Part shown: piece by piece, positions 1-64,000 of the stretch
Position numbering within the stretch: position 1 is the stretch's first letter
Layout of the letters: each line of letters opens with the position of its first letter
Source of the DNA: Alphaproteobacteria bacterium
GTDB taxonomy: Bacteria; Pseudomonadota; Alphaproteobacteria; Micropepsales; Micropepsaceae
Reading direction: 5' to 3'
DNA: 64,000 bases
NCBI GenBank assembly: GCA_947467345.1
Contig: CANIHD010000019.1
Span: forward strand, 1-64,000
Program-made: the position numbers and the translations under genes
The notes under the pieces: model-generated
What the model was told of the DNA's origin: nothing
The model's input: the letters and a program-made list of their open reading frames with translations, nothing else
Databases searched by the model: none

Positions 1-16
1 GGCCCCGATCGGGGCC
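1..16. repeat. 16-bp perfect palindrome at window edge
   Basis: GGCCCCGATCGGGGCC is a perfect palindrome lying about 30 bp beyond the stop codon of the istB remnant. It could be a terminator stem for the IS gene or part of an element end, but no clear T-tract follows on either strand and the left context is outside the window. Confidence 0.35.
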
Positions 17-44
17 CTTTGCATATCGTCGGTTTCGTCGTGGA

Positions 45-713
45 TCAGGTGGTGGTGATTTCGCCTGTGTCGGGATCGACGATTTCGTGGGTGGCCTGGT
101 TTTGCTGGGTTCCGGCGCGTCGGCGGGCGGACTGCTTGAGGCGATAGCTGTCGCCATTCATGGTCAGGATGCTGACGTGGTGAGTGAGCCGGTCGAGCAA
201 CGCGCCGGTCAGCCGCTCCGATCCCAGAACCTGCGTCCAGTCCTCGAATGGCAGATTGGAGGTGACGATAGTCGAGCCGCGTTCGTAGCGTTGGGAGAAA
301 GTCTCGAACAAGAGTTCGGCACCGGTCGGTGAGAGCGGCACATAGCCCAACTCGTCTATGATCAGCAGCTTCACCGCAGCAAGGTCGCGCTGCAGCTTGA
401 GAAGCCGCTTCTCATCGCGGGCCTCCAGCAGTTGGTTGACCAGCGCGGCGGCCGTGGTGAACGCCACCGTGAACCCCTTTTGGCAGGCCGCCAGACCCAG
501 TGCGAGTGCAACATGGGTCTTGCCCGTCCCGCTGTTGCCCAGCGCAATGACGTTCTCGCGTCGCAGGATATATTCCGAGCGTGCGAGTTCCAGCACCAGC
601 ATCTTGTTGAGGCTGGGGATCGCGATAAAATCGAAGGTGTCGAGGCTTTTGACCGCCGGGAACCGCGCGGCGCGGATCCGTCGTTCGATGGTGCGGCGCT
701 CACGGCCTTCAGC
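45..713 (-). pseudogene. istB: Truncated IstB-like ATPase of an IS21-family element
   Basis: This is the helper ATPase of IS21-type transposition, a AAA+ protein that works with the IstA transposase. The frame is open from 713 down to the stop at 45, about 222 codons, but a TAG at 714-716 closes it and the first ATG is at 602 (185 codons). Walker A (GNSGTGKT), Walker B (LLIIDELGY) and the C-terminal DRLTHHVSIL...NGDSYR region are intact. Residues upstream of that ATG (ERRTIERRIRAARFP) still read as family sequence, so roughly 40-60 N-terminal residues are missing. No istA is seen on the right, where host sequence begins near 715-720. I infer a remnant with a lost start rather than a working gene. 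Confidence 0.85.
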
Positions 714-838
714 CTAACATAGGTAAACGCGCTTCAAAGCCCCGCGAGTTAACCGCTGTTGCAAGGAACACACCCCTTTTCATTGACCCCTGACCCAATC
801 CTTGTCAGAAAGCGCGCCTTCCTGATCCGAGGGCGGCT

Positions 839-2029
839 ATGCAGCGTTCCAGCTATTTGTTCACGAGTGAAAGCGTTTCCGAAGGTCACCCGGACAAGGT
901 TTGCGACCGAATTTCCGACGAGGTGGTGGACGCGTTTTTCCGCCTCGGCCCCAAGCATGGCTGGGACCCGAAGGATTTGCGCGTCGCCTGCGAAACATTG
1001 GCCACCACCAATCGCGTGGTGATCGCCGGTGAAACGCGCGGCCCCGCCGAGGTCACCCCCGAAATTCTGATCGATACCGCCCGCTTCGCCATTCGCGACA
1101 TCGGTTACGAGCAGGAAGGTTTCCATTGGCAGCACGCGAAGATTGAAGTGCTGCTGCACGCGCAGTCGCCGCATATCGCGCAAGGCGTTGATGCGAAAGA
1201 CAATAAGGACGAAGGCGCGGGCGACCAGGGCATCATGTTCGGTTACGCCTGCCGCGAAACCGAAAGCCTAATGCCGGCACCGATTCATTATAGCCACCGC
1301 ATCCTCAAGCTGATGGCGGACGCTCGCAAATCCGGCAAGGAACCGGTGCTCGGCCCTGACGCGAAGAGCCAGGTCACCGTGCTCTATCAGAACGGCAAGC
1401 CGGTCGAAGTTACGCAGATCGTCGTTTCCACGCAGCACCTTGATGCGAATATGGATTCGCAGCAGGTGCGTGATGTGATTGAACCCTATGTGCTGCAGGC
1501 TTTGCCGAAAGAGTGGGTCACGCCGCGCACGGTGTGGCACGTCAATCCGACCGGCGCCTTCGTGGTCGGCGGCCCGGATGGCGATTGCGGCCTGACGGGA
1601 CGCAAGATCATTGTCGATACATACGGCGGTGCGGCCCCGCACGGCGGCGGCGCTTTCTCGGGCAAAGACCCGACCAAGGTCGACCGCTCAGCCGCCTATG
1701 CCGCGCGCTATCTGGCGAAGAATGTCGTGGCCGCCGAATTGGCCGAACGCTGCACCATCCAGATTGCCTATGCCATCGGCGTCTCCGATCCGCTCTCGCT
1801 CTATGTCGATCTGCACGACACCGGCAAAGTCGATCCGGCGAAATTGGAAGAATTGCTGCCGCAATTGATGAGCCTGAAGCCGCGCGGTATCCGCGAGCAT
1901 CTCGGTCTCAATCGTCCGATCTATGCCAGAACCTCCGCCTACGGACATTTCGGCCGCGTGCCGGATTCGGAAGGCGGGTTCGGGTGGGAACGGACAGATC
2001 TCGCCGCCGCGCTCAAAAAAGCGTTCTGA
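839..2029 (+). CDS. metK: S-adenosylmethionine synthetase
   Basis: Makes S-adenosylmethionine from methionine and ATP in the cytosol. The 396-residue length is typical. Recognisable family motifs are [14 protein letters not shown] near the N-terminus, the [15 protein letters not shown]-binding hexapeptide region, and [19 protein letters not shown] in the catalytic domain. The ATG at 839 begins [20 protein letters not shown], as in relatives. The gene lies 120 bp to the right of the istB remnant and is followed 77 bp later by trmB. In many relatives an XRE regulator gene precedes metK; here that gene is at 45.1 kb. I saw no recognisable SAM riboswitch in the leader. Confidence 0.97.
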
Positions 2030-2106
2030 AGACGGCGTTCTGAAGGGCGCCGAGAAATACACGCATGCCGTCCGCGGGATCTGTTTCCCGCGGCGGAGGA
2101 CGCGCG

Positions 2107-2796
2107 ATGACCGAGCCCCAATCCCTACATGCCAGGCGCCTTTTCGGGCGGCGCAAAGGCTGGAAGCTGCGTCCGCATCAAGCGGGGCTTCTCGATACGA
2201 TGCTGCCCGAGCTCGCGCTTGTTCTGCGCGAAGGCGGCGATCCTAAATCCTATTTCACTGCGCCCATCGATGATGTGTGGTTGGAGATCGGCTTTGGCGC
2301 CGGTGAGCATCTTGCTTGGCAAGCGGACCAGAATCCGCGCGTTGGCATTCTCGGCGCCGAGCCTTTCGAAGCTGGTATGGCGAAATTGCTATCCAAGCTT
2401 GCGCTCGCGCCCACCGGCAATGTGCGGCTCTACACTGAAGATGCGCGCGATATTTTGACGGCGCTTCCAGATGCGTCGCTCGGCCGGATATTCATTCTCT
2501 TTCCCGATCCCTGGCCGAAGACGCGCCATCATAAGCGTCGCTTCATTCAAACCGAGATGCTGGACGAGTTGGCGCGTGTGCTGCGCCCCGGCGCCGAACT
2601 GCGTTTCGCCACCGATCATGCAAGCTACCTCGAATATGCGCTGGAGCGCCTGATGGCGCATACCTCGTTCGCATGGACAGCGCAGCGCGCCGAGGAGTGG
2701 AAGACGCGCCCCTCCGATTGGCCGCCCACGCGCTATGAGGGCAAAGCGATCGAGGTCGGTCGCCCGTGCGCCTATTTCATTTTTCGGCGCGTGTGA
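2107..2796 (+). CDS. trmB: tRNA (guanine-N7-)-methyltransferase
   Basis: Methylates G46 in the variable loop of tRNAs using S-adenosylmethionine. The protein is 229 residues, with the TrmB-typical FGRRKGWKLRPHQ start, a SAM-binding IGFGAGEHLAWQA loop near residue 60 and the PDPWPKTRHHKRRF catalytic segment. The ATG at 2107 is chosen because a GGAGG lies about 7 bp upstream; an earlier in-frame start at 2065 would add 14 unrelated residues. It follows metK, which supplies the methyl donor, a pairing common in alphaproteobacteria. The stop overlaps the next ATG (TGATG), so the two are translationally coupled. Confidence 0.95.
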   Translation: MTEPQSLHARRLFGRRKGWKLRPHQAGLLDTMLPELALVLREGGDPKSYFTAPIDDVWLEIGFGAGEHLAWQADQNPRVGILGAEPFEAGMAKLLSKLALAPTGNVRLYTEDARDILTALPDASLGRIFILFPDPWPKTRHHKRRFIQTEMLDELARVLRPGAELRFATDHASYLEYALERLMAHTSFAWTAQRAEEWKTRPSDWPPTRYEGKAIEVGRPCAYFIFRRV

Positions 2797-3035
2797 TGGG
2801 TATTGTCTTCGATCTGATGGGTGTTGGCGGAAGTCTCTTGGTGATTGTCGCCTATTTCTCGACGCAGCAAGGCTGGCTCGACGTCAATGATTGGCGCTTT
2901 CCCACCGCCAATCTGATCGGCTCGGTGATGATTCTGATCTCGCTTTACGGCGCATGGAATCTGGGCGCGGCAGTCATGGAAGCGTTCTGGTTGCTGATCA
3001 GCCTCTACGGCCTCTGGCGGCTGAAGAAACGCTAA
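2796..3035 (+). CDS. Small CBU_0592-type membrane protein
   Basis: A 79-residue inner-membrane protein of unknown function. It has three predicted hydrophobic segments (around residues 5-23, 34-48 and 51-70) and ends in a basic tail, LWRLKKR. The pattern WLDVNDWRFPTANLIGSV resembles the small CBU_0592-like family. The ATG at 2796 overlaps the trmB stop by one base. A longer frame from 2766 would lie inside trmB and is not needed. It converges with the CPBP protease gene, whose end overlaps it by four bases. Confidence 0.75.
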   Translation: MGIVFDLMGVGGSLLVIVAYFSTQQGWLDVNDWRFPTANLIGSVMILISLYGAWNLGAAVMEAFWLLISLYGLWRLKKR

Positions 3036-3865
3036 ACGCCCTGTATCCAGGCAACCTGCGCAAAGGCCACGGCGTTCATCATGCCGTGCAGGATGATGGT
3101 CAGTATGGTCGATCCCGTGCGCCAGCGAAGCCAGCCGAGAACCAGACCGATAAGTAGAATCTGCAATTGCAGAAAAAACCCATATTGCACATGCAACCCG
3201 CCCCAAACGGCAGCGGTGATGCCGATCGCAAGCACTGGCCCCAGTCGTGGTGCGAGCCCGCGATATAGAAATCCGCGAAAGGCGATTTCTTCGCCGACCG
3301 GTGCCATAACGACAAAAGCGAGCGCCAGAAGCGGCAGCATGCCCATCGCTTTGGCGCTTTCGTAGGTCTTGCTCATGAATTCCGGAACGGCTTCGAGGCC
3401 TGAAAGCCAAGTAGCGAAATCCGATAGCGGGATGATCAGCGCCATCGCGAAGAGCCCGAGCGTGAGTTCCTTTCCGCTCGGCAGGTACAGGCCCAAATAG
3501 TCTTTGATTCCGGCGCGCGAGAGATAGGCGGCGAGCGCGAACACACCAACGATTGCGGGGGTTGAGACCACCAGCACAATCGCGAGCAGCGGTCCGTTGG
3601 TTTCGAGTTCCGCAAGTTTGATCGGAACGTTCGGCGAAACGGCAGTCCACCAGGCCATAAAGATAAGGAGGCCGATAAGCTGCGCCAGAATATAGACGGC
3701 GCCTGCCGCCGAGGTCCACGCGACCGTGGCAAGTGGCCCCCAACGTCTTAAATCACGAGGGCCGATGTCAGCAGTGGTTTTGGCGGGGGGATTGGAATCC
3801 GCGCTGAGAATGCTCAAGAGATGCCTCGATAGCCGGCCTTCGCATGCATTCGGTAACACTTCCAT
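3032..3865 (-). CDS. CPBP-family intramembrane glutamic protease
   Basis: A 277-residue polytopic membrane protein of the CPBP/Abi family (Rce1 and bacteriocin-immunity relatives), putative intramembrane endopeptidases. The diagnostic motif EEIAFRGFLYRGL is present, followed by WGGLHVQYG carrying the conserved His and a C-terminal NAVAFAQV segment with the conserved Asn. Six to eight hydrophobic helices are visible. The start at 3865 gives a roughly 40-residue soluble N-tail; a downstream alternative start is possible because the tail has no family signature. Substrate is unknown. It is transcribed toward the metK-trmB operon and away from rimP. Confidence 0.85.
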   Translation of the reverse strand: MEVLPNACEGRLSRHLLSILSADSNPPAKTTADIGPRDLRRWGPLATVAWTSAAGAVYILAQLIGLLIFMAWWTAVSPNVPIKLAELETNGPLLAIVLVVSTPAIVGVFALAAYLSRAGIKDYLGLYLPSGKELTLGLFAMALIIPLSDFATWLSGLEAVPEFMSKTYESAKAMGMLPLLALAFVVMAPVGEEIAFRGFLYRGLAPRLGPVLAIGITAAVWGGLHVQYGFFLQLQILLIGLVLGWLRWRTGSTILTIILHGMMNAVAFAQVAWIQGV

Positions 3866-4055
3866 AACCGCGTCAAAGTCTTCGTCGCATCAAGGTTTAC
3901 GGCCGCAGCCGAATGATCGGATGTCGGAACTGAAGTTCCCCCCTTGAAGCAAACGCGCGGGAAGGGTACATAGCCGCCATCCCGAACAACAGAAAACTGT
4001 TGTGTGGTGGTCGTAAAGACCGCCGCGCCGGGGAGCCTTTGATTTCAGCGAGCCT

Positions 4056-4607
4056 TTGGTTTTGGAGCCAAGACTGAGTGATTTAAATTTGAGCGGGCCG
4101 AATTTCTTAGAGCAACTTGTCGTGCCGGCGGTGGAAGCCGCGGGCTATCGCTTTGTGCGTTTGCGCGTGAAGGGCGGCAAAGCGAAGATCGTGCAAATCA
4201 TGGCCGAACGGCCTGATGGGCAAATGGATGTCGACGATTGCGCGCGCCTGTCGCGCGCTGTGTCGGAAGTTTTGGAAGCGGCGGATCCGATTGCCGAAGA
4301 ATACACGCTGGAAGTTTCGTCGCCGGGCATCGATCGGCCTCTGACGCGGCCTGAAGATTTTTCGCGTTTCGCGGGGCACGAGGCACGCATCGAATTGGTA
4401 CCTGGCGTAGATGGAAGGCGGCGCTTCAAGGGCATTGTTATTGGCCTGAACGGCAGCGACGTCATCGTCGATATGGCAGGCGAGAAGGGCACGCAAAGAG
4501 TGCATCTGCCGTTCTCCGATGTCGCCGAAGCCAAGCTGGTATTGACCGATAAATTGGTCGCCGAAAGTTTGAAGTCACGAGATTTGAAGGCCAAGGACAA
4601 GACTTAA
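4056..4607 (+). CDS. rimP: Ribosome maturation factor RimP
   Basis: Assists 30S subunit assembly. The protein is about 183 residues with an N-terminal alpha/beta domain (LVVPAVEAAGYRFVRLRV), the YTLEVSSPGIDRPL signature near residue 90, and a C-terminal SH3-like barrel. No in-frame ATG exists between the upstream stop at 4014 and the conserved region, so translation must start at TTG 4056 or TTG 4062. The GGGGAG at about 4030 is farther away than usual, so the exact start is uncertain. It heads the rimP-nusA-ylxR-infB order universal in bacteria. Confidence 0.93.
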   Translation: MVLEPRLSDLNLSGPNFLEQLVVPAVEAAGYRFVRLRVKGGKAKIVQIMAERPDGQMDVDDCARLSRAVSEVLEAADPIAEEYTLEVSSPGIDRPLTRPEDFSRFAGHEARIELVPGVDGRRRFKGIVIGLNGSDVIVDMAGEKGTQRVHLPFSDVAEAKLVLTDKLVAESLKSRDLKAKDKT

Positions 4608-4712
4608 GATATGCACCGCCTGCCGCGATACGCGTGGGCAAGCGGCGAAACCAAACCATTCGCACCATTGTTTTGCTGTCAAAGGCGTGGGCGAGGCAGA
4701 CGGAGAGAGAAA

Positions 4713-6314
4713 ATGGCTACTGGGGTTTCCGCCAACCGGCTTGAACTGCTGCAAATCGCAGATGCAGTCGCGCGCGAAAAATCGATCGACAAAGCCGTCG
4801 TGATCCACGCGATGGAAGAGGCGATGCAACGCGCCGCCAAGTCGCGCTATGGCTCGGAAAACGAGATCCGCGTCGAGATCGATCCCAAGACCGGCGAGAC
4901 CCATATCTCCCGCTATCTCCATGTCGTCGACGCTGTCGACAACGACAAAATCGAAATTTCCATCATCGACGCGCGCAAGCGCAACCCGGCGGCCCAGCCC
5001 GGCGATATCATTGCCGAGACGCTGCCCCCGATCGAATTCAGCCGGATCGCGACCCAGGCCGCCAAGCAGGTGATCGTGCAGAAAGTGCGCGATGCCGAGC
5101 GCGAGCGCCAATATGAAGAATACAAAGACCGCATCGGCGAAATCGTTCACGGCACGGTCAAGCGCGTGGAATTCGGTTCGGTGGTGGTGGATTTTGGCCG
5201 CGCCGAAGGCGTAGTGCGCCGCGACGAAATGATCCCGCGCGAATCCTTCCGCACCGGCGACCGTATCCGCGCTTATATCTATGACGTGCGCCGCGAAGCG
5301 CGCGGTCCGCAAATCTTCCTGTCCCGCAACCATCCGCAATTCATGGCGCGTCTGTTCGCGCAGGAAGTGCCGGAAATTTATGACGGCATCATCGAGATTC
5401 GTGCGGTTGCGCGCGATCCCGGCAGTCGCGCCAAAATCGCGGTGATCTCGAAGGATTCGTCCATCGATCCAGTTGGCGCTTGCGTCGGTATGCGCGGCGT
5501 GCGCGTGCAGGCCGTTGTGCAGGAATTGCAGGGCGAGCGTATCGACATCATTCCGTGGTCCGGCGAAGCCGCGACCTTTATCGTCAACGCGCTGGCGCCG
5601 GCGGAAGTGTCCAAAGTGGTGCTGGACGAAGACACGCGCCGCGTTGAAGTCGTGGTGCCTGACGATCAGCTTTCGCTGGCCATCGGACGCCGCGGCCAAA
5701 ATGTGCGCCTCGCCTCTCAGCTTACCGGCTGGCAGATCGACATTCTGACCGAGCAGGAAGAATCCGAACGCCGTCAAAAAGAATTCGCCGAACGCACGCA
5801 GCTCTTCATGGAAGCGCTCGACGTCGACGAAACCATTGCACAGCTTTTAGCGTCCGAAGGCTTTGCCAATGTCGAAGACGTGGCTTTCGTTGCGCTGCAC
5901 GAATTGGCGGAAATCGAAGGCTTCGACGAAGAAACCGCGGAAGAGCTGCGGGGCCGCGCTATTGGTTACCTCGACAAGAAGAACTCCGAGTACGAGGAAA
6001 AGCGCCGCGAGCTCGGTGTCGCCGACGATGTCGCTTCGCTGGAAGGGCTTACGCCTGAAATGCTGGTGGCGCTCGGTGAAGCGGGTATCAAAACCCTTGA
6101 AGATTTTGCCGGCAGCGTCGCCGACGATCTTCTCGGCTACACGGAGACCAAGGACAAAGAACGCGTGCGCGTTCCGGGTCCGCTCGACGGCCTCAATCTG
6201 ACGGAAGACGACGTCAACGCCATCATCATGCGTGCGCGCGTCAATGCCGGCTGGATTTCCGAAGAGGATTTGCAGACCAAGGCTGAAGAGGGAGCAGAAG
6301 AACCGACCGCATGA
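4713..6314 (+). CDS. nusA: Transcription termination/antitermination factor NusA
   Basis: Binds RNA polymerase and nascent RNA to modulate pausing, termination and antitermination. The 533-residue protein has the N-terminal RNAP-binding domain (residues 1-130, beginning MATGVSANRLELLQIADAV), an S1 domain near 135-200, tandem KH domains (around 210-345) and two C-terminal helix-hairpin-helix acidic repeats ending LQTKAEEGAEEPTA. The ATG at 4713 has a GGAGAGA Shine-Dalgarno; the frame is open back to 4611 but that segment is unlike NusA. The stop overlaps the ylxR start (ATGA). Confidence 0.97.
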   Translation: MATGVSANRLELLQIADAVAREKSIDKAVVIHAMEEAMQRAAKSRYGSENEIRVEIDPKTGETHISRYLHVVDAVDNDKIEISIIDARKRNPAAQPGDIIAETLPPIEFSRIATQAAKQVIVQKVRDAERERQYEEYKDRIGEIVHGTVKRVEFGSVVVDFGRAEGVVRRDEMIPRESFRTGDRIRAYIYDVRREARGPQIFLSRNHPQFMARLFAQEVPEIYDGIIEIRAVARDPGSRAKIAVISKDSSIDPVGACVGMRGVRVQAVVQELQGERIDIIPWSGEAATFIVNALAPAEVSKVVLDEDTRRVEVVVPDDQLSLAIGRRGQNVRLASQLTGWQIDILTEQEESERRQKEFAERTQLFMEALDVDETIAQLLASEGFANVEDVAFVALHELAEIEGFDEETAEELRGRAIGYLDKKNSEYEEKRRELGVADDVASLEGLTPEMLVALGEAGIKTLEDFAGSVADDLLGYTETKDKERVRVPGPLDGLNLTEDDVNAIIMRARVNAGWISEEDLQTKAEEGAEEPTA

Positions 6315-6976
6315 ATATCGCTGTCGCACAGGACGCCGAAGAGCGCGCCGGGTCGCCGGCGCGGACGCGCAAATGCATCGTCAGCGGCGACATCCTTCCG
6401 GAGTCGCGGCTGGTGCGTTTTGTCGTGGACCCGGAGTCCCGTGTGGTGGCCGATGTCGAAGCCAAGCTGCCTGGGCGCGGAATGTGGGTGCGCTGCGACC
6501 GCGCATCCATTGTCCGCGCCGTGGAGAAACATATATTCTCCAAGGCGGCCAAGGGCTCGGTCGAAGCCTCCCCCTATCTGGTGGGAACCACCGAGCGGTT
6601 GCTGGCCGGGCGGATGCTGGCGCAGTTAGGTCTGGCGCACCGGGCGGGGCAGGCTCTATTCGGCTTCGATACGATCGAAAGGGCGCTGCGCAGTGACAAG
6701 CCACCGGCCCTCATCGTCCAGGCCGACGATGCGGCGGCCGATGGGAGCCGCAAATTGCAGGCGGCGGCGGTGGCGTCGGGTTTGGTTCCTTTCGTCATCG
6801 GTTGCTTCTCGAATGCCGATTTGAGCTTGGCCCTGGGAAGGGCAAATGTGGTACATGCAGCCCTTAAACCGGGACGGATGGCGGAACGGCTGATTTTTGA
6901 CGCCGGGCGGCTTTCCGGATTTAGGCCGCTAAAGCCCTGGATTTGGATTGGATTCTCGCAGGTTCCGCGCGGGTGA
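6311..6976 (+). CDS. YlxR-domain RNA-binding protein fused to an L7Ae-like domain
   Basis: A 221-residue protein with an N-terminal YlxR/DUF448 domain (residues about 18-90, RTRKCIVSGDILPESRLVRFVV and GRGMWVRCDR) and a C-terminal L7Ae/L30e-like RNA-binding fold (about 100-200, LAHRAGQALFGFDTIERAL). This fused form is the usual alphaproteobacterial version between nusA and infB. It overlaps the nusA stop by four bases. The role is presumed to be in RNA or ribosome metabolism; the exact function is not established. Confidence 0.88.
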   Translation: MNIAVAQDAEERAGSPARTRKCIVSGDILPESRLVRFVVDPESRVVADVEAKLPGRGMWVRCDRASIVRAVEKHIFSKAAKGSVEASPYLVGTTERLLAGRMLAQLGLAHRAGQALFGFDTIERALRSDKPPALIVQADDAAADGSRKLQAAAVASGLVPFVIGCFSNADLSLALGRANVVHAALKPGRMAERLIFDAGRLSGFRPLKPWIWIGFSQVPRG

Positions 6977-7018
6977 ATATTGCCGGTGCGGCTGTGCGCA
7001 ATGGAATGAAAGGTTTGA

Positions 7019-9619
7019 ATGAGCGAGTCGGATGAAGGCGGTTCACGCGGCCCCCAGTCGGGAGGCAGCAAGACACTGTCCTTGAAACGGACCGAGACTT
7101 CGACGGTTCGGCAGAGCTTCAGCCACGGCCGCAGCAAGGCTGTTGTGGTCGAGAAGAAGCGTGTCCGGCCCGCGCCTGGCGTAGCCGGTGGCAAATCTGC
7201 CGAGCCGGAACAGCCCGTCGTTGCGCGCCCGAAGGCTCCAGAAGAAACGACCATCACGCGCGAGGTTTCGGGTGACACGAATGTGCAAACACAAACGCAA
7301 TCGCGCAATCAATCGCGCGGCGGCGTGGTGTTGCGCGAACTGACGGACGAGGAAAAAGACGCCCGCGCCCGCGCGCTGACGGACGCGAAATACGCTGAAG
7401 AAGTTGCGCGCAAACGCGCCGAAGAAGATTCCGCACGCCGCTCGGTTGAAGAAGAGCGCATGAAGCGCGAGCGCGATGCGGCCGAAAAGCGCAAGACTGA
7501 AGAAGAAGCGCGCAAGCAAGCGGAAGAAGAAACCAAGCGCCGGGCCGAGAGCGAAGCCGCGCGGCGGTTGGAACGGACCAAGGACCCCGAGACTACGGTT
7601 GTCGAAGCGCCGGGCACCACGGCCGCTGCGAAGCGCGCCCGCGTTGTGAGCGAAGAAGAAGAAGAGAGTGCGGCCAAAAAAGGTGCTAAGCCCGGAACAA
7701 AAGTTCCGCCGGCCCGCAAAGTCACCCCGGGCGGTCGCCGTACCGGCAAACTCACCATCACACGCGCATTGTCCGACGATGACGATCGCATGCGCTCGCT
7801 GGCCTCATTCCGCCGCCAGCAGGCCCGCGCCCATCGCCAGCAGCAGGCGCCCGCGATTGCCGGGCCGCGTGAAGTGATTATTCCGGAAACGATCACCGTT
7901 GCCGAATTGGCCAGCCGTATGGCGCGGCGCGGCGTCGACGTCATCAAAGTGCTGATGAAAAGCGGCATGATGGCGACGGTCAACGACACGATCGATGCCG
8001 ACACCGCCGAATTGGTGGCAACCGAATTCGGCCACCAAGTGAAGCGCGTGGCCGAATCCGATGTGCTCGAAGGCTTACGCGGTAAGACCGACGTCGACAC
8101 GCAGCTTGAGACGCGTGCGCCCATCGTGACCGTGATGGGCCATGTCGATCATGGCAAAACATCGTTGCTCGACGCGTTGCGCAAAACACACGTTGTCGCC
8201 GGCGAAGCGGGCGGCATCACGCAGCATATCGGCGCCTATCAGGTGCAGCTTGCCTCGGGTGCGAAGATTACCTTCCTCGACACGCCCGGCCACGCCGCAT
8301 TCACGGCGATGCGCGCGCGCGGCGCCAAGGTGACGGATATTGTCGTGCTGGTTGTGGCCGCCGATGACGGCGTCATGCCGCAAACGGTGGAAGCCATCGC
8401 GCATGCCAAAGCGGCGGGCGTTCCGATCATCATCGCGATCAACAAAATCGATAAGCCGGATGCGAATCCGACGCGCGTGAAGACCGAATTGTTGCAGCAC
8501 GAAATTCAGGTGGAAGAATTCGGCGGCGATATTCTTGCGGTGGAAGTTTCCGCGCTGAAAGGCACGGGCCTCGACAAGCTTGAAGAAACGATCATCGTTC
8601 AGTCCGAAGTGCTGGACCTCAAAGCCAACCCCAATCGCCCCGCCGAAGGCAGCGTGGTCGAAGCGAAACTCGACAAGGGCCGCGGTCCGGTCGCGACCGT
8701 GCTAGTGCAGCGCGGAACGCTGAAGGTCGGCGATCTTTTGGTCGCCGGCTCCGAATGGGGCCGTGTGCGCGCGTTGATCAACGAGCGCGGCGAGCAGCGC
8801 ACTTCAGCCGGTCCCAGCGAACCTGCCGAGGTTCTTGGTCTTTCCGGAACGCCGGAAGCGGGCGACGAATTCGTTGTGGTCGAATCCGAGGCGCGTGCCC
8901 GCGAGGTCACCGAATATCGCGCGCGTAAGCGCCGCGAAACGCGTCAGGCCAATATTTCGCGCCAATCGCTCGATCAGCTTTTGCAGAGCCGCAAAGACGG
9001 CGAGAGGCAGCTTCTGCCGCTTCTCATCAAGAGCGACGTGCAAGGCTCGGTGGAAGCGATCATCGGCGCGTTGGACAAACTCGGCACCGGCGAAGTGGCC
9101 GTGCAGGTTCTGCATTCCGGCGTCGGCGGCATCACCGAATCCGACGTCATCCTGGCGCAAGCCTCGGGTGCGGCGATCTTCGGCTTCAACGTGCGCGCCA
9201 ATAATCAGGCGCGCGATCGCGCCCGCCGCGATGGCGTCGACATCCGCTACTACAACATCATCTATAACATCGTGGATGACGTGAAAGCGGCGCTCACCGG
9301 CATGCTCACGCCGGAGCGGCGCGAGAAATTCCTCGGCAATGCCGAAATCCTGGAAGTGTTCAACATCTCCAAGGTCGGCAAGGTCGCGGGCTGCCGTGTG
9401 ACCGAAGGCTTGATGCGCCGCGGTTCGAAGGTGCGTTTGATCCGCGACAACGTGGTGATCCACGAAGGCGATCTGTCCACGCTGAAGCGCTTCAAGGACG
9501 AAGTTCGTGAAGTTCAGTCAGGCCAGGAATGCGGCATGGCTTTCATGGGCTATCAGGAAATCCTGAAGGGCGACATCATCGAGTGTTACGACGTCGAAAT
9601 CATACAGCGCTCGCTGTAA
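7019..9619 (+). CDS. infB: Translation initiation factor IF-2
   Basis: A GTPase that recruits formyl-methionyl-tRNA to the 30S subunit and promotes subunit joining. The 866-residue protein has a long, charged N-terminal region (residues 1-290) rich in Lys/Arg/Glu coiled-coil sequence, an IF2_N domain (about 285-340), then the G domain starting GHVDHGKT at residue 374, with DTPGHAAF and NKIDKPDAN motifs, and the C-terminal beta-barrel and fMet-tRNA binding domains ending VEIIQRSL. Start ATG at 7019. It belongs to the nusA-infB operon. Confidence 0.98.
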
Positions 9620-9650
9620 CGGTTTCGCTGTTTACATTGCCCGGTGAGCC

Positions 9651-10184
9651 ATGGAATCCGGCACGTGCATTTCCGTTGATGTGAAGGGGCGTCCGAAAGA
9701 CCGCGTCGCCTTGGCGCGCGCGTTTCGCGGGGGGCGTCCGTTGTGGCGCCGCCTTCCGCTGCTCGCCGCCGCCATCGTGTTCACAGTGATGGTAGTGTTC
9801 GGACGCGCCGCGTTCGTTCGCATCTGGGACGTTCCTTTGGCGCAGGCCGCGACGCTTTCCGCTTTCGCGGGCTTCGCGCTGTTCTTCGTCGCGCTGAATT
9901 TGTTCGCGCCGCTTGGACGCCGCAATCTCGAAGATCCGCGCGGCACGTTCCTGAAAGGCTTTCGCATCGATGTCGATGAAGCCGGCGTGCATATCGCGGG
10001 AGAGAATCTCGACGCACATCACCGCTGGCCGGGAATCTTGCGCCTGCAGGAAACCGAGAAACATTTCTTTGTTTATACCGACGGCGCTCAGGCGATCGTC
10101 GTGCCGAAAAGATCGTTCATAACGCCTGACGACATGGCCCGGTTCGGCGCGTTTATTCGCGGCCACATCGCGCCGGTCGCTTAA
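9651..10184 (+). CDS. YcxB-like membrane protein
   Basis: A 177-residue protein inserted between infB and rbfA. Two hydrophobic segments (about residues 33-52 and 63-87) are followed by a soluble domain with the pattern FRIDVDEAGVHIAGEN...HHRWPGILRLQETEKHFFVYTDGAQAIVVPKRSF. This resembles the YcxB-like C-terminal domain found in uncharacterised bacterial membrane proteins. It is 31 bp after infB and 9 bp before rbfA, so it is probably cotranscribed. Its function is unknown and it is not part of the usual infB-rbfA pair. Confidence 0.75.
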   Translation: MESGTCISVDVKGRPKDRVALARAFRGGRPLWRRLPLLAAAIVFTVMVVFGRAAFVRIWDVPLAQAATLSAFAGFALFFVALNLFAPLGRRNLEDPRGTFLKGFRIDVDEAGVHIAGENLDAHHRWPGILRLQETEKHFFVYTDGAQAIVVPKRSFITPDDMARFGAFIRGHIAPVA

Positions 10185-10193
10185 GGAACCAGC

Positions 10194-10628
10194 ATGGTCA
10201 AACGCCGTCCCACCTCGCGCGATACGCGCGGCGCGTCCACCAAAGGTCCGTCGCAACGGCAATTGCGCGTCGGCGAAATGCTGCGCCATGCCATGGCCGA
10301 TGTGATGCGCGAAGCCGATATCCGCGATCCTGATCTTGTCGGCGTGCCCGTGACGGTGACCGAAGTGCGCGCTTCGCCGGATATGCGCCACGCGCAGGTC
10401 TTTGTCGAACCTCTGGGCGGGCAGAACGCCGATAAGGTCGTCGCGGCACTCAATCGTCACAAAAGTTTTTTGCGCGGTGAACTCGGCCGCACCATCACCC
10501 TGAAATTCACCCCCGAACTCAGATTTGTCGAAGACACCACCTTCGCCGAGGCCGAAAAAATTCGCGCTCTTTTGCGTTCGGAAAAAGTTGCGCGCGATCT
10601 CAAGGCCGCGGACGAGAGCGAGGACTAA
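10194..10628 (+). CDS. rbfA: 30S ribosome-binding factor A
   Basis: Binds the small subunit and helps mature the 5' end of 16S rRNA. The 144-residue sequence shows the KH-like RbfA fold: QRQLRVGEMLRHAMADVM near residue 22, VTVTEVRASPDMRHAQVFVEP in the centre and LGRTITLKFTPELRFVED toward the end. An AAGGA sits 8 bp upstream of the ATG. It lies 6 bp before truB in the conserved infB-rbfA-truB-rpsO order. Confidence 0.96.
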   Translation: MVKRRPTSRDTRGASTKGPSQRQLRVGEMLRHAMADVMREADIRDPDLVGVPVTVTEVRASPDMRHAQVFVEPLGGQNADKVVAALNRHKSFLRGELGRTITLKFTPELRFVEDTTFAEAEKIRALLRSEKVARDLKAADESED

Positions 10629-10634
10629 AGCCTG

Positions 10635-11594
10635 ATGGCCCGTAAGAAAAAGGGCACGCCCGTTCACGGTTGGGTTGTGCTGGACAAGCCGGAAGGCATC
10701 ACCTCAACCCAGGCGGTCGGGCGGGTGCGGCGCGTATTCGATGCCCAGAAGGCCGGCCATGCCGGGACCCTCGATCCCTTGGCCACTGGCGTTCTGGCGG
10801 TGGCGCTGGGCGAGGCCACCAAAACCGTGCCCTACGCCATGGATGGCGAGAAGCGCTACAGCTTCACTTTGCGCTGGGGCGAGGCCACCGACACCGACGA
10901 TTCCCAAGGCCAGGTGATCGCCCGCTCCGAACATCGGCCAACCGAGGCTGAGATTTTAGCTCAACTCCCTCATTTCATTGGAGAAATCCAGCAAATCCCG
11001 CCCGATTATTCCGCCGTCAAGGTGGACGGCGAACGCGCCTACGATTTGGCCCGCGAGGGCGAGCAACTTGATCTGGCCGCCCGGACCATCGAAATCTACG
11101 AGGCCCAGCTTGTTGCCATGCCGGACGCGGATTCCGCCGTGTTTGAAATGGCTTGCGGCAAGGGCTCCTATGTCCGGGCCTGGGTTCGGGACCTGGCGCG
11201 GGCGCTCGGGACCGTCGCCCACGTCACCCAGCTCCGCCGTTTGCAGGTCGGCGGATTTCGGATTGAGGGGGCAATTTCGCTGGAATTGCTGGAGACCTTC
11301 AGCCATAGTCCCGCCGCTTTGGAGCATCTGAAGCCGATTTCGACCGCGCTGGACGACATCCCGGCACTGGCCGTCACGGCAACAGATTCGGTTCGACTCC
11401 GCAGCGGTAGTTCAATTCTCCTACGCGCGTCTGATTTTGCGCGGTTGGCGGAAGGTTCGGCCGACGCGGATCTGAATTTGCAAGGCCTTACGGTCTATCT
11501 CTCGACCGCCAAGGGGGAGCCGGTGGCTCTCGCCGAGGTGGCGCAAGGAGAGCTGAGACCGTTTCGGGTTTTCAACTTTGGCGCCGGCGTATAA
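10635..11594 (+). CDS. truB: tRNA pseudouridine-55 synthase
   Basis: Forms pseudouridine at position 55 in the T-loop of tRNAs. The 319-residue protein starts HGWVVLDKPEGITST and carries the catalytic GHAGTLDPLATG motif with the nucleophilic Asp at residue 47. RYSFTLRWGEATDTDDSQG, PPDYSAVKVDGERAYDLAREG and the GSYVRAWVRDLARALG segment are further family blocks. The tail (about 235-319) matches the alphaproteobacterial C-terminal extension. It lies between rbfA and rpsO. Confidence 0.97.
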   Translation: MARKKKGTPVHGWVVLDKPEGITSTQAVGRVRRVFDAQKAGHAGTLDPLATGVLAVALGEATKTVPYAMDGEKRYSFTLRWGEATDTDDSQGQVIARSEHRPTEAEILAQLPHFIGEIQQIPPDYSAVKVDGERAYDLAREGEQLDLAARTIEIYEAQLVAMPDADSAVFEMACGKGSYVRAWVRDLARALGTVAHVTQLRRLQVGGFRIEGAISLELLETFSHSPAALEHLKPISTALDDIPALAVTATDSVRLRSGSSILLRASDFARLAEGSADADLNLQGLTVYLSTAKGEPVALAEVAQGELRPFRVFNFGAGV

Positions 11595-11623
11595 CGCCCC
11601 GCCGCAACGGAAATGGATGACCG

Positions 11624-11893
11624 ATGTCGGTGACAACCGAACGTAAGAAATCAGTGATCGACGAATACGCGCTCAAAGAAGGTGACACAGGTTCGCCTGA
11701 AGTTCAGGTGGCCATACTTTCCGAGCGCATCACCAATCTGACCGAGCATTTCAAAATGCACGTGAAAGACAATCATTCACGCCGCGGCTTGATCAAAATG
11801 GTGTCTCAGCGCCGCCGTCTCCTCGACTATGTCAAGGCGACGGATCAGAAGCGCTATGAGCAACTCATTCAGCGTTTGGGCTTGAGGCGCTGA
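11624..11893 (+). CDS. rpsO: 30S ribosomal protein S15
   Basis: An 89-residue primary 16S rRNA-binding protein of the small subunit. It is full length and typical, with [46 protein letters not shown] and [24 protein letters not shown]. It starts at ATG 11624, 30 bp after truB. In enterobacteria rpsO and pnp are cotranscribed; here they keep that order with a 183-bp spacer. Confidence 0.98.
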
Positions 11894-12075
11894 AGTCTCA
11901 GTCCGAATCGAACGGTTCTCCCGTTCATGTAGGCCGGATTCCATATTCGGTCGTGTTGACGTGCGCCCTGCATGTGCGGGGTTTTGCGCGTTTTGTACCC
12001 TTGGGACGCGTCTAGCGATTCCCAGGTCTTAGGCCCGTACGCAATCCGGCGGCGGGAGAGGAAGGACGTAATTTC
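11894..12075 (+). promoter_or_regulatory. rpsO-pnp spacer / pnp leader
   Basis: A 182-bp non-coding spacer ahead of pnp. It includes a short stem (GAACGG with CCGTTC, near 11907-11923) with no T-tract, and a purine-rich GGGAGAGGAAGGA just before the pnp ATG that provides the ribosome-binding site. In other bacteria the pnp leader is processed by RNase III for autoregulation; that role here is only inferred from position. Confidence 0.35.
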
Positions 12076-14211
12076 ATGTTCAAAATACATCGCGAGGAAA
12101 TTGAGTGGGCCGGGCGCAAGCTCGTCCTCGAAACCGGCCGTGTTGCGCGCCAAGCTGACGGCGCTGTGCTGGCCACCTATGGTGAAACCGTTGTGCTGGC
12201 CACTGCGGTCGGCGCGCCGGAACCGAAAGCGGGCATCGACTTTTTCCCGCTCACGGTGAACTACCAGGAAAAATTCTACGCAGCGGGCAAGATTCCGGGC
12301 GGATATTTCCGCCGTGAAGGACGGCCCACGGAACGCGAGACATTGATCTCGCGCCTGATCGACCGCCCCATTCGCCCGCTTTTCGTTGCCGGCTATCGCA
12401 ACGAAACGCAGGTCGTCATCACCGTGCTTAGCCACGATCTGGAAAACGAGCCGGATGTGGTGGCCCTGGTGGCATCGTCTGCCGCGCTGACCCTGTCGGG
12501 CATTCCCTTCATGGGCCCCATCGGCGGCGCGCGCGTCGGCTTTATCGACGGCGAATACAGACTGAACCCCTATATCGAAGACATGAAAAACTCGTCGCTC
12601 GACCTCGTTGTGGCGGGCACGGGCGATGCGGTGCTGATGGTGGAATCGGAAGCTAAAGAGCTGTCCGAAGACGTCATGCTCGGCGCCGTCATGTTCGGCC
12701 ATCGCGGCATGCAACCGGTCATCGAGGCGATCATTCGTCTCGCGGAGAAGGCGGCGAAAGAACCGCGCGACGTCAAAGTCAACGACTACTCGCATTACGA
12801 CGCGCTGTTGTCGAAGCACGTCGAAAGCGATTTGAAGGCCGCGTACCAAATCCCGGTGAAGTTCACCCGCCGTGATCGCATCGATGCGATCAAATCGGGC
12901 GCTGTCGCAGCTCTCATCGGCGATGAGGACGGCAAGATTCCGGCCGACAAGATCGGCAAATTGTTCAAGCAGGTTGAAAGCCGCGTTATGCGCGGGGCCG
13001 TGCTCGACACCGGCCGTCGCATCGACGGACGCGATTTGAAGACGGTGCGTCCGATTCTCGGCGAAGTCGGCATTCTGCCGCGTACACATGGCAGCGCATT
13101 GTTCACCCGTGGTGAAACCCAAGCCATCGTGGTGACGACACTGGGCACCGGCGAAGACGAGCAATTCGTCGATTCGCTGGAAGGCACGTTCAAAGAGCAC
13201 TTCATGCTGCACTACAATTTCCCTCCCTACTCGGTGGGTGAAGTGGGCCGCATGGGCGGCGCCGGACGTCGCGAAATCGGCCACGGCAAATTGGCTTGGC
13301 GCGCGCTGAATCCGGTCCTGCCGGAAAAGGCGACGTTCCCTTACACAATCCGCATCGTGTCCGAGATCACCGAATCCAACGGCTCGTCGTCCATGGCGAC
13401 GGTCTGCGGCGCCTCTCTCGCTCTGATGGATGCGGGCGTGCCGTTGAAGCGCGCCGTCTCGGGCATTGCGATGGGTCTCATCAAGGAAGGCGCGCGCTTT
13501 GCGGTGCTCTCAGACATTCTTGGCGACGAAGACCATCTCGGCGACATGGATTTCAAAGTGGCGGGCACTGAAGTCGGTGTCACCTCGCTGCAGATGGACA
13601 TCAAGATCACCGGCATCACCGAAGAAATCATGCGCGTGGCGCTTGACCAGGCCAAGGATGGGCGTCTGCACATCCTCGGTGAAATGGGTAAGGCGATCAC
13701 GGGCGCGCGCACCGAACTCGGTGAACACGCGCCGCGCATCGAAGTGATCCAGATCCCGACCGACAAGATCCGTGAAGTGATCGGTTCGGGCGGCAAGGTG
13801 ATCCGCGAGATCGTCGAAAAGACCGGCGCCAAGATCGACATTCAAGACGACGGCACGGTGAAAGTCGCCAGTGCCGATGGCGAATCGATCAGGGCTGCGC
13901 TGAAATGGATCAAGTCGATCGTGGCTGAGCCCGAAATCGGCGAGATCTACGAAGGCAAGGTCGTGAAGGTGATGGATTTCGGCGCCTTCGTGAACTTCTT
14001 CGGCCCGCGCGACGGCCTGGTTCACATCTCCGAACTGGCAGCCAAGCGCGTCGGTAAGGTCACGGACATCGTCAAGGAAGGCGACACCGTGAAGGTGAAA
14101 CTCGTCGGCTTCGACGATCGCGGCAAGGTGCGCCTGTCCATGAAAGTGGTCGATCAGGAAACCGGCAAGGAAATCGTTCCCGAGAAGCAGGAGCAGCCCG
14201 CCGCCAATTGA
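12076..14211 (+). CDS. pnp: Polyribonucleotide nucleotidyltransferase (PNPase)
   Basis: A 3'-5' phosphorolytic exoribonuclease and degradosome component that trims and turns over RNA. The 711-residue protein has two RNase PH domains (about 1-215 and 310-540, with [15 protein letters not shown] and [20 protein letters not shown]), an intervening helical domain, a KH domain (starting about 556, [15 protein letters not shown]) and an S1 domain (about 622-690, [16 protein letters not shown]). Start ATG at 12076 with a strong purine-rich ribosome-binding site. A rho-independent terminator follows the stop. Confidence 0.98.
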
Positions 14212-14238
14212 TTTTCGCGCCATTAAGCGAAGATTTAA

Positions 14239-14276
14239 GCCGCTCGCGGGGAAATCCGCGGGCGGCTTTTGTTTTG
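14239..14276 (+). terminator. Rho-independent terminator after pnp
   Basis: A GC-rich stem with arms GCCGC-T-CGCGG and CCGCG-G-GCGGC around a short loop is followed directly by TTTTGTTTT. It lies 28 bp after the pnp stop and closes the translation-gene block. Confidence 0.85.
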
Positions 14277-14320
14277 TTGCAGAGAAAGCGCGGCTGGCTA
14301 TGATCCGCGAGCTTTAGCGA

Positions 14321-14542
14321 ATGAGCGGATCCATGCCTCAGTCTTTCCCACCGCCGGAAGTCATCTTGGTCGAGAATACCCGCGTCGCCTGCGATGGCGG
14401 CGGTGGCGCTCTCGGTCATCCGAAGGTTTACATGGAGATGGGCGAGAACAATTTCGTGGAATGCGGCTATTGCGACCGGCGGTTTGAACTCAGCCCGCAC
14501 GCGCTGGAAGCGCGCGCGAAGGGCGAGGCTCCAGCGCATTGA
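14321..14542 (+). CDS. Zinc-finger domain protein (zf-CHCC type)
   Basis: A 73-residue protein with the CDGGGGALGHPKVYMEM and ECGYCDRRFEL patterns of the CHCC zinc-finger family. It is related to the NDUFS6 accessory subunit of respiratory complex I and is common as a small stand-alone protein in alphaproteobacteria. The conserved Cys, His, Cys, Cys ligands are all visible. The start is ATG 14321 or ATG 14333. Its stop overlaps the TTG start of polA, so the pair is probably coupled. Whether it acts with complex I or elsewhere is not shown by the sequence. Confidence 0.82.
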   Translation: MSGSMPQSFPPPEVILVENTRVACDGGGGALGHPKVYMEMGENNFVECGYCDRRFELSPHALEARAKGEAPAH

Positions 14543-17418
14543 GCGCTGAAGGCAGTCACCGGCCGCTAAAGCCCGGCGATCATGTCTATCTGATCGATGG
14601 TTCGGGCTATGTGTTTCGCGCCTATCACGCGCTGCCGCCGCTCACGCGCAAATCCGATGGTCTGCCCACCGGCGCCGTAGCCGGTTTCTCGAACATGATG
14701 TGGAAGCTGCTCGCCGATACCAAAGCGGGCGACAAGCCGACCCATCTGGCCGTCATCTTCGACGCCGGCAGTCAGACCTTCCGCAACGACATGTACGCCG
14801 AGTACAAGGCGAACCGCGAAGCGCCGCCAGAAGATCTCATCCCGCAATTTCCGCTCACGCGTGAATCGACACGCGCCTTCGGCGTGCCGTCGATCGAGAA
14901 GGACGGCTTCGAGGCGGACGACCTTATCGCTACCTATGCGCGCGTTGCGCGCGAAGCGGGCGCCAAAGTCACTATTGTTTCCTCCGATAAGGACCTGATG
15001 CAGCTGGTGCGGGGCGGCGTGGTGGACATGCTCGACACCATGAAGAACAAGCGTATAGGGCCGGCCGAGGTGATGGAGCGCTTCGGCGTGCCGCCGGAAA
15101 AAGTCATCGACGTGCAGGCGCTGATCGGCGATCCGATCGACAACGTGCCCGGCATACGCGGCATCGGCGTCAAGACAGCCGCCAAGCTGATCAGTGAGTT
15201 CGGCGATCTGGAAACGCTGCTCGCGCGCGCGGGCGAAGTGAAACAGGAAAAATGCCGCCTGTCGCTGATCGAGGGCGCGGATATCGCGCGGCTCTCTGCA
15301 AAGCTGGTGACGTTGGACGAGCATGTTCCGCTCGATACCGATGTGGCGGATTTCGGGGTGCGCGAGCCGGACGCGAACGTGCTGCTGCCATTCCTGCAGA
15401 AAATGGAATTCTCAACTCTTACAAAACGCGTTGCGACCGCGCTTGGGCTCGAAGATTTCGAATTGGCGCCGCTTCCTCCCCCGGCGCCGCGTGCTGAAGC
15501 GAGTGCTGCGATCCCTGCCGGCGGTAAAGGTGTGCCGGGTACTGTTGCCGGCCGCGCCGCTGCCATGTCGCCTATCGATCACGCGCGCTATGAAACGGTG
15601 ACCGATCTCGCTGCACTGGAACGCTGGGTCGCCGCCGCACGCGATTCCGGTCTTGTCGGCATTGCCCTCGAACGCGCCGCGACAGATACCGGCCATGGCG
15701 AACTCGTGGGCATCGCACTCGCGCTTAGTCCCCTCCATGTTGCCTATATTCCCGTCGGCCATGGCGGCAATGCCGCCGGCAGTTTGGAATTGAGCGTGCG
15801 GCCGACGCAGCTCGCCGAGAAAGACGTGATGGCACGCCTCAAGCCTTTGCTTGAAGACGAGTCGGCGCTGAAGGTTGGTCACAATATCAAATTCGCCGCG
15901 CGTATGTTGCTGGAGCGCGGCATCAAGCTCACCGCCGCCGACGATGTCATGCTGCTCAGCTATGTTCTGGAAGCCGGGCTTCACGGCTACAGGCTGGAAG
16001 AACTCGCCGAGGTGCATCTGGGTTTGCGCGCAATCGATTTGGCCGATCTCCTCGGTAAGGGGCGCGAAAAACTCACGCTGACAACGCTGCCGATGGCGGA
16101 TGCCGCGCGCTATGTCGGCGAACGCGCCGATCTGGCTTTGCGCCTCTTCGCCATCATCAAACCGGCCCTGATCGCGGCGAAGCGCATGACCGTCTACGAG
16201 ACGCTGGAACGCCCACTCATTCCCGTCATCGCGCGCATGGAATGCGCCGGCATTCGCGTCGATCCGGGATTTCTCGCCAAGCTCTCCAACGATTTCGCCA
16301 AAGAAATGGCGCGGCTGGAGACGGAAATTCACGCGCTGGCGGGCGAGAAATTCAATCTCGGTTCGCCCAAGCAGCTCGGCGATATTCTGTTCGGAAAATT
16401 GTCGTTGCCAGGCGGACGCAAAACAAAAACCGGCGCCTGGTCGACGGACGCCGACATTCTGGAAGAGCTTGCGCTCACTCACGATATGCCGGCGCGCATT
16501 TTGGAATGGCGCCAGCTTTCGAAGCTTAAATCGACCTACACGGACTCGTTGCCGTTGCACATCGATGCCAAGACGAACCGGGTACACACCACGTTCCAGT
16601 TCGCCGCGACGACGACGGGGCGCATCTCCTCCATCGATCCGAATTTGCAGAACATTCCCATTCGCACCAGCGCGGGCCGCCAGCTCCGCCGCGCGTTCAT
16701 CGCGGCGCCGGGCAAGCGTTTGATCTCGGCCGACTACAGCCAGATCGAACTTCGGCTTCTGGCGCATGTCGCCGAGGTGCCCGCTTTACGCCAGGCTTTC
16801 ACCGATGGCACAGACATTCACGCCATGACCGCGTCCGAAATGTTCAACGTGCCGGTGAAAGGCATGCCGCCGGAGGTGCGCAGCCGTGCCAAGGCGATCA
16901 ATTTTGGCATCATTTATGGCATCTCGGCGTTCGGCCTTGCCAATCAGCTTGGCATCGGGCGCGGCGAAGCCGACAGCTACATCAAGAAATATTTCGAGCG
17001 CTTCCCCGGCATTCGCGATTACATGGAAACGACGCGGCTTTTCGCGCGCGAGCACGGCTATGTCGAAACGATTTTCGGCCGCCGCATCCATATCCGCGAT
17101 TCCAAATCGTCGAATCCCGCGCAGCGCGCGGCGGGAGATCGGCAAGCCATCAATGCGCCGATACAAGGCTCCGCCGCCGATGTCATTCGCCGCGCGATGG
17201 TGCGTTTGCCAGAAGCAATGGCGGCGAAGAATCTCGATGCCGAACTTCTGCTGCAGGTGCACGACGAACTTGTCATCGAAGCCAGCGAGCGCGATATGGA
17301 TGCGGTGTGCGCCCTGGCGCGTGACATCATGGAGAAGGCGCCGCTACCGGCGGTACAATTGCGTGTGAAGCTTGTTGTCGATGCGCGCGCCGGTCTCAAT
17401 TGGGACGAAGCGCATTAG
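14539..17418 (+). CDS. polA: DNA polymerase I with degenerate proofreading site
   Basis: Fills gaps and removes RNA primers in replication and repair. The 959-residue protein has a 5'-3' exonuclease domain (about 1-290), a 3'-5' exonuclease-like domain (about 345-535) and a family A polymerase domain (about 560-959) with intact DYSQIELRLLAH, RAKAINFGIIYG and LLQVHDELVIEA motifs. In the 3'-5' domain the residues aligning with E. coli D355, D424 and D501 read Ala376, Ala453 and Arg529, while Glu378 (E357) remains, so proofreading is predicted lost. TTG 14539 is the only upstream start that keeps the conserved HVYLIDGSGYVFRAYHALPP segment. Confidence 0.95.
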   Translation: MSAEGSHRPLKPGDHVYLIDGSGYVFRAYHALPPLTRKSDGLPTGAVAGFSNMMWKLLADTKAGDKPTHLAVIFDAGSQTFRNDMYAEYKANREAPPEDLIPQFPLTRESTRAFGVPSIEKDGFEADDLIATYARVAREAGAKVTIVSSDKDLMQLVRGGVVDMLDTMKNKRIGPAEVMERFGVPPEKVIDVQALIGDPIDNVPGIRGIGVKTAAKLISEFGDLETLLARAGEVKQEKCRLSLIEGADIARLSAKLVTLDEHVPLDTDVADFGVREPDANVLLPFLQKMEFSTLTKRVATALGLEDFELAPLPPPAPRAEASAAIPAGGKGVPGTVAGRAAAMSPIDHARYETVTDLAALERWVAAARDSGLVGIALERAATDTGHGELVGIALALSPLHVAYIPVGHGGNAAGSLELSVRPTQLAEKDVMARLKPLLEDESALKVGHNIKFAARMLLERGIKLTAADDVMLLSYVLEAGLHGYRLEELAEVHLGLRAIDLADLLGKGREKLTLTTLPMADAARYVGERADLALRLFAIIKPALIAAKRMTVYETLERPLIPVIARMECAGIRVDPGFLAKLSNDFAKEMARLETEIHALAGEKFNLGSPKQLGDILFGKLSLPGGRKTKTGAWSTDADILEELALTHDMPARILEWRQLSKLKSTYTDSLPLHIDAKTNRVHTTFQFAATTTGRISSIDPNLQNIPIRTSAGRQLRRAFIAAPGKRLISADYSQIELRLLAHVAEVPALRQAFTDGTDIHAMTASEMFNVPVKGMPPEVRSRAKAINFGIIYGISAFGLANQLGIGRGEADSYIKKYFERFPGIRDYMETTRLFAREHGYVETIFGRRIHIRDSKSSNPAQRAAGDRQAINAPIQGSAADVIRRAMVRLPEAMAAKNLDAELLLQVHDELVIEASERDMDAVCALARDIMEKAPLPAVQLRVKLVVDARAGLNWDEAH

Positions 17419-17445
17419 CGCGAGAACCTGAGGCAACAGTCACAT

Positions 17446-17570
17446 TGTCATCCCCGGCCGAGCGATGCGTTCGCCTCGCGAGGGGAAGGGGAGCCAGGTT
17501 TCAAAATCATCGCGTGGTCAGACCTGGATCCCGGGGCGCGCGGCGCGTGCGCCGCTTGCCCGGGATGACA
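17446..17570. repeat. 125-bp interspersed palindromic repeat with TGTCATCCC ends
   Basis: The element begins TGTCATCCCCGGCC and ends GCCCGGGATGACA, so its ends are inverted copies (TGTCATCCC / GGGATGACA). The interior holds further self-complementary GC-rich sequence (GCGCGCGGCGCGTGCGC). This architecture matches small interspersed palindromic elements seen repeatedly in alphaproteobacterial intergenic regions. It lies 28 bp after polA and may also act as a transcript end. Confidence 0.7.
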
Positions 17571-17585
17571 GATGGAAAGCAAGGG

Positions 17586-17627
17586 TCATCCTTCGAGACG
17601 CGTGCTGCGCACGCTCCTCAGGATGAG
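17586..17627. repeat. 42-bp palindromic repeat (TCATCCTTCGAG...CTCAGGATGA)
   Basis: A second, different repeat: TCATCCTTCGAGACGC, then GTGCTGCGCAC, then GCTCCTCAGGATGA. The outer arms TCATCCT/AGGATGA and the central GTGC/GCAC pair. It is of a kind commonly scattered in alphaproteobacterial genomes. It sits only 15 bp from the preceding repeat, between polA and the convergent 577-residue gene. Confidence 0.7.
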
Positions 17628-17664
17628 GAAAAAAGCGCGCTACATATCTGCGTAGTGATAAACA

Positions 17665-19398
17665 CTAAGCCGCGAGGACGCGAAGCCCTTCTTGCGGATC
17701 GATGCCGGCGCGGCCCAATTGCGCGGCGAGATCGCTCATCACTTGCGCCTTGTCGACGCCTTCTTTGTCTTTGGTTGCCTGGCTCAGATAATTCGCGAAG
17801 AAGCCGGGCTTAGCCAAAGTTGCCAGAAGCAGGCGCCGCGCTTTGTTCATCAATTCGCCTTGCGTGAGAACGCCGCCGGTGCAGAGGCGCAAAATGGCTT
17901 GCGCGCGTTCGGCCGGATTGGCGACGCGGCTTTCCAGCGAGGCCAGCACACCGGCGCGCGCTTCGATGCGCAAAGCGACAACATCCAGCCCTTGGGCAAT
18001 CTGTCCGCGCTGCGGTTCTTGTAGACCTGAGCGCAGCACGCGCTGCTGCAGATCGGCGGTGCGCTTCATGCGTTGCAGCGCCGGCGCGCCGACAGCGAGC
18101 TGTTCTTCAAAGCTGCTCGATTGCAGAAGCGGAATAATGAACCCGGCCAGCGTGCGCTTGTTCCCGGCACCGATGATGTTTTCCTCAATGACCAGAAGGC
18201 GCTCGATTTTTTCATCGGCGGTTTTGCAAGGCTGCAGAAATTGCAGGATCGGTTCTTGTGTCACCATGCGTTTGGAGCGGTCGGTGAAGGCGCCGATCAG
18301 ATCTTCATTGCTGAGATATTTGCCCTGGCCGCGCACAAGCTGATTGGCGAGCTTGCGCAAGGTTTTCAGCTCTTCTTCCAGATTGGCGGGCGAAAGCCGC
18401 TTCATGCTGCGAAGCTCAGTCAGGATGCGGTCCGCGATGGCGGCGCGCCCATTGGGCAGATCGTCTTTGGCAAAATAATTGGCGAGATGATTGATGCCCG
18501 TTCCGGTGCCTTCGGCGGTATCGACCGGCTGTCCCAGAAAGAGCTGCGTCAGGTTGAAGAGCGCGTGGCCAAGATTTCCGCTGGGCCCTAGAAGATCGGC
18601 CAAAGCCGCCGCGCCGTTCAGAAGCTCCGCAATGATCGTGTCGATGCCACTGAGCAGGAGCCCGCGCGCCGGACCTTGCGCCGGCAGCAGGGGCATCAAT
18701 GCCAGCAGCAACTGCAAATTCGCGTCCCAGCCCTTTGCAGGCGCCAAATATTTCGCCAGTGCGCCGCCCAAAAGATAAGAACCGTCGGCGCGGTCGCCGA
18801 GGCGTTCAACAAAGCCGGCGAATTGCTCCGCAGTCAGTGTCGGGAACACGCCCTTCTTTTCGTCGCGATAGACGCGCTGAATGGCGTTGTTGCAAAGATC
18901 GTTCAAGCTCTTGACGATCTGCTGCACCGGCATTTCGGAATCGGCGGCGCCTGCCACGGCGATTTTCTGTACCGCGTGCTGATAGGTCGTTCCCGTCGCT
19001 TCGAATTTTTCCAGTGCGGCGGCGCTGTGCAGAAGTTCGCTCACAGTCAGGCGCTGGCGTGACAGCCATTCGCCGACCGGGCGGCTGATCGTGCTGCGCG
19101 CGTGGTAGGAATAAAGATCGTCCGGCTTGAAACAGGGCAGCGGATTTTCCGCGTCGCCGTCTCCCTTCTTTTTCTTTTTGGTGTTGACCTCGCCCTCTTC
19201 GAGAACGGTCAGGCTCATATAATCGCCTGTGGCTTCGTTGAGCGTTTCTTTGACGACTCTGACCGCGCCGGCCTGGCCCGACGCCAGCAATTCTTTGGCG
19301 CGCGCCATCGCGACGTCGCGCTTGTCCTGCGCCTCGACCAGCGACCAGCTGGTGCCTTTGCCTTGCTGGCGGAAAATCTCGAAATGAATCTGAGCCAT
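17665..19398 (-). CDS. Uncharacterised 577-residue protein, likely CtrA-regulated
   Basis: I do not recognise this protein. It is 577 residues, without a signal peptide or clear membrane helices. Residues 1-70 form a compact alpha/beta-looking segment (QIHFEIFRQQGKGTSWSLVE), followed by a KKKKKGDGD linker near residue 75. From about residue 95 the protein appears almost wholly helical (GEWLSRQRLTVSELLHSAAA, LKTLRKLANQLVRGQGKYLS), ending in amphipathic helices. Codon use matches the surrounding genes, so it is a resident gene. A perfect CtrA box lies about 40 bp upstream of the ATG and overlaps the stop of the upstream moeB-like gene. A cell-cycle or motility role is inferred from that box alone. 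Confidence 0.85.
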   Translation of the reverse strand: MAQIHFEIFRQQGKGTSWSLVEAQDKRDVAMARAKELLASGQAGAVRVVKETLNEATGDYMSLTVLEEGEVNTKKKKKGDGDAENPLPCFKPDDLYSYHARSTISRPVGEWLSRQRLTVSELLHSAAALEKFEATGTTYQHAVQKIAVAGAADSEMPVQQIVKSLNDLCNNAIQRVYRDEKKGVFPTLTAEQFAGFVERLGDRADGSYLLGGALAKYLAPAKGWDANLQLLLALMPLLPAQGPARGLLLSGIDTIIAELLNGAAALADLLGPSGNLGHALFNLTQLFLGQPVDTAEGTGTGINHLANYFAKDDLPNGRAAIADRILTELRSMKRLSPANLEEELKTLRKLANQLVRGQGKYLSNEDLIGAFTDRSKRMVTQEPILQFLQPCKTADEKIERLLVIEENIIGAGNKRTLAGFIIPLLQSSSFEEQLAVGAPALQRMKRTADLQQRVLRSGLQEPQRGQIAQGLDVVALRIEARAGVLASLESRVANPAERAQAILRLCTGGVLTQGELMNKARRLLLATLAKPGFFANYLSQATKDKEGVDKAQVMSDLAAQLGRAGIDPQEGLRVLAA

Positions 19399-19438
19399 GC
19401 GCGCACCCTGAAGCGTGCTTCAGTTTGCGGGGCCGCGC

Positions 19439-19453
19439 TTAAACTGTGGTTAA
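19439..19453 (-). promoter_or_regulatory. CtrA box upstream of the 577-residue gene
   Basis: TTAA-ACTGTGG-TTAA is an exact match to the TTAA-N7-TTAA full site bound by the alphaproteobacterial cell-cycle regulator CtrA. It lies 41 bp upstream of the ATG at 19398 and overlaps the stop codon of the moeB-like gene at 19450. The strand given is that of the presumed target; the motif itself is nearly symmetric. Confidence 0.6.
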
Positions 19454-20250
19454 GCGAGCGCTAAAGTGGTGATTGTAGGTTGTGCGCTGCACAAAGCGCA
19501 GGCGGGATCTTTGGGAACACGCACGGTGCGGAAGAGGGCGCCGAACGCGTCGTAGATCATCAGCCGCCCACCCAGCCCCTCGCCGACGCCGAGGATTTCC
19601 TTCATCACCTCAAGGGCTTGCAGCGTACCCATGACGCCGGCGGCGGCGCCGAGAATGCCCGCCTCGCTGCAATTGGGCGCCGTGTCGGGCGGCGGCGGCG
19701 CGGCATAGAGGCAGCGATAGCAGGGGTAATCGCCGGCATGCGGCTTGAAGGTGGCTAGCTGCCCGTCGAATTGCGTCACGGCGGCTGAGACCAGCGTCTT
19801 TTTCGCGAAGAACGCGGCATCGTTCACCAGGAAGCGGGTGGCGAAATTGTCGGAGCCGTCGGCCACAAGGTCGTAGGCGCCGATCAGCGTCATCGCGTTG
19901 TCGGCAGTCAGCCGCTCGGAATGGGCTACGATTCGCGTGTCTGGATTGATGCGGCGCACTGCGTCGGCGGCGGAGTCCGTCTTGAGGCGCCCTACATCTG
20001 CCGTGCCATGCGCAATCTGACGCTGCAGATTCGAAAGGCTCACATGGTCGAAATCGACCACGCCGATCGTGCCGATTCCCGCCGCCGCAAGATAGAGGAT
20101 CAAAGGACTGCCGAGACCACCGGCGCCAATCACCAGAACACGCGCGGCGAGCAGCTTCGCTTGGCCCACGCCGCCCACTTCGCGCAGCACGATGTGCCGG
20201 GAATAGCGGTCGAGCTGTTCATCGGTGAGGGCTGGCGGGAGGGGTGTCAT
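19450..20250 (-). CDS. moeB: MoeB/ThiF-family adenylyltransferase
   Basis: Activates a small ubiquitin-like sulfur carrier by C-terminal adenylation, for molybdopterin or thiamine synthesis. The 266-residue protein has the E1-like Rossmann fold: RYSRHIVLREVGGVGQAKLL, the nucleotide-binding GAGGLGSPLILYLAAAGIG loop, and DFDHVSLSNLQRQ. Two Cys pairs, CYRC and CALC, form the structural zinc site. The ATG at 20250 is chosen over 20304 because MTPLPPALTDEQLDRYSRHI is the usual N-terminus. No rhodanese domain is fused. No moaD or thiS partner is nearby, so assignment to one pathway is open. Confidence 0.88.
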   Translation of the reverse strand: MTPLPPALTDEQLDRYSRHIVLREVGGVGQAKLLAARVLVIGAGGLGSPLILYLAAAGIGTIGVVDFDHVSLSNLQRQIAHGTADVGRLKTDSAADAVRRINPDTRIVAHSERLTADNAMTLIGAYDLVADGSDNFATRFLVNDAAFFAKKTLVSAAVTQFDGQLATFKPHAGDYPCYRCLYAAPPPPDTAPNCSEAGILGAAAGVMGTLQALEVMKEILGVGEGLGGRLMIYDAFGALFRTVRVPKDPACALCSAQPTITTLALA

Positions 20251-20360
20251 GGGCGGTGTTCTAGCACGATGATGCGAGTGGGAAAGGTTCGCTATCACTT
20301 CCAACTAAAACTGGCGTTCCCAGTCAATTGCCATTCAGCGGGAGGTTCAGATTGTGTTGT

Positions 20361-21131
20361 TTAGTCGGCGTAGCCGTTACCGGTAACTGATTTGATGAAT
20401 CTGAGGTCTTCTCTCCGGACACTTTGCCCTACTTGAATGTCCTCCAGCAGATACTCCGCGTCCGGGTCCAATCCGAATCGCTTGGCAGCATCGGAGTCCA
20501 CTCTTTTAACCGAGTAGGCAAATCTTGTTTGCCGGCTTTGCGCGACAACGTAAAAGCGGTAGACGACGCACCCGACGACTATTGGAGCAATAGATTCGTC
20601 CGTACTTTTATGCGCAGTCGCTTCCGCGGCTCGCAATGTTGCAGATTGGAGCCACGTACGCTCCTCATTTGGGAACAAGGTTCCGCCAAGAGTGCGAGTG
20701 ATTCCAGAAATTTCATAGGCCGAGCGATCACACAATTTCTCCTGAATCGCTTCTATGTCCTGAAAATCGGCTGAAAAGATCATCTCCGAAATAACGTAAA
20801 CGGAAACCGCGGCAGCGCTACCAACGTTCTTAGTTCGAACATCGAACAACATCTTCACATTGCCGACTTCGTCAAATTGAAGACCCCACCGCGGAATGAG
20901 TTCTGCTGCGACCCAGGGACGTTGCTGCGCCGCCATAACATTCAATTGCTCGCGCATGATAAATCCCATCCACATCGTTGCGGCAGTCGAAGCAGCCACA
21001 ACGATTACGCCAAAGATGGTCGCGCCGAGCATCCAGCGATTGAAGTGATCAAGCTTTCGCTTTTCGGGGTCCGACTTACCGCGAAAAATGTAGGGTGGGG
21101 GGGGCTTGCGGCCGGATATGATAAATTTCAA
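20361..21131 (-). CDS. Hypothetical single-pass membrane protein, atypical composition
   Basis: A 256-residue protein of unknown function. A basic N-tail is followed by one membrane helix (about residues 34-58, MLGATIFGVIVVAASTAATM), then a short linker with QQRPWV and a periplasmic-looking beta-rich domain. The QQRPWV motif after a single helix is common in uncharacterised proteobacterial proteins. Base composition is visibly lower in GC than the flanking moeB and dnaJ genes and rare A/T-ending codons are frequent, so I infer acquisition by transfer. It stands alone between two housekeeping loci. Confidence 0.72.
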   Translation of the reverse strand: MKFIISGRKPPPPYIFRGKSDPEKRKLDHFNRWMLGATIFGVIVVAASTAATMWMGFIMREQLNVMAAQQRPWVAAELIPRWGLQFDEVGNVKMLFDVRTKNVGSAAAVSVYVISEMIFSADFQDIEAIQEKLCDRSAYEISGITRTLGGTLFPNEERTWLQSATLRAAEATAHKSTDESIAPIVVGCVVYRFYVVAQSRQTRFAYSVKRVDSDAAKRFGLDPDAEYLLEDIQVGQSVRREDLRFIKSVTGNGYAD

Positions 21132-21287
21132 ATGTTCCTGCTGGGAGTAGAACCACCATATCAGGATTCGCTGTCGCTAAAGATGGGGCCTGCCAGCACT
21201 ACTAGAAGTCCAAGCACAACCTGCTTAACCAACGAAAGCGAGCTCTCTCAGTTGAGATAGAGTTGGCTTTGCTTTTCGATGCCAAAC

Positions 21288-22418
21288 CTACCCCCCGCCG
21301 GAGAGAAATTCTTTCATCTTGGCGAAGAAGCCTTCGCATTCCGGTTGAGCGCCGTCGGAATTGTCGGCGAAGGCGCGCAGCAATTCCTTCTGCTTCTTGG
21401 AGAGCTTGGACGGCGTTTCGACTTTGACCTCGACATAGAGATCGCCGACTGCGCCGTTGCCTTTGAGCACCGGCATGCCGCGATGGCGCAGGCGAAATTG
21501 GTGTCCGGTCTGGGTGCCTTCCGGCACGCTGATCTTGGCTGAACCGCCGCTGAGGAGCGGCACTTCAAGCGTGCCGCCGAGCGCCGCCGTAGCGAAGCCG
21601 ATCGGCACGCGGCAGTAAAGTTCATGCGCGTTGCGCTGGAAGATCGGGTGCTCCGCGACGCTGAAGAAAATATAGAGATCGCCGGGCGGTGCGCCGTGAT
21701 GGCCGGCATGGCCTTCGCCGGTGAGCCTAATGCGCGTGCCTTCTTCGACGCCGGGCGGAATATCCACCTGCAATGTGCGCTCGGTCTGAATATGGCCGCG
21801 CCCGCTGCAGGGTTTGCACGGCTTGCGCACCACGCTGCCGCGGCCTTGGCATTTGGGGCAGGTGCGTTCGACGGTGAAGAAGCCTTGCTGGGCGCGCACC
21901 TTGCCGTGTCCGGCGCAGCCGGGGCAGGTCTCCGGCTTAGTGCCGGCTTCCGCGCCAGTGCCGCCGCACACATCGCACGCCACAGCGGACGGCACTTTGA
22001 TCTGTGCGCTGCGTCCCTTGAAAGCGTCTTCCAGCGAGATCTGCATGTCGTAGCGCAGATCGCTGCCGCGATTGCTGCGGCCCCGCCCGCGCGCACCGCC
22101 GCCCATGAATTCGCCAAAGAGATCGTCGAATACGTCGGTGAAGGATGCGGCGAAATCGAAACCGGCGGCGCCGCCTCGCCCGCCATGGCCTTGCTCGAAT
22201 GCGGCGTGGCCGAAGCGGTCATAGGCGGCGCGCTTGTCGCCGTCTTTCAGCACTTCATAGGCTTCGGAGAGTTCTTTGAATTTGTGCTCCGCCGTGGCGT
22301 CGCCGGGATTGCGGTCGGGGTGATGTTCTTTCGCAGCCTTGCGATAGGCGGATTTTATTTCGTCGCCCGAAGAGGTGCGCGCCAACCCGAGAATTTCGTA
22401 ATAGCAGCGTTTGCTCAC
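21288..22418 (-). CDS. dnaJ: Chaperone protein DnaJ
   Basis: The Hsp40 co-chaperone that delivers unfolded clients to DnaK and stimulates its ATPase. The 376-residue protein has a J domain (1-70) with the HPD tripeptide in [11 protein letters not shown], a Gly/Phe-rich region (about 75-120), four CxxCxGxG zinc repeats ([32 protein letters not shown], about 145-215) and the C-terminal substrate-binding domains. It lies 125 bp downstream of dnaK in the same direction, the classic pair. Confidence 0.98.
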
Positions 22419-22537
22419 GGCACGCGCGTCCCATTACGAAAGTCAGAATTCCAGCAACGCATCCTCAATCGAACTTCCGAAACACGCATTCGCGGCCCCC
22501 GCAGACCATTCAATTCTGGCCAAAGCAGAAAGTTGGA

Positions 22538-22553
22538 CGCGGCTTACGCCGCG
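22538..22553 (-). other. GUAA tetraloop hairpin across the dnaK stop codon
   Basis: In the dnaK transcript a 6-bp stem CGCGGC / GCCGCG closes a GUAA loop in which the UAA is the dnaK stop codon. A GNRA-type loop on a short GC stem is stable, but no T-tract follows in the dnaK direction, so it is not a standard terminator. Confidence 0.4.
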
Positions 22554-24472
22554 CCCTTTTTCTGGTCGTCGACCTCGGAGAATTCGGCATCGACGACATT
22601 CTCGTCACCTTGGCCGTTGTTCTGGCCGTCGGGGCCGGCGCCGTCATCGCCGCCGCCTTCGCCGGCTTGCGCCTTGTACATCGCTTCGCCGAGCTTCATG
22701 GACGCCTGCGCCAGCGTGTTGGTCTTGGCTTTGATGTCTTCGACGTCCTCGGTTTTGACGGCTTCCTTCAACTCCGCGATCGCGGTTTCGATGGAGGCCT
22801 TGTCGGCGTCGGAGACTTTCGAGCTGTGCTCGATCATCGCCTTTTCCGTGGAGTGGATCAGAGCGTCGCCGTGGTTTCTGGCTTCAGCCAATTCGCGCGC
22901 CTTCTTGTCTTCGGCGGCGTGCGCTTCGGCTTCTTCCACCATGCGCTTGATCTCGCCTTCGGAAAGACCGCCCGACGCTTGGATGCGGATGTTCTGCTCT
23001 TTGCCGGTCGCTTTGTCCTTGGCGTTGACGCTGACAATGCCGTTGGCATCGATGTCGAACGTCACTTCGATTTGCGGCATGCCGCGCGGTGCCGGCGGCA
23101 GGCCGACGAGATCGAACTGGCCGAGCATTTTATTATGCGCCGCCATTTCGCGCTCGCCTTGGAACACGCGAATGGTCACTGCCGTTTGGTTGTCGTCGGC
23201 GGTGGAGAACACCTGGCTCTTCTTGGTCGGGATCGTCGTGTTGCGTTCGATCAGACGCGTAAACACGCCGCCCAATGTTTCGATGCCGAGCGAAAGCGGC
23301 GTGACGTCGAGCAACAGAACGTCTTTCACTTCGCCCTTCAGAACGCCGGCTTGAATGGCGGCGCCGATGGCAACCACTTCATCAGGGTTGACGCCCTTGT
23401 GCGGCTCGCGGCCGAACAATTGCTTCACGACTTCCTGCACCTTGGGCATGCGTGTCATGCCGCCGACCAGGATGACTTCGTCGATCTGGTTGGCCGCAAC
23501 GCCGGCATCCTTCAGCGCCTGCTTGACGGGAGCGATGGTTTTCTGGATGAGGTCGTCGACCAAAGCTTCCAACTTCGCGCGCGTGATTTTCAAGAGAAGA
23601 TGCTTCGGGCCGGAAGCGTCCGCCGTGATGAAGGGCAGGTTCACTTCGGTCTGCGTCGCGGACGACAATTCGATCTTCGCTTTTTCAGCCGCTTCTTTCA
23701 GCCGCTGCAGCGCGAGCTTGTCGCTGCGAAGATTGATGCCGCTTTCCTTCTTAAATTCGTCGGCAAAATAATTGACCAGGCGCATGTCGAAATCCTCGCC
23801 GCCGAGGAAGGTGTCGCCATTGGTCGATTTCACTTCGAAGACGCCGTCGCCGATCTCGAGTACCGAGACGTCGAACGTGCCGCCGCCAAGGTCATACACC
23901 GCAATGGTGCCGGCCTGCTTCTTATCCATGCCGTAGGCGAGTGCCGCCGCCGTCGGTTCGTTGATAATGCGGAGGACTTCAAGCCCGGCAATGCGGCCCG
24001 CGTCTTTGGTCGCTTGGCGCTGTGCGTCGTTGAAGTACGCGGGAACGGTTATGACCGCTTGGGTCACCTTCTCGCCGAGATGAGATTCGGCGGTCTCTTT
24101 CATTTTCTGAAGAATGAACGCGGAAATTTCCGAGGGAGAATATTTCTTGTTTTCGCGGCCCTGAACCCACGCGTCGCCATTGTCGCCCTTGATGATCTGA
24201 TAAGGGACCATGCCCGCGTCCTTTTGCGTGATGGGATCGTCGAAGCGGCGCCCGATCAGGCGTTTGATGGCAAAGAAGGTGTGTTCCGGGTTGGTGATCG
24301 CCTGGCGCTTGGCCGGCTGTCCGACCAGACGCTCGCCGTCGGTCGAGAAGGTAACAATCGAGGGCGTGGTGCGCATGCCCTCGGCATTTTCGATAACTTT
24401 AGGGGCCGACCCTTCCATGACCGCGATGCAGGAATTCGTCGTGCCAAGGTCGATACCAATTACTTTCGCCAT
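22544..24472 (-). CDS. dnaK: Chaperone protein DnaK (Hsp70)
   Basis: ATP-dependent Hsp70 chaperone for folding and heat-shock control. The 642-residue protein starts [20 protein letters not shown], has the ATPase signatures [23 protein letters not shown] and [17 protein letters not shown], the [14 protein letters not shown] linker region and a substrate-binding domain. The C-terminal lid carries a Gly/Asp-rich tail ending [10 protein letters not shown] strong AGGAGG ribosome-binding site lies before the ATG. A heat-shock-type promoter is visible about 100 bp upstream. Confidence 0.98.
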
Positions 24473-24570
24473 GTCTTTCCTCCTTTGGGCAGACGCTTCT
24501 GGGCCCTCTTATGAGCAGCCCAAGGTCACGTCCCCGCGTAATCACACCAAAAACTTCGCAGCTGGGGGGT

Positions 24571-24599
24571 ATATAGGGAGGGGGTTACGGGCCCGCAAG
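24571..24599 (-). promoter_or_regulatory. Putative RpoH (sigma-32) promoter of dnaK
   Basis: Read on the minus strand, CTTGCGG (24593-24599) and CCCTATAT (24571-24578) are separated by 14 bp. This resembles the RpoH consensus (CTTGAAA, then CCCCATNT) and lies about 100 bp upstream of the dnaK ATG, where such a promoter is expected. Confidence 0.5.
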
Positions 24600-24617
24600 C
24601 CGCGCCGAGCCCCCATT

Positions 24618-24635
24618 TTGGCGGGTTCCCGCCAA
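24618..24635. repeat. 18-bp perfect inverted repeat upstream of dnaK
   Basis: TTGGCGGG-TT-CCCGCCAA is a perfect inverted repeat just upstream of the putative -35 element of dnaK, in the spacer shared with the divergent aat-like gene. It has the form of a dimeric operator. It is not a CIRCE element. Confidence 0.45.
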
Positions 24636-24795
24636 TCCTCATCCTACCCATCCTTATTCGCCGCGTGTTGTAAGCCACCTTGGGCAATTGCCAAAAGGGC
24701 GCCTTAACCTCTCGCTGCTATCCCTCAGGTTGCACCGAGGCGAACGCCCGGGGCTGCCCACGACCCTCACCTGGGGGCGCAGAAGCGGAATTTCC

Positions 24796-25758
24796 ATGGC
24801 CATCGCGCTGCCGGACAAATCCAGTATCTTCAACGGGCTGGCCAAGCTGCCTTTTCCGGTTCGCCAGAGCCTGCTCGGCCTCGGCTATATGATGGTGCCT
24901 CGGCGCCGCGCCACTCTGGCTCCGCTTCTGAAGATTGCCCTTCGCGACCTTCCACGCTCCGGCCGCCCGCTTTTGCCCGATTCCGCCACGGCTTTGGCCG
25001 TGCCCGATGGGCTTTGCGGCCTCACCGGGCGTCTGGACGTGCAGACTCTCCTTGAAGGCTATGCGCGCGGCATGTTCGTCCACAATCATGTGGGGCCCAT
25101 GAAATGGTGGGCGCCCGAACACCGCATGGTGTTCTTCTTCGAGAAGATGAAAATCGAGAAACGCGCGCGCCGGCATCTGCGCGACGGCGATTTCCGCATT
25201 ACCTTTGACACCGCTTTTGCCGATGTGATGCGCGCCTGCGCCGAGCCGCGCGCCGGGCACACACCGCTAACTTGGATCACGCCGCGTTTGCAGCGCCTTT
25301 TTGCGGAGGCGCACGCGGCAGGCCACGCGCATTCCGTCGAAATCTGGCGGGGCGAAGAATTGGTGGGCGGCGTTTACGGCCTCGCGGTCGGCAAAGTGTT
25401 TTTTGCCGAATCGCAATTCTTCACGGTCGATAACGCCTCAAAGGTCGCGGTCGCCGTGCTCTATCGCCATTTGCAGCATTGGGGCTTTGCCTTCAACGAT
25501 TCCAAACATGCGACGCGGTTTCTTAGCGACGCCGGCATGATTCCGATCCTGCGCGACGAATTCAACGCGCTGCTGGCGCAGCATGCGCGCCTTCCCGGTA
25601 AGGTGGGACGCTGGCAGGCGGAGCCGGATTTGCTCGGCGGCGATTGGAAGCCGGCGGATGCGAAGGGCACACACATGCAGGGTTTGTTGCCGAACGGCAC
25701 AGCGTGCAAATTTACTGCGCTCGATCTTCTCGGCGAACACCGCAGCAATACGTGGTAG
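24796..25758 (+). CDS. Aat-like leucyl/phenylalanyl-tRNA-protein transferase paralog
   Basis: The family transfers Leu or Phe from aminoacyl-tRNA to protein N-termini for N-degron marking. This 320-residue copy is about 85 residues longer than E. coli Aat, with an N-terminal extension (about 1-80) and a C-terminal tail. The core is clear: GYARGMFVHNHVGPMKWWAPE, TWITPRLQRLFAEAH, GHAHSVEIWRGEELVGGVYGL and AESQFFTVDNASK. Glu205 matches E. coli E156 and Asp235 matches D186, but the Cys-Gln that follows in E. coli (Q188) is Ser236-Lys237. ATG 24796 is preferred over 24688, whose extra residues look non-coding. Activity may differ from true Aat. Confidence 0.8.
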   Translation: MAIALPDKSSIFNGLAKLPFPVRQSLLGLGYMMVPRRRATLAPLLKIALRDLPRSGRPLLPDSATALAVPDGLCGLTGRLDVQTLLEGYARGMFVHNHVGPMKWWAPEHRMVFFFEKMKIEKRARRHLRDGDFRITFDTAFADVMRACAEPRAGHTPLTWITPRLQRLFAEAHAAGHAHSVEIWRGEELVGGVYGLAVGKVFFAESQFFTVDNASKVAVAVLYRHLQHWGFAFNDSKHATRFLSDAGMIPILRDEFNALLAQHARLPGKVGRWQAEPDLLGGDWKPADAKGTHMQGLLPNGTACKFTALDLLGEHRSNTW

Positions 25759-25771
25759 CGCGCAAGCGCGC

Positions 25772-26629
25772 TTAAGAATATTGCAGCGGAGCTTTGCGGC
25801 CGGTCCATGCCGGCGCATTGGTGGCTTTGATCTTCTTCGCGTCCTTGACCATTTCCTTCACCGCGCCTGTCATCGGAAAAGAACGCCCGGCTTTGTCGGC
25901 CATTTGCGAAACGATCTGCATATCTTTCAGCGCCCAGGTGAAGCTGATCTGATCCCAATCTTCCATCGCTTGGGTCTTGCCCGAACTCATCTGCAGCGCG
26001 TCGCGCAATTTGACGAGATCGATGCCCGTCGATTGCGCCAGCCAGCCGACTTCAATTAGCGCGATTCCGTTAATCCAGAGGAGAAGATTGTTCATCGCTT
26101 TGCCGACTTGGCCGTGACCGACATCGCCGAGATGCGCAATGTCCGAAGCGAAGCACGAGAAAACGACGCGGCCGCGCGCCACCACATCGTCCTTGCCGCC
26201 GACCAGCGCCAGCAGCGTTCCGCTATCGGCAGCGAAGCGGCCACGGCAAATCGGCGCATCCAAGATGTCGATGCCTTTGCTGCGCGCATTTTCGTCCAGC
26301 GCCTGCACCGTGTCGGGCGAGACGGTTGACGACACCGCAATGATCGATCCCGGCGCCATCGCTTCCAGCAATCCGTTTTTACCGAGAACGACCTCATTCA
26401 CTTCGTTGTCGTAACCGACGCCGATGATGACAAAGCTAGAGGCCTTGCCGACTTCCGCCGCGCTTGAAACGGTGTGAGCGCCCGCGTCGCGCGAGGCCTT
26501 CATCGCTTCCGCGCTGAGGTCATAGGCGGTGACGTCGAAGCCTTTGTTGACGAGATGTTTCAGCATCGCAAAGCCCATGCGCCCAACGCCGACAATGCCG
26601 ACTTTTTCTTTTTGCCCAGCGTTCGTCAT
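25772..26629 (-). CDS. NAD(P)-dependent beta-hydroxyacid dehydrogenase family protein
   Basis: A 285-residue oxidoreductase of the 3-hydroxyisobutyrate dehydrogenase / tartronate semialdehyde reductase family. The N-terminal Rossmann motif GIVGVGRMGFAML binds the dinucleotide. The substrate-binding block is ILDAPICRGRFAADSGTLLALVGG, and the catalytic Lys is in GHGQVGKAMNNLLLW. ATG 26629 is chosen because a GAGGAG lies 7 bp upstream; the frame from 26662 adds only an Arg-rich tail. The specific hydroxyacid is not evident. It lies downstream of maeB (50 bp) in the same direction. Confidence 0.87.
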   Translation of the reverse strand: MTNAGQKEKVGIVGVGRMGFAMLKHLVNKGFDVTAYDLSAEAMKASRDAGAHTVSSAAEVGKASSFVIIGVGYDNEVNEVVLGKNGLLEAMAPGSIIAVSSTVSPDTVQALDENARSKGIDILDAPICRGRFAADSGTLLALVGGKDDVVARGRVVFSCFASDIAHLGDVGHGQVGKAMNNLLLWINGIALIEVGWLAQSTGIDLVKLRDALQMSSGKTQAMEDWDQISFTWALKDMQIVSQMADKAGRSFPMTGAVKEMVKDAKKIKATNAPAWTGRKAPLQYS

Positions 26630-26678
26630 GCGTCTTCTCCTCGCGGTGCCGCGCGACGGCACTCGCCGGCTTAAATTG

Positions 26679-28952
26679 TCAGTGATTGATGTCGTAAGCG
26701 GCGAGAACCGCCATGTTGTAAATCTCGCTCATCTTGGCGCCGAGCGGTGCGATCTGCACCGATTTCTCGAGACCGACCAGCAGCGGTCCCAACACCGTCA
26801 CGCCGCCCATTTGCTGCAGCAATTTGGTCGAGATCGACGCCGAATGAATCGCCGGCATGATCAGCACGTTCGCGACGTCCGACAAGCGGCAGAACGGATA
26901 GAGCTTCATGCGTTCGCGATCCAGCGCCACATCCGCCGCCATTTCGCCGTCATATTCGAAATCGACTTTCTTGCGGTCGAGAATCTGCACCGCCTCGATC
27001 AGCCGTTCGGCGCGTTCGCCGCGGGGGAACCCGAAGGTCGAGTACGAGAGGAACGCCACGCGCGGTTCATGGCCGAATCGGCGTGCCACGCCGGCGGCCT
27101 GCACCGCGATATCCGCCAATTCTTCGGCGTTCGGCATGTCGTGTACGTTCGTGTCGGCGACAAAAACGAAACGCCCCTTGGAAAAGATCAGCGATACGCC
27201 GATGGGACGCTGGCCGGCGCGCGGGTCCAGAACCTGGCGCACATCATTGAGCGCGACGGAATAAGAGCGCGTTACGCCGGTGACCATGGCGTCAGCATCG
27301 CCGGCATTCACCATCGACGCCGCGTAGATATTGCGATCATTGGTGACCATGCGCACGCAGTCGCGCATCAGCACACCGCGGCGCTGCAGGCGGCGATACA
27401 AAGCTTCAATGTAAGGCGCGGCCTCCGCGGCAGAATGCGGTGTGCGGATTTCCAGCGGTGGCGTCGTCTCGATGGCGAGCCGCTGTAGACGGTCGCGAAC
27501 GATGTCTTCGCGTCCGACCAAGATGGCTTTGCCGAGGCCCGAATTCTGGAACGCCGCTGCGGCCCGGATTACCGCTTCTTCTTCGCCTTCGACGAAGACG
27601 ACGCGCTTCGGATTGGCGCGCACGCTGGCCGTCACGCTTTGGAACAGCATCGAGGACGGATCAAGCCGCGCCGACAATTGATAGCGATAGGCTTCGAGGT
27701 CTTTCAGTGGGCGCCGTGCCACGCCGCTTTTCATCGCCGCTTCCGCAACGGCGGAAGAGACTCGCGAAATCAAACGCGGATCGAACGGCACCGGAATAAT
27801 ATATTCGGAGCCGTATGTGGGGCGCGCGCCGCGATAGGCGAGGGCCACTTCATCGGGCACGTCTTCGCGCGCTAACGCGGCGAGCGCATTGGCGGCGGCA
27901 ATTTTCATATCTTCGTTGATGGTGCGGGCGCCAACATCCAGCGCGCCGCGGAAGATATAGGGAAAGCCGAGAACGTTGTTCACCTGATTGGGATAGTCCG
28001 AGCGGCCTGTCGCGATGATGGCGTCGGAACGGACAGCTTTGACCTCTTCCGGTGTGATCTCGGGATCGGGATTCGCCATCGCGAAGATAATCGGCGCCGG
28101 CGCCATGCTCCGCACCATCTCGGACGTGACGGCGCCCTTCACCGAAAGGCCCAGGAACACATCCGCACCCTTCAGGGCTTCGGTGAGCGTGCGTGCGTCC
28201 GTTTCGGCGGCATAGGCCGATTTCCATTGGTTCATGCCATCGGGGCGGCCGCGATAGATGACGCCTTTGGTGTCGCACAGAACAATGTTTTCGCGCGGCA
28301 TTCCCATAGCGACAAGAAGATCGAGACAGGCAATGCCGGCAGCACCCGCACCGTTGGCCACCAGCCTGGTGTCTTTCATTTTACGCTTGGTCAGATCCAG
28401 CGCGTTGATGAGCCCGGCGGCGGTGATGATGGCGGTGCCGTGCTGATCGTCATGGAACACCGGAATGTCCATCAGCTCGCGCAGACGTTCCTCGATGACG
28501 AAACAATCGGGCGCCTTGATGTCTTCCAGATTGATGCCGCCGAAGGACGGCGTCAGATAGCGCACGCAATTGATGAAAGCGTCGACGTCGGAGGTGTCGA
28601 CTTCCAGATCGATGGAGTCGACGTCGGCGAAGCGCTTGAACAGAACCGCCTTGCCTTCCATCACCGGCTTGGACGCCAGTGCGCCCAAATCGCCGAGGCC
28701 GAGAATGGCGGTGCCGTTTGAAATCACGGCCACCAAATTGCCGCGCGCGGTGTAATCCCAAACCGCATCGGGATTGGCCGCGATGGCGCGCACCGGAACC
28801 GCTACGCCGGGCGAATAGGCGAGGCTGAGATCGCGCTGCGTCGCCATCGGCTTGGTGGGTGTGATCTCGAGCTTTCCCGGCTTCGCACCGGCATGAAAGG
28901 CGAGTGCTTCCTCGTCCGTGAACGACGGACGGTCGGACATAATCGATGCCAT
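26679..28952 (-). CDS. maeB: NADP-dependent malic enzyme (malic-Pta hybrid type)
   Basis: Decarboxylates malate to pyruvate with reduction of NADP, supplying NADPH and pyruvate. The 757-residue protein joins an N-terminal malic enzyme domain (about 1-430; [48 protein letters not shown]) to a C-terminal phosphotransacetylase-like domain (about 435-757; [32 protein letters not shown]). In characterised MaeB proteins that domain is regulatory and binds acetyl-CoA. The start is ATG 28952, with an AGGGG upstream; ATG 28940 is a plausible alternative. Confidence 0.95.
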
Positions 28953-29200
28953 AAAAACCAGTTTCCCCTGAGCTAGGGCGCACTATCGGCCCCTGAGCGT
29001 TACGCACTATTGGCCCGCGCGGAGCGCCGCGCAATCCGGGCGGTATGTAGATTAATCAACTATCCTTTGGGGACAAGTGCCGCGCGCGTCTTTGGCCTTG
29101 GACACGATCTGCTACCTTGCCGGATTGCCAAAACGGCGTGCCGTTCGCAGGTGCACACGCGCGGTATCCGAGAAGCACGAGATTGTTCGGACAGGTTGGA

Positions 29201-31927
29201 ATGGGTGGGTCGCCTCTCATTGGAAGTAGTGACGCGGCACCGGAGCAAGAGCCCGGTGCCACGCCTATGATGGCCCAATTTTTGGAGACCAAAGCCGCCC
29301 ACGCCGGCTATCTCCTGTTCTACCGCATGGGCGATTTTTACGAGCTCTTCTTCGACGATGCGGTGAAGGCGTCGGCGGCGCTTGATATCGCCCTTACTAA
29401 GCGCGGCAAACATGCGGGCGAAGACATCCCCATGTGCGGCGTGCCGGTCCATGCGGCCGAGCATTATCTGGAGCGCCTGATCCGCAAGGGCTTCCGCGTT
29501 GCGGTCTGCGAGCAGATGGAAGACCCGGCGGAGGCGCGCAAACGCGGCGCCAAATCGCCGGTGCGCCGCGAAGTCATCCGTCTGGTGACGCCGGGCACGC
29601 TGACCGAGGATTCGCTCCTTGATGCCCGTTCCGCCAGCATTCTGGCGGTGCTGGGGCGGAGCGGCGGGGCGTTTGCCTTAGCCGCCACCGATATGAGCAC
29701 CGGCGATTTTTCGGTCGAGGATTTGACGCGTGACGAAATCGCGCCGGCTATGGCGCGGCTGGCTCCGCGCGAAGTCCTGGCGCCGGAAGCTTTGTTCACC
29801 GATCCGGTGCTCGGTCCGGTGCTGAAGGAATTCGGTCTGCGCCTCACCTTGTGTCCCTCGGCGAGCTTCGATTCCGATTCCGGCGAACGTAGCCTGAAAA
29901 ATGCCTATGGCGTGGCGGCGCTGGAAGGCTTTGGGAATTTCAGCCGCGCGGGGCTTTCGGCGGCGGGTGCGTTGATCGCCTATCTTGAGCTGACGCAGAA
30001 GGGTAAGCGCCTGGCGCTGAAGCCGCCGCGCCGCGAAGTCCCGGCCCAGCGCATGGCGATCGATACGGCAACGCGGAAAAATCTCGAACTGGTCGAAACA
30101 CTGTCCGGCGAGCGGCGCGGCAGTCTTCTCGGCACCATCGATATGACGGTGACCGCCGCCGGCTCGCGCATGTTGGGCGCGCGTCTCTCTGCGCCGCTGA
30201 CCGATCCTGCCGCCATCGCTGCGCGCCTCGATGCCGTTGCCTATCTCGTTGGCGAGGCTGGGATGCGCGAAACCTTGCGGCCTGCTTTACGCCAAGCGCC
30301 GGACATTGCCCGTGCATTGGCTCGCCTGTCGCTGACGCGCGGTGGCCCGCGCGATCTTGGCGCGGTGCGGGACGGGTTGAAGGCTGCACACGCTACGGCG
30401 CAGCTGTTGGGAAATCTGGACGCACCGGTTGCTCCTGCCATCGGCGAGCTTGGCGATGTGCGCGACGCGCTTGCGCGTGGGCTCTCAGCAACTTCGGCAT
30501 TGTCTGACCGGCTCGCATCGCTGTTGGTGCCCGAGCCGCCGTATTTCGCACGCGATGGGAATTTCATCGCCGCCGGTGCGCATGCGCCGCTCGACGACAC
30601 GCGTCGCCTGCGCGACGAAAGCCGCCGCGTCATCGCCGGGCTGGAAAGCACCTATCGTGCGACGAGCGGCGTCACCTCGCTCAAGATCAAGCACAATGCG
30701 GTGCTCGGTTATTTTATCGAGGTGAGCGCCACCAATGCCGATAGGCTGATGGCGTCGCGCGATTTCCGTCATCGTCAGACCATGGCTGGCGCCATGCGTT
30801 TCGGCACCGACGAATTGGCTGATCTTGCGGGGCGCATCTCGCAAGCGGGCGAGCAAGCGCTCGCCATGGAGCTCGCGCTGTTCGATTCACTCGCCGCAGA
30901 TATTCTCGCGGTGTCGGTGGCGTTAGCCGCCATCGCCGATGCGCTGGCGGTGCTGGATGTCGCCTCGGCTTTGGCGGAGCTCGCGGTGACGCGAAACTAT
31001 GCGCGTCCGCGTGTCGACAACTCGCTGGTGTTTCGCATTGTGCGCGGGCGCCATCCCGTTGTCGAAGCGGCGCTCGCCGCCGACAACAGAGGTCCTTTCA
31101 CGCCCAATGGCAGCGACCTGACGCCGGAAGCAATCGACGGCGGTCCCGGCCGGTTGTGGCTGGTGACGGGTCCCAACATGGCGGGTAAATCCACCTTCCT
31201 GCGGCAGAACGCGCTGATCGCCATTCTTGCGCAACTGGGATCGTTCGTGCCCGCTGAAGAGGCGCATATCGGCGCGGTGGATCGGCTGTTCAGCCGCGTC
31301 GGCGCCGCTGACGATCTGGCGCGCGGTCGCTCTACCTTCATGGTCGAGATGGTGGAAACCGCCGCCATCCTCAATCAGGCGACATCGCGCTCTCTTGTGA
31401 TTCTCGATGAGATCGGGCGTGGCACCGCAACCTTCGACGGTCTGGCCATCGCTTGGGCAGCGGTCGAACAAATGAACACGGTCAACACATCGCGCGCGCT
31501 TTTCGCCACGCATTATCACGAGCTCACCGCGCTCAGCGAAAGGCTGGACGATGTGGCGTGCGCCACCATGCGGGTGAAAGAATGGAATGACAGCGTTGTC
31601 TTTCTGCATGAAGTCGCTCCCGGCGCGGCGGACCGCTCCTACGGCATTCAGGTGGCGAAGCTCGCCGGATTACCGTCGCAAGTTATCAAACGTGCGGAGG
31701 AAGTTTTGCGCGCGCTGGAAGACGGGCGCGAAGGGCACAAGCCGCTCGCACGCATAGACGATCTGCCATTGTTTGCGCAGCGTGTTGCCGAGCCCGTGCC
31801 GGCGAAGAAAAGCGATCCTGTGGGCGAGGCGTTGCGCGGTCTTGATCCCGATGGCTTGTCGCCGAAAGAGGCGCTGGAGTTTCTCTATGCGCTGAAAAAA
31901 ATGTTGGCGGATAAAGGCGGGGCGTGA
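29201..31927 (+). CDS. mutS: DNA mismatch repair protein MutS
   Basis: Recognises mismatches and small loops and starts repair with MutL. The 908-residue protein has the N-terminal mismatch-binding domain with the key Phe-x-Glu in [15 protein letters not shown], connector, core and clamp domains, and the ABC-type ATPase with Walker [10 protein letters not shown] (near residue 657), Walker [17 protein letters not shown] and a helix-turn-helix tail. ATG 29201 gives a short N-tail before [10 protein letters not shown]; the frame is open to 29117 and the ATGs at about 29267 are alternatives. The stop overlaps the following gene's start (GTGATG). Confidence 0.97.
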
Positions 31928-32715
31928 TGCGCCATATTGATTGGCCGCCGCCGCGTTCCGCCATTGCCGCAACCTTCGACAGGCGCGCCGGCGTCTACGA
32001 TGAAAGCGCTCTGCATCAGTTTTTGACGCGGCGCGCAGTGGAGGAGGCCGATCTTTTCCCTCGCATGAATGTACTCGATCTCGCCAGCGGTTCCGGATTG
32101 GCGATCCGTCATGTTGCGAGCAGTTTGAAGGGCCAAGGGCTGTTCGTTGCTGCGGATATCGCAAGAGACCTTTTGAAATCCGCACGCCCCACTGCGCACG
32201 CCATCGTCGCCGATGCCGACGCATTGCCATTCACAGCGGGCGCGTTCGACCTCGTTCTTTGCGTTTCGGCCTTCGCTTATTTTCCCGATCCCGTCGCGGT
32301 GCTGAAGGAAATACGCAGCTTGCTGCGCGAGAACGGCCAATTGGTGTTTCAGGTTTACGCTGCCGATGGCCATGTTCCGCACCGCGTCTTTCGCCGCACG
32401 GCGATGCAATTCGGTCTAATGTTCACCGATCCTGACGTGCGCCTCGGCAGCGAGGAAAATTGTCTGACGGCTTTGGAGGCGGCGGGCTTTCCCAGCGCGC
32501 ATATCGTGAGTGATGTCTGGACGTCGAACCTTCCGTCGGCGGAGGATTTCTGGAACAATAATGCACCGCTATTCGCCGACGTGATCGCGGGCATACCGGA
32601 AGAGACGGCACGCGCCTGGCGCGGGGAATTTTTCACTGCTTACGAAAAAGAACGCCGCGCTTTGGCAGGTGTGGATCGCCAGGCGGTGTTCTTCGTGAAA
32701 GCCTCGCCGCATTAA
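31927..32715 (+). CDS. Class I SAM-dependent methyltransferase
   Basis: A 262-residue enzyme with a standard SAM-binding fold: VLDLASGSGLAIRHVA (motif I, near residue 48), VAADIARDLLKSAR, ADADALPFTAGAFDLVLCVSAFAYFPDP and LKEIRSLLRENGQLVFQVY. It resembles UbiE/BioC-type methyltransferases, but no neighbour points to a substrate. ATG 31927 directly overlaps the mutS stop, so it is translationally coupled. It ends just before a strong bidirectional terminator. Confidence 0.85.
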   Translation: MRHIDWPPPRSAIAATFDRRAGVYDESALHQFLTRRAVEEADLFPRMNVLDLASGSGLAIRHVASSLKGQGLFVAADIARDLLKSARPTAHAIVADADALPFTAGAFDLVLCVSAFAYFPDPVAVLKEIRSLLRENGQLVFQVYAADGHVPHRVFRRTAMQFGLMFTDPDVRLGSEENCLTALEAAGFPSAHIVSDVWTSNLPSAEDFWNNNAPLFADVIAGIPEETARAWRGEFFTAYEKERRALAGVDRQAVFFVKASPH

Positions 32716-32720
32716 ACGAA

Positions 32721-32748
32721 AAAGCCGGCGCGTGATGGCGCCGGCTTT
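32721..32748. terminator. Bidirectional terminator between convergent genes
   Basis: A perfect 11-bp stem, AAAGCCGGCGC / GCGCCGGCTTT, encloses a six-base GTGATG loop. The A-rich and T-rich flanks allow it to work on both strands. It lies between the methyltransferase gene (stop 32715) and the convergent beta-lactamase-fold gene (stop 32766). Confidence 0.88.
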
Positions 32749-32765
32749 CGCAATGTACGCAGAGC

Positions 32766-33719
32766 CTACTGAGCCGCGGGTGTGCCGCCGGCAGCGGCTT
32801 TCTGGCGCTCTTCTTCCAAGCCGCGTTGATTGCGCACTTGCGCATTGGTGATGAATTGGCGCCATGACGCCGGATCGACAAACGGATTGGGATCGCCGGC
32901 TTTGCGTGTCTTCAATTTTTCCGCGCGCGCCAGAATGCTGCCATTAGGATAATCGGTTCCAGGGTTCCAGCCGTGATTGGGCAGGAACACTTCGATTCCT
33001 GGAATCTGAATGATGCGGGCCGTGCTGGCCACGGCATCCTCGAAACCTTTAACGCCGCCCCGTCCGCCGGTGCCCCCGGAATAAAACGCTTTATGCGGAA
33101 CGCCATTGTCGAAGACGGTGAATTCGGCGGACATCACACCCGGCGTATGTCCCGGTGTGATGTGCAGCGTCAGCGTGGTGTTGCCGAGGGTGAGCTTCTG
33201 GCCTTCCGTGATCACCATGTCGCGCTTGGGTACGCGCGGTGAGGGGCTGTTATTGCGTCCCGGCGCGCGGCCGGCTGCTTCGATGGCTTGCCAATCTTGC
33301 TCGACGGCTGCAACGCGCGCGCCGGACAATTCCTGAATTTTCGCGACGCCGCCGAAATGATCGAGATGGCCGTGGCTGATCAGAATATATTTGATGTCAC
33401 GCAAGTTGAATCCGGCTTTGCCGATGCTGTCGATGACGTGGTTCACATGTGGCTCTTCCGACGCGTCGATCAGGATCAATCCGTCCGACGTCGAAATCAG
33501 ATAGACCGACACGTAGCCGGGGCCGACATACCAAAGATTGTCGAACATCTTGAACGGCGGAATTTTTTGGAATTCCACATCATTGCCGCGCTCGCGATAA
33601 ATCTGGTCGATCGATTTCGGCGCATCGGCGGCGGCGCCGAAGGCGGCGGGACTGGCCGACAGCATAAAAGCGGCAACGGCGGCGAACGCAAAACTGGTGA
33701 TACGCGATGTCGGTGTCAT
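32766..33719 (-). CDS. Secreted subclass B3-like metallo-beta-lactamase-fold hydrolase
   Basis: A 317-residue zinc hydrolase with a Sec signal peptide (residues 1 to about 28, ending AAFGAAADAP). The metal motif SHGHLDHFGG supplies His-x-His-x-Asp-His, with further ligands in HITPGHTPG and LPNHGWNP, a layout like subclass B3 enzymes. The Tyr-rich GPGYVSVYLISTSDGLILIDA start of the fold is typical. ATG 33719 has a GGGAGG ribosome-binding site. The Ala/Gln-rich tail is low complexity. Whether it hydrolyses beta-lactams or another substrate is not decided by sequence. Confidence 0.87.
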   Translation of the reverse strand: MTPTSRITSFAFAAVAAFMLSASPAAFGAAADAPKSIDQIYRERGNDVEFQKIPPFKMFDNLWYVGPGYVSVYLISTSDGLILIDASEEPHVNHVIDSIGKAGFNLRDIKYILISHGHLDHFGGVAKIQELSGARVAAVEQDWQAIEAAGRAPGRNNSPSPRVPKRDMVITEGQKLTLGNTTLTLHITPGHTPGVMSAEFTVFDNGVPHKAFYSGGTGGRGGVKGFEDAVASTARIIQIPGIEVFLPNHGWNPGTDYPNGSILARAEKLKTRKAGDPNPFVDPASWRQFITNAQVRNQRGLEEERQKAAAGGTPAAQ

Positions 33720-33884
33720 AAGGCCTCCCGTGGCATTGCCGGCTCGAATGGCGCGGTTTCTCAAACTCTAGGACATTGGGCCGGTTCTAGGAATGTCGGG
33801 TGTGTCCCAGATTCGGACGAATAGCGGTCATATCGACTTAGTCGTCTTGCGGGTAACCGCCTTGAGATGGCAGCATGAGGCGAC

Positions 33885-34391
33885 ATGAGCGAAACTTCGC
33901 CGTCTCCTTCTCTTGGCCTATCTCCTGCCAGCCGGCGCAAATTCCTCGTCGTCGCGGACAACTCCCCTGAAAGCAAAGTCGCCATCCGCTTTGCCGCGCG
34001 CCGCGCCCAACATACCGGCGGCACGGTCACCCTTCTCGCCGTCATTCCGCCGGCCGATTTCCAGCAATGGGCAGGCGTGGAGCGCATGATGCGTGAGGAA
34101 GCTCTGCAGGAGGCCGACCAAATGCTGCAGGATGCGGCGTCGGTCGTGACGGATATTGCCGGGGAAATTCCCGAACGTGTGGTTCGCGAGGGCCGCACCG
34201 CCGAACAGGTCCAGGCCCTGATCAAGGAAGATAAAGCGATCTCCATCTTGGTTCTGGCGGCTGGGGTCTCAAAGGACGGGCCGGGGCCGCTGGTATCGGC
34301 AATCGCCAGGCCGGGGGCGAGTTCTTACCCCATTCCTGTCACGGTCGTGCCCGGAAGCCTGACCGATCAGCAGGTCGATGCTCTGGCGTAG
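33885..34391 (+). CDS. Universal stress protein (UspA family)
   Basis: A 168-residue single-domain Usp protein: FLVVADNSPESKVAIRFAARRA opens the fold and ILVLAAGVSKDGPGPLVSAIA near residue 125 corresponds to the nucleotide-loop region, although the classical G-2x-G-9x-G(S/T) pattern is imperfect. It begins the usp-nfu-nitroreductase-tsaB-rimI-fur order that in relatives leads into miaB-phoH and then metK. Its stress role is inferred from the family. Confidence 0.85.
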   Translation: MSETSPSPSLGLSPASRRKFLVVADNSPESKVAIRFAARRAQHTGGTVTLLAVIPPADFQQWAGVERMMREEALQEADQMLQDAASVVTDIAGEIPERVVREGRTAEQVQALIKEDKAISILVLAAGVSKDGPGPLVSAIARPGASSYPIPVTVVPGSLTDQQVDALA

Positions 34392-34441
34392 GTTGGGGAC
34401 TAGACCTTGATCCGGCCCCCCTTTGGGTCCATCTACCAAGC

Positions 34442-34999
34442 ATGTTCATTCAGACCGAAACCACGCCGAACCCGGCGACGCTGAAATTCATCCCCGGCCG
34501 GACGGTCATGCCCGAAGGCACGGCGGATTTCCCCACCCCGGAAGCCGGCGCGCGTTCGTCTTTGGCGGCGTCTTTGTTCGCCGTTCCGGACGTGGAGCGG
34601 GTGTTCTTCGGCTCGGATTTCATCACCGTGACCAAAGGCGAGGGCGATTGGCGTCATCTGAAGCCCGCCATTCTCGGCGCGATCATGGAGCATTTCACCA
34701 AGGAACTGCCGCTGTTCGATTCGGCGGAGGCGGCCGAGGTGGAACAGGTCTATGAAGGCGAGCAGGCCGAAATCGTCGCCCAGATCAAAGAGTTGCTGGA
34801 AACGCGCGTGCGCCCGGCGGTCGCCAATGACGGCGGCGATATCATCTTCAAGGGCTTCGACGCGGGTTCAGGCACAGTGTTCCTGCATATGCAGGGTTCC
34901 TGCGCCGGCTGCCCGTCTTCGACCATGACGTTGCGCAACGGCATCGAAAACATGCTGCGCCATTACATCCCTGAAGTCAGCGGCGTCGAAGCCGTCTAA
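34442..34999 (+). CDS. NifU-like Fe-S cluster carrier (Nfu)
   Basis: A 185-residue iron-sulfur cluster assembly or delivery protein. The N-terminal Nfu_N domain begins MFIQTETTPNPATLKFIPGR, and the C-terminal NifU domain carries the cluster-binding CAGCPSS motif in MQGSCAGCPSSTMTLRNGIE, near residue 156. This is the mitochondrial/alphaproteobacterial Nfu1 architecture. It is 50 bp downstream of the usp gene. Confidence 0.95.
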   Translation: MFIQTETTPNPATLKFIPGRTVMPEGTADFPTPEAGARSSLAASLFAVPDVERVFFGSDFITVTKGEGDWRHLKPAILGAIMEHFTKELPLFDSAEAAEVEQVYEGEQAEIVAQIKELLETRVRPAVANDGGDIIFKGFDAGSGTVFLHMQGSCAGCPSSTMTLRNGIENMLRHYIPEVSGVEAV

Positions 35000-35135
35000 G
35001 CGCGCCCCGCCGGGCTGTTTAAGTAAAATGCCGCTATTTGCGCAGGCCTCCGAAGCGCTCTAGAGAACGACCAGGATTTTGACCTTGCCGGCGCGCAGAG
35101 GTGCGCGCAACGCGAGGACATGCGAGGAGAGTTGC

Positions 35136-35732
35136 GTGAGCCACGCTGTCAATGACGAAGCGCTGGATCGCATTTTTCGCCAGGCGCGGACGTTCCGCAA
35201 ATGGCAGAGCGCGCAGGTGACGGCGCCCATTCTGATGGCGATCTACGATCTGATGCGGCTGGGCCCGACCACCAGCAATTCATGCCCGGCCCGGATTGTA
35301 TACGTGACCACTAAGGCTGCCAAAGAGCGCCTGAAACCGCATCTCGACGAAGACAATATACCGAAGGTCATGAGCGCGCCAGTCACGGCGATTCTCGCCT
35401 ACGACCTCAAGTTCTATGAGTTCTTTCCCACCTTGCGTCCCGGCCGACCTGACAATCGAGATGAATGGCGAGGCATGAGCGAAAGCGCCCTCGACCATAT
35501 CACGATGCGCAATGCCAGCCTGCAAGGCGGCTATTTCATTCTAGCCGCGCGCAGTCTCGGGCTGGATTGTGGGCCGTTATCCGGTTTCAATAATGAGGGC
35601 GTCGATCGCGAGTTCTTTGCCGGCACGGACTGGCGGTCGAATTTTCTCTGCAATCTCGGCTACGGCGACGAGCCTGAAATGCGTCCGCGCGCGCCTCGCC
35701 TCTCGTTCGACGAGGCCTGCAAAATTCTTTAG
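35136..35732 (+). CDS. RutE/HadB-type NAD(P)H nitroreductase (putative malonic semialdehyde reductase)
   Basis: A 198-residue FMN-dependent nitroreductase-fold enzyme. Family markers are the FRKWQSAQVT N-terminal block, MRLGPTTSNSCPARIVYV, MRNASLQGGYFILAARSLGLDCGPLSGF and FLCNLGYGDEPEM. These match the RutE/HadB subgroup that reduces malonic semialdehyde in uracil breakdown, but no other rut gene is in the window. GTG 35136 is chosen over ATG 35079 because GAGGAG lies 7 bp upstream and the earlier residues are unlike the family. It is 26 bp before tsaB. Confidence 0.85.
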   Translation: MSHAVNDEALDRIFRQARTFRKWQSAQVTAPILMAIYDLMRLGPTTSNSCPARIVYVTTKAAKERLKPHLDEDNIPKVMSAPVTAILAYDLKFYEFFPTLRPGRPDNRDEWRGMSESALDHITMRNASLQGGYFILAARSLGLDCGPLSGFNNEGVDREFFAGTDWRSNFLCNLGYGDEPEMRPRAPRLSFDEACKIL

Positions 35733-35758
35733 CGCATCAGCGTCCAAGGGGCTCTGCC

Positions 35759-36412
35759 GTGATCGTCCTCGGTATCGATACCGCGCTGGGTGCTTGCTCC
35801 GCCGCCGTTCTGGATGGCGACCGCGTTTTGGCGCGCGAACACGAAACCATGGTGCGCGGCCACGCCGAACGTTTGGCTCCCATGGTGGACGCCGTGATGC
35901 GGCGGGCCTATTTGCCCTTTCAGGCGCTCGAGCGTCTGGCTGTGACGGTGGGTCCAGGAACCTTCACGGGCCAGCGCGTGGGGCTCGCCTTTGTGCGTGG
36001 CCTCGTTGTGGCGTTGAAAATTCCGGCGGCCGGCGTGACCACGCTGGATGCCATGGCGGCGGAAGCTCTGGCGCAGAGCAATGCGCCTTGGGCGGTCGCC
36101 TGTGTCGATGCCAAGCGCGGCGAAGCCTATCTCGGGGCGCGAGGCCAGAACGGCGTATTGCTCGAACCGATGTTGCTCGCGGTTGAAGCGGCACAGGCGC
36201 GCGTGCGGCACATGACGCTCGAGCAGGGCAGTGAGCCGGTCCTGGCCGGCAATGGCGCCTATTTGCTATCCGGCATCACTGAGCCTGCCACCGTCACGCA
36301 GCCGGATGCCGTGTTCGTGGCCCTTCTGGGCGCCGCCAGGCCTTCGCCCTCCGCGCCGCCGCGCCCGCTTTATTTGCGCGAACCGGACGCCAAGCTGCCG
36401 GGAAGCGCATGA
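35759..36412 (+). CDS. tsaB: tRNA threonylcarbamoyladenosine biosynthesis protein TsaB
   Basis: Partner of TsaD in forming t6A37 on ANN-decoding tRNAs. The 217-residue protein has the ASKHA-fold N-terminus IVLGIDTALGACSAAVL and the GPGTFTGQRVGLAFVRGL block. It starts with GTG at 35759 and overlaps rimI by four bases (ATGA). The tsaB-rimI pairing is widely conserved. Confidence 0.94.
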   Translation: MIVLGIDTALGACSAAVLDGDRVLAREHETMVRGHAERLAPMVDAVMRRAYLPFQALERLAVTVGPGTFTGQRVGLAFVRGLVVALKIPAAGVTTLDAMAAEALAQSNAPWAVACVDAKRGEAYLGARGQNGVLLEPMLLAVEAAQARVRHMTLEQGSEPVLAGNGAYLLSGITEPATVTQPDAVFVALLGAARPSPSAPPRPLYLREPDAKLPGSA

Positions 36413-36888
36413 ATTTGGATGCCTCACTCACATTGCGGCCGGCGCGCGAAGCCGATGCCGCGGCACTCGCGCTGCTGCATCGCATGGGTTTTGCGGAAGG
36501 CTGGAACGCGCAATCCATGCGCACCCTTCTCAGCAACACCGCGAGCTTCGGATTTGTCGTCGAAGATCCGGAAGCGGACATATTGCGCGCATTGGTGCTG
36601 GTCCAAGTTGCCACCGACCAAAGCGAGATTCTGACGATCGCGACCGCGCCTTCCATGCGCCGAAAGGGGCTGGCCCGCGCACTTCTGGTTGCGGCCGGCA
36701 AAGAGGCCGCCTCACGCGGCGCGCGGGAAATGTTCCTGGAGGTGGCCGAGGGCAACAATGCCGCGCGCGGACTCTACGAGAGTCTCGGCTTTTCGCTTTC
36801 GGGCAAAAGGCGCGGCTATTACCGGGATCGCGATGGCCATGTGGAAGATGCGCTTCTATTCCGCGCGCATGTCCCCCTCGCGTTGTGA
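36409..36888 (+). CDS. rimI: RimI-type GNAT N-acetyltransferase
   Basis: A 159-residue acetyltransferase of the type that modifies the N-terminal Ala of ribosomal protein S18. The acetyl-CoA loop is in IATAPSMRRKGLARALLVAAG, followed by AREMFLEVAEGNNAARGLYESLGFSLSGKRRGYY, the RimI signature. Translationally coupled to tsaB. The substrate is inferred from the family and the tsaB linkage. Confidence 0.9.
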   Translation: MNLDASLTLRPAREADAAALALLHRMGFAEGWNAQSMRTLLSNTASFGFVVEDPEADILRALVLVQVATDQSEILTIATAPSMRRKGLARALLVAAGKEAASRGAREMFLEVAEGNNAARGLYESLGFSLSGKRRGYYRDRDGHVEDALLFRAHVPLAL

Positions 36889-37016
36889 TTGCGAATCGTT
36901 TTCATAAAACCAAGCTTGTTTCCCGCCGGCACAAAGCGCTCTAGACTGTCTGCATCCCAATCGCCTTGCACGGCCACGCGGGCGAAAAAAACATCGTTTC
37001 AGGCCGGAGTTGACCC

Positions 37017-37436
37017 GTGAATCGCATCGAAAAAGCCTGTCTCGACAAGGGCCTCAGAATGACCGAACAGCGCCGCATCATCGCGCGTGTGGTTTCGGAA
37101 GCCTATGACCATCCCGACGCCGAAGAACTCTATCGCCGCGCGCACGAGCTCGATCCCAACATCTCCATCGCCACGGTCTATCGCACCGTGAAATTGTTCG
37201 AAGATGCCGGCATTCTTGAGCGCCACGATTTTCGCGACGGCCGTTCGCGCTACGAAGAAATCAGCGGACACCACGATCATCTGATCGACGTGTCGACCGG
37301 CAAAGTCATTGAATTCATGAACGAAGAGATCGAGGCCCTGCAGAAGCGCATCGCGCAGGAATTGGGTTTCGAACTTGTCGATCACCGGCTTGAGCTTTAC
37401 TGCCGTCCGATTGCAAAGAAGCCGGCCGGCTCCTAA
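37017..37436 (+). CDS. fur: Fur-family metalloregulator (Fur/Mur type)
   Basis: A 139-residue metal-responsive repressor with an N-terminal winged helix (RMTEQRRIIARVVSE, NISIATVYRTVKLFEDAGI) and a C-terminal dimerisation domain with the GHHDHLIDVSTGKVIEF metal-site sequence. It lacks the Cys motif of zinc-structural Fur proteins. In rhizobia the orthologue at this locus responds to manganese (Mur); whether iron or manganese is sensed here is unknown. GTG start at 37017 after GGCCGGAG. It precedes plsC by 3 bp. Confidence 0.92.
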   Translation: MNRIEKACLDKGLRMTEQRRIIARVVSEAYDHPDAEELYRRAHELDPNISIATVYRTVKLFEDAGILERHDFRDGRSRYEEISGHHDHLIDVSTGKVIEFMNEEIEALQKRIAQELGFELVDHRLELYCRPIAKKPAGS

Positions 37437-37439
37437 CGG

Positions 37440-38324
37440 ATGACGTCGCTGCGCGCCGCGCTTATTCTTGCCGTTCTGATTCCCGTAACGTTGCTCATCA
37501 TGCCGCTGCAATTTCTGGCGGTGAAACTGCGCCTCAATTTGCGCAAACGCATTCCGGTGATTTACCACCGCTTCTTTTGCAGGATGATCGGCGCGCGCGT
37601 TACCATGCGCGGCACGCCTGTTTCAGGCACGGTGTTGCTTGCCGCCAATCATGCGAGCTGGCTCGACATTCCCATTCTCTCTTCGCTGCATCCGGTTTCT
37701 TTCGTCGCGAAAGAAGATGTCGATGGTTGGGCGTTTTTCGGCTCGTTGGCGCGGCTGCAAGAAACCGTCTTCGTGCGCCGCGAAGCGCGCAGCAAAGTGG
37801 CCGAAGACCGAGATGTCATTCGCGAGCGACTGATGGCGGGCGATGCGCTGGTGATTTTTCCGGAGGGCACATCCACCGATGGCAATCGCGTGCGCATTTT
37901 CAAGAGCGCGCTTCTCAGCGCGGCGCAATTGCCGGTGGGCGAAGACGCGGGCCGCAATATCAAACATCCGCCGGTGCAACCGGTGAGCATTGCCTATGTG
38001 GGCTTGCACGGCATGCCGATGGGGCGCGAGAACCGTCCGTTTTTCGCCTGGTATGGCGACATGGAATTGCTGCCGCATCTCTGGGAAGCGCTGCGCACAG
38101 GCCCTATCGATGTGATCGTGCAATTCCATCCTCCGCTGAGCATCGACGCGGTGGGCGGACGCAAGCGGTTGGCCGCTGTGGCGCAAGGGATTGTGCAGGC
38201 CGGACTGGTTCACGCGCTTCACGGCGGCACCGCGCCGACGCATAAAGCGCAAGGCGGCGCACTCCTGCGCGGTCTGAACGAAGATGACGACAGCAATTCC
38301 GACGACGACGCCGAAGCTGCCTAA
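37440..38324 (+). CDS. plsC: 1-acyl-sn-glycerol-3-phosphate acyltransferase
   Basis: Converts lysophosphatidic to phosphatidic acid in phospholipid synthesis at the inner membrane. The 294-residue protein has a hydrophobic N-terminal helix (residues 8-28), the catalytic HX4D motif in NHASWLDIP near residue 70, the VRREARSK block and the FPEGTSTDG substrate motif near residue 140. The tail is acidic (DEDDDSNSDDDAEAA). It follows fur and converges with the GlcG-like gene, whose stop it overlaps. Confidence 0.94.
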   Translation: MTSLRAALILAVLIPVTLLIMPLQFLAVKLRLNLRKRIPVIYHRFFCRMIGARVTMRGTPVSGTVLLAANHASWLDIPILSSLHPVSFVAKEDVDGWAFFGSLARLQETVFVRREARSKVAEDRDVIRERLMAGDALVIFPEGTSTDGNRVRIFKSALLSAAQLPVGEDAGRNIKHPPVQPVSIAYVGLHGMPMGRENRPFFAWYGDMELLPHLWEALRTGPIDVIVQFHPPLSIDAVGGRKRLAAVAQGIVQAGLVHALHGGTAPTHKAQGGALLRGLNEDDDSNSDDDAEAA

Positions 38325-38896
38325 TTACGTTGCCCTGGCGGCGGCAATGTGGGCGGCAAAGGTGGCTGCGGCCCGATCACTTCCGTGAGCGCCTGGTAGG
38401 CGCAGGCTTCGTCGAAGCCTGAACCGCCCACACCGATGGCACCGAGCAATTGCTTGTCGACAATGATCGGAAGGCCGCCCGGCGTCTTGAACGCGTCGTA
38501 CCAAAAGCCCCAGTGGAAATCGGTGAACTCGCCGTTTTGAATGCGGTTGTTCAGATCACGGCTGGGCTGCAACGTCACGAGGCTGGTTTTCGCTTTACGG
38601 ATGGCGGCATCGACTTGTGTCGTGCCGCGAATGCCGTTCATCCGCTCGAAATAAACCAGAAGGCCGAATTGATCGAGAATGGCGATGGAGGCCTGCGAGC
38701 CCCGCTCGCGCGCCAGGCGATTGCACACGGCGGCAATCGCCTTCGCGGTCTCGATGGAAATCGCGTTCTTTTCTAGAATGCGTTCGGCAGGCGCGCCTTG
38801 GATGATGAATTTCTCGAGCTGCGCCGAGGCTGCATTGCAGCCGAGTGCGAATGCGGTGACGCCTCCAAGGAAAATTCCAAGTTTGTGTCGCAGCAT
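38321..38896 (-). CDS. Secreted GlcG/HbpS-family protein (copy 1)
   Basis: A 191-residue GlcG/HbpS (DUF336) protein with a Sec signal peptide (cleavage probably after ASA, before QLEKF). The family core AIAAVCNRLARERGSQASIAILDQFGLLVYF and [32 protein letters not shown] is intact. Members bind haem or associate with glycolate metabolism. ATG 38896 is preferred to ATG 38902 because the AGGAG is 7 bp from the former and almost abuts the latter. It is the second gene of a tandem paralog pair. Confidence 0.85.
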   Translation of the reverse strand: MLRHKLGIFLGGVTAFALGCNAASAQLEKFIIQGAPAERILEKNAISIETAKAIAAVCNRLARERGSQASIAILDQFGLLVYFERMNGIRGTTQVDAAIRKAKTSLVTLQPSRDLNNRIQNGEFTDFHWGFWYDAFKTPGGLPIIVDKQLLGAIGVGGSGFDEACAYQALTEVIGPQPPLPPTLPPPGQRN

Positions 38897-38922
38897 TCGC
38901 ATCTCCTTCCGAAATTCCGATC

Positions 38923-39510
38923 CTAGTTCGCGCGTGCCGGCGGTGCGCCGCCCGGAACGGCCGGCGGTTCCAGCGGCGGCTGCGGTCCAAGCACGGCGGT
39001 CAGCGCGTCATAGGCGCATTTCTCGTCAAAGCCCGAGCCGCCGACGCCCATGGCGCCGATAAACTGATTGTCCACGACGATGGGCAGGCCGCCCGGCACC
39101 GCGAAGATGTCATAATAGAACGCCTGATGGAGTTTGTCGGTATCGCCGGTGATGATCCGGTTTGTGGTCACGCTCGACGGCTCATGCGTAATGATTGCCG
39201 CCTTCGCCTTCATGACCGGTGCTTCAAGCTGGCGCGGACCGCGCAAGCCATCCATGCGCAAATAGAGAACCTGCTCGCCGAACTGGTTGAGAATGGCGAT
39301 CGAGGCGGCGGCGCCCTTGGCGCGTGCCGCGTTCTCGCAATGGGCGGCGATGGCCTTTGCGGTGGCGAGCGAAATCTCGTTCTTCTCTTGCGATTTCAGT
39401 GCGGCCGGGCCGGTGACGACGAATTTCTCCAGCTGCGCCAGGGCCGAGCCCGAGGCGAGCGCAAGAACGGCGGTGGCCAAACCGAGCGGGGCCAAATTTC
39501 GAATTGTCAT
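38923..39510 (-). CDS. Secreted GlcG/HbpS-family protein (copy 2)
   Basis: A 195-residue paralog of its downstream neighbour, sharing the signal peptide, the mature start AQLEKF and the core [42 protein letters not shown] lies 8 bp upstream of ATG 39510; the frame from 39666 adds unrelated residues. The C-terminus is Pro/Ala-rich. The two copies are 26 bp apart, so probably one transcript from a tandem duplication. It diverges from miaB. The periplasmic role is unknown. Confidence 0.85.
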
Positions 39511-39646
39511 CGTGTCGTGCTCCTCTATCGCGAAGGCGCCTGTCATAAGCTGCGCTGGTTCTCTGAGCAATCTCAAAGTCATAGGTGGATTTCTTGTGTT
39601 CGTGGCCCCTTTACCGCATAACCCGCGAGGAGGGCCCGCCCACGCA

Positions 39647-41005
39647 ATGAAGAAGCTGTTCATCAAGACCTATGGTTGCCAGATGAACGTCTACGATTCC
39701 GCCCGCATGGCGGATTTGCTGGCACCGCTGGGCTACGGCATGGCGCTCGAACCCGATGACGCGGACATGGTCATCCTCAACACCTGCCATATCCGCGAAA
39801 AAGCGGCTGAGAAAATGTACTCGGATCTCGGACGCTTGCGCCGCCTCAAGGAGCAAAAATCCGAAGCCGGCGGCTCGCTGCTGATCGCCGTGGCCGGCTG
39901 TGTCGCGCAGGCCGAAGGCGCCGAAATCATCGCGCGCCAGCCCGCTGTCGATATGGTCGTGGGACCGCAATCCTATCATCGCCTGCCGGAGATGATAGCG
40001 CGCATATCGCGCGGTGCCGGCTCTGCGTTGGAAACCGATTTTCCGGCGGAAGACAAATTCGACCATCTGCCGGAAGAAAACGCGCATCAAGGCGCGGCCG
40101 CGTTTCTGACCGTGCAGGAAGGTTGCGATAAGTTCTGCACCTTCTGCGTTGTGCCGTATACGCGCGGGGCTGAGTTTTCGCGCCCCGTGGCGCAGGTCGA
40201 AGCGGAAGCGCGGCGCATGGTGGAAGCTGGCGCGCGCGAGATCACGCTTCTCGGCCAGAACGTCAACGCCTATCGCGGCGCTGGCCCGGATGGCGAGATG
40301 TGGGGCCTTGCCCAACTTATTCGCCGCCTGGCCAATATCGACGGCCTCTCACGGCTTCGCTACACGACCAGCCATCCCCGTGACATGGGAGACGATCTCA
40401 TCGCTGCCCATAGCGAAGTGGAGAAGCTGGCGCCCTATCTGCATCTGCCAGTGCAGTCCGGCTCCGACAAAATTCTGGCGGCAATGAATCGCGGCCACAC
40501 GGCGGATGAATATCGTCGTCTCGTTGCGCGCATTCGTGAGGGGCGTCCGGGTCTCGCGCTGTCATCTGATTTCATCGTCGGCTTTCCAGGCGAAAGCGAT
40601 GCCGATTTCACGGCGACGTTGAATCTGATTCGCGATGTAACATTCGTTCAAGCCTTCTCATTCAAATATAGCCCGCGTCCCGGCACGCCGGCGGCAAGTT
40701 CGGAAAAACAGATTCCGGAAGACGTGAAAAACGCGCGGCTCTACGAGCTGCAAGAGTTACTGTTCGCGCAGCAATGCGAATTCGCGGAGACCTGCAAAGA
40801 CCAGGTGTTTTCGGTTTTGCTCGAAAAGCCTGGAAAGAAACATGGCCAAGCCTTGGGCCGCAGCCCCTATTTGCAGCCCGTTCATGTCGCCGATGCCGCG
40901 CATTTGATCGGTCAAGTTCACGACGTGCGCATTGCTGCCGTGTTGCGCAACAGCCTGAAAGGCGTGTTGGCGAACGAGGCTGAGACCATGGCAGCAGCAC
41001 AGTGA
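39647..41005 (+). CDS. miaB: tRNA-2-methylthio-N6-dimethylallyladenosine synthase
   Basis: A radical-SAM methylthiotransferase that completes ms2i6A37 in tRNAs. The 452-residue protein has the N-terminal UPF0004 domain with cluster cysteines in [15 protein letters not shown] and AGCVAQ, the radical-SAM CDKFCTFC motif near residue 160 and a C-terminal TRAM domain. ATG 39647 follows a GAGGAGGG; the longer frame from 39287 runs into divergent glcG sequence. The phoH start overlaps its stop (GTGA). Confidence 0.96.
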
Positions 41006-42015
41006 GCACACGCGCCAAATCCGCATCCCGCGAGAGCCAGGCCCGTGCGCAATTCATGCTGGAGTTCAAGCGCAATAATTTGCTGCCTGCTTTAGCCGGC
41101 GGGCATAGCCGCCATTTCGTGCGGCTGGAACAGAAATTCGGCGTTAAAATTGCGAACCGCGGAAATCTTGTTTCCGTCGAAGGCGCGAGCCCGGGACGCG
41201 AACAGGCGGCAGCAGTTCTGCAAGCGCTCTATGCGCGGCTGGAAGCGGGCGAAATTGTCGGCCCCGCCGAAGTGGATGCTGAGATTCGTTTTGTCCAAAG
41301 CGGCCCGCACGATCCGCCCTCGTGCGAACTTGGACAAGCGGCGTTGAAAACCGGCGCTGGTCGCGTGACACGCGCGCGGTCCAATGCGCAGATCGCCTAT
41401 CTCGATATGATGCGCACGAATGAACTCGTCTTCGGCATCGGTCCTGCGGGCACGGGCAAAACCTATCTCGCTGCTGCCTTTGGCGCGCACCTCCTGCACG
41501 AGCGGCGGGTGGAGCGGCTGATCCTTTCACGCCCCGCTTTGGAAGCCGGCGAAAGGCTGGGCTTTCTGCCCGGCGATCTGAAAGAAAAAATCGATCCCTA
41601 TTTGCGCCCGCTATACGACGCGTTGTTCGACACAATGGGCGAACAGGCCACGCGGCTTATGGAAACCGGCGTGATCGAGGTTGCGCCGCTGGCCTTCATG
41701 CGAGGACGCACGCTGAGCCGCGCCTTTGTCATTCTGGATGAAGCGCAAAACACCACGCCTGCGCAAATGAAAATGTTTCTGACCCGCCTCGGTGAAGATT
41801 CCCGCATGGTGGTGACCGGCGATGTGTCGCAAAGCGATCTGCCCGGCGGCCCCGAAGGTTTGGAAGAAGCGTTGCGCTATCTGTACGATGTAGAAGGCGT
41901 CGCCATAGCGCGCTTCTCGGACGAAGGCGTTGTGCGCCATCCTTTGGTCGCGCGTATCGTTGGCGCTTACGGTAAACACGAGCCGGCGCGACAAAAAGGG
42001 CGCACGCCGCGATGA
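41002..42015 (+). CDS. phoH: PhoH-like ATPase (YbeZ)
   Basis: A 337-residue ATPase linked to ribosome and RNA metabolism with YbeY. A short N-terminal KH-like segment is followed by Walker [20 protein letters not shown] near residue 148 and Walker [24 protein letters not shown], with [14 protein letters not shown]. It starts with GTG at 41002, overlapping the miaB stop, and its own stop overlaps ybeY (ATGA). Confidence 0.95.
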
Positions 42016-42503
42016 AGAAGAAATCTGCCGCACCCGCCAAAGCCACCACCAAACTTGTCGTTCAGGTCGAGGACAAGAATTGGCGTGGGGAAGCGGCGGC
42101 GCTGCGACTCTTACGCCGCGCAGGCAAGTTGGCCATGGCAGCTGTCGATGCAAGCGAAGACGAAGTGACTATCCTTCTCGGCGACGATGCGCGGCTCAAG
42201 GGGTTGAATAGCGTATTTCGCGGCAAGCAAAAGCCCACCAATGTTCTCTCCTTCCCTTCGGATGAGCCTGGCTATCTGGGCGACATTGCCATCGCTTATG
42301 GCATTGTTGCGCGCGAGGCGAAGGCGCAGCGCAAAACCTTCTCCGCGCATGCGGCGCACCTTGCCGTGCATGGCATTTTACATCTGGCCGGTTACGACCA
42401 CGAAATCGAAAAAGACGCGACAAAAATGGAAAACATGGAACGAGAGATTCTGGCGCGTCTGGGCATAGAAGACCCTTATCGCCAATCCGGCAAAGCGGCA
42501 TAG
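42012..42503 (+). CDS. ybeY: Endoribonuclease YbeY (rRNA maturation factor)
   Basis: A zinc-dependent endoribonuclease involved in 16S rRNA 3'-end maturation and 70S quality control. The 163-residue protein has the metal motif HGILHLAGYDHE near residue 117 and the upstream NVLSFPSDE block. A basic N-tail ([15 protein letters not shown]) precedes the fold. Coupled to phoH by a four-base overlap. Confidence 0.96.
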   Translation: MKKKSAAPAKATTKLVVQVEDKNWRGEAAALRLLRRAGKLAMAAVDASEDEVTILLGDDARLKGLNSVFRGKQKPTNVLSFPSDEPGYLGDIAIAYGIVAREAKAQRKTFSAHAAHLAVHGILHLAGYDHEIEKDATKMENMEREILARLGIEDPYRQSGKAA

Positions 42504-42510
42504 ACCCGCT

Positions 42511-43470
42511 ATGCCCAATTCCGACGACTCCGTCACCAACAGTTCCACCTCCGCCATGCCTTTAACTGAAGAGCGCGCGGCGATGACGCCAAGGCCGCTG
42601 CTCTCGGAAATCGGCGCGCGCCTGGCGCAGGCTTTACGAAATTTGCGCGGCGCCACCTCCATTCGCGAAAGCCTCGAAGAGGTCATCGAAGAGAGCGAGC
42701 GCGAAACACCGAGCCTGTCACCGCAAGAACGTTTCATGCTCGGCAATCTTCTGAAATTCGGCGAACTCAGGGTCGTGGATCTGATGGTGCCGCGCGCGGA
42801 TATCATCGCGATCGAAGAGAAAACACCGCTTCCGGAATTGATCGCTCTCTTCCGCGAGGCGCAGCATTCACGGCTGCCGTTCTATCGCGAAACCTTGGAT
42901 GACCCTTTGGGTATGATCCACATCAAAGACGTTATCGGCGCGATGGAAATGACGGAGAGCGGCGAATTCCGCTGGCCCAATAGACCGATCACCCAATTGC
43001 GGCGTGAAGTTCTGTTCGTTCCGGGCGCTATGCCGGCGCTCGATCTCATGCTGAAAATGCAGACCACGCATATTCATCTGGCTTTGGTCATCGATGAATA
43101 TGGCGGCACCGAAGGCCTCATCTCCATCGAGGACCTCGTCGAAGAAATCGTGGGCGATATCGACGACGAACACGACGTGGATGAGAATCCGCAAATCGTG
43201 AAGCGCGGCGACGGCGTGTTCGATGCCGATGCGCGCATCGATCTTGAGGATTTCAAAGAGAAGACCGGCATCGATCTGATCACGGGCCGCGAAGACGAAG
43301 ATGTCGACACGTTGGGCGGTCTTGTATTCGCCGAGCTTGGGCGCGTTCCGGTGCGCGGCGAAATCGTCGCGCTGCAGATCGGCATCGAATTCGAAGTTCT
43401 CGAGGCTGATCTGCGGCGGGTGCGGCGGGTGCGCGTGCGGCCCGGCTCCGCGCAGTTCGAAGACTCCTAG
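42511..43470 (+). CDS. corC: CBS-domain CorC/HlyC-type protein (YbeX)
   Basis: A 319-residue cytosolic protein with tandem CBS domains (about 85-215; VVDLMVPRADIIAIEEKTPL and HIHLALVIDEYGGTEGLISIEDLVEEIVGDI) and a C-terminal CorC_HlyC domain (about 230-310). In E. coli the corresponding ybeX lies between ybeY and lnt, as here. It is implicated in magnesium homeostasis and ribosome metabolism. The start is ATG 42511, 7 bp after ybeY. Confidence 0.93.
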   Translation: MPNSDDSVTNSSTSAMPLTEERAAMTPRPLLSEIGARLAQALRNLRGATSIRESLEEVIEESERETPSLSPQERFMLGNLLKFGELRVVDLMVPRADIIAIEEKTPLPELIALFREAQHSRLPFYRETLDDPLGMIHIKDVIGAMEMTESGEFRWPNRPITQLRREVLFVPGAMPALDLMLKMQTTHIHLALVIDEYGGTEGLISIEDLVEEIVGDIDDEHDVDENPQIVKRGDGVFDADARIDLEDFKEKTGIDLITGREDEDVDTLGGLVFAELGRVPVRGEIVALQIGIEFEVLEADLRRVRRVRVRPGSAQFEDS

Positions 43471-43473
43471 ATC

Positions 43474-45051
43474 TTGCGCAGCCCCGGCGCGGTGCTTGAA
43501 GATTTTGCAGCAGCGCTTCGCGGCGCGCATGGCTGGCGTCGCGTCGCGCTCGCCTTTGCTTCAGGTGGTTTCGGCGCGCTGGCGCTGCCGCCCTTCGAAT
43601 TCTTTCCGGCGCTGCTCGTTGCGTACGCCGCTTTCCTTCTTCTCATCGACAGCGCGGCCTTAGGCGCGAAGCCCGGGCGCAACGCGGCGCTCGTGGGCTG
43701 GGGTTTCGGCGCAGGCTATTTCGCTGTCGGCATGCATTGGATCGGTTACCCCTTTCTTGTCGATCCCGAACAGCACGCCTGGCTTTTGCCTTTCGCGCTG
43801 GTGCTCTTCCCCAGCGGTCTGGCGCTGTTTTACGCGCTAGGCGCTGCGGTTTGTGTGCGCTTCTGGCGGCCCGGCGCGCAGCGCGTGTTTCTATTCGCCG
43901 GTATTTTCGGCCTGGTGGAATGGCTGCGCGGCAATGTCTTCACCGGCTTTCCGTGGAATCTTCCGGGCTATGGTTGGAGCGGCGCCTTTCCGGTTCTGCA
44001 AAGCACGGCGCTCTTCGGAATTTACGGGCTGTCGGTTTTGACGCTGCTATTTGGCGCGTCATTGGCACTGCTGGCCAAGCCGGATCGCAAGCGTGCGGCC
44101 TGGCTGCCTGCCGCTATGACCATTTTCTTTTTATCGCTGTGGGGGCATGGCGCCTTGCGCCTCGCCTATGCCGATGAGGGCGTAGTGCCGAATGTGCGTT
44201 TGCGCATTGTGCAGCCCGCCACACCGCAGAACGAGAAATATGTCGATACGCTCAGGCCGCGCAATTGGCAGCGTCTGGTCGATCTGACCATGGCGCCGGC
44301 GACTATTCCGCCGACGCATATTATCTGGCCGGAAGCGGCACCGCCTTTTTCGCTGGTCGGCTCGCCGGACATGTTAAGCCAAATTCCGCTGTTAACGGCG
44401 GGAACGCTCATATTGCTTACCGGAGATGTACGCATCGCCGTCGAGGACGGCATTCGCAAGGTCTATAATTCTTTCGACGCGTTTGGCCCTGACGGCACCC
44501 TGATTGAAACCTCCGACAAGTTTCATCTGGTGCCGTTCGGCGAATATCTGCCCCTCGAAGGGTTTTTGAAGGCGGTGGGCCTTAACGAGATTGCCGGCGC
44601 CGTCTATGGCGGATTCACGCCCGGTTATGGCCCGCGCAGCTTCACCGTGCCGGGGGCGCCGCCGCTGACGCCGCTGATCTGCTACGAGATCATTTTTCCG
44701 GGACAGGTTACGGGCGAACCGCGGCCGGCCTGGCTGGTCAATCTGACCGACGATTCCTGGTTTGGTCCGCTCGCGGGTCCACGTCAGCATCTTTTGATCG
44801 CCCAGGTGCGTGCGATCGAGGAGGGGCTGCCCGTCATTCGCGCGGCGAATAGCGGCATTTCGGCGATTATCGATGGCAATGGCCGAATCCGCGACCGGCT
44901 GGAGCTGGGAACGCGCGGTTATCTCGACGGCGAGCTTCCTCTCGCGAAAATGTCAACTCTGTACGCGCGCTTTGGGAACGGCGCCGTGCTTATGATCCTC
45001 CTGTTGTGTTTTGTGGCGGCATATTTGCCGCTGCGTCTGACGCCACGCTGA
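43474..45051 (+). CDS. lnt: Apolipoprotein N-acyltransferase
   Basis: Adds the third acyl chain to the N-terminal Cys of lipoproteins at the inner membrane. The 525-residue protein has about seven N-terminal membrane helices, then a nitrilase-fold periplasmic domain with the catalytic triad at Glu287 (WPEAAPPF), Lys349 (DKFHLVPFGEYLP) and Cys403 (LICYEIIFPG), and a last C-terminal helix. TTG 43474, 4 bp after corC, is the only start that retains the first helix. Confidence 0.95.
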   Translation: MRSPGAVLEDFAAALRGAHGWRRVALAFASGGFGALALPPFEFFPALLVAYAAFLLLIDSAALGAKPGRNAALVGWGFGAGYFAVGMHWIGYPFLVDPEQHAWLLPFALVLFPSGLALFYALGAAVCVRFWRPGAQRVFLFAGIFGLVEWLRGNVFTGFPWNLPGYGWSGAFPVLQSTALFGIYGLSVLTLLFGASLALLAKPDRKRAAWLPAAMTIFFLSLWGHGALRLAYADEGVVPNVRLRIVQPATPQNEKYVDTLRPRNWQRLVDLTMAPATIPPTHIIWPEAAPPFSLVGSPDMLSQIPLLTAGTLILLTGDVRIAVEDGIRKVYNSFDAFGPDGTLIETSDKFHLVPFGEYLPLEGFLKAVGLNEIAGAVYGGFTPGYGPRSFTVPGAPPLTPLICYEIIFPGQVTGEPRPAWLVNLTDDSWFGPLAGPRQHLLIAQVRAIEEGLPVIRAANSGISAIIDGNGRIRDRLELGTRGYLDGELPLAKMSTLYARFGNGAVLMILLLCFVAAYLPLRLTPR

Positions 45052-45091
45052 GGCGCCAAGTCGACGATCAGAGTACGGAGGAGTTCGGCCG

Positions 45092-45505
45092 GTGCCGAAA
45101 AAACAAGCCAATGTCATTGATGCGCATGTCGGGCACCGGGTTCGCATGTGCCGTACGCTGGTGGGCATGAGTCAGGAGCGCTTGGGCGAACTTCTGGGCC
45201 TTACCTTCCAGCAAGTGCAGAAATACGAACGCGGCATGAACCGCATCGGCGCCGGGCGGCTTTACGAGCTTGCTGGCATATTGGGCGTGCCCGTCAGCTT
45301 CTTTTATGAAGGAATCGATGTCGCCGCCGCGTCGGTCGAGGGTGGAAGCGCGGCGCCCGTCATTCCGGTTTTCGCGCGCAACGGCGAAGGGCATCAGCTC
45401 GGCCTTGCCTTCATGCGCATCAAAGATCCGCATGTCAGGCGCAAAGTGGTCGATCTTGTCCGCTCGCTCGGCGAAACCGACGCGCCCGAGAAAATCGCGC
45501 TCTAG
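45092..45505 (+). CDS. XRE-family helix-turn-helix regulator
   Basis: A 137-residue regulator with an N-terminal helix-turn-helix (about residues 14-68: VRMCRTLVGMSQERLGELLGLTFQQVQKYERGMNRI) and a helical C-terminus with DPHVRRKVVDLVRSL. It has a GTG start after a GGAGG. This is the regulator that in many alphaproteobacteria stands directly upstream of metK; here metK is 44 kb away. Its stop overlaps that of the convergent hisE by two bases. Confidence 0.92.
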   Translation: MPKKQANVIDAHVGHRVRMCRTLVGMSQERLGELLGLTFQQVQKYERGMNRIGAGRLYELAGILGVPVSFFYEGIDVAAASVEGGSAAPVIPVFARNGEGHQLGLAFMRIKDPHVRRKVVDLVRSLGETDAPEKIAL

Positions 45506-45825
45506 GATTTCGGCCGTGAGGCCTTTTCGTCGAGTCCCGACTTACCCTCGCGTGCGCGAAGCACCGCGTAGACGTCGTCGGGCGTGATGCCGCACGCCGC
45601 CCACAGCACCGACAAATGATAGAGCATATCGGCGGACTCGCGCGCCAATGCGTCCTTATCTTCCGCCACGGCGGCAATCACGGTTTCGACTGCCTCCTCG
45701 CCGAGCTTCTTCGCGCAAAGGTGGGGCCCACCCGCCAAAAGCTTGGCGGTGTAGGAGGTGCCGGTATGGGCGCCGCGGCGCGCAATGATGGTGGCGAATA
45801 GGCTGTCGAGTGGATGAGTCGTCAT
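45502..45825 (-). CDS. hisE: Phosphoribosyl-ATP pyrophosphatase
   Basis: Second step of histidine synthesis: hydrolysis of phosphoribosyl-ATP to phosphoribosyl-AMP. The 107-residue all-helical MazG-like protein has the KLGEEAVETVIAAVAEDKDALARESADMLYHLSVLW metal-binding block. ATG 45825 gives the usual MTTHPLDSLFATI start; 45861 would add unrelated residues. It is an orphan here, with no other his gene in the window. Confidence 0.93.
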   Translation of the reverse strand: MTTHPLDSLFATIIARRGAHTGTSYTAKLLAGGPHLCAKKLGEEAVETVIAAVAEDKDALARESADMLYHLSVLWAACGITPDDVYAVLRAREGKSGLDEKASRPKS

Positions 45826-45885
45826 GGCGCCAATTTGGACCAGAGGCGGCCCGGGGTGCAAATCCGATCTGCGCCGTTGATTGGC

Positions 45886-47712
45886 TTAGTGTCGCGTCTT
45901 CTCCGCCGCGATCCAGCGATTGATCTTGGCATCCAGGATCGTAAGCGGCATGGCGCCGTCGTCGAGCACCGCGTCGTGAAAGCGGCGGATGTAGAAGTTT
46001 GCGCCGAGTTCAGTTTGCGCGCGTTCCCGCAATTCCAGGAATTTGCGTTGACCAATCTTGTAGGCAAGCGCCTGGGCGGGCAGGGCGATGTAACGTTCCA
46101 CTTCTGCTGTGGCATCGGTTTCGCTTAAGGCTGTATGCGTCAGAAGAAATTCCAGCGCGCGCTCGCGCGACCATCCCAGCCAATGAATGCCGGTGTCGAC
46201 CACCAATCGGCAGGCGCGCCACGCGTCAAATGATAGTTCGCCGAATTTTTCATAGGGGTCGGTATACATCCCCATCTCGCCGCCCAACGATTCCGCATAG
46301 AGGCCCCAACCTTCGACGAAGGCCGTCTCGGTGCCGAGGCGACGAAAGGCAGGAATGGCTGTGTTTTCCACCGCCAGCGACGCTTGCAGATGGTGGCCGG
46401 GCACGCCTTCATGCAGCGCCAAGCCCGGTATCGTGAAGCTCGCGCGCGCGGGCAGATCATAGCCGTTTATGTAGACAATGCCGGGGCGCCGTCCGTCGGC
46501 GGAGGGCGCGCTATATTCGGCCGCTGCTTTTGACGGCGCGGAATAATTTTCCAGCACACGAAACTCGAGCCTGGCTTTGGGAAGCGTGCCAAACAAAGTG
46601 CCGATTTGTGCCATAGCTTGCGCATTAACGCGCTCAAACGCAGCCGCCAATGCCGCCTGGTCGGCAAAACGGAAACGCGGATTAATCCGTAAGGAAGCAT
46701 TGAACGCCTGCAAGCTGCCGGTGAAACCAAGCGCATTTTTCACCTGCTCCATGTCGCCTTCTATGCGAGCAAGTTCGGTGAGGTCGAGCGCATGAATTGC
46801 ATCTGGCGTCAGATTTTCGCCGGTCTGGCTGCGCACGAGATAGAGATAGAATTCTTTTCCGTCCGGAACATCGTTGAGGCCCGCGCTGTTGCGCGCCAGC
46901 GGCAAATATTCATTTCGCAGGAATGCGGCAAGACGGCGATAGGTTGGAACGACTGTTGCCCCGGCGGTTGCATAAAACTCGCCAGCGACTTGTGAACGCT
47001 CGGGCTCGATGATGTACGCCGGCATATTGCGTACCGGCCCGGCGAACACGCTGCGCCTCATATCGTTATCCGCGAGGCTCTCCACCTCTGGGGTCATGCG
47101 TTCGACGACGATTCTCGGCAGAACGATTCCGGTGCGCGCGCCCTCGCGCATATTGAGAATCGCCTGATCGATCCAGCGCGAGAAGCCACGCATGCGTTCC
47201 ATGGTTTTCCGGTAATCGCCCGCGACGTTGAATGGAAAATCACTGCGCCACTGCATCTCGCGCGCAAAAGCGACATGCGCGCCGGAGAATTGATTGAGAG
47301 GAAGAAGCTGAGACAGCCGCACGATTGCGGGCGCTAGGCTGCGTTTCTTGTCGTCCAGTTTCCACTGCAAAATATCGTAAGAAAGCCTGTCCGCGCCTGA
47401 CAACGCCGTTGGATCAATCCGCGCGAGAAGTTCAAGCTCGCTCGCATTAACACGCTGACGCTCGGCCACATGCACGGACGTCAGATCTTCCTCGTAGGAA
47501 CCCAGAAAGCGATCGTCGCCGCGCTGCACTCCGGTGGAGGGATAAAGCCGACGCTCGTTCTGATCATGCAGTTCCAGCAACGCTGCCAAATCGTCGGCGC
47601 CCGCGGCACGCGCCATCGGCGCCAAAGCCATAACGAAGGTCAGAATCAAACATACCGACAAAACCATATGTTTGGCGGGCCGTTTCGTATGGGCAGAAAG
47701 AGTCATAAACAT
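45886..47712 (-). CDS. DUF885-family secreted metallopeptidase-like protein
   Basis: A 608-residue exported protein of the DUF885 family, related to zinc peptidases. A signal sequence (VLSVCLILTFVMALAPMARA, about residues 17-36) follows a short basic n-region. The active-site candidate is LHEGVPGHHLQ (HExxPGHH) near residue 460, with TAFVEGWGLYAESLG downstream supplying a further Glu ligand. ATG 47712 is favoured by the AGAGG spacing; GTG 47730 and ATG 47706 are alternatives. No operon partner. Substrate is unknown. Confidence 0.85.
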   Translation of the reverse strand: MFMTLSAHTKRPAKHMVLSVCLILTFVMALAPMARAAGADDLAALLELHDQNERRLYPSTGVQRGDDRFLGSYEEDLTSVHVAERQRVNASELELLARIDPTALSGADRLSYDILQWKLDDKKRSLAPAIVRLSQLLPLNQFSGAHVAFAREMQWRSDFPFNVAGDYRKTMERMRGFSRWIDQAILNMREGARTGIVLPRIVVERMTPEVESLADNDMRRSVFAGPVRNMPAYIIEPERSQVAGEFYATAGATVVPTYRRLAAFLRNEYLPLARNSAGLNDVPDGKEFYLYLVRSQTGENLTPDAIHALDLTELARIEGDMEQVKNALGFTGSLQAFNASLRINPRFRFADQAALAAAFERVNAQAMAQIGTLFGTLPKARLEFRVLENYSAPSKAAAEYSAPSADGRRPGIVYINGYDLPARASFTIPGLALHEGVPGHHLQASLAVENTAIPAFRRLGTETAFVEGWGLYAESLGGEMGMYTDPYEKFGELSFDAWRACRLVVDTGIHWLGWSRERALEFLLTHTALSETDATAEVERYIALPAQALAYKIGQRKFLELRERAQTELGANFYIRRFHDAVLDDGAMPLTILDAKINRWIAAEKTRH

Positions 47713-47759
47713 CAGCGCCTCTGACGTCACTATAACAGGCTAACGGCGAAGTTTAGCAA

Positions 47760-48611
47760 TCAGGCGCCGATCTGCCGGAATATATCCTGCGGCGTATGGC
47801 CGGCTTCTCTCAGGCTGCGCAATGTCACCGCCGCATCGCGCTTGGAAAACTTTTTGCCGTCGGGCGCTAGGATCAGGCGGTGATGTGCATAGGCGGGTGC
47901 AGGCAGGCCCAACAATTCCTGCAAGAGGCGTTGAACATACGCGGCGGCGAAGAGATCGTTTCCGCGCGTCACCAGCGTGACGCCCTGCAGCGCGTCATCG
48001 ACAACAACTGCCAAATGATAGCTGGCCAGACTGTCTTTGCGCGCCAATACAACATCACCGAATAGAGCGGGTTGTACAATTTGCAATCCGTGCTCGCCGT
48101 TTGGTCCTTCGCCCCGTTCTTCGAATGTCAGAGATCGCGCAAGAGGTGCTGTTGCTTTCGCGATGTCGAGACGCAGCGCGTAGGCTTCACCCGCCGCGAT
48201 GCGCGCCTCACGCATATATGCGTTCAGCCCACGACAGGTGCCGGGATAAAGCGGCCCGTCCGGCCCATGTGGCGCTCCACTGGCGCGGGCGATCTCTTCG
48301 GCAATGTCTTTACGCGTACAAAAACAGGGATAGAGAACGCCCTTGGCATCTAGCGTTTTCAGCGCGGCGCCGTAGTCGCCGAAATGTTCCGATTGACGCC
48401 GCACAGACGTTTCCCAATCCAAACCCAGCCAGCGCAGGTCTTCGAAAATCGCGGCGTCGAATTCGGGGCGGCAGCGCGCAATGTCGATGTCTTCAATGCG
48501 TAGGAGAAAGTCCCCCTGAGACCCTCGCGCCGCGAATGCCTTGGCAGCAGCGAAGGCATGGCCGAGATGCAAATATCCGGTTGGGCTGGGCGCGAAACGG
48601 GTGACAATCAT
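47760..48611 (-). CDS. gluQ: Glutamyl-queuosine tRNA(Asp) synthetase
   Basis: A truncated GluRS paralog that glutamylates queuosine at position 34 of tRNA(Asp). The 283-residue protein has a HIGH-like motif PTGYLHLGHA and a KMSKS-like KKFSKRDAAV, but no anticodon-binding domain, which distinguishes it from GltX (about 470 residues). The zinc site is PCFCTRKDI with YPGTCRG. It diverges from the esterase gene with a 51-bp gap. Confidence 0.93.
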   Translation of the reverse strand: MIVTRFAPSPTGYLHLGHAFAAAKAFAARGSQGDFLLRIEDIDIARCRPEFDAAIFEDLRWLGLDWETSVRRQSEHFGDYGAALKTLDAKGVLYPCFCTRKDIAEEIARASGAPHGPDGPLYPGTCRGLNAYMREARIAAGEAYALRLDIAKATAPLARSLTFEERGEGPNGEHGLQIVQPALFGDVVLARKDSLASYHLAVVVDDALQGVTLVTRGNDLFAAAYVQRLLQELLGLPAPAYAHHRLILAPDGKKFSKRDAAVTLRSLREAGHTPQDIFRQIGA

Positions 48612-48662
48612 CGCGCCGGACTATAACCATGGCGCCCTCGCCCTCAAATTGTCTTCTCCCGC

Positions 48663-49361
48663 ATGAGCAAGCTTCTCGACGGACCGCGATTGGCACCCAA
48701 GCATGGCGCGCCCCGCCAATTGGTCGTGCTGCTGCATGGCTATGGCGCTGACGGGAACGATCTCATCGGGCTCGCCAAGCATTGGCAGGATTTGCTTCCG
48801 GAAGCCGCCTTTGCTTCGCCGCACGCGCCCGAGCGCTGCACCATGTCAGGTTCCGGTTTTCAATGGTTTCCGCTGTCCCGCCTCGATCCACATGAAACAT
48901 CGCGCGGGGTGGACAGCGCCACGCCCGCGCTATCCGACTATCTCGATGCCGAGTTGAAGCGCCACAATCTTGGACCCGAGAACTTGGCTTTGGTGGGGTT
49001 CAGCCAAGGCACCATGATGGCGTTGCATGTGGGCCTGCGCATGGCGAAGCCGCCAGCGGCCATTGTCGGCTTTTCGGGAATGCTTGTCTCGCCGGAGAAC
49101 TTGCCGTCTTACGCGACGGGCGTGCCGCCCGTCTTACTGCTGCACGGCGACAATGATCAGGTTATTCCGGCAGCGGCTTTGTTCATGTCGGCGGGCGCAT
49201 TAGGGCGGAGCGGCCTTCCCGTGCAATGGCATCTTGGCGCCGGTCTTGGACACGGCATCGATCCGGATGGGTTGGACATCTCTGGCCTGTTTCTGCGCAA
49301 TGCTTTTGCGGGGCGGTTGCAGCCGCGCACGCAGCCCGCAAGCTCCGCCTATCCCCGCTGA
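48663..49361 (+). CDS. Phospholipase/carboxylesterase-family alpha/beta hydrolase
   Basis: A 232-residue cytosolic serine hydrolase of the short carboxylesterase family. The catalytic triad can be read as Ser in GFSQGTMMALHVG, Asp in LLLHGDNDQVIP and His in GLGHGIDPDG, and the oxyanion region is LVVLLHGYGADGNDL. Start ATG 48663. The natural ester is not known. Its stop lies next to the convergent carboxymuconolactone decarboxylase-like gene. Confidence 0.88.
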   Translation: MSKLLDGPRLAPKHGAPRQLVVLLHGYGADGNDLIGLAKHWQDLLPEAAFASPHAPERCTMSGSGFQWFPLSRLDPHETSRGVDSATPALSDYLDAELKRHNLGPENLALVGFSQGTMMALHVGLRMAKPPAAIVGFSGMLVSPENLPSYATGVPPVLLLHGDNDQVIPAAALFMSAGALGRSGLPVQWHLGAGLGHGIDPDGLDISGLFLRNAFAGRLQPRTQPASSAYPR

Positions 49362-49362
49362 G

Positions 49363-49764
49363 TCAGTCCTGCGCCGGCTTCTTTTTCGCCGTGCCGTCGA
49401 CTGTGGCGAAGGCCGCACGCGCCGCCATCATGCCATTGAGCGACGCCGGCACGCCGGCATAGACCGCCATCTGCATGATGATCTCGACAATCTCTTCGCG
49501 CGTTAAGCCCACACTGAGCCCGCCGACAATATGGGCTTCAAGCTGTGGCCGCGCATTTGCCATTGCGGTGAGTGCCGCGATGGTCGCTATCTCGCGCGAT
49601 TTCAAATCCAGCGCTGGGCGTGAGTTAATATCGCCATAGGCGAACGACATGATCAGTCGGTGAAAATCGGGCGCGATTGCGCCAACCGCATCCTCAATGC
49701 GCTTCGATCCCGCCTCATTGATTTTTGCGACGGTCTCAAGCGCGATTTTATAACGGTCGTCCAC
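49363..49764 (-). CDS. Carboxymuconolactone decarboxylase-family protein
   Basis: A 133-residue helical protein of the CMD/AhpD fold. KSREIATIAALTAMANARPQLEAHIVGGLSVGLTREEIVEIIMQMAVYAGVPASLNGM is the typical core. It lacks the CxxC of the peroxidase-type AhpD members, so it is more like the decarboxylase-type group. GTG start at 49764. No aromatic-catabolism genes are nearby, so the role is open. Confidence 0.87.
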   Translation of the reverse strand: MDDRYKIALETVAKINEAGSKRIEDAVGAIAPDFHRLIMSFAYGDINSRPALDLKSREIATIAALTAMANARPQLEAHIVGGLSVGLTREEIVEIIMQMAVYAGVPASLNGMMAARAAFATVDGTAKKKPAQD

Positions 49765-49882
49765 AGCACCTCACAATTTTCGGAGAGGGAATTTCATGGG
49801 AATTGCGGCATTATTCCCGCTGAAATCCGGCTTGTCATGCAGAGTCTTGAAACCGGCGTGCGGGAATTGTCGCACCGAAATA

Positions 49883-50497
49883 TCAGAGCCGCGTCCGTTC
49901 AGCGGCGAACGCTTGAAGGGCGTTCGCAACCTGCGGCATTACCTCCGACCACTCGCCGAATTTGCTCGGAAAGAACACACGCGACGAAGCATACCAAGGA
50001 TATTCCTCCGTTCCTAGCTGCGGCCAAACGCGGCCTGCGACCAGGAACCAAACCGGCTTTCCGATCGCGCCGGCCAAAGCAGCGGCGGCGGTAGGAGCCG
50101 AAATAACCAGGTCGCACGCGTCGCTTAGCGCGGCGGCGCCGTCGATGTCATTTTTCAGATCGAGATCGCCCCAGGCGAAGCGGCCGCCGATGCGAACCTG
50201 CGTTTCATCCGCGCCGGCGAGGGTAAGATTTTCGCCAAAGCTTGCAGGCCTGGAATGCAAGCGATGCTCCTTCTCCCACCACGGCCAATGATCGGAGGGA
50301 TAGGCATAGACCGCTTTGTCGGCGCCGCCATGAACGCGCGGATTGGCCTGCGCGTCGCCGGCAAGACCCAGCATATAGACATGAATTTCGGGACCGGCGA
50401 CAGGCGATTTCCCGATCGCCGAGATGAGCGGCGCGCCGACGCGGGTGCCGATGATGCGCGGTTGGCCGACATTCACCGAGAGAATGCGAAGCTCCAT
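49883..50497 (-). CDS. Chimeric ORF: MOSC N-terminal part fused to a glycosyltransferase-like C-terminus
   Basis: A 204-residue reading frame that joins two unrelated families. Residues 1 to about 110 match a YiiM-type MOSC protein (GLAGDAQANPRVHGGADKAV, ASFGENLTLAGADE, RIGGRFAWGD), but the sequence stops before the conserved Pro-x-x-Pro-Cys segment that normally follows. Residues about 111-204 (DLDLKNDIDGAAALSDACDL, PTAAAALAGAIGKPVWFLVA, PWYASSRVFF, GEWSEVMPQVANAL) read as the C-terminus of TPR-linked glycosyltransferases. The junction lies near 50160-50170. I infer an in-frame deletion fusion without the MOSC active Cys and with only part of the transferase fold. Activity is doubtful. Confidence 0.7.
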   Translation of the reverse strand: MELRILSVNVGQPRIIGTRVGAPLISAIGKSPVAGPEIHVYMLGLAGDAQANPRVHGGADKAVYAYPSDHWPWWEKEHRLHSRPASFGENLTLAGADETQVRIGGRFAWGDLDLKNDIDGAAALSDACDLVISAPTAAAALAGAIGKPVWFLVAGRVWPQLGTEEYPWYASSRVFFPSKFGEWSEVMPQVANALQAFAAERTRL

Positions 50498-50550
50498 GCC
50501 GCACTTTAACAGCGGCGTGGCTCATGACACGCGGGCACGCTGTCGCAGAA

Positions 50551-51975
50551 CTAAGGTGGCGCAGAATGTTCGAGGCGACCGAGATCCTTGGCGGTGAGAT
50601 CAATGCAGATTTTCGCTGCGGCCAAAAGCTCGTCCACCTCCGCTTCGGTAATCACCAAAGGCGGCGCTAGAACCATGGTGTCGCGAATGGCGCGCATCAC
50701 GAGGCCATGCGCGAAACAATGATCGCGGCACAGCGTTCCCACTTGCCGATCTTTCGGAAAGGGCTCGTGACTGATCTTGTCGGCAACGAGTTCGATAGCG
50801 GCGAGAAGACCCACACTACGGATCTCTCCGACAATGGGATGGCCTTGGAACGTCTCGCGCAAGCGGCGCTGGAAATAGGGTCCAATGGAATTGTGCACGC
50901 GCGCCGGAATGTTCTCGCGTTCGAGGATTTCCAAATTCTTCAGTGCCACGGCTGAAGCGACCGGATGGCCGGAATAGGTGTAGCCATGCACCAATTCCTC
51001 GTCGGCATTGGCGAAAGCTTCGCCCATGCGTTCGCCAAGCGAGATCGCCGAAATCGGCTGGTAGCCGGACGACAATCCCTTCGCCATGGTCATGATGTCG
51101 GGCAGAAAACCGAATGTTTGGCAGCCGAACCATGAACCGGTGCGCCCGAAGCCGGTGATGACTTCGTCAGCATGCAAAAGAATGTCATAGCGGCGGCAAA
51201 TATCCGCGAGGAGCGGCCAGTAATTCGGCGGCGGAATGATGAGCCCGCCGGCGCCCTGCACGGGTTCGCCCGAAAACGAGGCGATATTCTCCGGCCCGAT
51301 AGCAAGAATCTTCTTTTCGGTTTCAGCGGCAATCGCTTCGGCGAATTCTTCCGGTCCCATATCGCCATAGCCGGCGAGTTTCGCGCCATACCAATAGGGC
51401 GCCGGTACTTTTTCAAATCCGGGTAAAGGCAGATCGAACTGCGTGTGCATCGGTGTGAGGCCGGAGAGCGAAGCCGCTGCCATGGTGACGCCGTGATAAG
51501 AAAGCTCGCGCGACAGATGCAGCTTCTTGTTCGGCTTGCCCTGCATGTTCCAATAATAGCGGATCAGCTTCAGCGCTGTGTCGGTAGCTTCGGAACCGGA
51601 ATTGGCGAAGAGAACGCGCGTGTGACCGGTCGGCAGAAGCTCAGCCAGCTTGGCCGCCAATTCCACCGTGTACGGATTTGTCGTCTTGAAGAAGTGATTG
51701 TAATAGGGAAGCGTACGCAGCGCGTCCGCGCCGGCTTCGGCAAGTTCTTCATTGCCGTAGCCGAGCTGCACGCACCACAAACCCGACATGCCGTCGATTA
51801 GGCGCGTGCCATCGGAATCCCACAAATAAATTCCCTTGCCGCGCACGATAATGCGCACGCCTTCGCGCGCCAGAAGATTGCTCTGCGTGAACGGATGGAT
51901 GTGGTGCGCGGCGTCGAGCGCGCGCCAATGGGCGGTGGAATTGCTAAAATTGTCGTTGGCAATGGGACCCGGCAT
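50551..51975 (-). CDS. Class III aminotransferase (putative putrescine/polyamine-pyruvate type)
   Basis: A 474-residue PLP enzyme of the omega-aminotransferase group. LFANSGSEATDTALKLIRYY binds the phosphate, LLHADEVITGFGRTGSWFG holds the conserved Asp, and the PLP Lys is in MTMAKGLSSGYQPISA. The overall sequence is like SpuC and other putrescine/beta-alanine-pyruvate aminotransferases. It is downstream of, and codirectional with, a gamma-glutamyl-GABA hydrolase-like gene (203 bp away), supporting a polyamine or GABA catabolic role. Exact amine is inferred. Confidence 0.88.
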   Translation of the reverse strand: MPGPIANDNFSNSTAHWRALDAAHHIHPFTQSNLLAREGVRIIVRGKGIYLWDSDGTRLIDGMSGLWCVQLGYGNEELAEAGADALRTLPYYNHFFKTTNPYTVELAAKLAELLPTGHTRVLFANSGSEATDTALKLIRYYWNMQGKPNKKLHLSRELSYHGVTMAAASLSGLTPMHTQFDLPLPGFEKVPAPYWYGAKLAGYGDMGPEEFAEAIAAETEKKILAIGPENIASFSGEPVQGAGGLIIPPPNYWPLLADICRRYDILLHADEVITGFGRTGSWFGCQTFGFLPDIMTMAKGLSSGYQPISAISLGERMGEAFANADEELVHGYTYSGHPVASAVALKNLEILERENIPARVHNSIGPYFQRRLRETFQGHPIVGEIRSVGLLAAIELVADKISHEPFPKDRQVGTLCRDHCFAHGLVMRAIRDTMVLAPPLVITEAEVDELLAAAKICIDLTAKDLGRLEHSAPP

Positions 51976-52177
51976 ATCGGTCTCCGGCTGAAGGATGAAA
52001 TGGCGGCGAGATCAGGTTCGTGGCTGCGTGAACCGCGTCGTTTCCGCCTTCAGGGATTGAAGCCGATGCGCGCGCAGAGAAGCAGAAGCGTTTCCTTCCG
52101 CGATCGGCGCCCTATGCCCGTGCTGTCCATGCAACGACGATAGCAAAGGCGACGAGCGGCGGAAAGCGAAGCGCGCA

Positions 52178-52945
52178 TTAAGCGCGCGCGGCGGCGCGCT
52201 CCGCGATTGCGGTTCCAAAGGCGCGGAATATTGCCACCGACAATGGATTGGCGGCGAACTTCCATTCGGGGTGCCACTGTGCGCCCAGGAGAAAACTCGT
52301 CGGTTCGGTGAGGCTTATCGCTTCAATAGGTCCGTCCGGCGCCACGGCGTCGATGCGAAGCGTTGTCGCCAGACGGTCTATGCCTTGGCTGTGCAGGGAA
52401 TTGACCATGGCGCTGCGGGCGCCCGCTATCTTCGCCAGCAATCCGCCTTCAAGAATTTCAACGGGGTGAGAGGGGCCGTATTGCACGTCGAGAGGATCAT
52501 CCTCGTCTTCGCGGTGATCTTGAAAGCCGGGCACTTCACTCAAATGCTGATGCAGCGTGCCGCCCAAAGCAACGTTCAATTCTTGAAAGCCGCGGCAGAT
52601 ACAGAGCATCGGCAATCCGCGCGCAAGGCCTGCACGCATGAGAGGCAATGTCGTTTCGTCGCGCGCCAGATCCATCAGCTCAGGCCGGCGCGGTTCATGG
52701 CCGCCATAAAAATGCGGCGCCACATTGGAAACGGAGCCGGTGAACAAGAGGCCATCGACATTGTTCAAGATGTCGTCGATGGGAAGCGCGGGCGTCAGCG
52801 ACGGAATCAGAAATGGAAGTGCGCCAGACCCGTCGCGCACCGCGTTGATGTATTTTTCGCCGACGCGGTGAAAAGGGTGGTTGCCCACCAGGCGCCGGTC
52901 GCAAGGGATGCCGACAATCGGCGCGCTTCTGCCGGCCCTGTTCAT
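52178..52945 (-). CDS. PuuD-like gamma-glutamyl hydrolase (class I amidotransferase fold)
   Basis: A 255-residue hydrolase of the peptidase C26 group, like PuuD, which releases GABA from gamma-glutamyl-GABA. The nucleophile elbow is MLCICRGFQELNVALGGTLHQHL and the catalytic His-Glu are in LLGAQWHPEWKF. SVSNVAPHFYGG is a further family block. Its start lies 1 bp from the lolA stop, so the two are cotranscribed, and the aminotransferase follows. A polyamine catabolism pairing is inferred. Confidence 0.88.
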   Translation of the reverse strand: MNRAGRSAPIVGIPCDRRLVGNHPFHRVGEKYINAVRDGSGALPFLIPSLTPALPIDDILNNVDGLLFTGSVSNVAPHFYGGHEPRRPELMDLARDETTLPLMRAGLARGLPMLCICRGFQELNVALGGTLHQHLSEVPGFQDHREDEDDPLDVQYGPSHPVEILEGGLLAKIAGARSAMVNSLHSQGIDRLATTLRIDAVAPDGPIEAISLTEPTSFLLGAQWHPEWKFAANPLSVAIFRAFGTAIAERAAARA

Positions 52946-52946
52946 A

Positions 52947-53606
52947 TCAGGGTCGGCCGGCGCCTGGGCGTTTGAACGGATCGAGTTCCTGAATAACGAA
53001 GAGCCTGGGCGCCAATTCCACGCCGGTGCGAAGACCGCTCAGCGCCACCAGCGTGCGCAGATTTTGCGCATCCACAACTTCCCATTGCCGCAATTCCAGC
53101 GAACTGCCGGCATCGGCGAAAAAGAGCGTGATCTCTCCTTGCGCCGGGCCGCTTGGCTGACGCGCGGTGACGACCAGCGTCCCCGTTTCACGCCGCGTGC
53201 CGGAGACGCGGGCGTCGGCGGCAAGATCGATCTTGTCGCTGAGGAGAATTCGCAACGGTGAATCGACCAGCGGATAGCGGTCGGTGGTTTTCAATTTGGT
53301 GTTCGACACCGCAATGGTGCTGCCATCCGAAACGACGAGCGTCGGATTGGGTGTGTCGTATTCGAAACGCAAACGCCCCGGCTTACGCAAATAGAGAGTG
53401 CCCGACAGCGAGCGTCCGTCGGCACTGATCTGCACAAAGCGCCCCTGCGCAGTGCGGATGGAATTGAGATAATCGGATACGCGCGTCAGATCCGCCTTCT
53501 GCGCTTCCGTGAATGCAGGCGCACGCGGCTCGGGCGCGCTGAACGCTGGACCCACTCCGGGCGCTATCAACAATGCAGCGAGGATCAATATCCGGGCGAT
53601 CATCAT
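52947..53606 (-). CDS. lolA: LolA-like outer-membrane lipoprotein carrier
   Basis: A 219-residue periplasmic chaperone that shuttles lipoproteins to the outer membrane. A signal peptide (residues 1 to about 23, ALLIAPGVGPAFSA) precedes the LolA fold: RVSDYLNSIRTAQGRFVQI, SGTLYLRKPGRLRFEYD and LVVSDGSTIAVSNTKLKTTDRYPL. A short C-terminal basic tail is present. Upstream is tetR, downstream is the puuD-like gene at 1 bp. Together with lnt (43.5 kb) it is the second lipoprotein-pathway gene in this window. Confidence 0.9.
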   Translation of the reverse strand: MMIARILILAALLIAPGVGPAFSAPEPRAPAFTEAQKADLTRVSDYLNSIRTAQGRFVQISADGRSLSGTLYLRKPGRLRFEYDTPNPTLVVSDGSTIAVSNTKLKTTDRYPLVDSPLRILLSDKIDLAADARVSGTRRETGTLVVTARQPSGPAQGEITLFFADAGSSLELRQWEVVDAQNLRTLVALSGLRTGVELAPRLFVIQELDPFKRPGAGRP

Positions 53607-53652
53607 GTGAGTCTAAAAGCCGTTTGTGGCCGAAAGATGTAATGCATGACGG

Positions 53653-54246
53653 TCACTTTCGCGGCGCTAAACCTGTCATTATCAGATCCAGAACGCCTTT
53701 AAGTTCCCGCTCCAGAACATCGAGCGGCGCGCGCGTCCAGCGTTGCGAGAAGCGGAACTTCAGCGTTGCGGCATGCACGATCTCGGAAATGGCGACGCTG
53801 TCGGCTACAGCGAAATCGCCGCTTTGGTTACCGTCGTCGAGCATGCGGGAAATGAGCCAGCGCTCCGCGGCGATGCGCTCGTTCTGTACCGCGGGGCGCG
53901 CCTGCGCCAGAATGCGCGCGATCTCCACGCCCTCCGGATCGTCCTCGAATGTCTTGAAGGTGGAGGTCAATTCGCTGAAGAAAAAATCATAGAGGCGCTG
54001 GCGTGGGCTGCGGTCGGCCGCCAAAGCAAGCCGTTCGAGAACAGCAAGGCGGGATTGATGATCTGTCCGCGCAATGGCCTCGGCGATATCGAGCTTGCCG
54101 GGAAAGAAGCGATAGAGATTTCCGGCGGACATCGCGCAATCCACCGCCACGTCGGCCATGGTGGTTTTAGCATAGCCATAGCGCGAGAAGCGCTTGCGCG
54201 CGGCCACCAGGATGCGCTCACGCGTGATGTCCTTAGCTTCGGCCAT
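53653..54246 (-). CDS. TetR-family transcriptional regulator
   Basis: A 197-residue one-component repressor with an N-terminal helix-turn-helix (ITRERILVAARKRFSRYGYAKTTMADVAVDCAMSAGNLYRFFPGK is the family block, residues about 6-52) and a helical ligand domain. It is 46 bp upstream of lolA in the same direction and diverges from gpsA, so it may control either. The ligand is unknown. Confidence 0.9.
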   Translation of the reverse strand: MAEAKDITRERILVAARKRFSRYGYAKTTMADVAVDCAMSAGNLYRFFPGKLDIAEAIARTDHQSRLAVLERLALAADRSPRQRLYDFFFSELTSTFKTFEDDPEGVEIARILAQARPAVQNERIAAERWLISRMLDDGNQSGDFAVADSVAISEIVHAATLKFRFSQRWTRAPLDVLERELKGVLDLIMTGLAPRK

Positions 54247-54382
54247 GCGCCCCGCACATAGGTCTGCTCATTCCCTGGAGTATCCCGCGCCGGCTCTGTT
54301 CGAGTTCTCAGCGATTGCAGCTATAACCCCTTTAACGAGTCGGTTCACTAAATATTCAACGAAACATTCAGCCTTATCGCCC

Positions 54383-55399
54383 ATGACCGAGACGACGCCC
54401 CGGCCAATGCCCTATCGCGATATCGCCGTGGTTGGTGCCGGCGCTTGGGGATCGGCGCTCGCCGCGGTGGCCGCGAGCGGCGGCCATGCAGTTACGCTGT
54501 GGGCGCGCGAGGCTGACGTGGTCGCTTCCGTGGCGTCCTCTCATGAGAACACCCGCTTTTTGCCCGGCATCACCCTGCCGGATCTGGTCGAGGCGACCGG
54601 TGATCTCGCCCAAGCCGCACGGGCCGACGCCATTTTGCTGGCGGTCCCTGCCCAGAATTTGCGCGCGACCCTCAAGATATTGGGGCCGCAGATCAAAGCC
54701 GGCACACCTGTTGTGTTATGCGCAAAGGGAATTGAGAACGGCAGCGGGTTATTGCTTACCGAGATTCTGGCCGAAGAGGCGCCGAGCGCCGAACTGGCCA
54801 TACTGTCGGGACCCAGCTTTGCCCGCGACGTGGCGCGGGGAATGCCCACCGCCATTGCCGTCGCGGCGCGCAAAGAAATCGCTGTACGGCTGCAGATGAC
54901 GTTGGGCCAGGCGCCCGGGTTTCGGCCCTATGTCACCGAAGACCTCACCGGTGTCGCGCTCGGCGGGGCGGCCAAGAATGTCTACGCCATTGCCTGCGGT
55001 ATGGTGGAGGGAGCCGGCTTCGGCGAAAGCGCCCGCGCAGGGTTGCTCGCCCGCAGCTTTGCCGAGCTCTTGCGCCTCGGCGGCGCCATTGGCGCCAAGC
55101 CGGAAACGCTGATGGGGCTTTCCGGCCTTGGCGATCTCGTATTGACCGCAACCTCTATGAGCTCGCGCAATTTCGCCTTCGGCGCCCATATCGGCGAAGG
55201 CAAACCATTGCGCGCTATGTTGGCACCAAGCCAACCTTTGGCCGAAGGCGCAGCCACTGCGCCCGCTCTGGTGGCGCGCGGCGCGCGTCACGGTGTGGAA
55301 TTGCCGGTGGCGGAAGCCGTGGCCGATGTGTTGGCGGGAAAATTGGATGTCACGCGCGCGGCGGATCGCCTTCTGTCGCGCCCGTTTCGCGCGGAGTGA
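54383..55399 (+). CDS. gpsA: Glycerol-3-phosphate dehydrogenase (NAD(P)+)
   Basis: Makes sn-glycerol 3-phosphate from dihydroxyacetone phosphate for phospholipid synthesis. The 338-residue protein has the Rossmann motif VVGAGAWGSALAAVAA at residue 14, CAKGIENGSGLLLTE, the catalytic Lys in GGAAKNVYAIACGMVEG and GLSGLGDLVLTATS. ATG 54383 gives the normal N-terminus; the frame from 54194 would run through the tetR start. It is 4 bp before the EVE-domain gene. Confidence 0.95.
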   Translation: MTETTPRPMPYRDIAVVGAGAWGSALAAVAASGGHAVTLWAREADVVASVASSHENTRFLPGITLPDLVEATGDLAQAARADAILLAVPAQNLRATLKILGPQIKAGTPVVLCAKGIENGSGLLLTEILAEEAPSAELAILSGPSFARDVARGMPTAIAVAARKEIAVRLQMTLGQAPGFRPYVTEDLTGVALGGAAKNVYAIACGMVEGAGFGESARAGLLARSFAELLRLGGAIGAKPETLMGLSGLGDLVLTATSMSSRNFAFGAHIGEGKPLRAMLAPSQPLAEGAATAPALVARGARHGVELPVAEAVADVLAGKLDVTRAADRLLSRPFRAE

Positions 55400-55402
55400 G
55401 CG

Positions 55403-55822
55403 ATGAAATACTGGCTGTTCAAAACCGAAGCCGAAACTTTTTCCTGGGATCAGCAGAAAAAGAAGGGCGCCAAGGGCGAGCCCTGGAGTGGTGTGCGCAA
55501 TCACCAAGCTGCTTCACATATGAAGCAGATGAAAAAAGGCGATCAGGGTTTTTTCTATCACACCGGCGACGAGAAGCAGATTGTCGGCATTGTCGAGGTG
55601 ATCGGCGAATATCGCCCTGATCCCACCGATGAAACCGCGCGGTTCGGTTTGGTCGATGTGAAAGCGGTGACGGATTTTCCTACGCCTGTGACGTTGGCTC
55701 AGATCAAAGCCGACTCTTCTTTTAAAGAGATGGTGCTGGTGAAGAATTCGCGCCTCTCCGTGCAGCCCGTTACTCCGGAAGAGTGGAAACGAATTTTGAA
55801 ACTGGGCGGTGTCAAAGCGTGA
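55403..55822 (+). CDS. EVE-domain protein
   Basis: A 139-residue single-domain EVE (PUA-like) protein, beginning KYWLFKTEAETFSWDQQ, with WSGVRNHQAASHMKQMKKGDQGFFYHTGDEKQIVGIVEV. The domain is thought to bind modified bases in DNA or RNA. It is stand-alone, without a nuclease partner. It sits 4 bp after gpsA and its stop overlaps the GTG of the Rieske gene. Confidence 0.92.
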   Translation: MKYWLFKTEAETFSWDQQKKKGAKGEPWSGVRNHQAASHMKQMKKGDQGFFYHTGDEKQIVGIVEVIGEYRPDPTDETARFGLVDVKAVTDFPTPVTLAQIKADSSFKEMVLVKNSRLSVQPVTPEEWKRILKLGGVKA

Positions 55823-56199
55823 TCTTACTGTGCCGCAAGGAAGATTTAGCTGCCACCGGTGCCAAAGGTCTCGTACTGGGCGAAGGTGAAGACGCGCTTG
55901 AAGTCGTCGTCGTGGAAAAATCGGGCAAGCGCTACGCCTATATCAATGCCTGCCCGCACCAATTCATTCCGCTTGAAACCTTCCCGGATCATTTCTTCGC
56001 CGAGGACAAGAAACATCTCATCTGCTCGGGCCATTGGGCGCTGTTTCGTCTCGACACCGGGCTGTGCGTCGAAGGCCCATGCCGCGGCGACAGCCTCGAC
56101 AAACTGGCCATCGTCGAACAGGACGGCGCGATTTACTTGAACGAAGCGCGCACGCCCGCTGAAATCGCCCGCGCCAAGAGAACCAAGCGCAATTGGTGA
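55819..56199 (+). CDS. Rieske [2Fe-2S] domain protein
   Basis: A 126-residue ferredoxin-like protein with one Rieske domain. Cluster ligands are Cys and His in NACPHQF and Cys and His in LICSGHWALF, near residues 45 and 74, so the site is complete. No membrane segment or oxygenase domain is attached. GTG 55819 is chosen because it overlaps the EVE stop (GTGA). It ends 5 bp from the convergent fliP stop. Its electron partner is unknown. Confidence 0.88.
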   Translation: MILLCRKEDLAATGAKGLVLGEGEDALEVVVVEKSGKRYAYINACPHQFIPLETFPDHFFAEDKKHLICSGHWALFRLDTGLCVEGPCRGDSLDKLAIVEQDGAIYLNEARTPAEIARAKRTKRNW

Positions 56200-56203
56200 C
56201 GCG

Positions 56204-56962
56204 TTACGTGGGCGGGGCGAGGCCGTAGCTCGCCACCAGCGAACCGGCAACCAGACGCCAGCCGTCGACGAGCACGAAAAAGATCAGTTTGAACGGTAGG
56301 GAAATCACCACCGGCGGCAACATCATCATGCCCATCGACATCAAGATGGATGAGATCGCCATGTCGATAATCAGGAACGGCACGAACAAAAGAAAACCGA
56401 TTTCGAACGCGCGTTTCAATTCCGAAATCATGAAAGCCGGTATCACGGCGCGTAAAGGCGCCGCTTCTGGGGCTTGTGGAATTTCCACCTGTGCCATCGA
56501 AACGAACAATCCCAGATCTTCGTTGCGCGTATGCGCCAGCATAAAATTGCGCATCGGCGTCGAAGCGCGCTCCAAGGCCTGTTCGGTCGTGATCTGCTCC
56601 GCGATCAGTGGCGCTATGGCCATTTCATAGACAGCATTGAATGTCGGCGTCATCACAAAGAGCGTGAGGAACAGCGCCAGCGAAACGATCACGCTGTTGG
56701 GCGGGCTCGATTGCGTGCCGATGGCGGAACGCAATAGCGACAGAACGACAACAATGCGCGTGAAGCAGGTCGTCATCATCAAAATCGACGGTGCCAGGCT
56801 CAGAATCGTGATGAGACCGAGGATCTGCATGATCCGTTCGGTCATCGCGCCGCCGCCGGTCAGGTCCACCGTGATCGGCGGCATAGCAGGCACGGCTTGC
56901 GCCAATGCAACGCTGGGCAGAGCGACAAGAATAAGTGTGGCGAGAGCGATGTGCTTGTTCAT
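56204..56962 (-). CDS. fliP: Flagellar export protein FliP
   Basis: Core component of the flagellar type III export gate with FliQ and FliR. The 252-residue protein has a cleavable signal peptide (residues 1-21, LILVALPSVALA), then four membrane helices around the ITILSLAPSILMMTTCFTRIVVVLSLLR and FLLFVPFLIIDMAISSILMSMGMMMLPP signatures. ATG 56962 is the usual MNK start and overlaps the fliO stop (ATGA); the frame from 57079 adds only fliO-shadow residues. Confidence 0.96.
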   Translation of the reverse strand: MNKHIALATLILVALPSVALAQAVPAMPPITVDLTGGGAMTERIMQILGLITILSLAPSILMMTTCFTRIVVVLSLLRSAIGTQSSPPNSVIVSLALFLTLFVMTPTFNAVYEMAIAPLIAEQITTEQALERASTPMRNFMLAHTRNEDLGLFVSMAQVEIPQAPEAAPLRAVIPAFMISELKRAFEIGFLLFVPFLIIDMAISSILMSMGMMMLPPVVISLPFKLIFFVLVDGWRLVAGSLVASYGLAPPT

Positions 56963-57270
56963 ATCGGGCGTCCTGAAGCGGCCGCCAATGCAGCGGAAAA
57001 ATCTTCGGGCGCGGCGCCGCTGCCAACCAAGGTTGCGCTTTGCGGACCGAGTACGATGACATGTTCTTTGGTGTCGCAACGTAGGAGAACGAGGCGATGC
57101 TTGGGCCCTAAAGCGATGGTTTCAACGACGGAAAGGCGGCGCGCTTTGCGGCCGGGAAGACCCGGAAGGCCCGCAACGCCGAATTTCCGCATGGCCAAAA
57201 CCGCACCGCCGACCAACGCCAGCACAAGGGCAAGCGCGCCGAAATAGCGGACAAAATCGACGACATCCAT
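56959..57270 (-). CDS. fliO: Flagellar biosynthesis protein FliO
   Basis: Assembly chaperone of the FliP ring. The 103-residue protein has one membrane helix (about residues 8-28, YFGALALVLALVGGAVLAM) and a cytoplasmic domain with RRLSVVETIALGPKHRLVLLRCDTKEHVIVLG, the FliO signature. ATG 57270 gives the natural MDVVDFVRYFG start. It is coupled to fliP and diverges from flgB across a 190-bp region with CtrA boxes. Confidence 0.92.
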   Translation of the reverse strand: MDVVDFVRYFGALALVLALVGGAVLAMRKFGVAGLPGLPGRKARRLSVVETIALGPKHRLVLLRCDTKEHVIVLGPQSATLVGSGAAPEDFSAALAAASGRPI

Positions 57271-57345
57271 GGAAATGCACGCTCCCGCCCGGCAAAATCT
57301 GCAGGCGTCAATCACGCCATGCCGGGTGATCCTCGCGGTTCATGC

Positions 57346-57360
57346 TTAATCGCAGGTTAA
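57346..57360. promoter_or_regulatory. CtrA box 1 in the flagellar divergent promoter
   Basis: TTAA-TCGCAGG-TTAA is a perfect TTAA-N7-TTAA full site for CtrA, about 76 bp upstream of the fliO ATG and 100 bp upstream of flgB. It lies 8 bp before a sigma-54-like element. Confidence 0.6.
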
Positions 57361-57367
57361 AGCACTC

Positions 57368-57382
57368 GGCAAAATTTTCGCA
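57368..57382 (+). promoter_or_regulatory. Possible sigma-54-type promoter upstream of flgB
   Basis: GGCAAAATTTTCGCA keeps the invariant GG and GC dinucleotides at 12-bp spacing and matches GGCA and TnGCA of the -24/-12 consensus (TGGCAC-N5-TTGCA). The T before GG is absent. It lies between two CtrA boxes and would start transcription near 57393, about 67 bp before the flgB ATG. Confidence 0.35.
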
Positions 57383-57397
57383 TCCGATCGGGTTTGG

Positions 57398-57412
57398 TTA
57401 AGTCGCGATTAA
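57398..57412. promoter_or_regulatory. CtrA box 2 in the flagellar divergent promoter
   Basis: TTAA-GTCGCGA-TTAA is a second perfect CtrA full site, 48 bp upstream of the flgB ATG and about 128 bp from fliO. Two full sites in a 70-bp stretch of flagellar promoter are unlikely by chance at this GC content. Confidence 0.6.
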
Positions 57413-57459
57413 GCTTACCGGCGCGATGCTGCGGGCGCATCCAAGAGGTCGGACCCGCC

Positions 57460-57849
57460 ATGCAGACCGATTCCATACCGCTCTTCTCGTTGATCACGCA
57501 GCGCATGACATGGTTGTCCGCGCGTCAGGCCGTTCTCTCCGACAATGTCGCCAATGCCGATACGCCGAAATTTGTGGTCCGCGATGTGAAGCCCATGGAT
57601 TTCGGAAATCTGCTGGCGCGTGAGACGGGGCTCAACACCACGAACACACATCACATCAAAGCGGGATTGAATTCGAGCAATCCGGTCGAAGCGATGGAAG
57701 TGCGCACGCCCGGCGGCGCGCCCACCGCAGTGTCGCTGGAGCAGCAGATGATCAAGCTGTCAGACACGCAGCTGCAATATCAGACGGCGACCAATCTCTA
57801 TCAGAAAGCCGTCGGCATGTTTCGTACCGCGCTCAGCGGCCGCTTCTAG
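57460..57849 (+). CDS. flgB: Flagellar basal-body rod protein FlgB
   Basis: Proximal rod component. The 129-residue protein has the rod motif LSARQAVLSDNVANADTPKFVVRDVKPMDF and the C-terminal TQLQYQTATNLYQKAVGMFRTAL helix. ATG 57460 is chosen over 57394. It begins the rightward operon flgB-flgC-fliE-orf56-fliQ-fliR-flhB. Confidence 0.94.
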   Translation: MQTDSIPLFSLITQRMTWLSARQAVLSDNVANADTPKFVVRDVKPMDFGNLLARETGLNTTNTHHIKAGLNSSNPVEAMEVRTPGGAPTAVSLEQQMIKLSDTQLQYQTATNLYQKAVGMFRTALSGRF

Positions 57850-57864
57850 GAGGAGTCCTAAACC

Positions 57865-58275
57865 ATGGATTTCACCACGTCACTTTATGTCGCCGCCGCG
57901 GGCCTTCGTGCCCAATCCGGCCGCATGCGCATCATCGCGGAAAATCTGGCGAATGCGGATTCGACATCGCAGACCGCGAATGGCGAGCCCTATCGGCGGA
58001 AGGTCGCAACCATCAATTCCGAATTCGACCGCGAACTCGGCTCGAATGTTGTGACACTTGGCCGCCCAGTCGCGGATCAATCCGAATTCCGTCTGCAATA
58101 CGATCCGGGAAATCCGCGCGCCGATGCCGCCGGTTACGTCCGCATGTCCAACGTCAACACGCTGGTGGAAATGATGGACATGCGTGAAGCGCAACGCGCT
58201 TACGAATCCAATCTTCAGGTGATGGACGCCGCACGCACCATGCTGGCGCGTACCATCGATCTTTTGCGGCGTTAG
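57865..58275 (+). CDS. flgC: Flagellar basal-body rod protein FlgC
   Basis: Proximal rod component working with FlgB. The 136-residue protein has the N-terminal SLYVAAAGLRAQSGRMRIIAENLANADST rod motif and the C-terminal MMDMREAQRAYESNLQVMDAARTMLARTIDLLRR. An AGGAGG ribosome-binding site lies upstream of ATG 57865, 15 bp after flgB. Confidence 0.96.
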   Translation: MDFTTSLYVAAAGLRAQSGRMRIIAENLANADSTSQTANGEPYRRKVATINSEFDRELGSNVVTLGRPVADQSEFRLQYDPGNPRADAAGYVRMSNVNTLVEMMDMREAQRAYESNLQVMDAARTMLARTIDLLRR

Positions 58276-58304
58276 AAAACGCTGTTTAAACGGAGAACCG
58301 AGCC

Positions 58305-58637
58305 ATGGCTGCAAGTCCTATAAATGCCGCCGCTGCCTATCAAGCCGTCGCACGCCTCGGCACTGGCGGTGCCGGCGGTGCTGAATCCGCCCTGCCCAAT
58401 CTCGGCACCGGAGCGACCGGCGGCGACTTCAGTTCCTTTTTAAACGACGCAGTGAAGAGCACCGTTGACACAATGCGTTCCGGTGAAGCCGCCGCCGCGC
58501 AAGGCGCAGCCGGCAAAGGCGACATTGTGCAGGTGGTGAACGCCGTCACGGCCGCCGAACTCACGTTGGAGACTGTAGTTGCTGTGCGCGACAAAGTCAT
58601 CAGCGCCTATCAAGACATCATGCGCATGCCAATCTAA
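58305..58637 (+). CDS. fliE: Flagellar hook-basal body protein FliE
   Basis: Adapter between the MS ring and rod. The 110-residue protein has the FliE C-terminal signature VQVVNAVTAAELTLETVVAVRDKVISAYQDIMRMPI; the N-terminus is Ala/Gly-rich and variable, as usual. ATG 58305 with GGAGAA upstream. It lies between flgC and the small orf56. Confidence 0.95.
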   Translation: MAASPINAAAAYQAVARLGTGGAGGAESALPNLGTGATGGDFSSFLNDAVKSTVDTMRSGEAAAAQGAAGKGDIVQVVNAVTAAELTLETVVAVRDKVISAYQDIMRMPI

Positions 58638-58685
58638 CGCGTTTGGCCTGCCAGTCCGCTTATGAATTTCGAGGGGAATTGTTGA

Positions 58686-58856
58686 ATGGAACCGCTTAGC
58701 GAAGAGCTCTTTATTCCGGACGCCGATATTCGGTTACCCGGCACGCGGCTCGGCCGCTTTCTTGAACGCCTAGCGCAAGAGCAAAGCCCACGCCCTGATG
58801 TCGCGCTGGGGTTCGAAGGCAAAAAATCCATTCGCGTGCGCGGAGGTAAATCCTGA
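58686..58856 (+). CDS. 56-residue small ORF between fliE and fliQ
   Basis: An unrecognised 56-codon gene starting MEPLSEELFIPDADIRLPGT and ending SIRVRGGKS. It is charged, has no membrane segment and shows the codon use of its neighbours. A GAGGGGAA lies 10 bp upstream of ATG 58686. Its stop overlaps the fliQ ATG by one base (TGATG), so fliQ translation is probably coupled to it. These features support a real gene and not a spacer. A function in export-gate assembly or in setting fliQ expression is possible but only inferred. Confidence 0.65.
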   Translation: MEPLSEELFIPDADIRLPGTRLGRFLERLAQEQSPRPDVALGFEGKKSIRVRGGKS

Positions 58857-59119
58857 TGGACGGCGCTGAAACGCTCGACTTCGCGCGCGAGTCGATCATT
58901 CTTCTCATTCAAATCTGCGCGCCGCCAATGATTACCGCGCTGGTCGTCGGCGTGGCTATCGGCCTCTTGCAGGCTTTGACACAGGTTCAGGAAATGACAC
59001 TGGTCTTCGTGCCGAAGATCTTGGCCATTTTCGTCGTGCTGCTGATCGCGCTGCCCTTCGCTGGCGAAGCGATGGCGGCCTATATGGAAAACGTCGCGGC
59101 GCGCATCGCAGGTCCATGA
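58856..59119 (+). CDS. fliQ: Flagellar export protein FliQ
   Basis: Export-gate subunit. The 87-residue protein has two membrane helices with ESIILLIQICAPPMITALVVGVAIGLLQALTQVQEMTLVFVPKILAIF, the full FliQ signature. It overlaps the small ORF upstream by one base and fliR downstream by four (ATGA). Confidence 0.96.
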   Translation: MDGAETLDFARESIILLIQICAPPMITALVVGVAIGLLQALTQVQEMTLVFVPKILAIFVVLLIALPFAGEAMAAYMENVAARIAGP

Positions 59120-59880
59120 CTTTTATTCTCCCCGCTCTTGAAGGCACGGTCTTCGCGTTCACGCTTACCTTCGCGCGGGCCGGGGCCATGATCATGCTGC
59201 TGCCGGTCATCGGCGATATCGGCGTCCCGGCGCGCGTGCGCCTGGCATTCGCCCTTGCCGTGTCGGCGGCGCTGGCGCCGACCGTTGCACATTTTTATCC
59301 GGCCACCGCGCCCGCGCCCGTGGCGCTGGCGTTTCTGGTGATGCGCGAAACAATTGTCGGGATCATGGTAGGCACCATGGCACGCCTCATCATGAGCGCG
59401 CTCGATGTTGCCGGCACGTTGATCGCCAATCAGACGGGCCTTGCCTTCGCGCAAACCTTCAACCCGTCCTTGAGCGCCTCGACAACTGTGGTCAGCACGT
59501 TTCTTTCGCTGCTTGGTGCCATGCTCGTGTTTGAATCAAACCTCCATCATCTCGCCATCGGCGCCATTCGCGGCTCTTACGATCTCATGCCGCCCGACGG
59601 CGCGCTGATGACCGCCGACATGGTGGAGCTGGCGGTGCGCATGGTTTCAGGCTCCTTCGCTTTAGGACTGCAACTCGCGGCGCCCTTCGTGCTGTTGGGA
59701 TTTCTGATCTATGTCGCGCTCGGCCTCATCTCGCGCCTGATGCCGCAAATGCAGGCTTTCTTCCTGGCGATGCCGATCAACATTCTGACCGGCTTCGTGC
59801 TGCTCAATCTGTTTCTCGGCGTCATGACGACGACGTTTCTGGAATTCTTTGCCACCAACATGGCAATTTTCAATCCGTAA
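59116..59880 (+). CDS. fliR: Flagellar export protein FliR
   Basis: Export-gate subunit. The 254-residue protein has about six membrane helices, with FARAGAMIMLLPVIGDIGVPARVRLAFAL and GTLIANQTGLAFAQTFNPSLSASTTVVSTFLSLLGAML, and ends NMAIFNP. Coupled to fliQ by ATGA; flhB follows after 6 bp. Confidence 0.95.
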   Translation: MTFILPALEGTVFAFTLTFARAGAMIMLLPVIGDIGVPARVRLAFALAVSAALAPTVAHFYPATAPAPVALAFLVMRETIVGIMVGTMARLIMSALDVAGTLIANQTGLAFAQTFNPSLSASTTVVSTFLSLLGAMLVFESNLHHLAIGAIRGSYDLMPPDGALMTADMVELAVRMVSGSFALGLQLAAPFVLLGFLIYVALGLISRLMPQMQAFFLAMPINILTGFVLLNLFLGVMTTTFLEFFATNMAIFNP

Positions 59881-59886
59881 GGGCCC

Positions 59887-60969
59887 ATGGCTGAAGATCG
59901 CGACGACTCACAACGCACTGAAGAACCTACTCAGCGACGGCTAGACGAAGCGCGCAAAAAAGGCGACGTCGTCAAAAGCCAGGACCTGTCCACGTTCATC
60001 ATGCTCTCCGGCAGTACGCTCGCCATTCTGATCGGCCGCGGTAGCGCCGCGAAATCCTTCCTCGCCCAATTCCTCGTCTATCTGCAATCGCCCGAATCCT
60101 TCGTGCTCGATGCCGGGTCCGCGAATCTGCTTTTGGGCCGCGTCTCCTACGGGCTTTTGATGGTGGTAGGGCCCGTTATCGGATTCATTTCCCTCGCAGC
60201 CGTTGCCGGCCATGTGGTGCAATCGATGCCCACGATCTCGACCGAGAAAATTCGCCCGGATCTTTCGAAATTGTCGCTCCTCAAAGGGGCGAAGCGCCTT
60301 TTCGGGCTCGATGCGCTCGTCAATCTGATCAAGGGCATTCTGAAAATTGCGGCGGTCACCATCGCGATTGCGCTGGCCATCTGGCCGGACCGCGCCCGCC
60401 TGGCCACCTCGCTTTCCATGGATCCGATGTCGCTGATCGGATTGCTGATGGCGCTCACCTTGAAGGTGTTGCTGGCCTCGCTCATCGTTCTCGCCGCCAT
60501 CGCGGCGTTCGATTATTTCTACCAGCGCACCCGCTTCATGCAGCGCCACCGCATGAGCCGGCAGGAACTGAAAGACGAAATGAAGCAGAGCGAAGACGAT
60601 CCGGTCGTCAAAGCCCGCATTCGCCAGCTTCGTTACGAGCGTTTGCGCCGGCGCATGATGGCCGCGGTGCCGGAAGCCACCGTGATTATCACCAACCCGA
60701 CTCACTATGCCGTGGCGTTGAAATACGAGTCGGGCAAGACGGGCGCGCCCATTTGCGTCGCCAAGGGCGTCGACGGGCTCGCGCTCAAGATTCGTGAAAT
60801 CGCCACCGAGCACGATGTGCCCATCGTCGAAAACCCGCCTCTGGCCCGCGCGCTCTATGCCAGCGTGGAACTTGACGACGAAATCAGCGCCGAGCATTAC
60901 AAGGCGGTGGCGCAGGTGATCGGCTACGTCATGCGGTTGGCGAATCAGCGGGCCTTCTGGCGCAACTGA
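59887..60969 (+). CDS. flhB: Flagellar export switch protein FlhB
   Basis: Switches export substrate from rod/hook to filament proteins by self-cleavage. The 360-residue protein has a basic N-tail (SQRTEEPTQRRLDEARKKGDVVKSQDLST), four membrane helices and a cytoplasmic domain with the autocleavage motif NPTH at residues 270-273, followed by YAVALKYESGKTGAPICVAKG. ATG 59887, 6 bp after fliR. It is the last gene before cckA. Confidence 0.96.
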   Translation: MAEDRDDSQRTEEPTQRRLDEARKKGDVVKSQDLSTFIMLSGSTLAILIGRGSAAKSFLAQFLVYLQSPESFVLDAGSANLLLGRVSYGLLMVVGPVIGFISLAAVAGHVVQSMPTISTEKIRPDLSKLSLLKGAKRLFGLDALVNLIKGILKIAAVTIAIALAIWPDRARLATSLSMDPMSLIGLLMALTLKVLLASLIVLAAIAAFDYFYQRTRFMQRHRMSRQELKDEMKQSEDDPVVKARIRQLRYERLRRRMMAAVPEATVIITNPTHYAVALKYESGKTGAPICVAKGVDGLALKIREIATEHDVPIVENPPLARALYASVELDDEISAEHYKAVAQVIGYVMRLANQRAFWRN

Positions 60970-61039
60970 ACTATTGCCAATAGGTAAACCGCGTCGCGCA
61001 AATGCTGTCTGCGCACGGGTTTAAATCTTTGGGCTTCCA

Positions 61040-61073
61040 CGAGATTCCGCCGTATGGAATGCGGCGAATCTCG
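61040..61073. other. Imperfect inverted repeat upstream of cckA
   Basis: CGAGATTCCGC pairs with GCGGCGAATCTCG around a GTATGGAAT-containing loop with a one-base bulge. It lies 70 bp after the flhB stop and about 50 bp before the cckA ATG. There is no T-tract, so it may be a weak transcript end, an mRNA structure or an operator. Confidence 0.35.
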
Positions 61074-61122
61074 CTATGATCAATTATCAAAGCACCCGAA
61101 TCAGCCGCCAAGATCGGCCGCT

Positions 61123-63312
61123 ATGAGCGAGCTTTCCCGCTATGCGAAGGTGAGTAACACACCCGAATTTGGCGCCGTCGTGGCCTTGATTGCGCGCACG
61201 TTTTCGCCTGACCAACCGGGCGGCGTGAGCCGTTTGGCCGCGTTCGGATTCTTCATGATGGCGCTCGCCGGCGCTGTGCTGGTGCTGTTGTCGCCGGGCT
61301 ATGCGCAATGGGCCGGCGTGCTGCTGCTGCTGGCGATTGCCGCCTCCGGCATCGTGCTTCTGTTCGCCGCCTGGCCCCGCCGCCGCGCCGGGTCGGAAGC
61401 AGCCCAGCGCGCCGCCGCCGTTGCCGCCGCGTCTAACATCGCTTGGTCGGTGACTTCGCGCGACGGCACTGTGCTGGATTGCAACACCGCCTATCGCTTC
61501 CTTTCGGGTCTCAGCGAAGGCGAACCGCCGGCCCCGCCGCAGCTTGCTTTCCCTGGCGAAGGCCCGGCCGCGGCTTTGTACCGCCTGTCGCGGGCGGCCA
61601 TCGAAGGCCGCGCCCGGGAGGAAAATTTCGAAACCGAAAGCGGCCAGCGCCTAACGGCGGCCGTCCGTCCACTGAACAATGGCGAGGCGGCCTGGTGGTT
61701 CACGCCAAGGCTCCCCGAAGCCACGCCGCCCAAAGCCATGGTCAAAGGCACGGAGCCTGAGAAGCGCACCCCCTCGGCGCTGATCCGCTTCACCGAATTT
61801 TTCCGCAACGCGCCCATGGGCGTCGCTATCGTATTCGGTAACGGCAAAGTGGCGGAAGCCAACGATCCCTTCTCCGAGTTCTTCACCCTCGGCGCTTCGG
61901 CGGGGGGCGCGAAGCTGGGCGATCTGGTGCGCGCCAATGACCGTGCCGCCGCCATCGACCGCATTTCGCGCGCCGCCAATGGCGAAATCGGCCACGAGCC
62001 GGTGGAGCTGCATTCCGTTGCCGGCGAGCGCAGCGCGCAAATGTTCGCCAGCCCCTTCATGGCGTCGCCGGAAGGCGACCCGCGCGCCATTCTCTATCTC
62101 GTCGATACGTCGGAGCAGAAGCGCCTCGAAACGCAATTCGCGCAAAGCCAGAAGATGCAGGCCATCGGCCAGCTGGCGGGCGGCGTGGCGCATGATTTCA
62201 ACAATTTGCTCCAAGCCATCATGGGCAATTGCGATCTCTTGCTCATGCGCCATGCGGCGGGCGATCCCTCTTTCGCCGAAATCAACGAGGTGCGGCAGAA
62301 CTCGGTGCGCGCGGCCGCCCTTGTGCGCCAGCTTCTCGCCTTCTCGCGCCAGCAAACATTGATGCCCAAAGTTCTGGCGCTCAACGACACGTTGTCGGAA
62401 TTGTCGCTGCTGCTGCGCCGGCTTCTGGGCGAACGCATCACACTGAAATTCGAGGACGCGAAAAATCTTTGGCCGGTGAAAGCCGACGAAAGCCAGATTT
62501 CCAACGCGGTGATGAATCTCGCGGTGAACGCGCGTGACGCCATGCCGCCCGATGGCGGCGAAGTCATCATCCGCACGTCAAACCTGCTGCTCACCTCGCC
62601 GCGTCCCATCGGCACCGGCGCCATGCCACCCGGCGGCTATGTGCAGATCGAAGTCATCGACACCGGCGCCGGAATCCCCAAAGAAATTCTGGTCAAGATT
62701 TTCGAACCCTTCTTCACCACCAAGCCGGTGGGGCAGGGCACCGGCCTTGGCCTTTCCACCGTCTACGGAATCGTCAAACAAACCGGCGGTTTCGTCGATG
62801 TCGAAAGCGAAGTCGGCAAGGGATCGAAATTCCGCATCTATCTGCCGCGCCACATTGCCGTCGAAGGCGCTGTGCAGGAGCGCGCCGACGACAGCGAGAA
62901 ACAGGCGCCGCGCGACATCACGGGGCAGGACACGATCCTCCTTGTCGAAGACGAAGACGCGGTGCGGAGTTTCGCCGCCCGCGCGCTCAAAATGCGCGGC
63001 TACACCGTGCTCGATGCCAATGGCGGCGAAACCGCGCTCGAGATCGTCAAGAGCCATGTAGGCCCTATCCACCTTCTCGTCACCGACGTCGTGATGCCCA
63101 ATATGGACGGGCCCACGCTGGTGAAAGAAGCGCGCAAATTGCGTCCCGAAATGCGCATCATCTTCATGTCAGGCTATGCCGAAGAAGCCTTCCGCCGCAG
63201 CGAGGAAAAGGCTGAGCAGCACCATTTCTTGCCCAAGCCATTCGGCCTCAAGCAATTGGTGGCGAAGGTGAAGGACGTGCTCGACGAACCGCCCGCGGGA
63301 CGGGCGGCGTAG
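61123..63312 (+). CDS. cckA: CckA-type hybrid histidine kinase
   Basis: Cell-cycle kinase that in alphaproteobacteria phosphorylates ChpT and through it CtrA and CpdR. The 729-residue protein has two N-terminal membrane helices (about 40-60 and 64-86), two PAS-like regions (about 110-205 and 230-330), a HisKA domain with phospho-acceptor His357 in [19 protein letters not shown], an ATPase domain with DTGAGIPKE and [18 protein letters not shown], and a C-terminal receiver (about 605-725) with Asp655 in [17 protein letters not shown] 61123 is the MSELSRYAK start. It lies 153 bp after flhB, beside a flagellar operon with CtrA boxes. Confidence 0.94.
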
Positions 63313-63326
63313 GCGGAGCGCGGGCG

Positions 63327-63593
63327 ATGAAGGAAACGCACCTTCTCGACCTTCCAGATGGTCATCTGTCTTTGGAAGTCGCTTCCAACGATCGAAATAA
63401 GGTGACGGAAACTATCATTCGTCTATTTGGCAAGCCAAGAATCGAGCTGCTTGCCCCGTCGGGATCTATTCACTTCTTTGGCGGCGCGGAATTCATATTC
63501 CAAGACGAGCGGGACGATCCTTGTCTAATGTCGAGATCCGATGAAGGGGACGCTATTCTGCGACAACTCATCGAGGCGCTAAAACCAAGCTGA
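63327..63593 (+). CDS. Hypothetical 88-residue protein
   Basis: An unrecognised small protein with no membrane segment, starting MKETHLLDLPDGHLSLEVAS and with PSGSIHFFGGAEFIFQDERDDPC in the middle. It reads like a compact alpha/beta domain. Its composition is a little richer in A and T than cckA. It starts 14 bp after cckA, so it may share its transcript, but I can give it no function. Confidence 0.6.
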   Translation: MKETHLLDLPDGHLSLEVASNDRNKVTETIIRLFGKPRIELLAPSGSIHFFGGAEFIFQDERDDPCLMSRSDEGDAILRQLIEALKPS

Positions 63594-63727
63594 CGCTTAT
63601 CGTCCTCCGCGCATTGAGCGAGTTTGTAAACAATCACCTGCGATCGTCCGCAACCTGCGTCAAACCGCAAGATCGGTCGAGCGATTCATGTCCGTGAGCG
63701 CGTAACTGGTGCCGCCACGGAGGACGA

Positions 63728-64000
63728 ATGACGAAGGCGGCGCTGCAAAACTATCATGCCCGGATGCAGAGGGTGCTGGATCACATAGACCGGCATTTGG
63801 ACGACGATCTGGACCTGGGCGCGCTGAGCAATGTTGCGGCCTTCTCGAAGTTTCATTTCCACCGGCAATTCACAGCGATCTTCGGTCTCACCGTGTATCA
63901 TTATGTCCAGCTCGCCCGCATGAAGCGCGCTTCCTATCGGCTGGCCTACAGGGACGCTGAACGCGTCACGGACATCGCGATGGATGCCGGCTACGACGCA
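63728..64000 (+). CDS. AraC-family regulator, N-terminal part (runs off the window)
   Basis: The frame from ATG 63728 (MTKAALQNYHARMQRVLDHI) stays open to the window edge, 91 codons. It carries the AraC-type DNA-binding block at the very N-terminus: LDDDLDLGALSNVAAFSKFHFHRQFTAIFGLTVYHYVQLARMKRA and TDIAMDAGYDA, the second helix-turn-helix. An N-terminal HTH suggests the form that has a GyrI-like ligand domain behind it. That part is outside the window. The GGAGG at 63717-63724 supports the start. Confidence 0.85.
   Translation, partial: MTKAALQNYHARMQRVLDHIDRHLDDDLDLGALSNVAAFSKFHFHRQFTAIFGLTVYHYVQLARMKRASYRLAYRDAERVTDIAMDAGYDA

Follow-up and report, generated by a model that had tools for sequence, protein, structure and literature searches.

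The 64-kb stretch of DNA analysed here (the window) carries two flagellar operons that diverge from a common intergenic region of 189 bp, and this layout raises the question of which regulators act between them and whether both operons answer to the same signal. The intergenic region separates the fliO ATG at 57270, read leftwards, from the flgB ATG at 57460, read rightwards. The answer that we regard as probable, as judged from the sequence and its relatives, is a divergent pair of CtrA-activated promoters, with an FlbD-type element between the two CtrA boxes instead of a sigma-54 promoter.

The leftward operon, on the minus strand, consists of fliO (56959..57270; TIGR03500, 45.9 bits, below the cut-off of 55.25) and fliP (56204..56965; NCBIfam TIGR01103, 285.6 bits, above cut-off). 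The fliO start is most likely the ATG at 57270, since alignments of relatives begin at that methionine, and the mechanically called open reading frame begins at 57315. On the plus strand, a possible ribosome binding site, AAGAGG, can be read directly at 57443..57448 and is followed by flgB (57460..57849), where FlgB models give at best 87.9 bits, under their cut-offs, and the name is based on homology and synteny. The genes behind it score above their cut-offs: flgC (57865..58275; TIGR01395, 145 bits), fliE (58305..58637; TIGR00205, 74.8 bits), fliQ (58856..59119; TIGR01402, 90.9 bits), fliR (59116..59880; TIGR01400, 193.9 bits), and flhB (59887..60969; TIGR00328, 390.1 bits). After flhB, at the far end of the run, comes a hybrid histidine kinase gene, cckA (61054..63312, plus strand; NF046020, 668 bits, E 1.8e-200, under the cut-off of 1000), with a true start possibly further inside this frame. 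These profile scores, together with alignments to relatives, agree with the initial annotation in its gene names for both operons and in the place of cckA, and its coordinates were all correct.

A separate CtrA promoter for fliQ or for cckA was considered and rejected, as no TTAA occurs in the gap between fliE and fliQ and only a lone TTAA (61021) lies upstream of cckA. The fliE-fliQ gap is unusually long and is filled by a 56-codon open reading frame (58686-58856; MEPLSEELF...) with a stop that overlaps the fliQ start and with no relative in any locus fetched. A genome of the same genus, G002, has only about 12 bp between fliE and fliQ.

The two perfect CtrA boxes described earlier are indeed present: box 1, TTAATCGCAGGTTAA, at 57346-57360 on the minus strand and facing fliO, and box 2, TTAAGTCGCGATTAA, at 57398-57412 on the plus strand and facing flgB, both exact matches to TTAA-N7-TTAA. 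In outward reading, the boxes are TTAACCTGCGATTAAGC (box 1) and TTAAGTCGCGATTAAGC (box 2), so that each box seems to serve the operon that it faces. The pattern occurs three times in the window, against 0.12 expected, none of 100 shuffles reaching three, and 14 times in the whole 2.49-Mb assembly; at these frequencies, two boxes inside 67 bp are not a chance event. Genome-wide, TTAA-N7-TTAA is not in excess (14 places, versus 37 for the backward-read control pattern), and the case for the boxes therefore rests on position, pairing, and conservation.

The position of the boxes fits that of activator sites. A full CtrA box in Caulobacter has its 5' nucleotide near -35, for example at -39, according to the available text of PMC4287350. 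By this box-to-start rule, transcription is predicted to start near 57436 for flgB, box 2 beginning 62 nt upstream of the flgB ATG, and near 57322 for fliO. In four loci of genus g5 of the same family (L012-L015), 38-39 nt separate the fliO start codon from the 5' end of box 1; this equals the Caulobacter distance from full box to start site given in that text (PMC4287350), and box 1 thus fits activation of fliO. The same spacing would put the start site of these g5 loci at the fliO ATG itself, that is, a leaderless fliO.

Conservation was followed in 111 sequences, comprising 80 loci of named genomes (best FliP identity to the window, 68%), 30 other loci, and the window. Divergent fliO and flgB were found in 80 of the 111, in 72 cases within 1 kb of each other; eight pairs more than 1 kb apart and 31 sequences lacking a divergent pair in the stretch examined were left out, and removal of a duplicate of the window gave 71 distinct regions, each of at most 1 kb. 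At least one perfect CtrA box occurs in 54 of these 71 regions and at least two in 20, when about 0.48 boxes in total would be expected over the 72 regions from dinucleotide-matched random sequences. Many of the genomes are related, and the box counts are therefore not independent events. The sampled regions span Hyphomicrobiales, Caulobacterales, Hyphomonadaceae, and the window's own family. The 17 regions with no perfect box comprise six Brevundimonas/Caulobacteraceae loci (L063, L083, L089, L093, L097, and L105) and more distant groups, and degenerate boxes are visible in some of them. Within the window's family, the flgB-side box is perfect in all 21 regions; the second, fliO-side box is likewise found in all 21, 12 of these copies being perfect and nine deviating in one letter. 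Where both are perfect, box starts lie 44-56 bp apart in 11 of the 12 regions and 71 bp apart in the remaining one (L018). Absence of the sites from related flagellar promoters had been named as grounds for discarding the proposal, and the boxes are instead kept across orders. As far as sequence comparison can tell, the CtrA-boxed divergent fliO/flgB layout is of old origin and has been retained widely among alphaproteobacteria.

In another genus, g6 (L032, L034, L035, and L037), TTAA motifs form chains at steps of 10-11 bp before fliO, adjoining a second full box. The chain is TTAA-N6-TTAA-N7-TTAA-N6-TTAA in L032, L034, and L037 and is one step shorter in L035.

CtrA itself is encoded in the window's genome (NF045991, 418 bits, cut-off 350). 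ChpT adjoins it (225 bits, cut-off 240), with a full CtrA box upstream of chpT, and further boxes occur close to mraZ and dapA. From the sites, their orientation, and their conservation, all directly observed, we infer that CtrA binds and activates at both boxes. It had been suggested that the two operons might respond to CtrA either jointly or oppositely. Conservation, the outward boxes, and the presence of CtrA and ChpT give good support to joint control of the two operons, while the sequence does not settle the direction of the response. The two sites of the window, and a distance from box to flgB greater than in C. crescentus, make joint activation the more plausible choice.

The arrangement reported for C. 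crescentus is nevertheless the closest known system and supplies the main alternative, namely that one region mediates both activation of fliO and repression of flgB by CtrA. According to the accessible part of PMC6180460, citing Boyd and Gober 2001, flgBp and fliOp of C. crescentus, the same two divergent operons in the same place, are 144 bp apart and share one full CtrA site, from which fliOp is activated and flgBp repressed, a report that speaks against simple joint activation. The window differs in having two outward boxes and not a single shared one, and the 62 nt from the start of box 2 to the flgB ATG can accommodate a short leader after a start site located 35-40 nt behind the box, which is the place of an activator; by comparison, the six named Caulobacter-group loci that have a perfect box show a distance of just 38-40 nt (L064, L069, L074, L081, L094, and L112). 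Opposite control is thus unlikely in the window. A divergent, CtrA-controlled fliO/flgB promoter is in itself already known from C. crescentus, and the window represents a conserved and largely known kind of promoter; in C. segnis (L069), cckA also lies downstream of flgB, as it does here.

A pair of divergent flagellar promoters with two independent CtrA sites also has a precedent, flgB2p-fliI2p of Rhodobacter sphaeroides, where each promoter is described as having its own CtrA site and both are activated (PMC6180460, in its available portion). This system differs from the window in the fliI partner, in the 6-bp spacers of its boxes, and in the absence of FlbD.

A further alternative is that the region is decaying, the flagellum being lost and the sites being relics. 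The window's own assembly (G000), which is 96% complete, yielded no FlbD, fliF, flhA, or flagellin despite intact fliX and fliOP/flgB operons, and several genomes of the same genus have no FliP match. Against decay, both boxes are letter-perfect, all genes of the operons are open, and FliX is encoded. Moreover, fliF, flbD, and flhA (the last identified by eye) form one block in congener G002, so that a single assembly gap might account for three of these four genes; the missing genes thus reflect possibly a gap, or otherwise real loss. Decay of the region appears quite unlikely. FlbD is otherwise common: it was present in 47 of the 48 named genomes that were surveyed, the sole exception (L134) also lacking a CtrA box, and among 37 genomes of the family, the window's included, 22 pass the FlbD cut-off. 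The possibility that FlbD is one of the three strong enhancer-binding proteins of the window's genome was rejected. These are NtrC, NtrX, and L003, and the last is not called FlbD because it reaches 344 of 750 bits, far under the FlbD cut-off.

The element between the boxes, GGCAAAATTTTCGCA at 57368-57382, had been taken for a sigma-54-like promoter which CtrA might block or assist. It does have the letters GG-N10-GC at the appropriate spacing, it agrees in six positions with the Caulobacter consensus GGCNC-N4-CTTGC (nine specified letters) as given in the available text of PMC4287350, and RpoN is encoded in the window's genome. However, its match to the consensus TGGCACG-N4-TTGC, eight of 12 letters, is the best score of the region and is at chance level (p = 0.27 against shuffles), and none of the 21 family regions has a sigma-54 site better than p = 0.25. 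In L010, the nearest relative, GGCAAAATTTT is retained and the -12 GC is lost. Likely true sigma-54 sites elsewhere match 10-11 of 12 letters (C. segnis flagellin, C. segnis fliX-flgI, and L144 of G002), although the flagellin region of G002 and the flgI-fliX region of G016 score only nine and five of 12; at the C. segnis flagellin, a site of 10 of 12 letters occurs together with a pair of palindromes. The consensus score relative to shuffles and the conservation pattern led to rejection of a sigma-54 promoter as the main reading, and a -24/-12 flgB promoter at GGCAAAATTTTCGCA, blocked or assisted by CtrA, is very improbable, the match being weak and unconserved. An FlbD site is the better explanation for an element that resembles sigma-54 in the raw sequence (GGCAAAATTTTCGC-like).

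What recurs at the flgB promoter in other lineages is a palindrome, GGCA-N5-TGCC. Among the 31 named-genome regions with a perfect box, 21 have it (at least eight of 10 letters, at most 22 nt behind the flgB box), at a spacing of 9 nt in 19 and of 8 nt in two; shuffled tails would give 0.44 such regions. The ten regions with no palindrome are the six Caulobacter-group loci, two from Hyphomonadaceae, L085, and L096 (seven of 10 letters). In the window's family, the palindrome follows the flgB box in nine of 21 regions, at a spacing of 6 or 7 and against 0.45 expected. The window is not one of these nine, the copy behind its flgB box (57419..57433, plus strand), at the place used in other lineages, matching six of 10 letters and scoring -13.6 bits; it is no credible strong site.

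A matrix trained outside the family selects two other places in the window, with no strand assigned to either. Palindrome A, CGGCAAAATCTGCAG (57290..57304, 16.1 bits), lies in the fliO leader, and palindrome B, CGGCAAAATTTTCGC (57367..57381, 13.0 bits), is the element previously read as sigma-54-like. The top score of 16.1 bits was reached by one of 300 shuffles, and both palindromes are imperfect, with degenerate right halves.

The same palindrome is a regular component of the fliF promoters examined, where it was found behind a CtrA box having at most two mismatches in 21 of 21 cases and at a spacing of 9 nt in 18 of them, including C. segnis. It also occurs upstream of flagellins (C. segnis and G002), between fliX and flgI (C. 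segnis and G016), and before flgI and flhA in a Bradyrhizobium; genes at these flagellin, fliX-flgI, and flgI/flhA places were named by eye and chosen from the hit list. The inspected hits had been chosen for AT-rich centres or for proximity to known flagellar genes, and the flagellar share among them is therefore not unbiased. The strict pattern SGGCANNNTNTGCC shows no genome-wide enrichment over its backward control in four of five genomes, and no flagellar locus was among the inspected strict hits of the window's genome. Behind the other 12 CtrA boxes of that genome (11 fetched places and 19439), no palindrome of at least eight of 10 letters was found, except at L049, where an eight-letter match lies at a spacing of 3.

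FlbD of C. crescentus represses fliF after early-gene expression by binding ftr4, upstream of that gene, as stated in the accessible text of PMC3930126. The palindrome lies behind the CtrA box of fliF, which is the position of ftr4, as well as at flagellin and between fliX and flgI, and FlbD is nearly universal in the surveyed genomes; for these reasons GGCA-N5-TGCC is most likely a putative FlbD (ftr) site, assigned by its promoter places and not by published ftr letters. A start-site map of Methylosinus sporium from 2025 places a motif without an assigned regulator, Motif 3, at the flgB, fliF, motA, flgF, and flgE promoters (PMC12403871, in the part available). This motif may be the same palindrome, with flgB and fliF as the promoters in common, a likeness drawn from the promoter list of that source and not from letters.

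These elements could be combined as follows. Phosphorylated CtrA would bind the two full boxes independently, each directed outward and occupying roughly the -35 position of the promoter it serves, and would activate fliOP leftwards and flgBC-fliE-fliQR-flhB, possibly with cckA, rightwards at the same stage of the cell cycle. Once early flagellar parts were built, FlbD, controlled by FliX, would bind both palindromes, the one flanked by the boxes and the one in the fliO leader, and, by the precedent of fliF and ftr4, would turn these early promoters down. Since cckA ends the rightward gene run, CtrA might also feed back on the gene of its own kinase, provided that cckA is co-transcribed with the flgB run. 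On the same proviso, the link from CtrA to cckA would be old, because cckA was found behind flgB in 19 of the 32 loci long enough to show it.

The fliF/ftr4 promoter of C. crescentus (PMC3930126, as far as that text describes it) is likewise a CtrA-activated early promoter with an FlbD site for later repression. At C. segnis fliF, the palindrome begins 9 nt behind the CtrA box, as at flgB in many other groups. The window departs from this design, since the better of its palindromes occupy the inter-box segment and the fliO leader and not the place behind the flgB box. A broader scheme is offered here tentatively, with more doubt than conviction. It holds that fliF and flgB share a rigid, order-spanning operator, composed of a CtrA box, 9 nt, and an FlbD palindrome, through which the early operons might answer first to CtrA and then to assembly via FliX and FlbD. 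The FlbD site would have moved to a place between the outward boxes in the window's genus and in g5; in the window, together with the fliO-leader site, it could silence both operons, possibly by bridging around the fliO promoter. A literature search confined mostly to open-access journals returned no description of the composite of CtrA box, 9 nt, and palindrome at flgB. The flgB operon in many alphaproteobacterial groups appears to carry the CtrA-plus-FlbD composite of fliF at equal spacing, whereas in Caulobacter, the model group for the flagellar hierarchy, the loci examined lack the FlbD part at flgB, none of the six perfect-box loci having the palindrome behind the flgB box.

Two further arrangements of the palindrome were observed in other genomes of the set. 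In G002 (L143, 1771-1830), three to four FlbD-type palindromes form a tight array upstream of flagellin. In G016 (L142, 1160-1951), a palindrome overlaps the start region of a gene separate from the main fliX; its protein has a FliX-like start and, as judged by eye, is a possible FliX paralogue.
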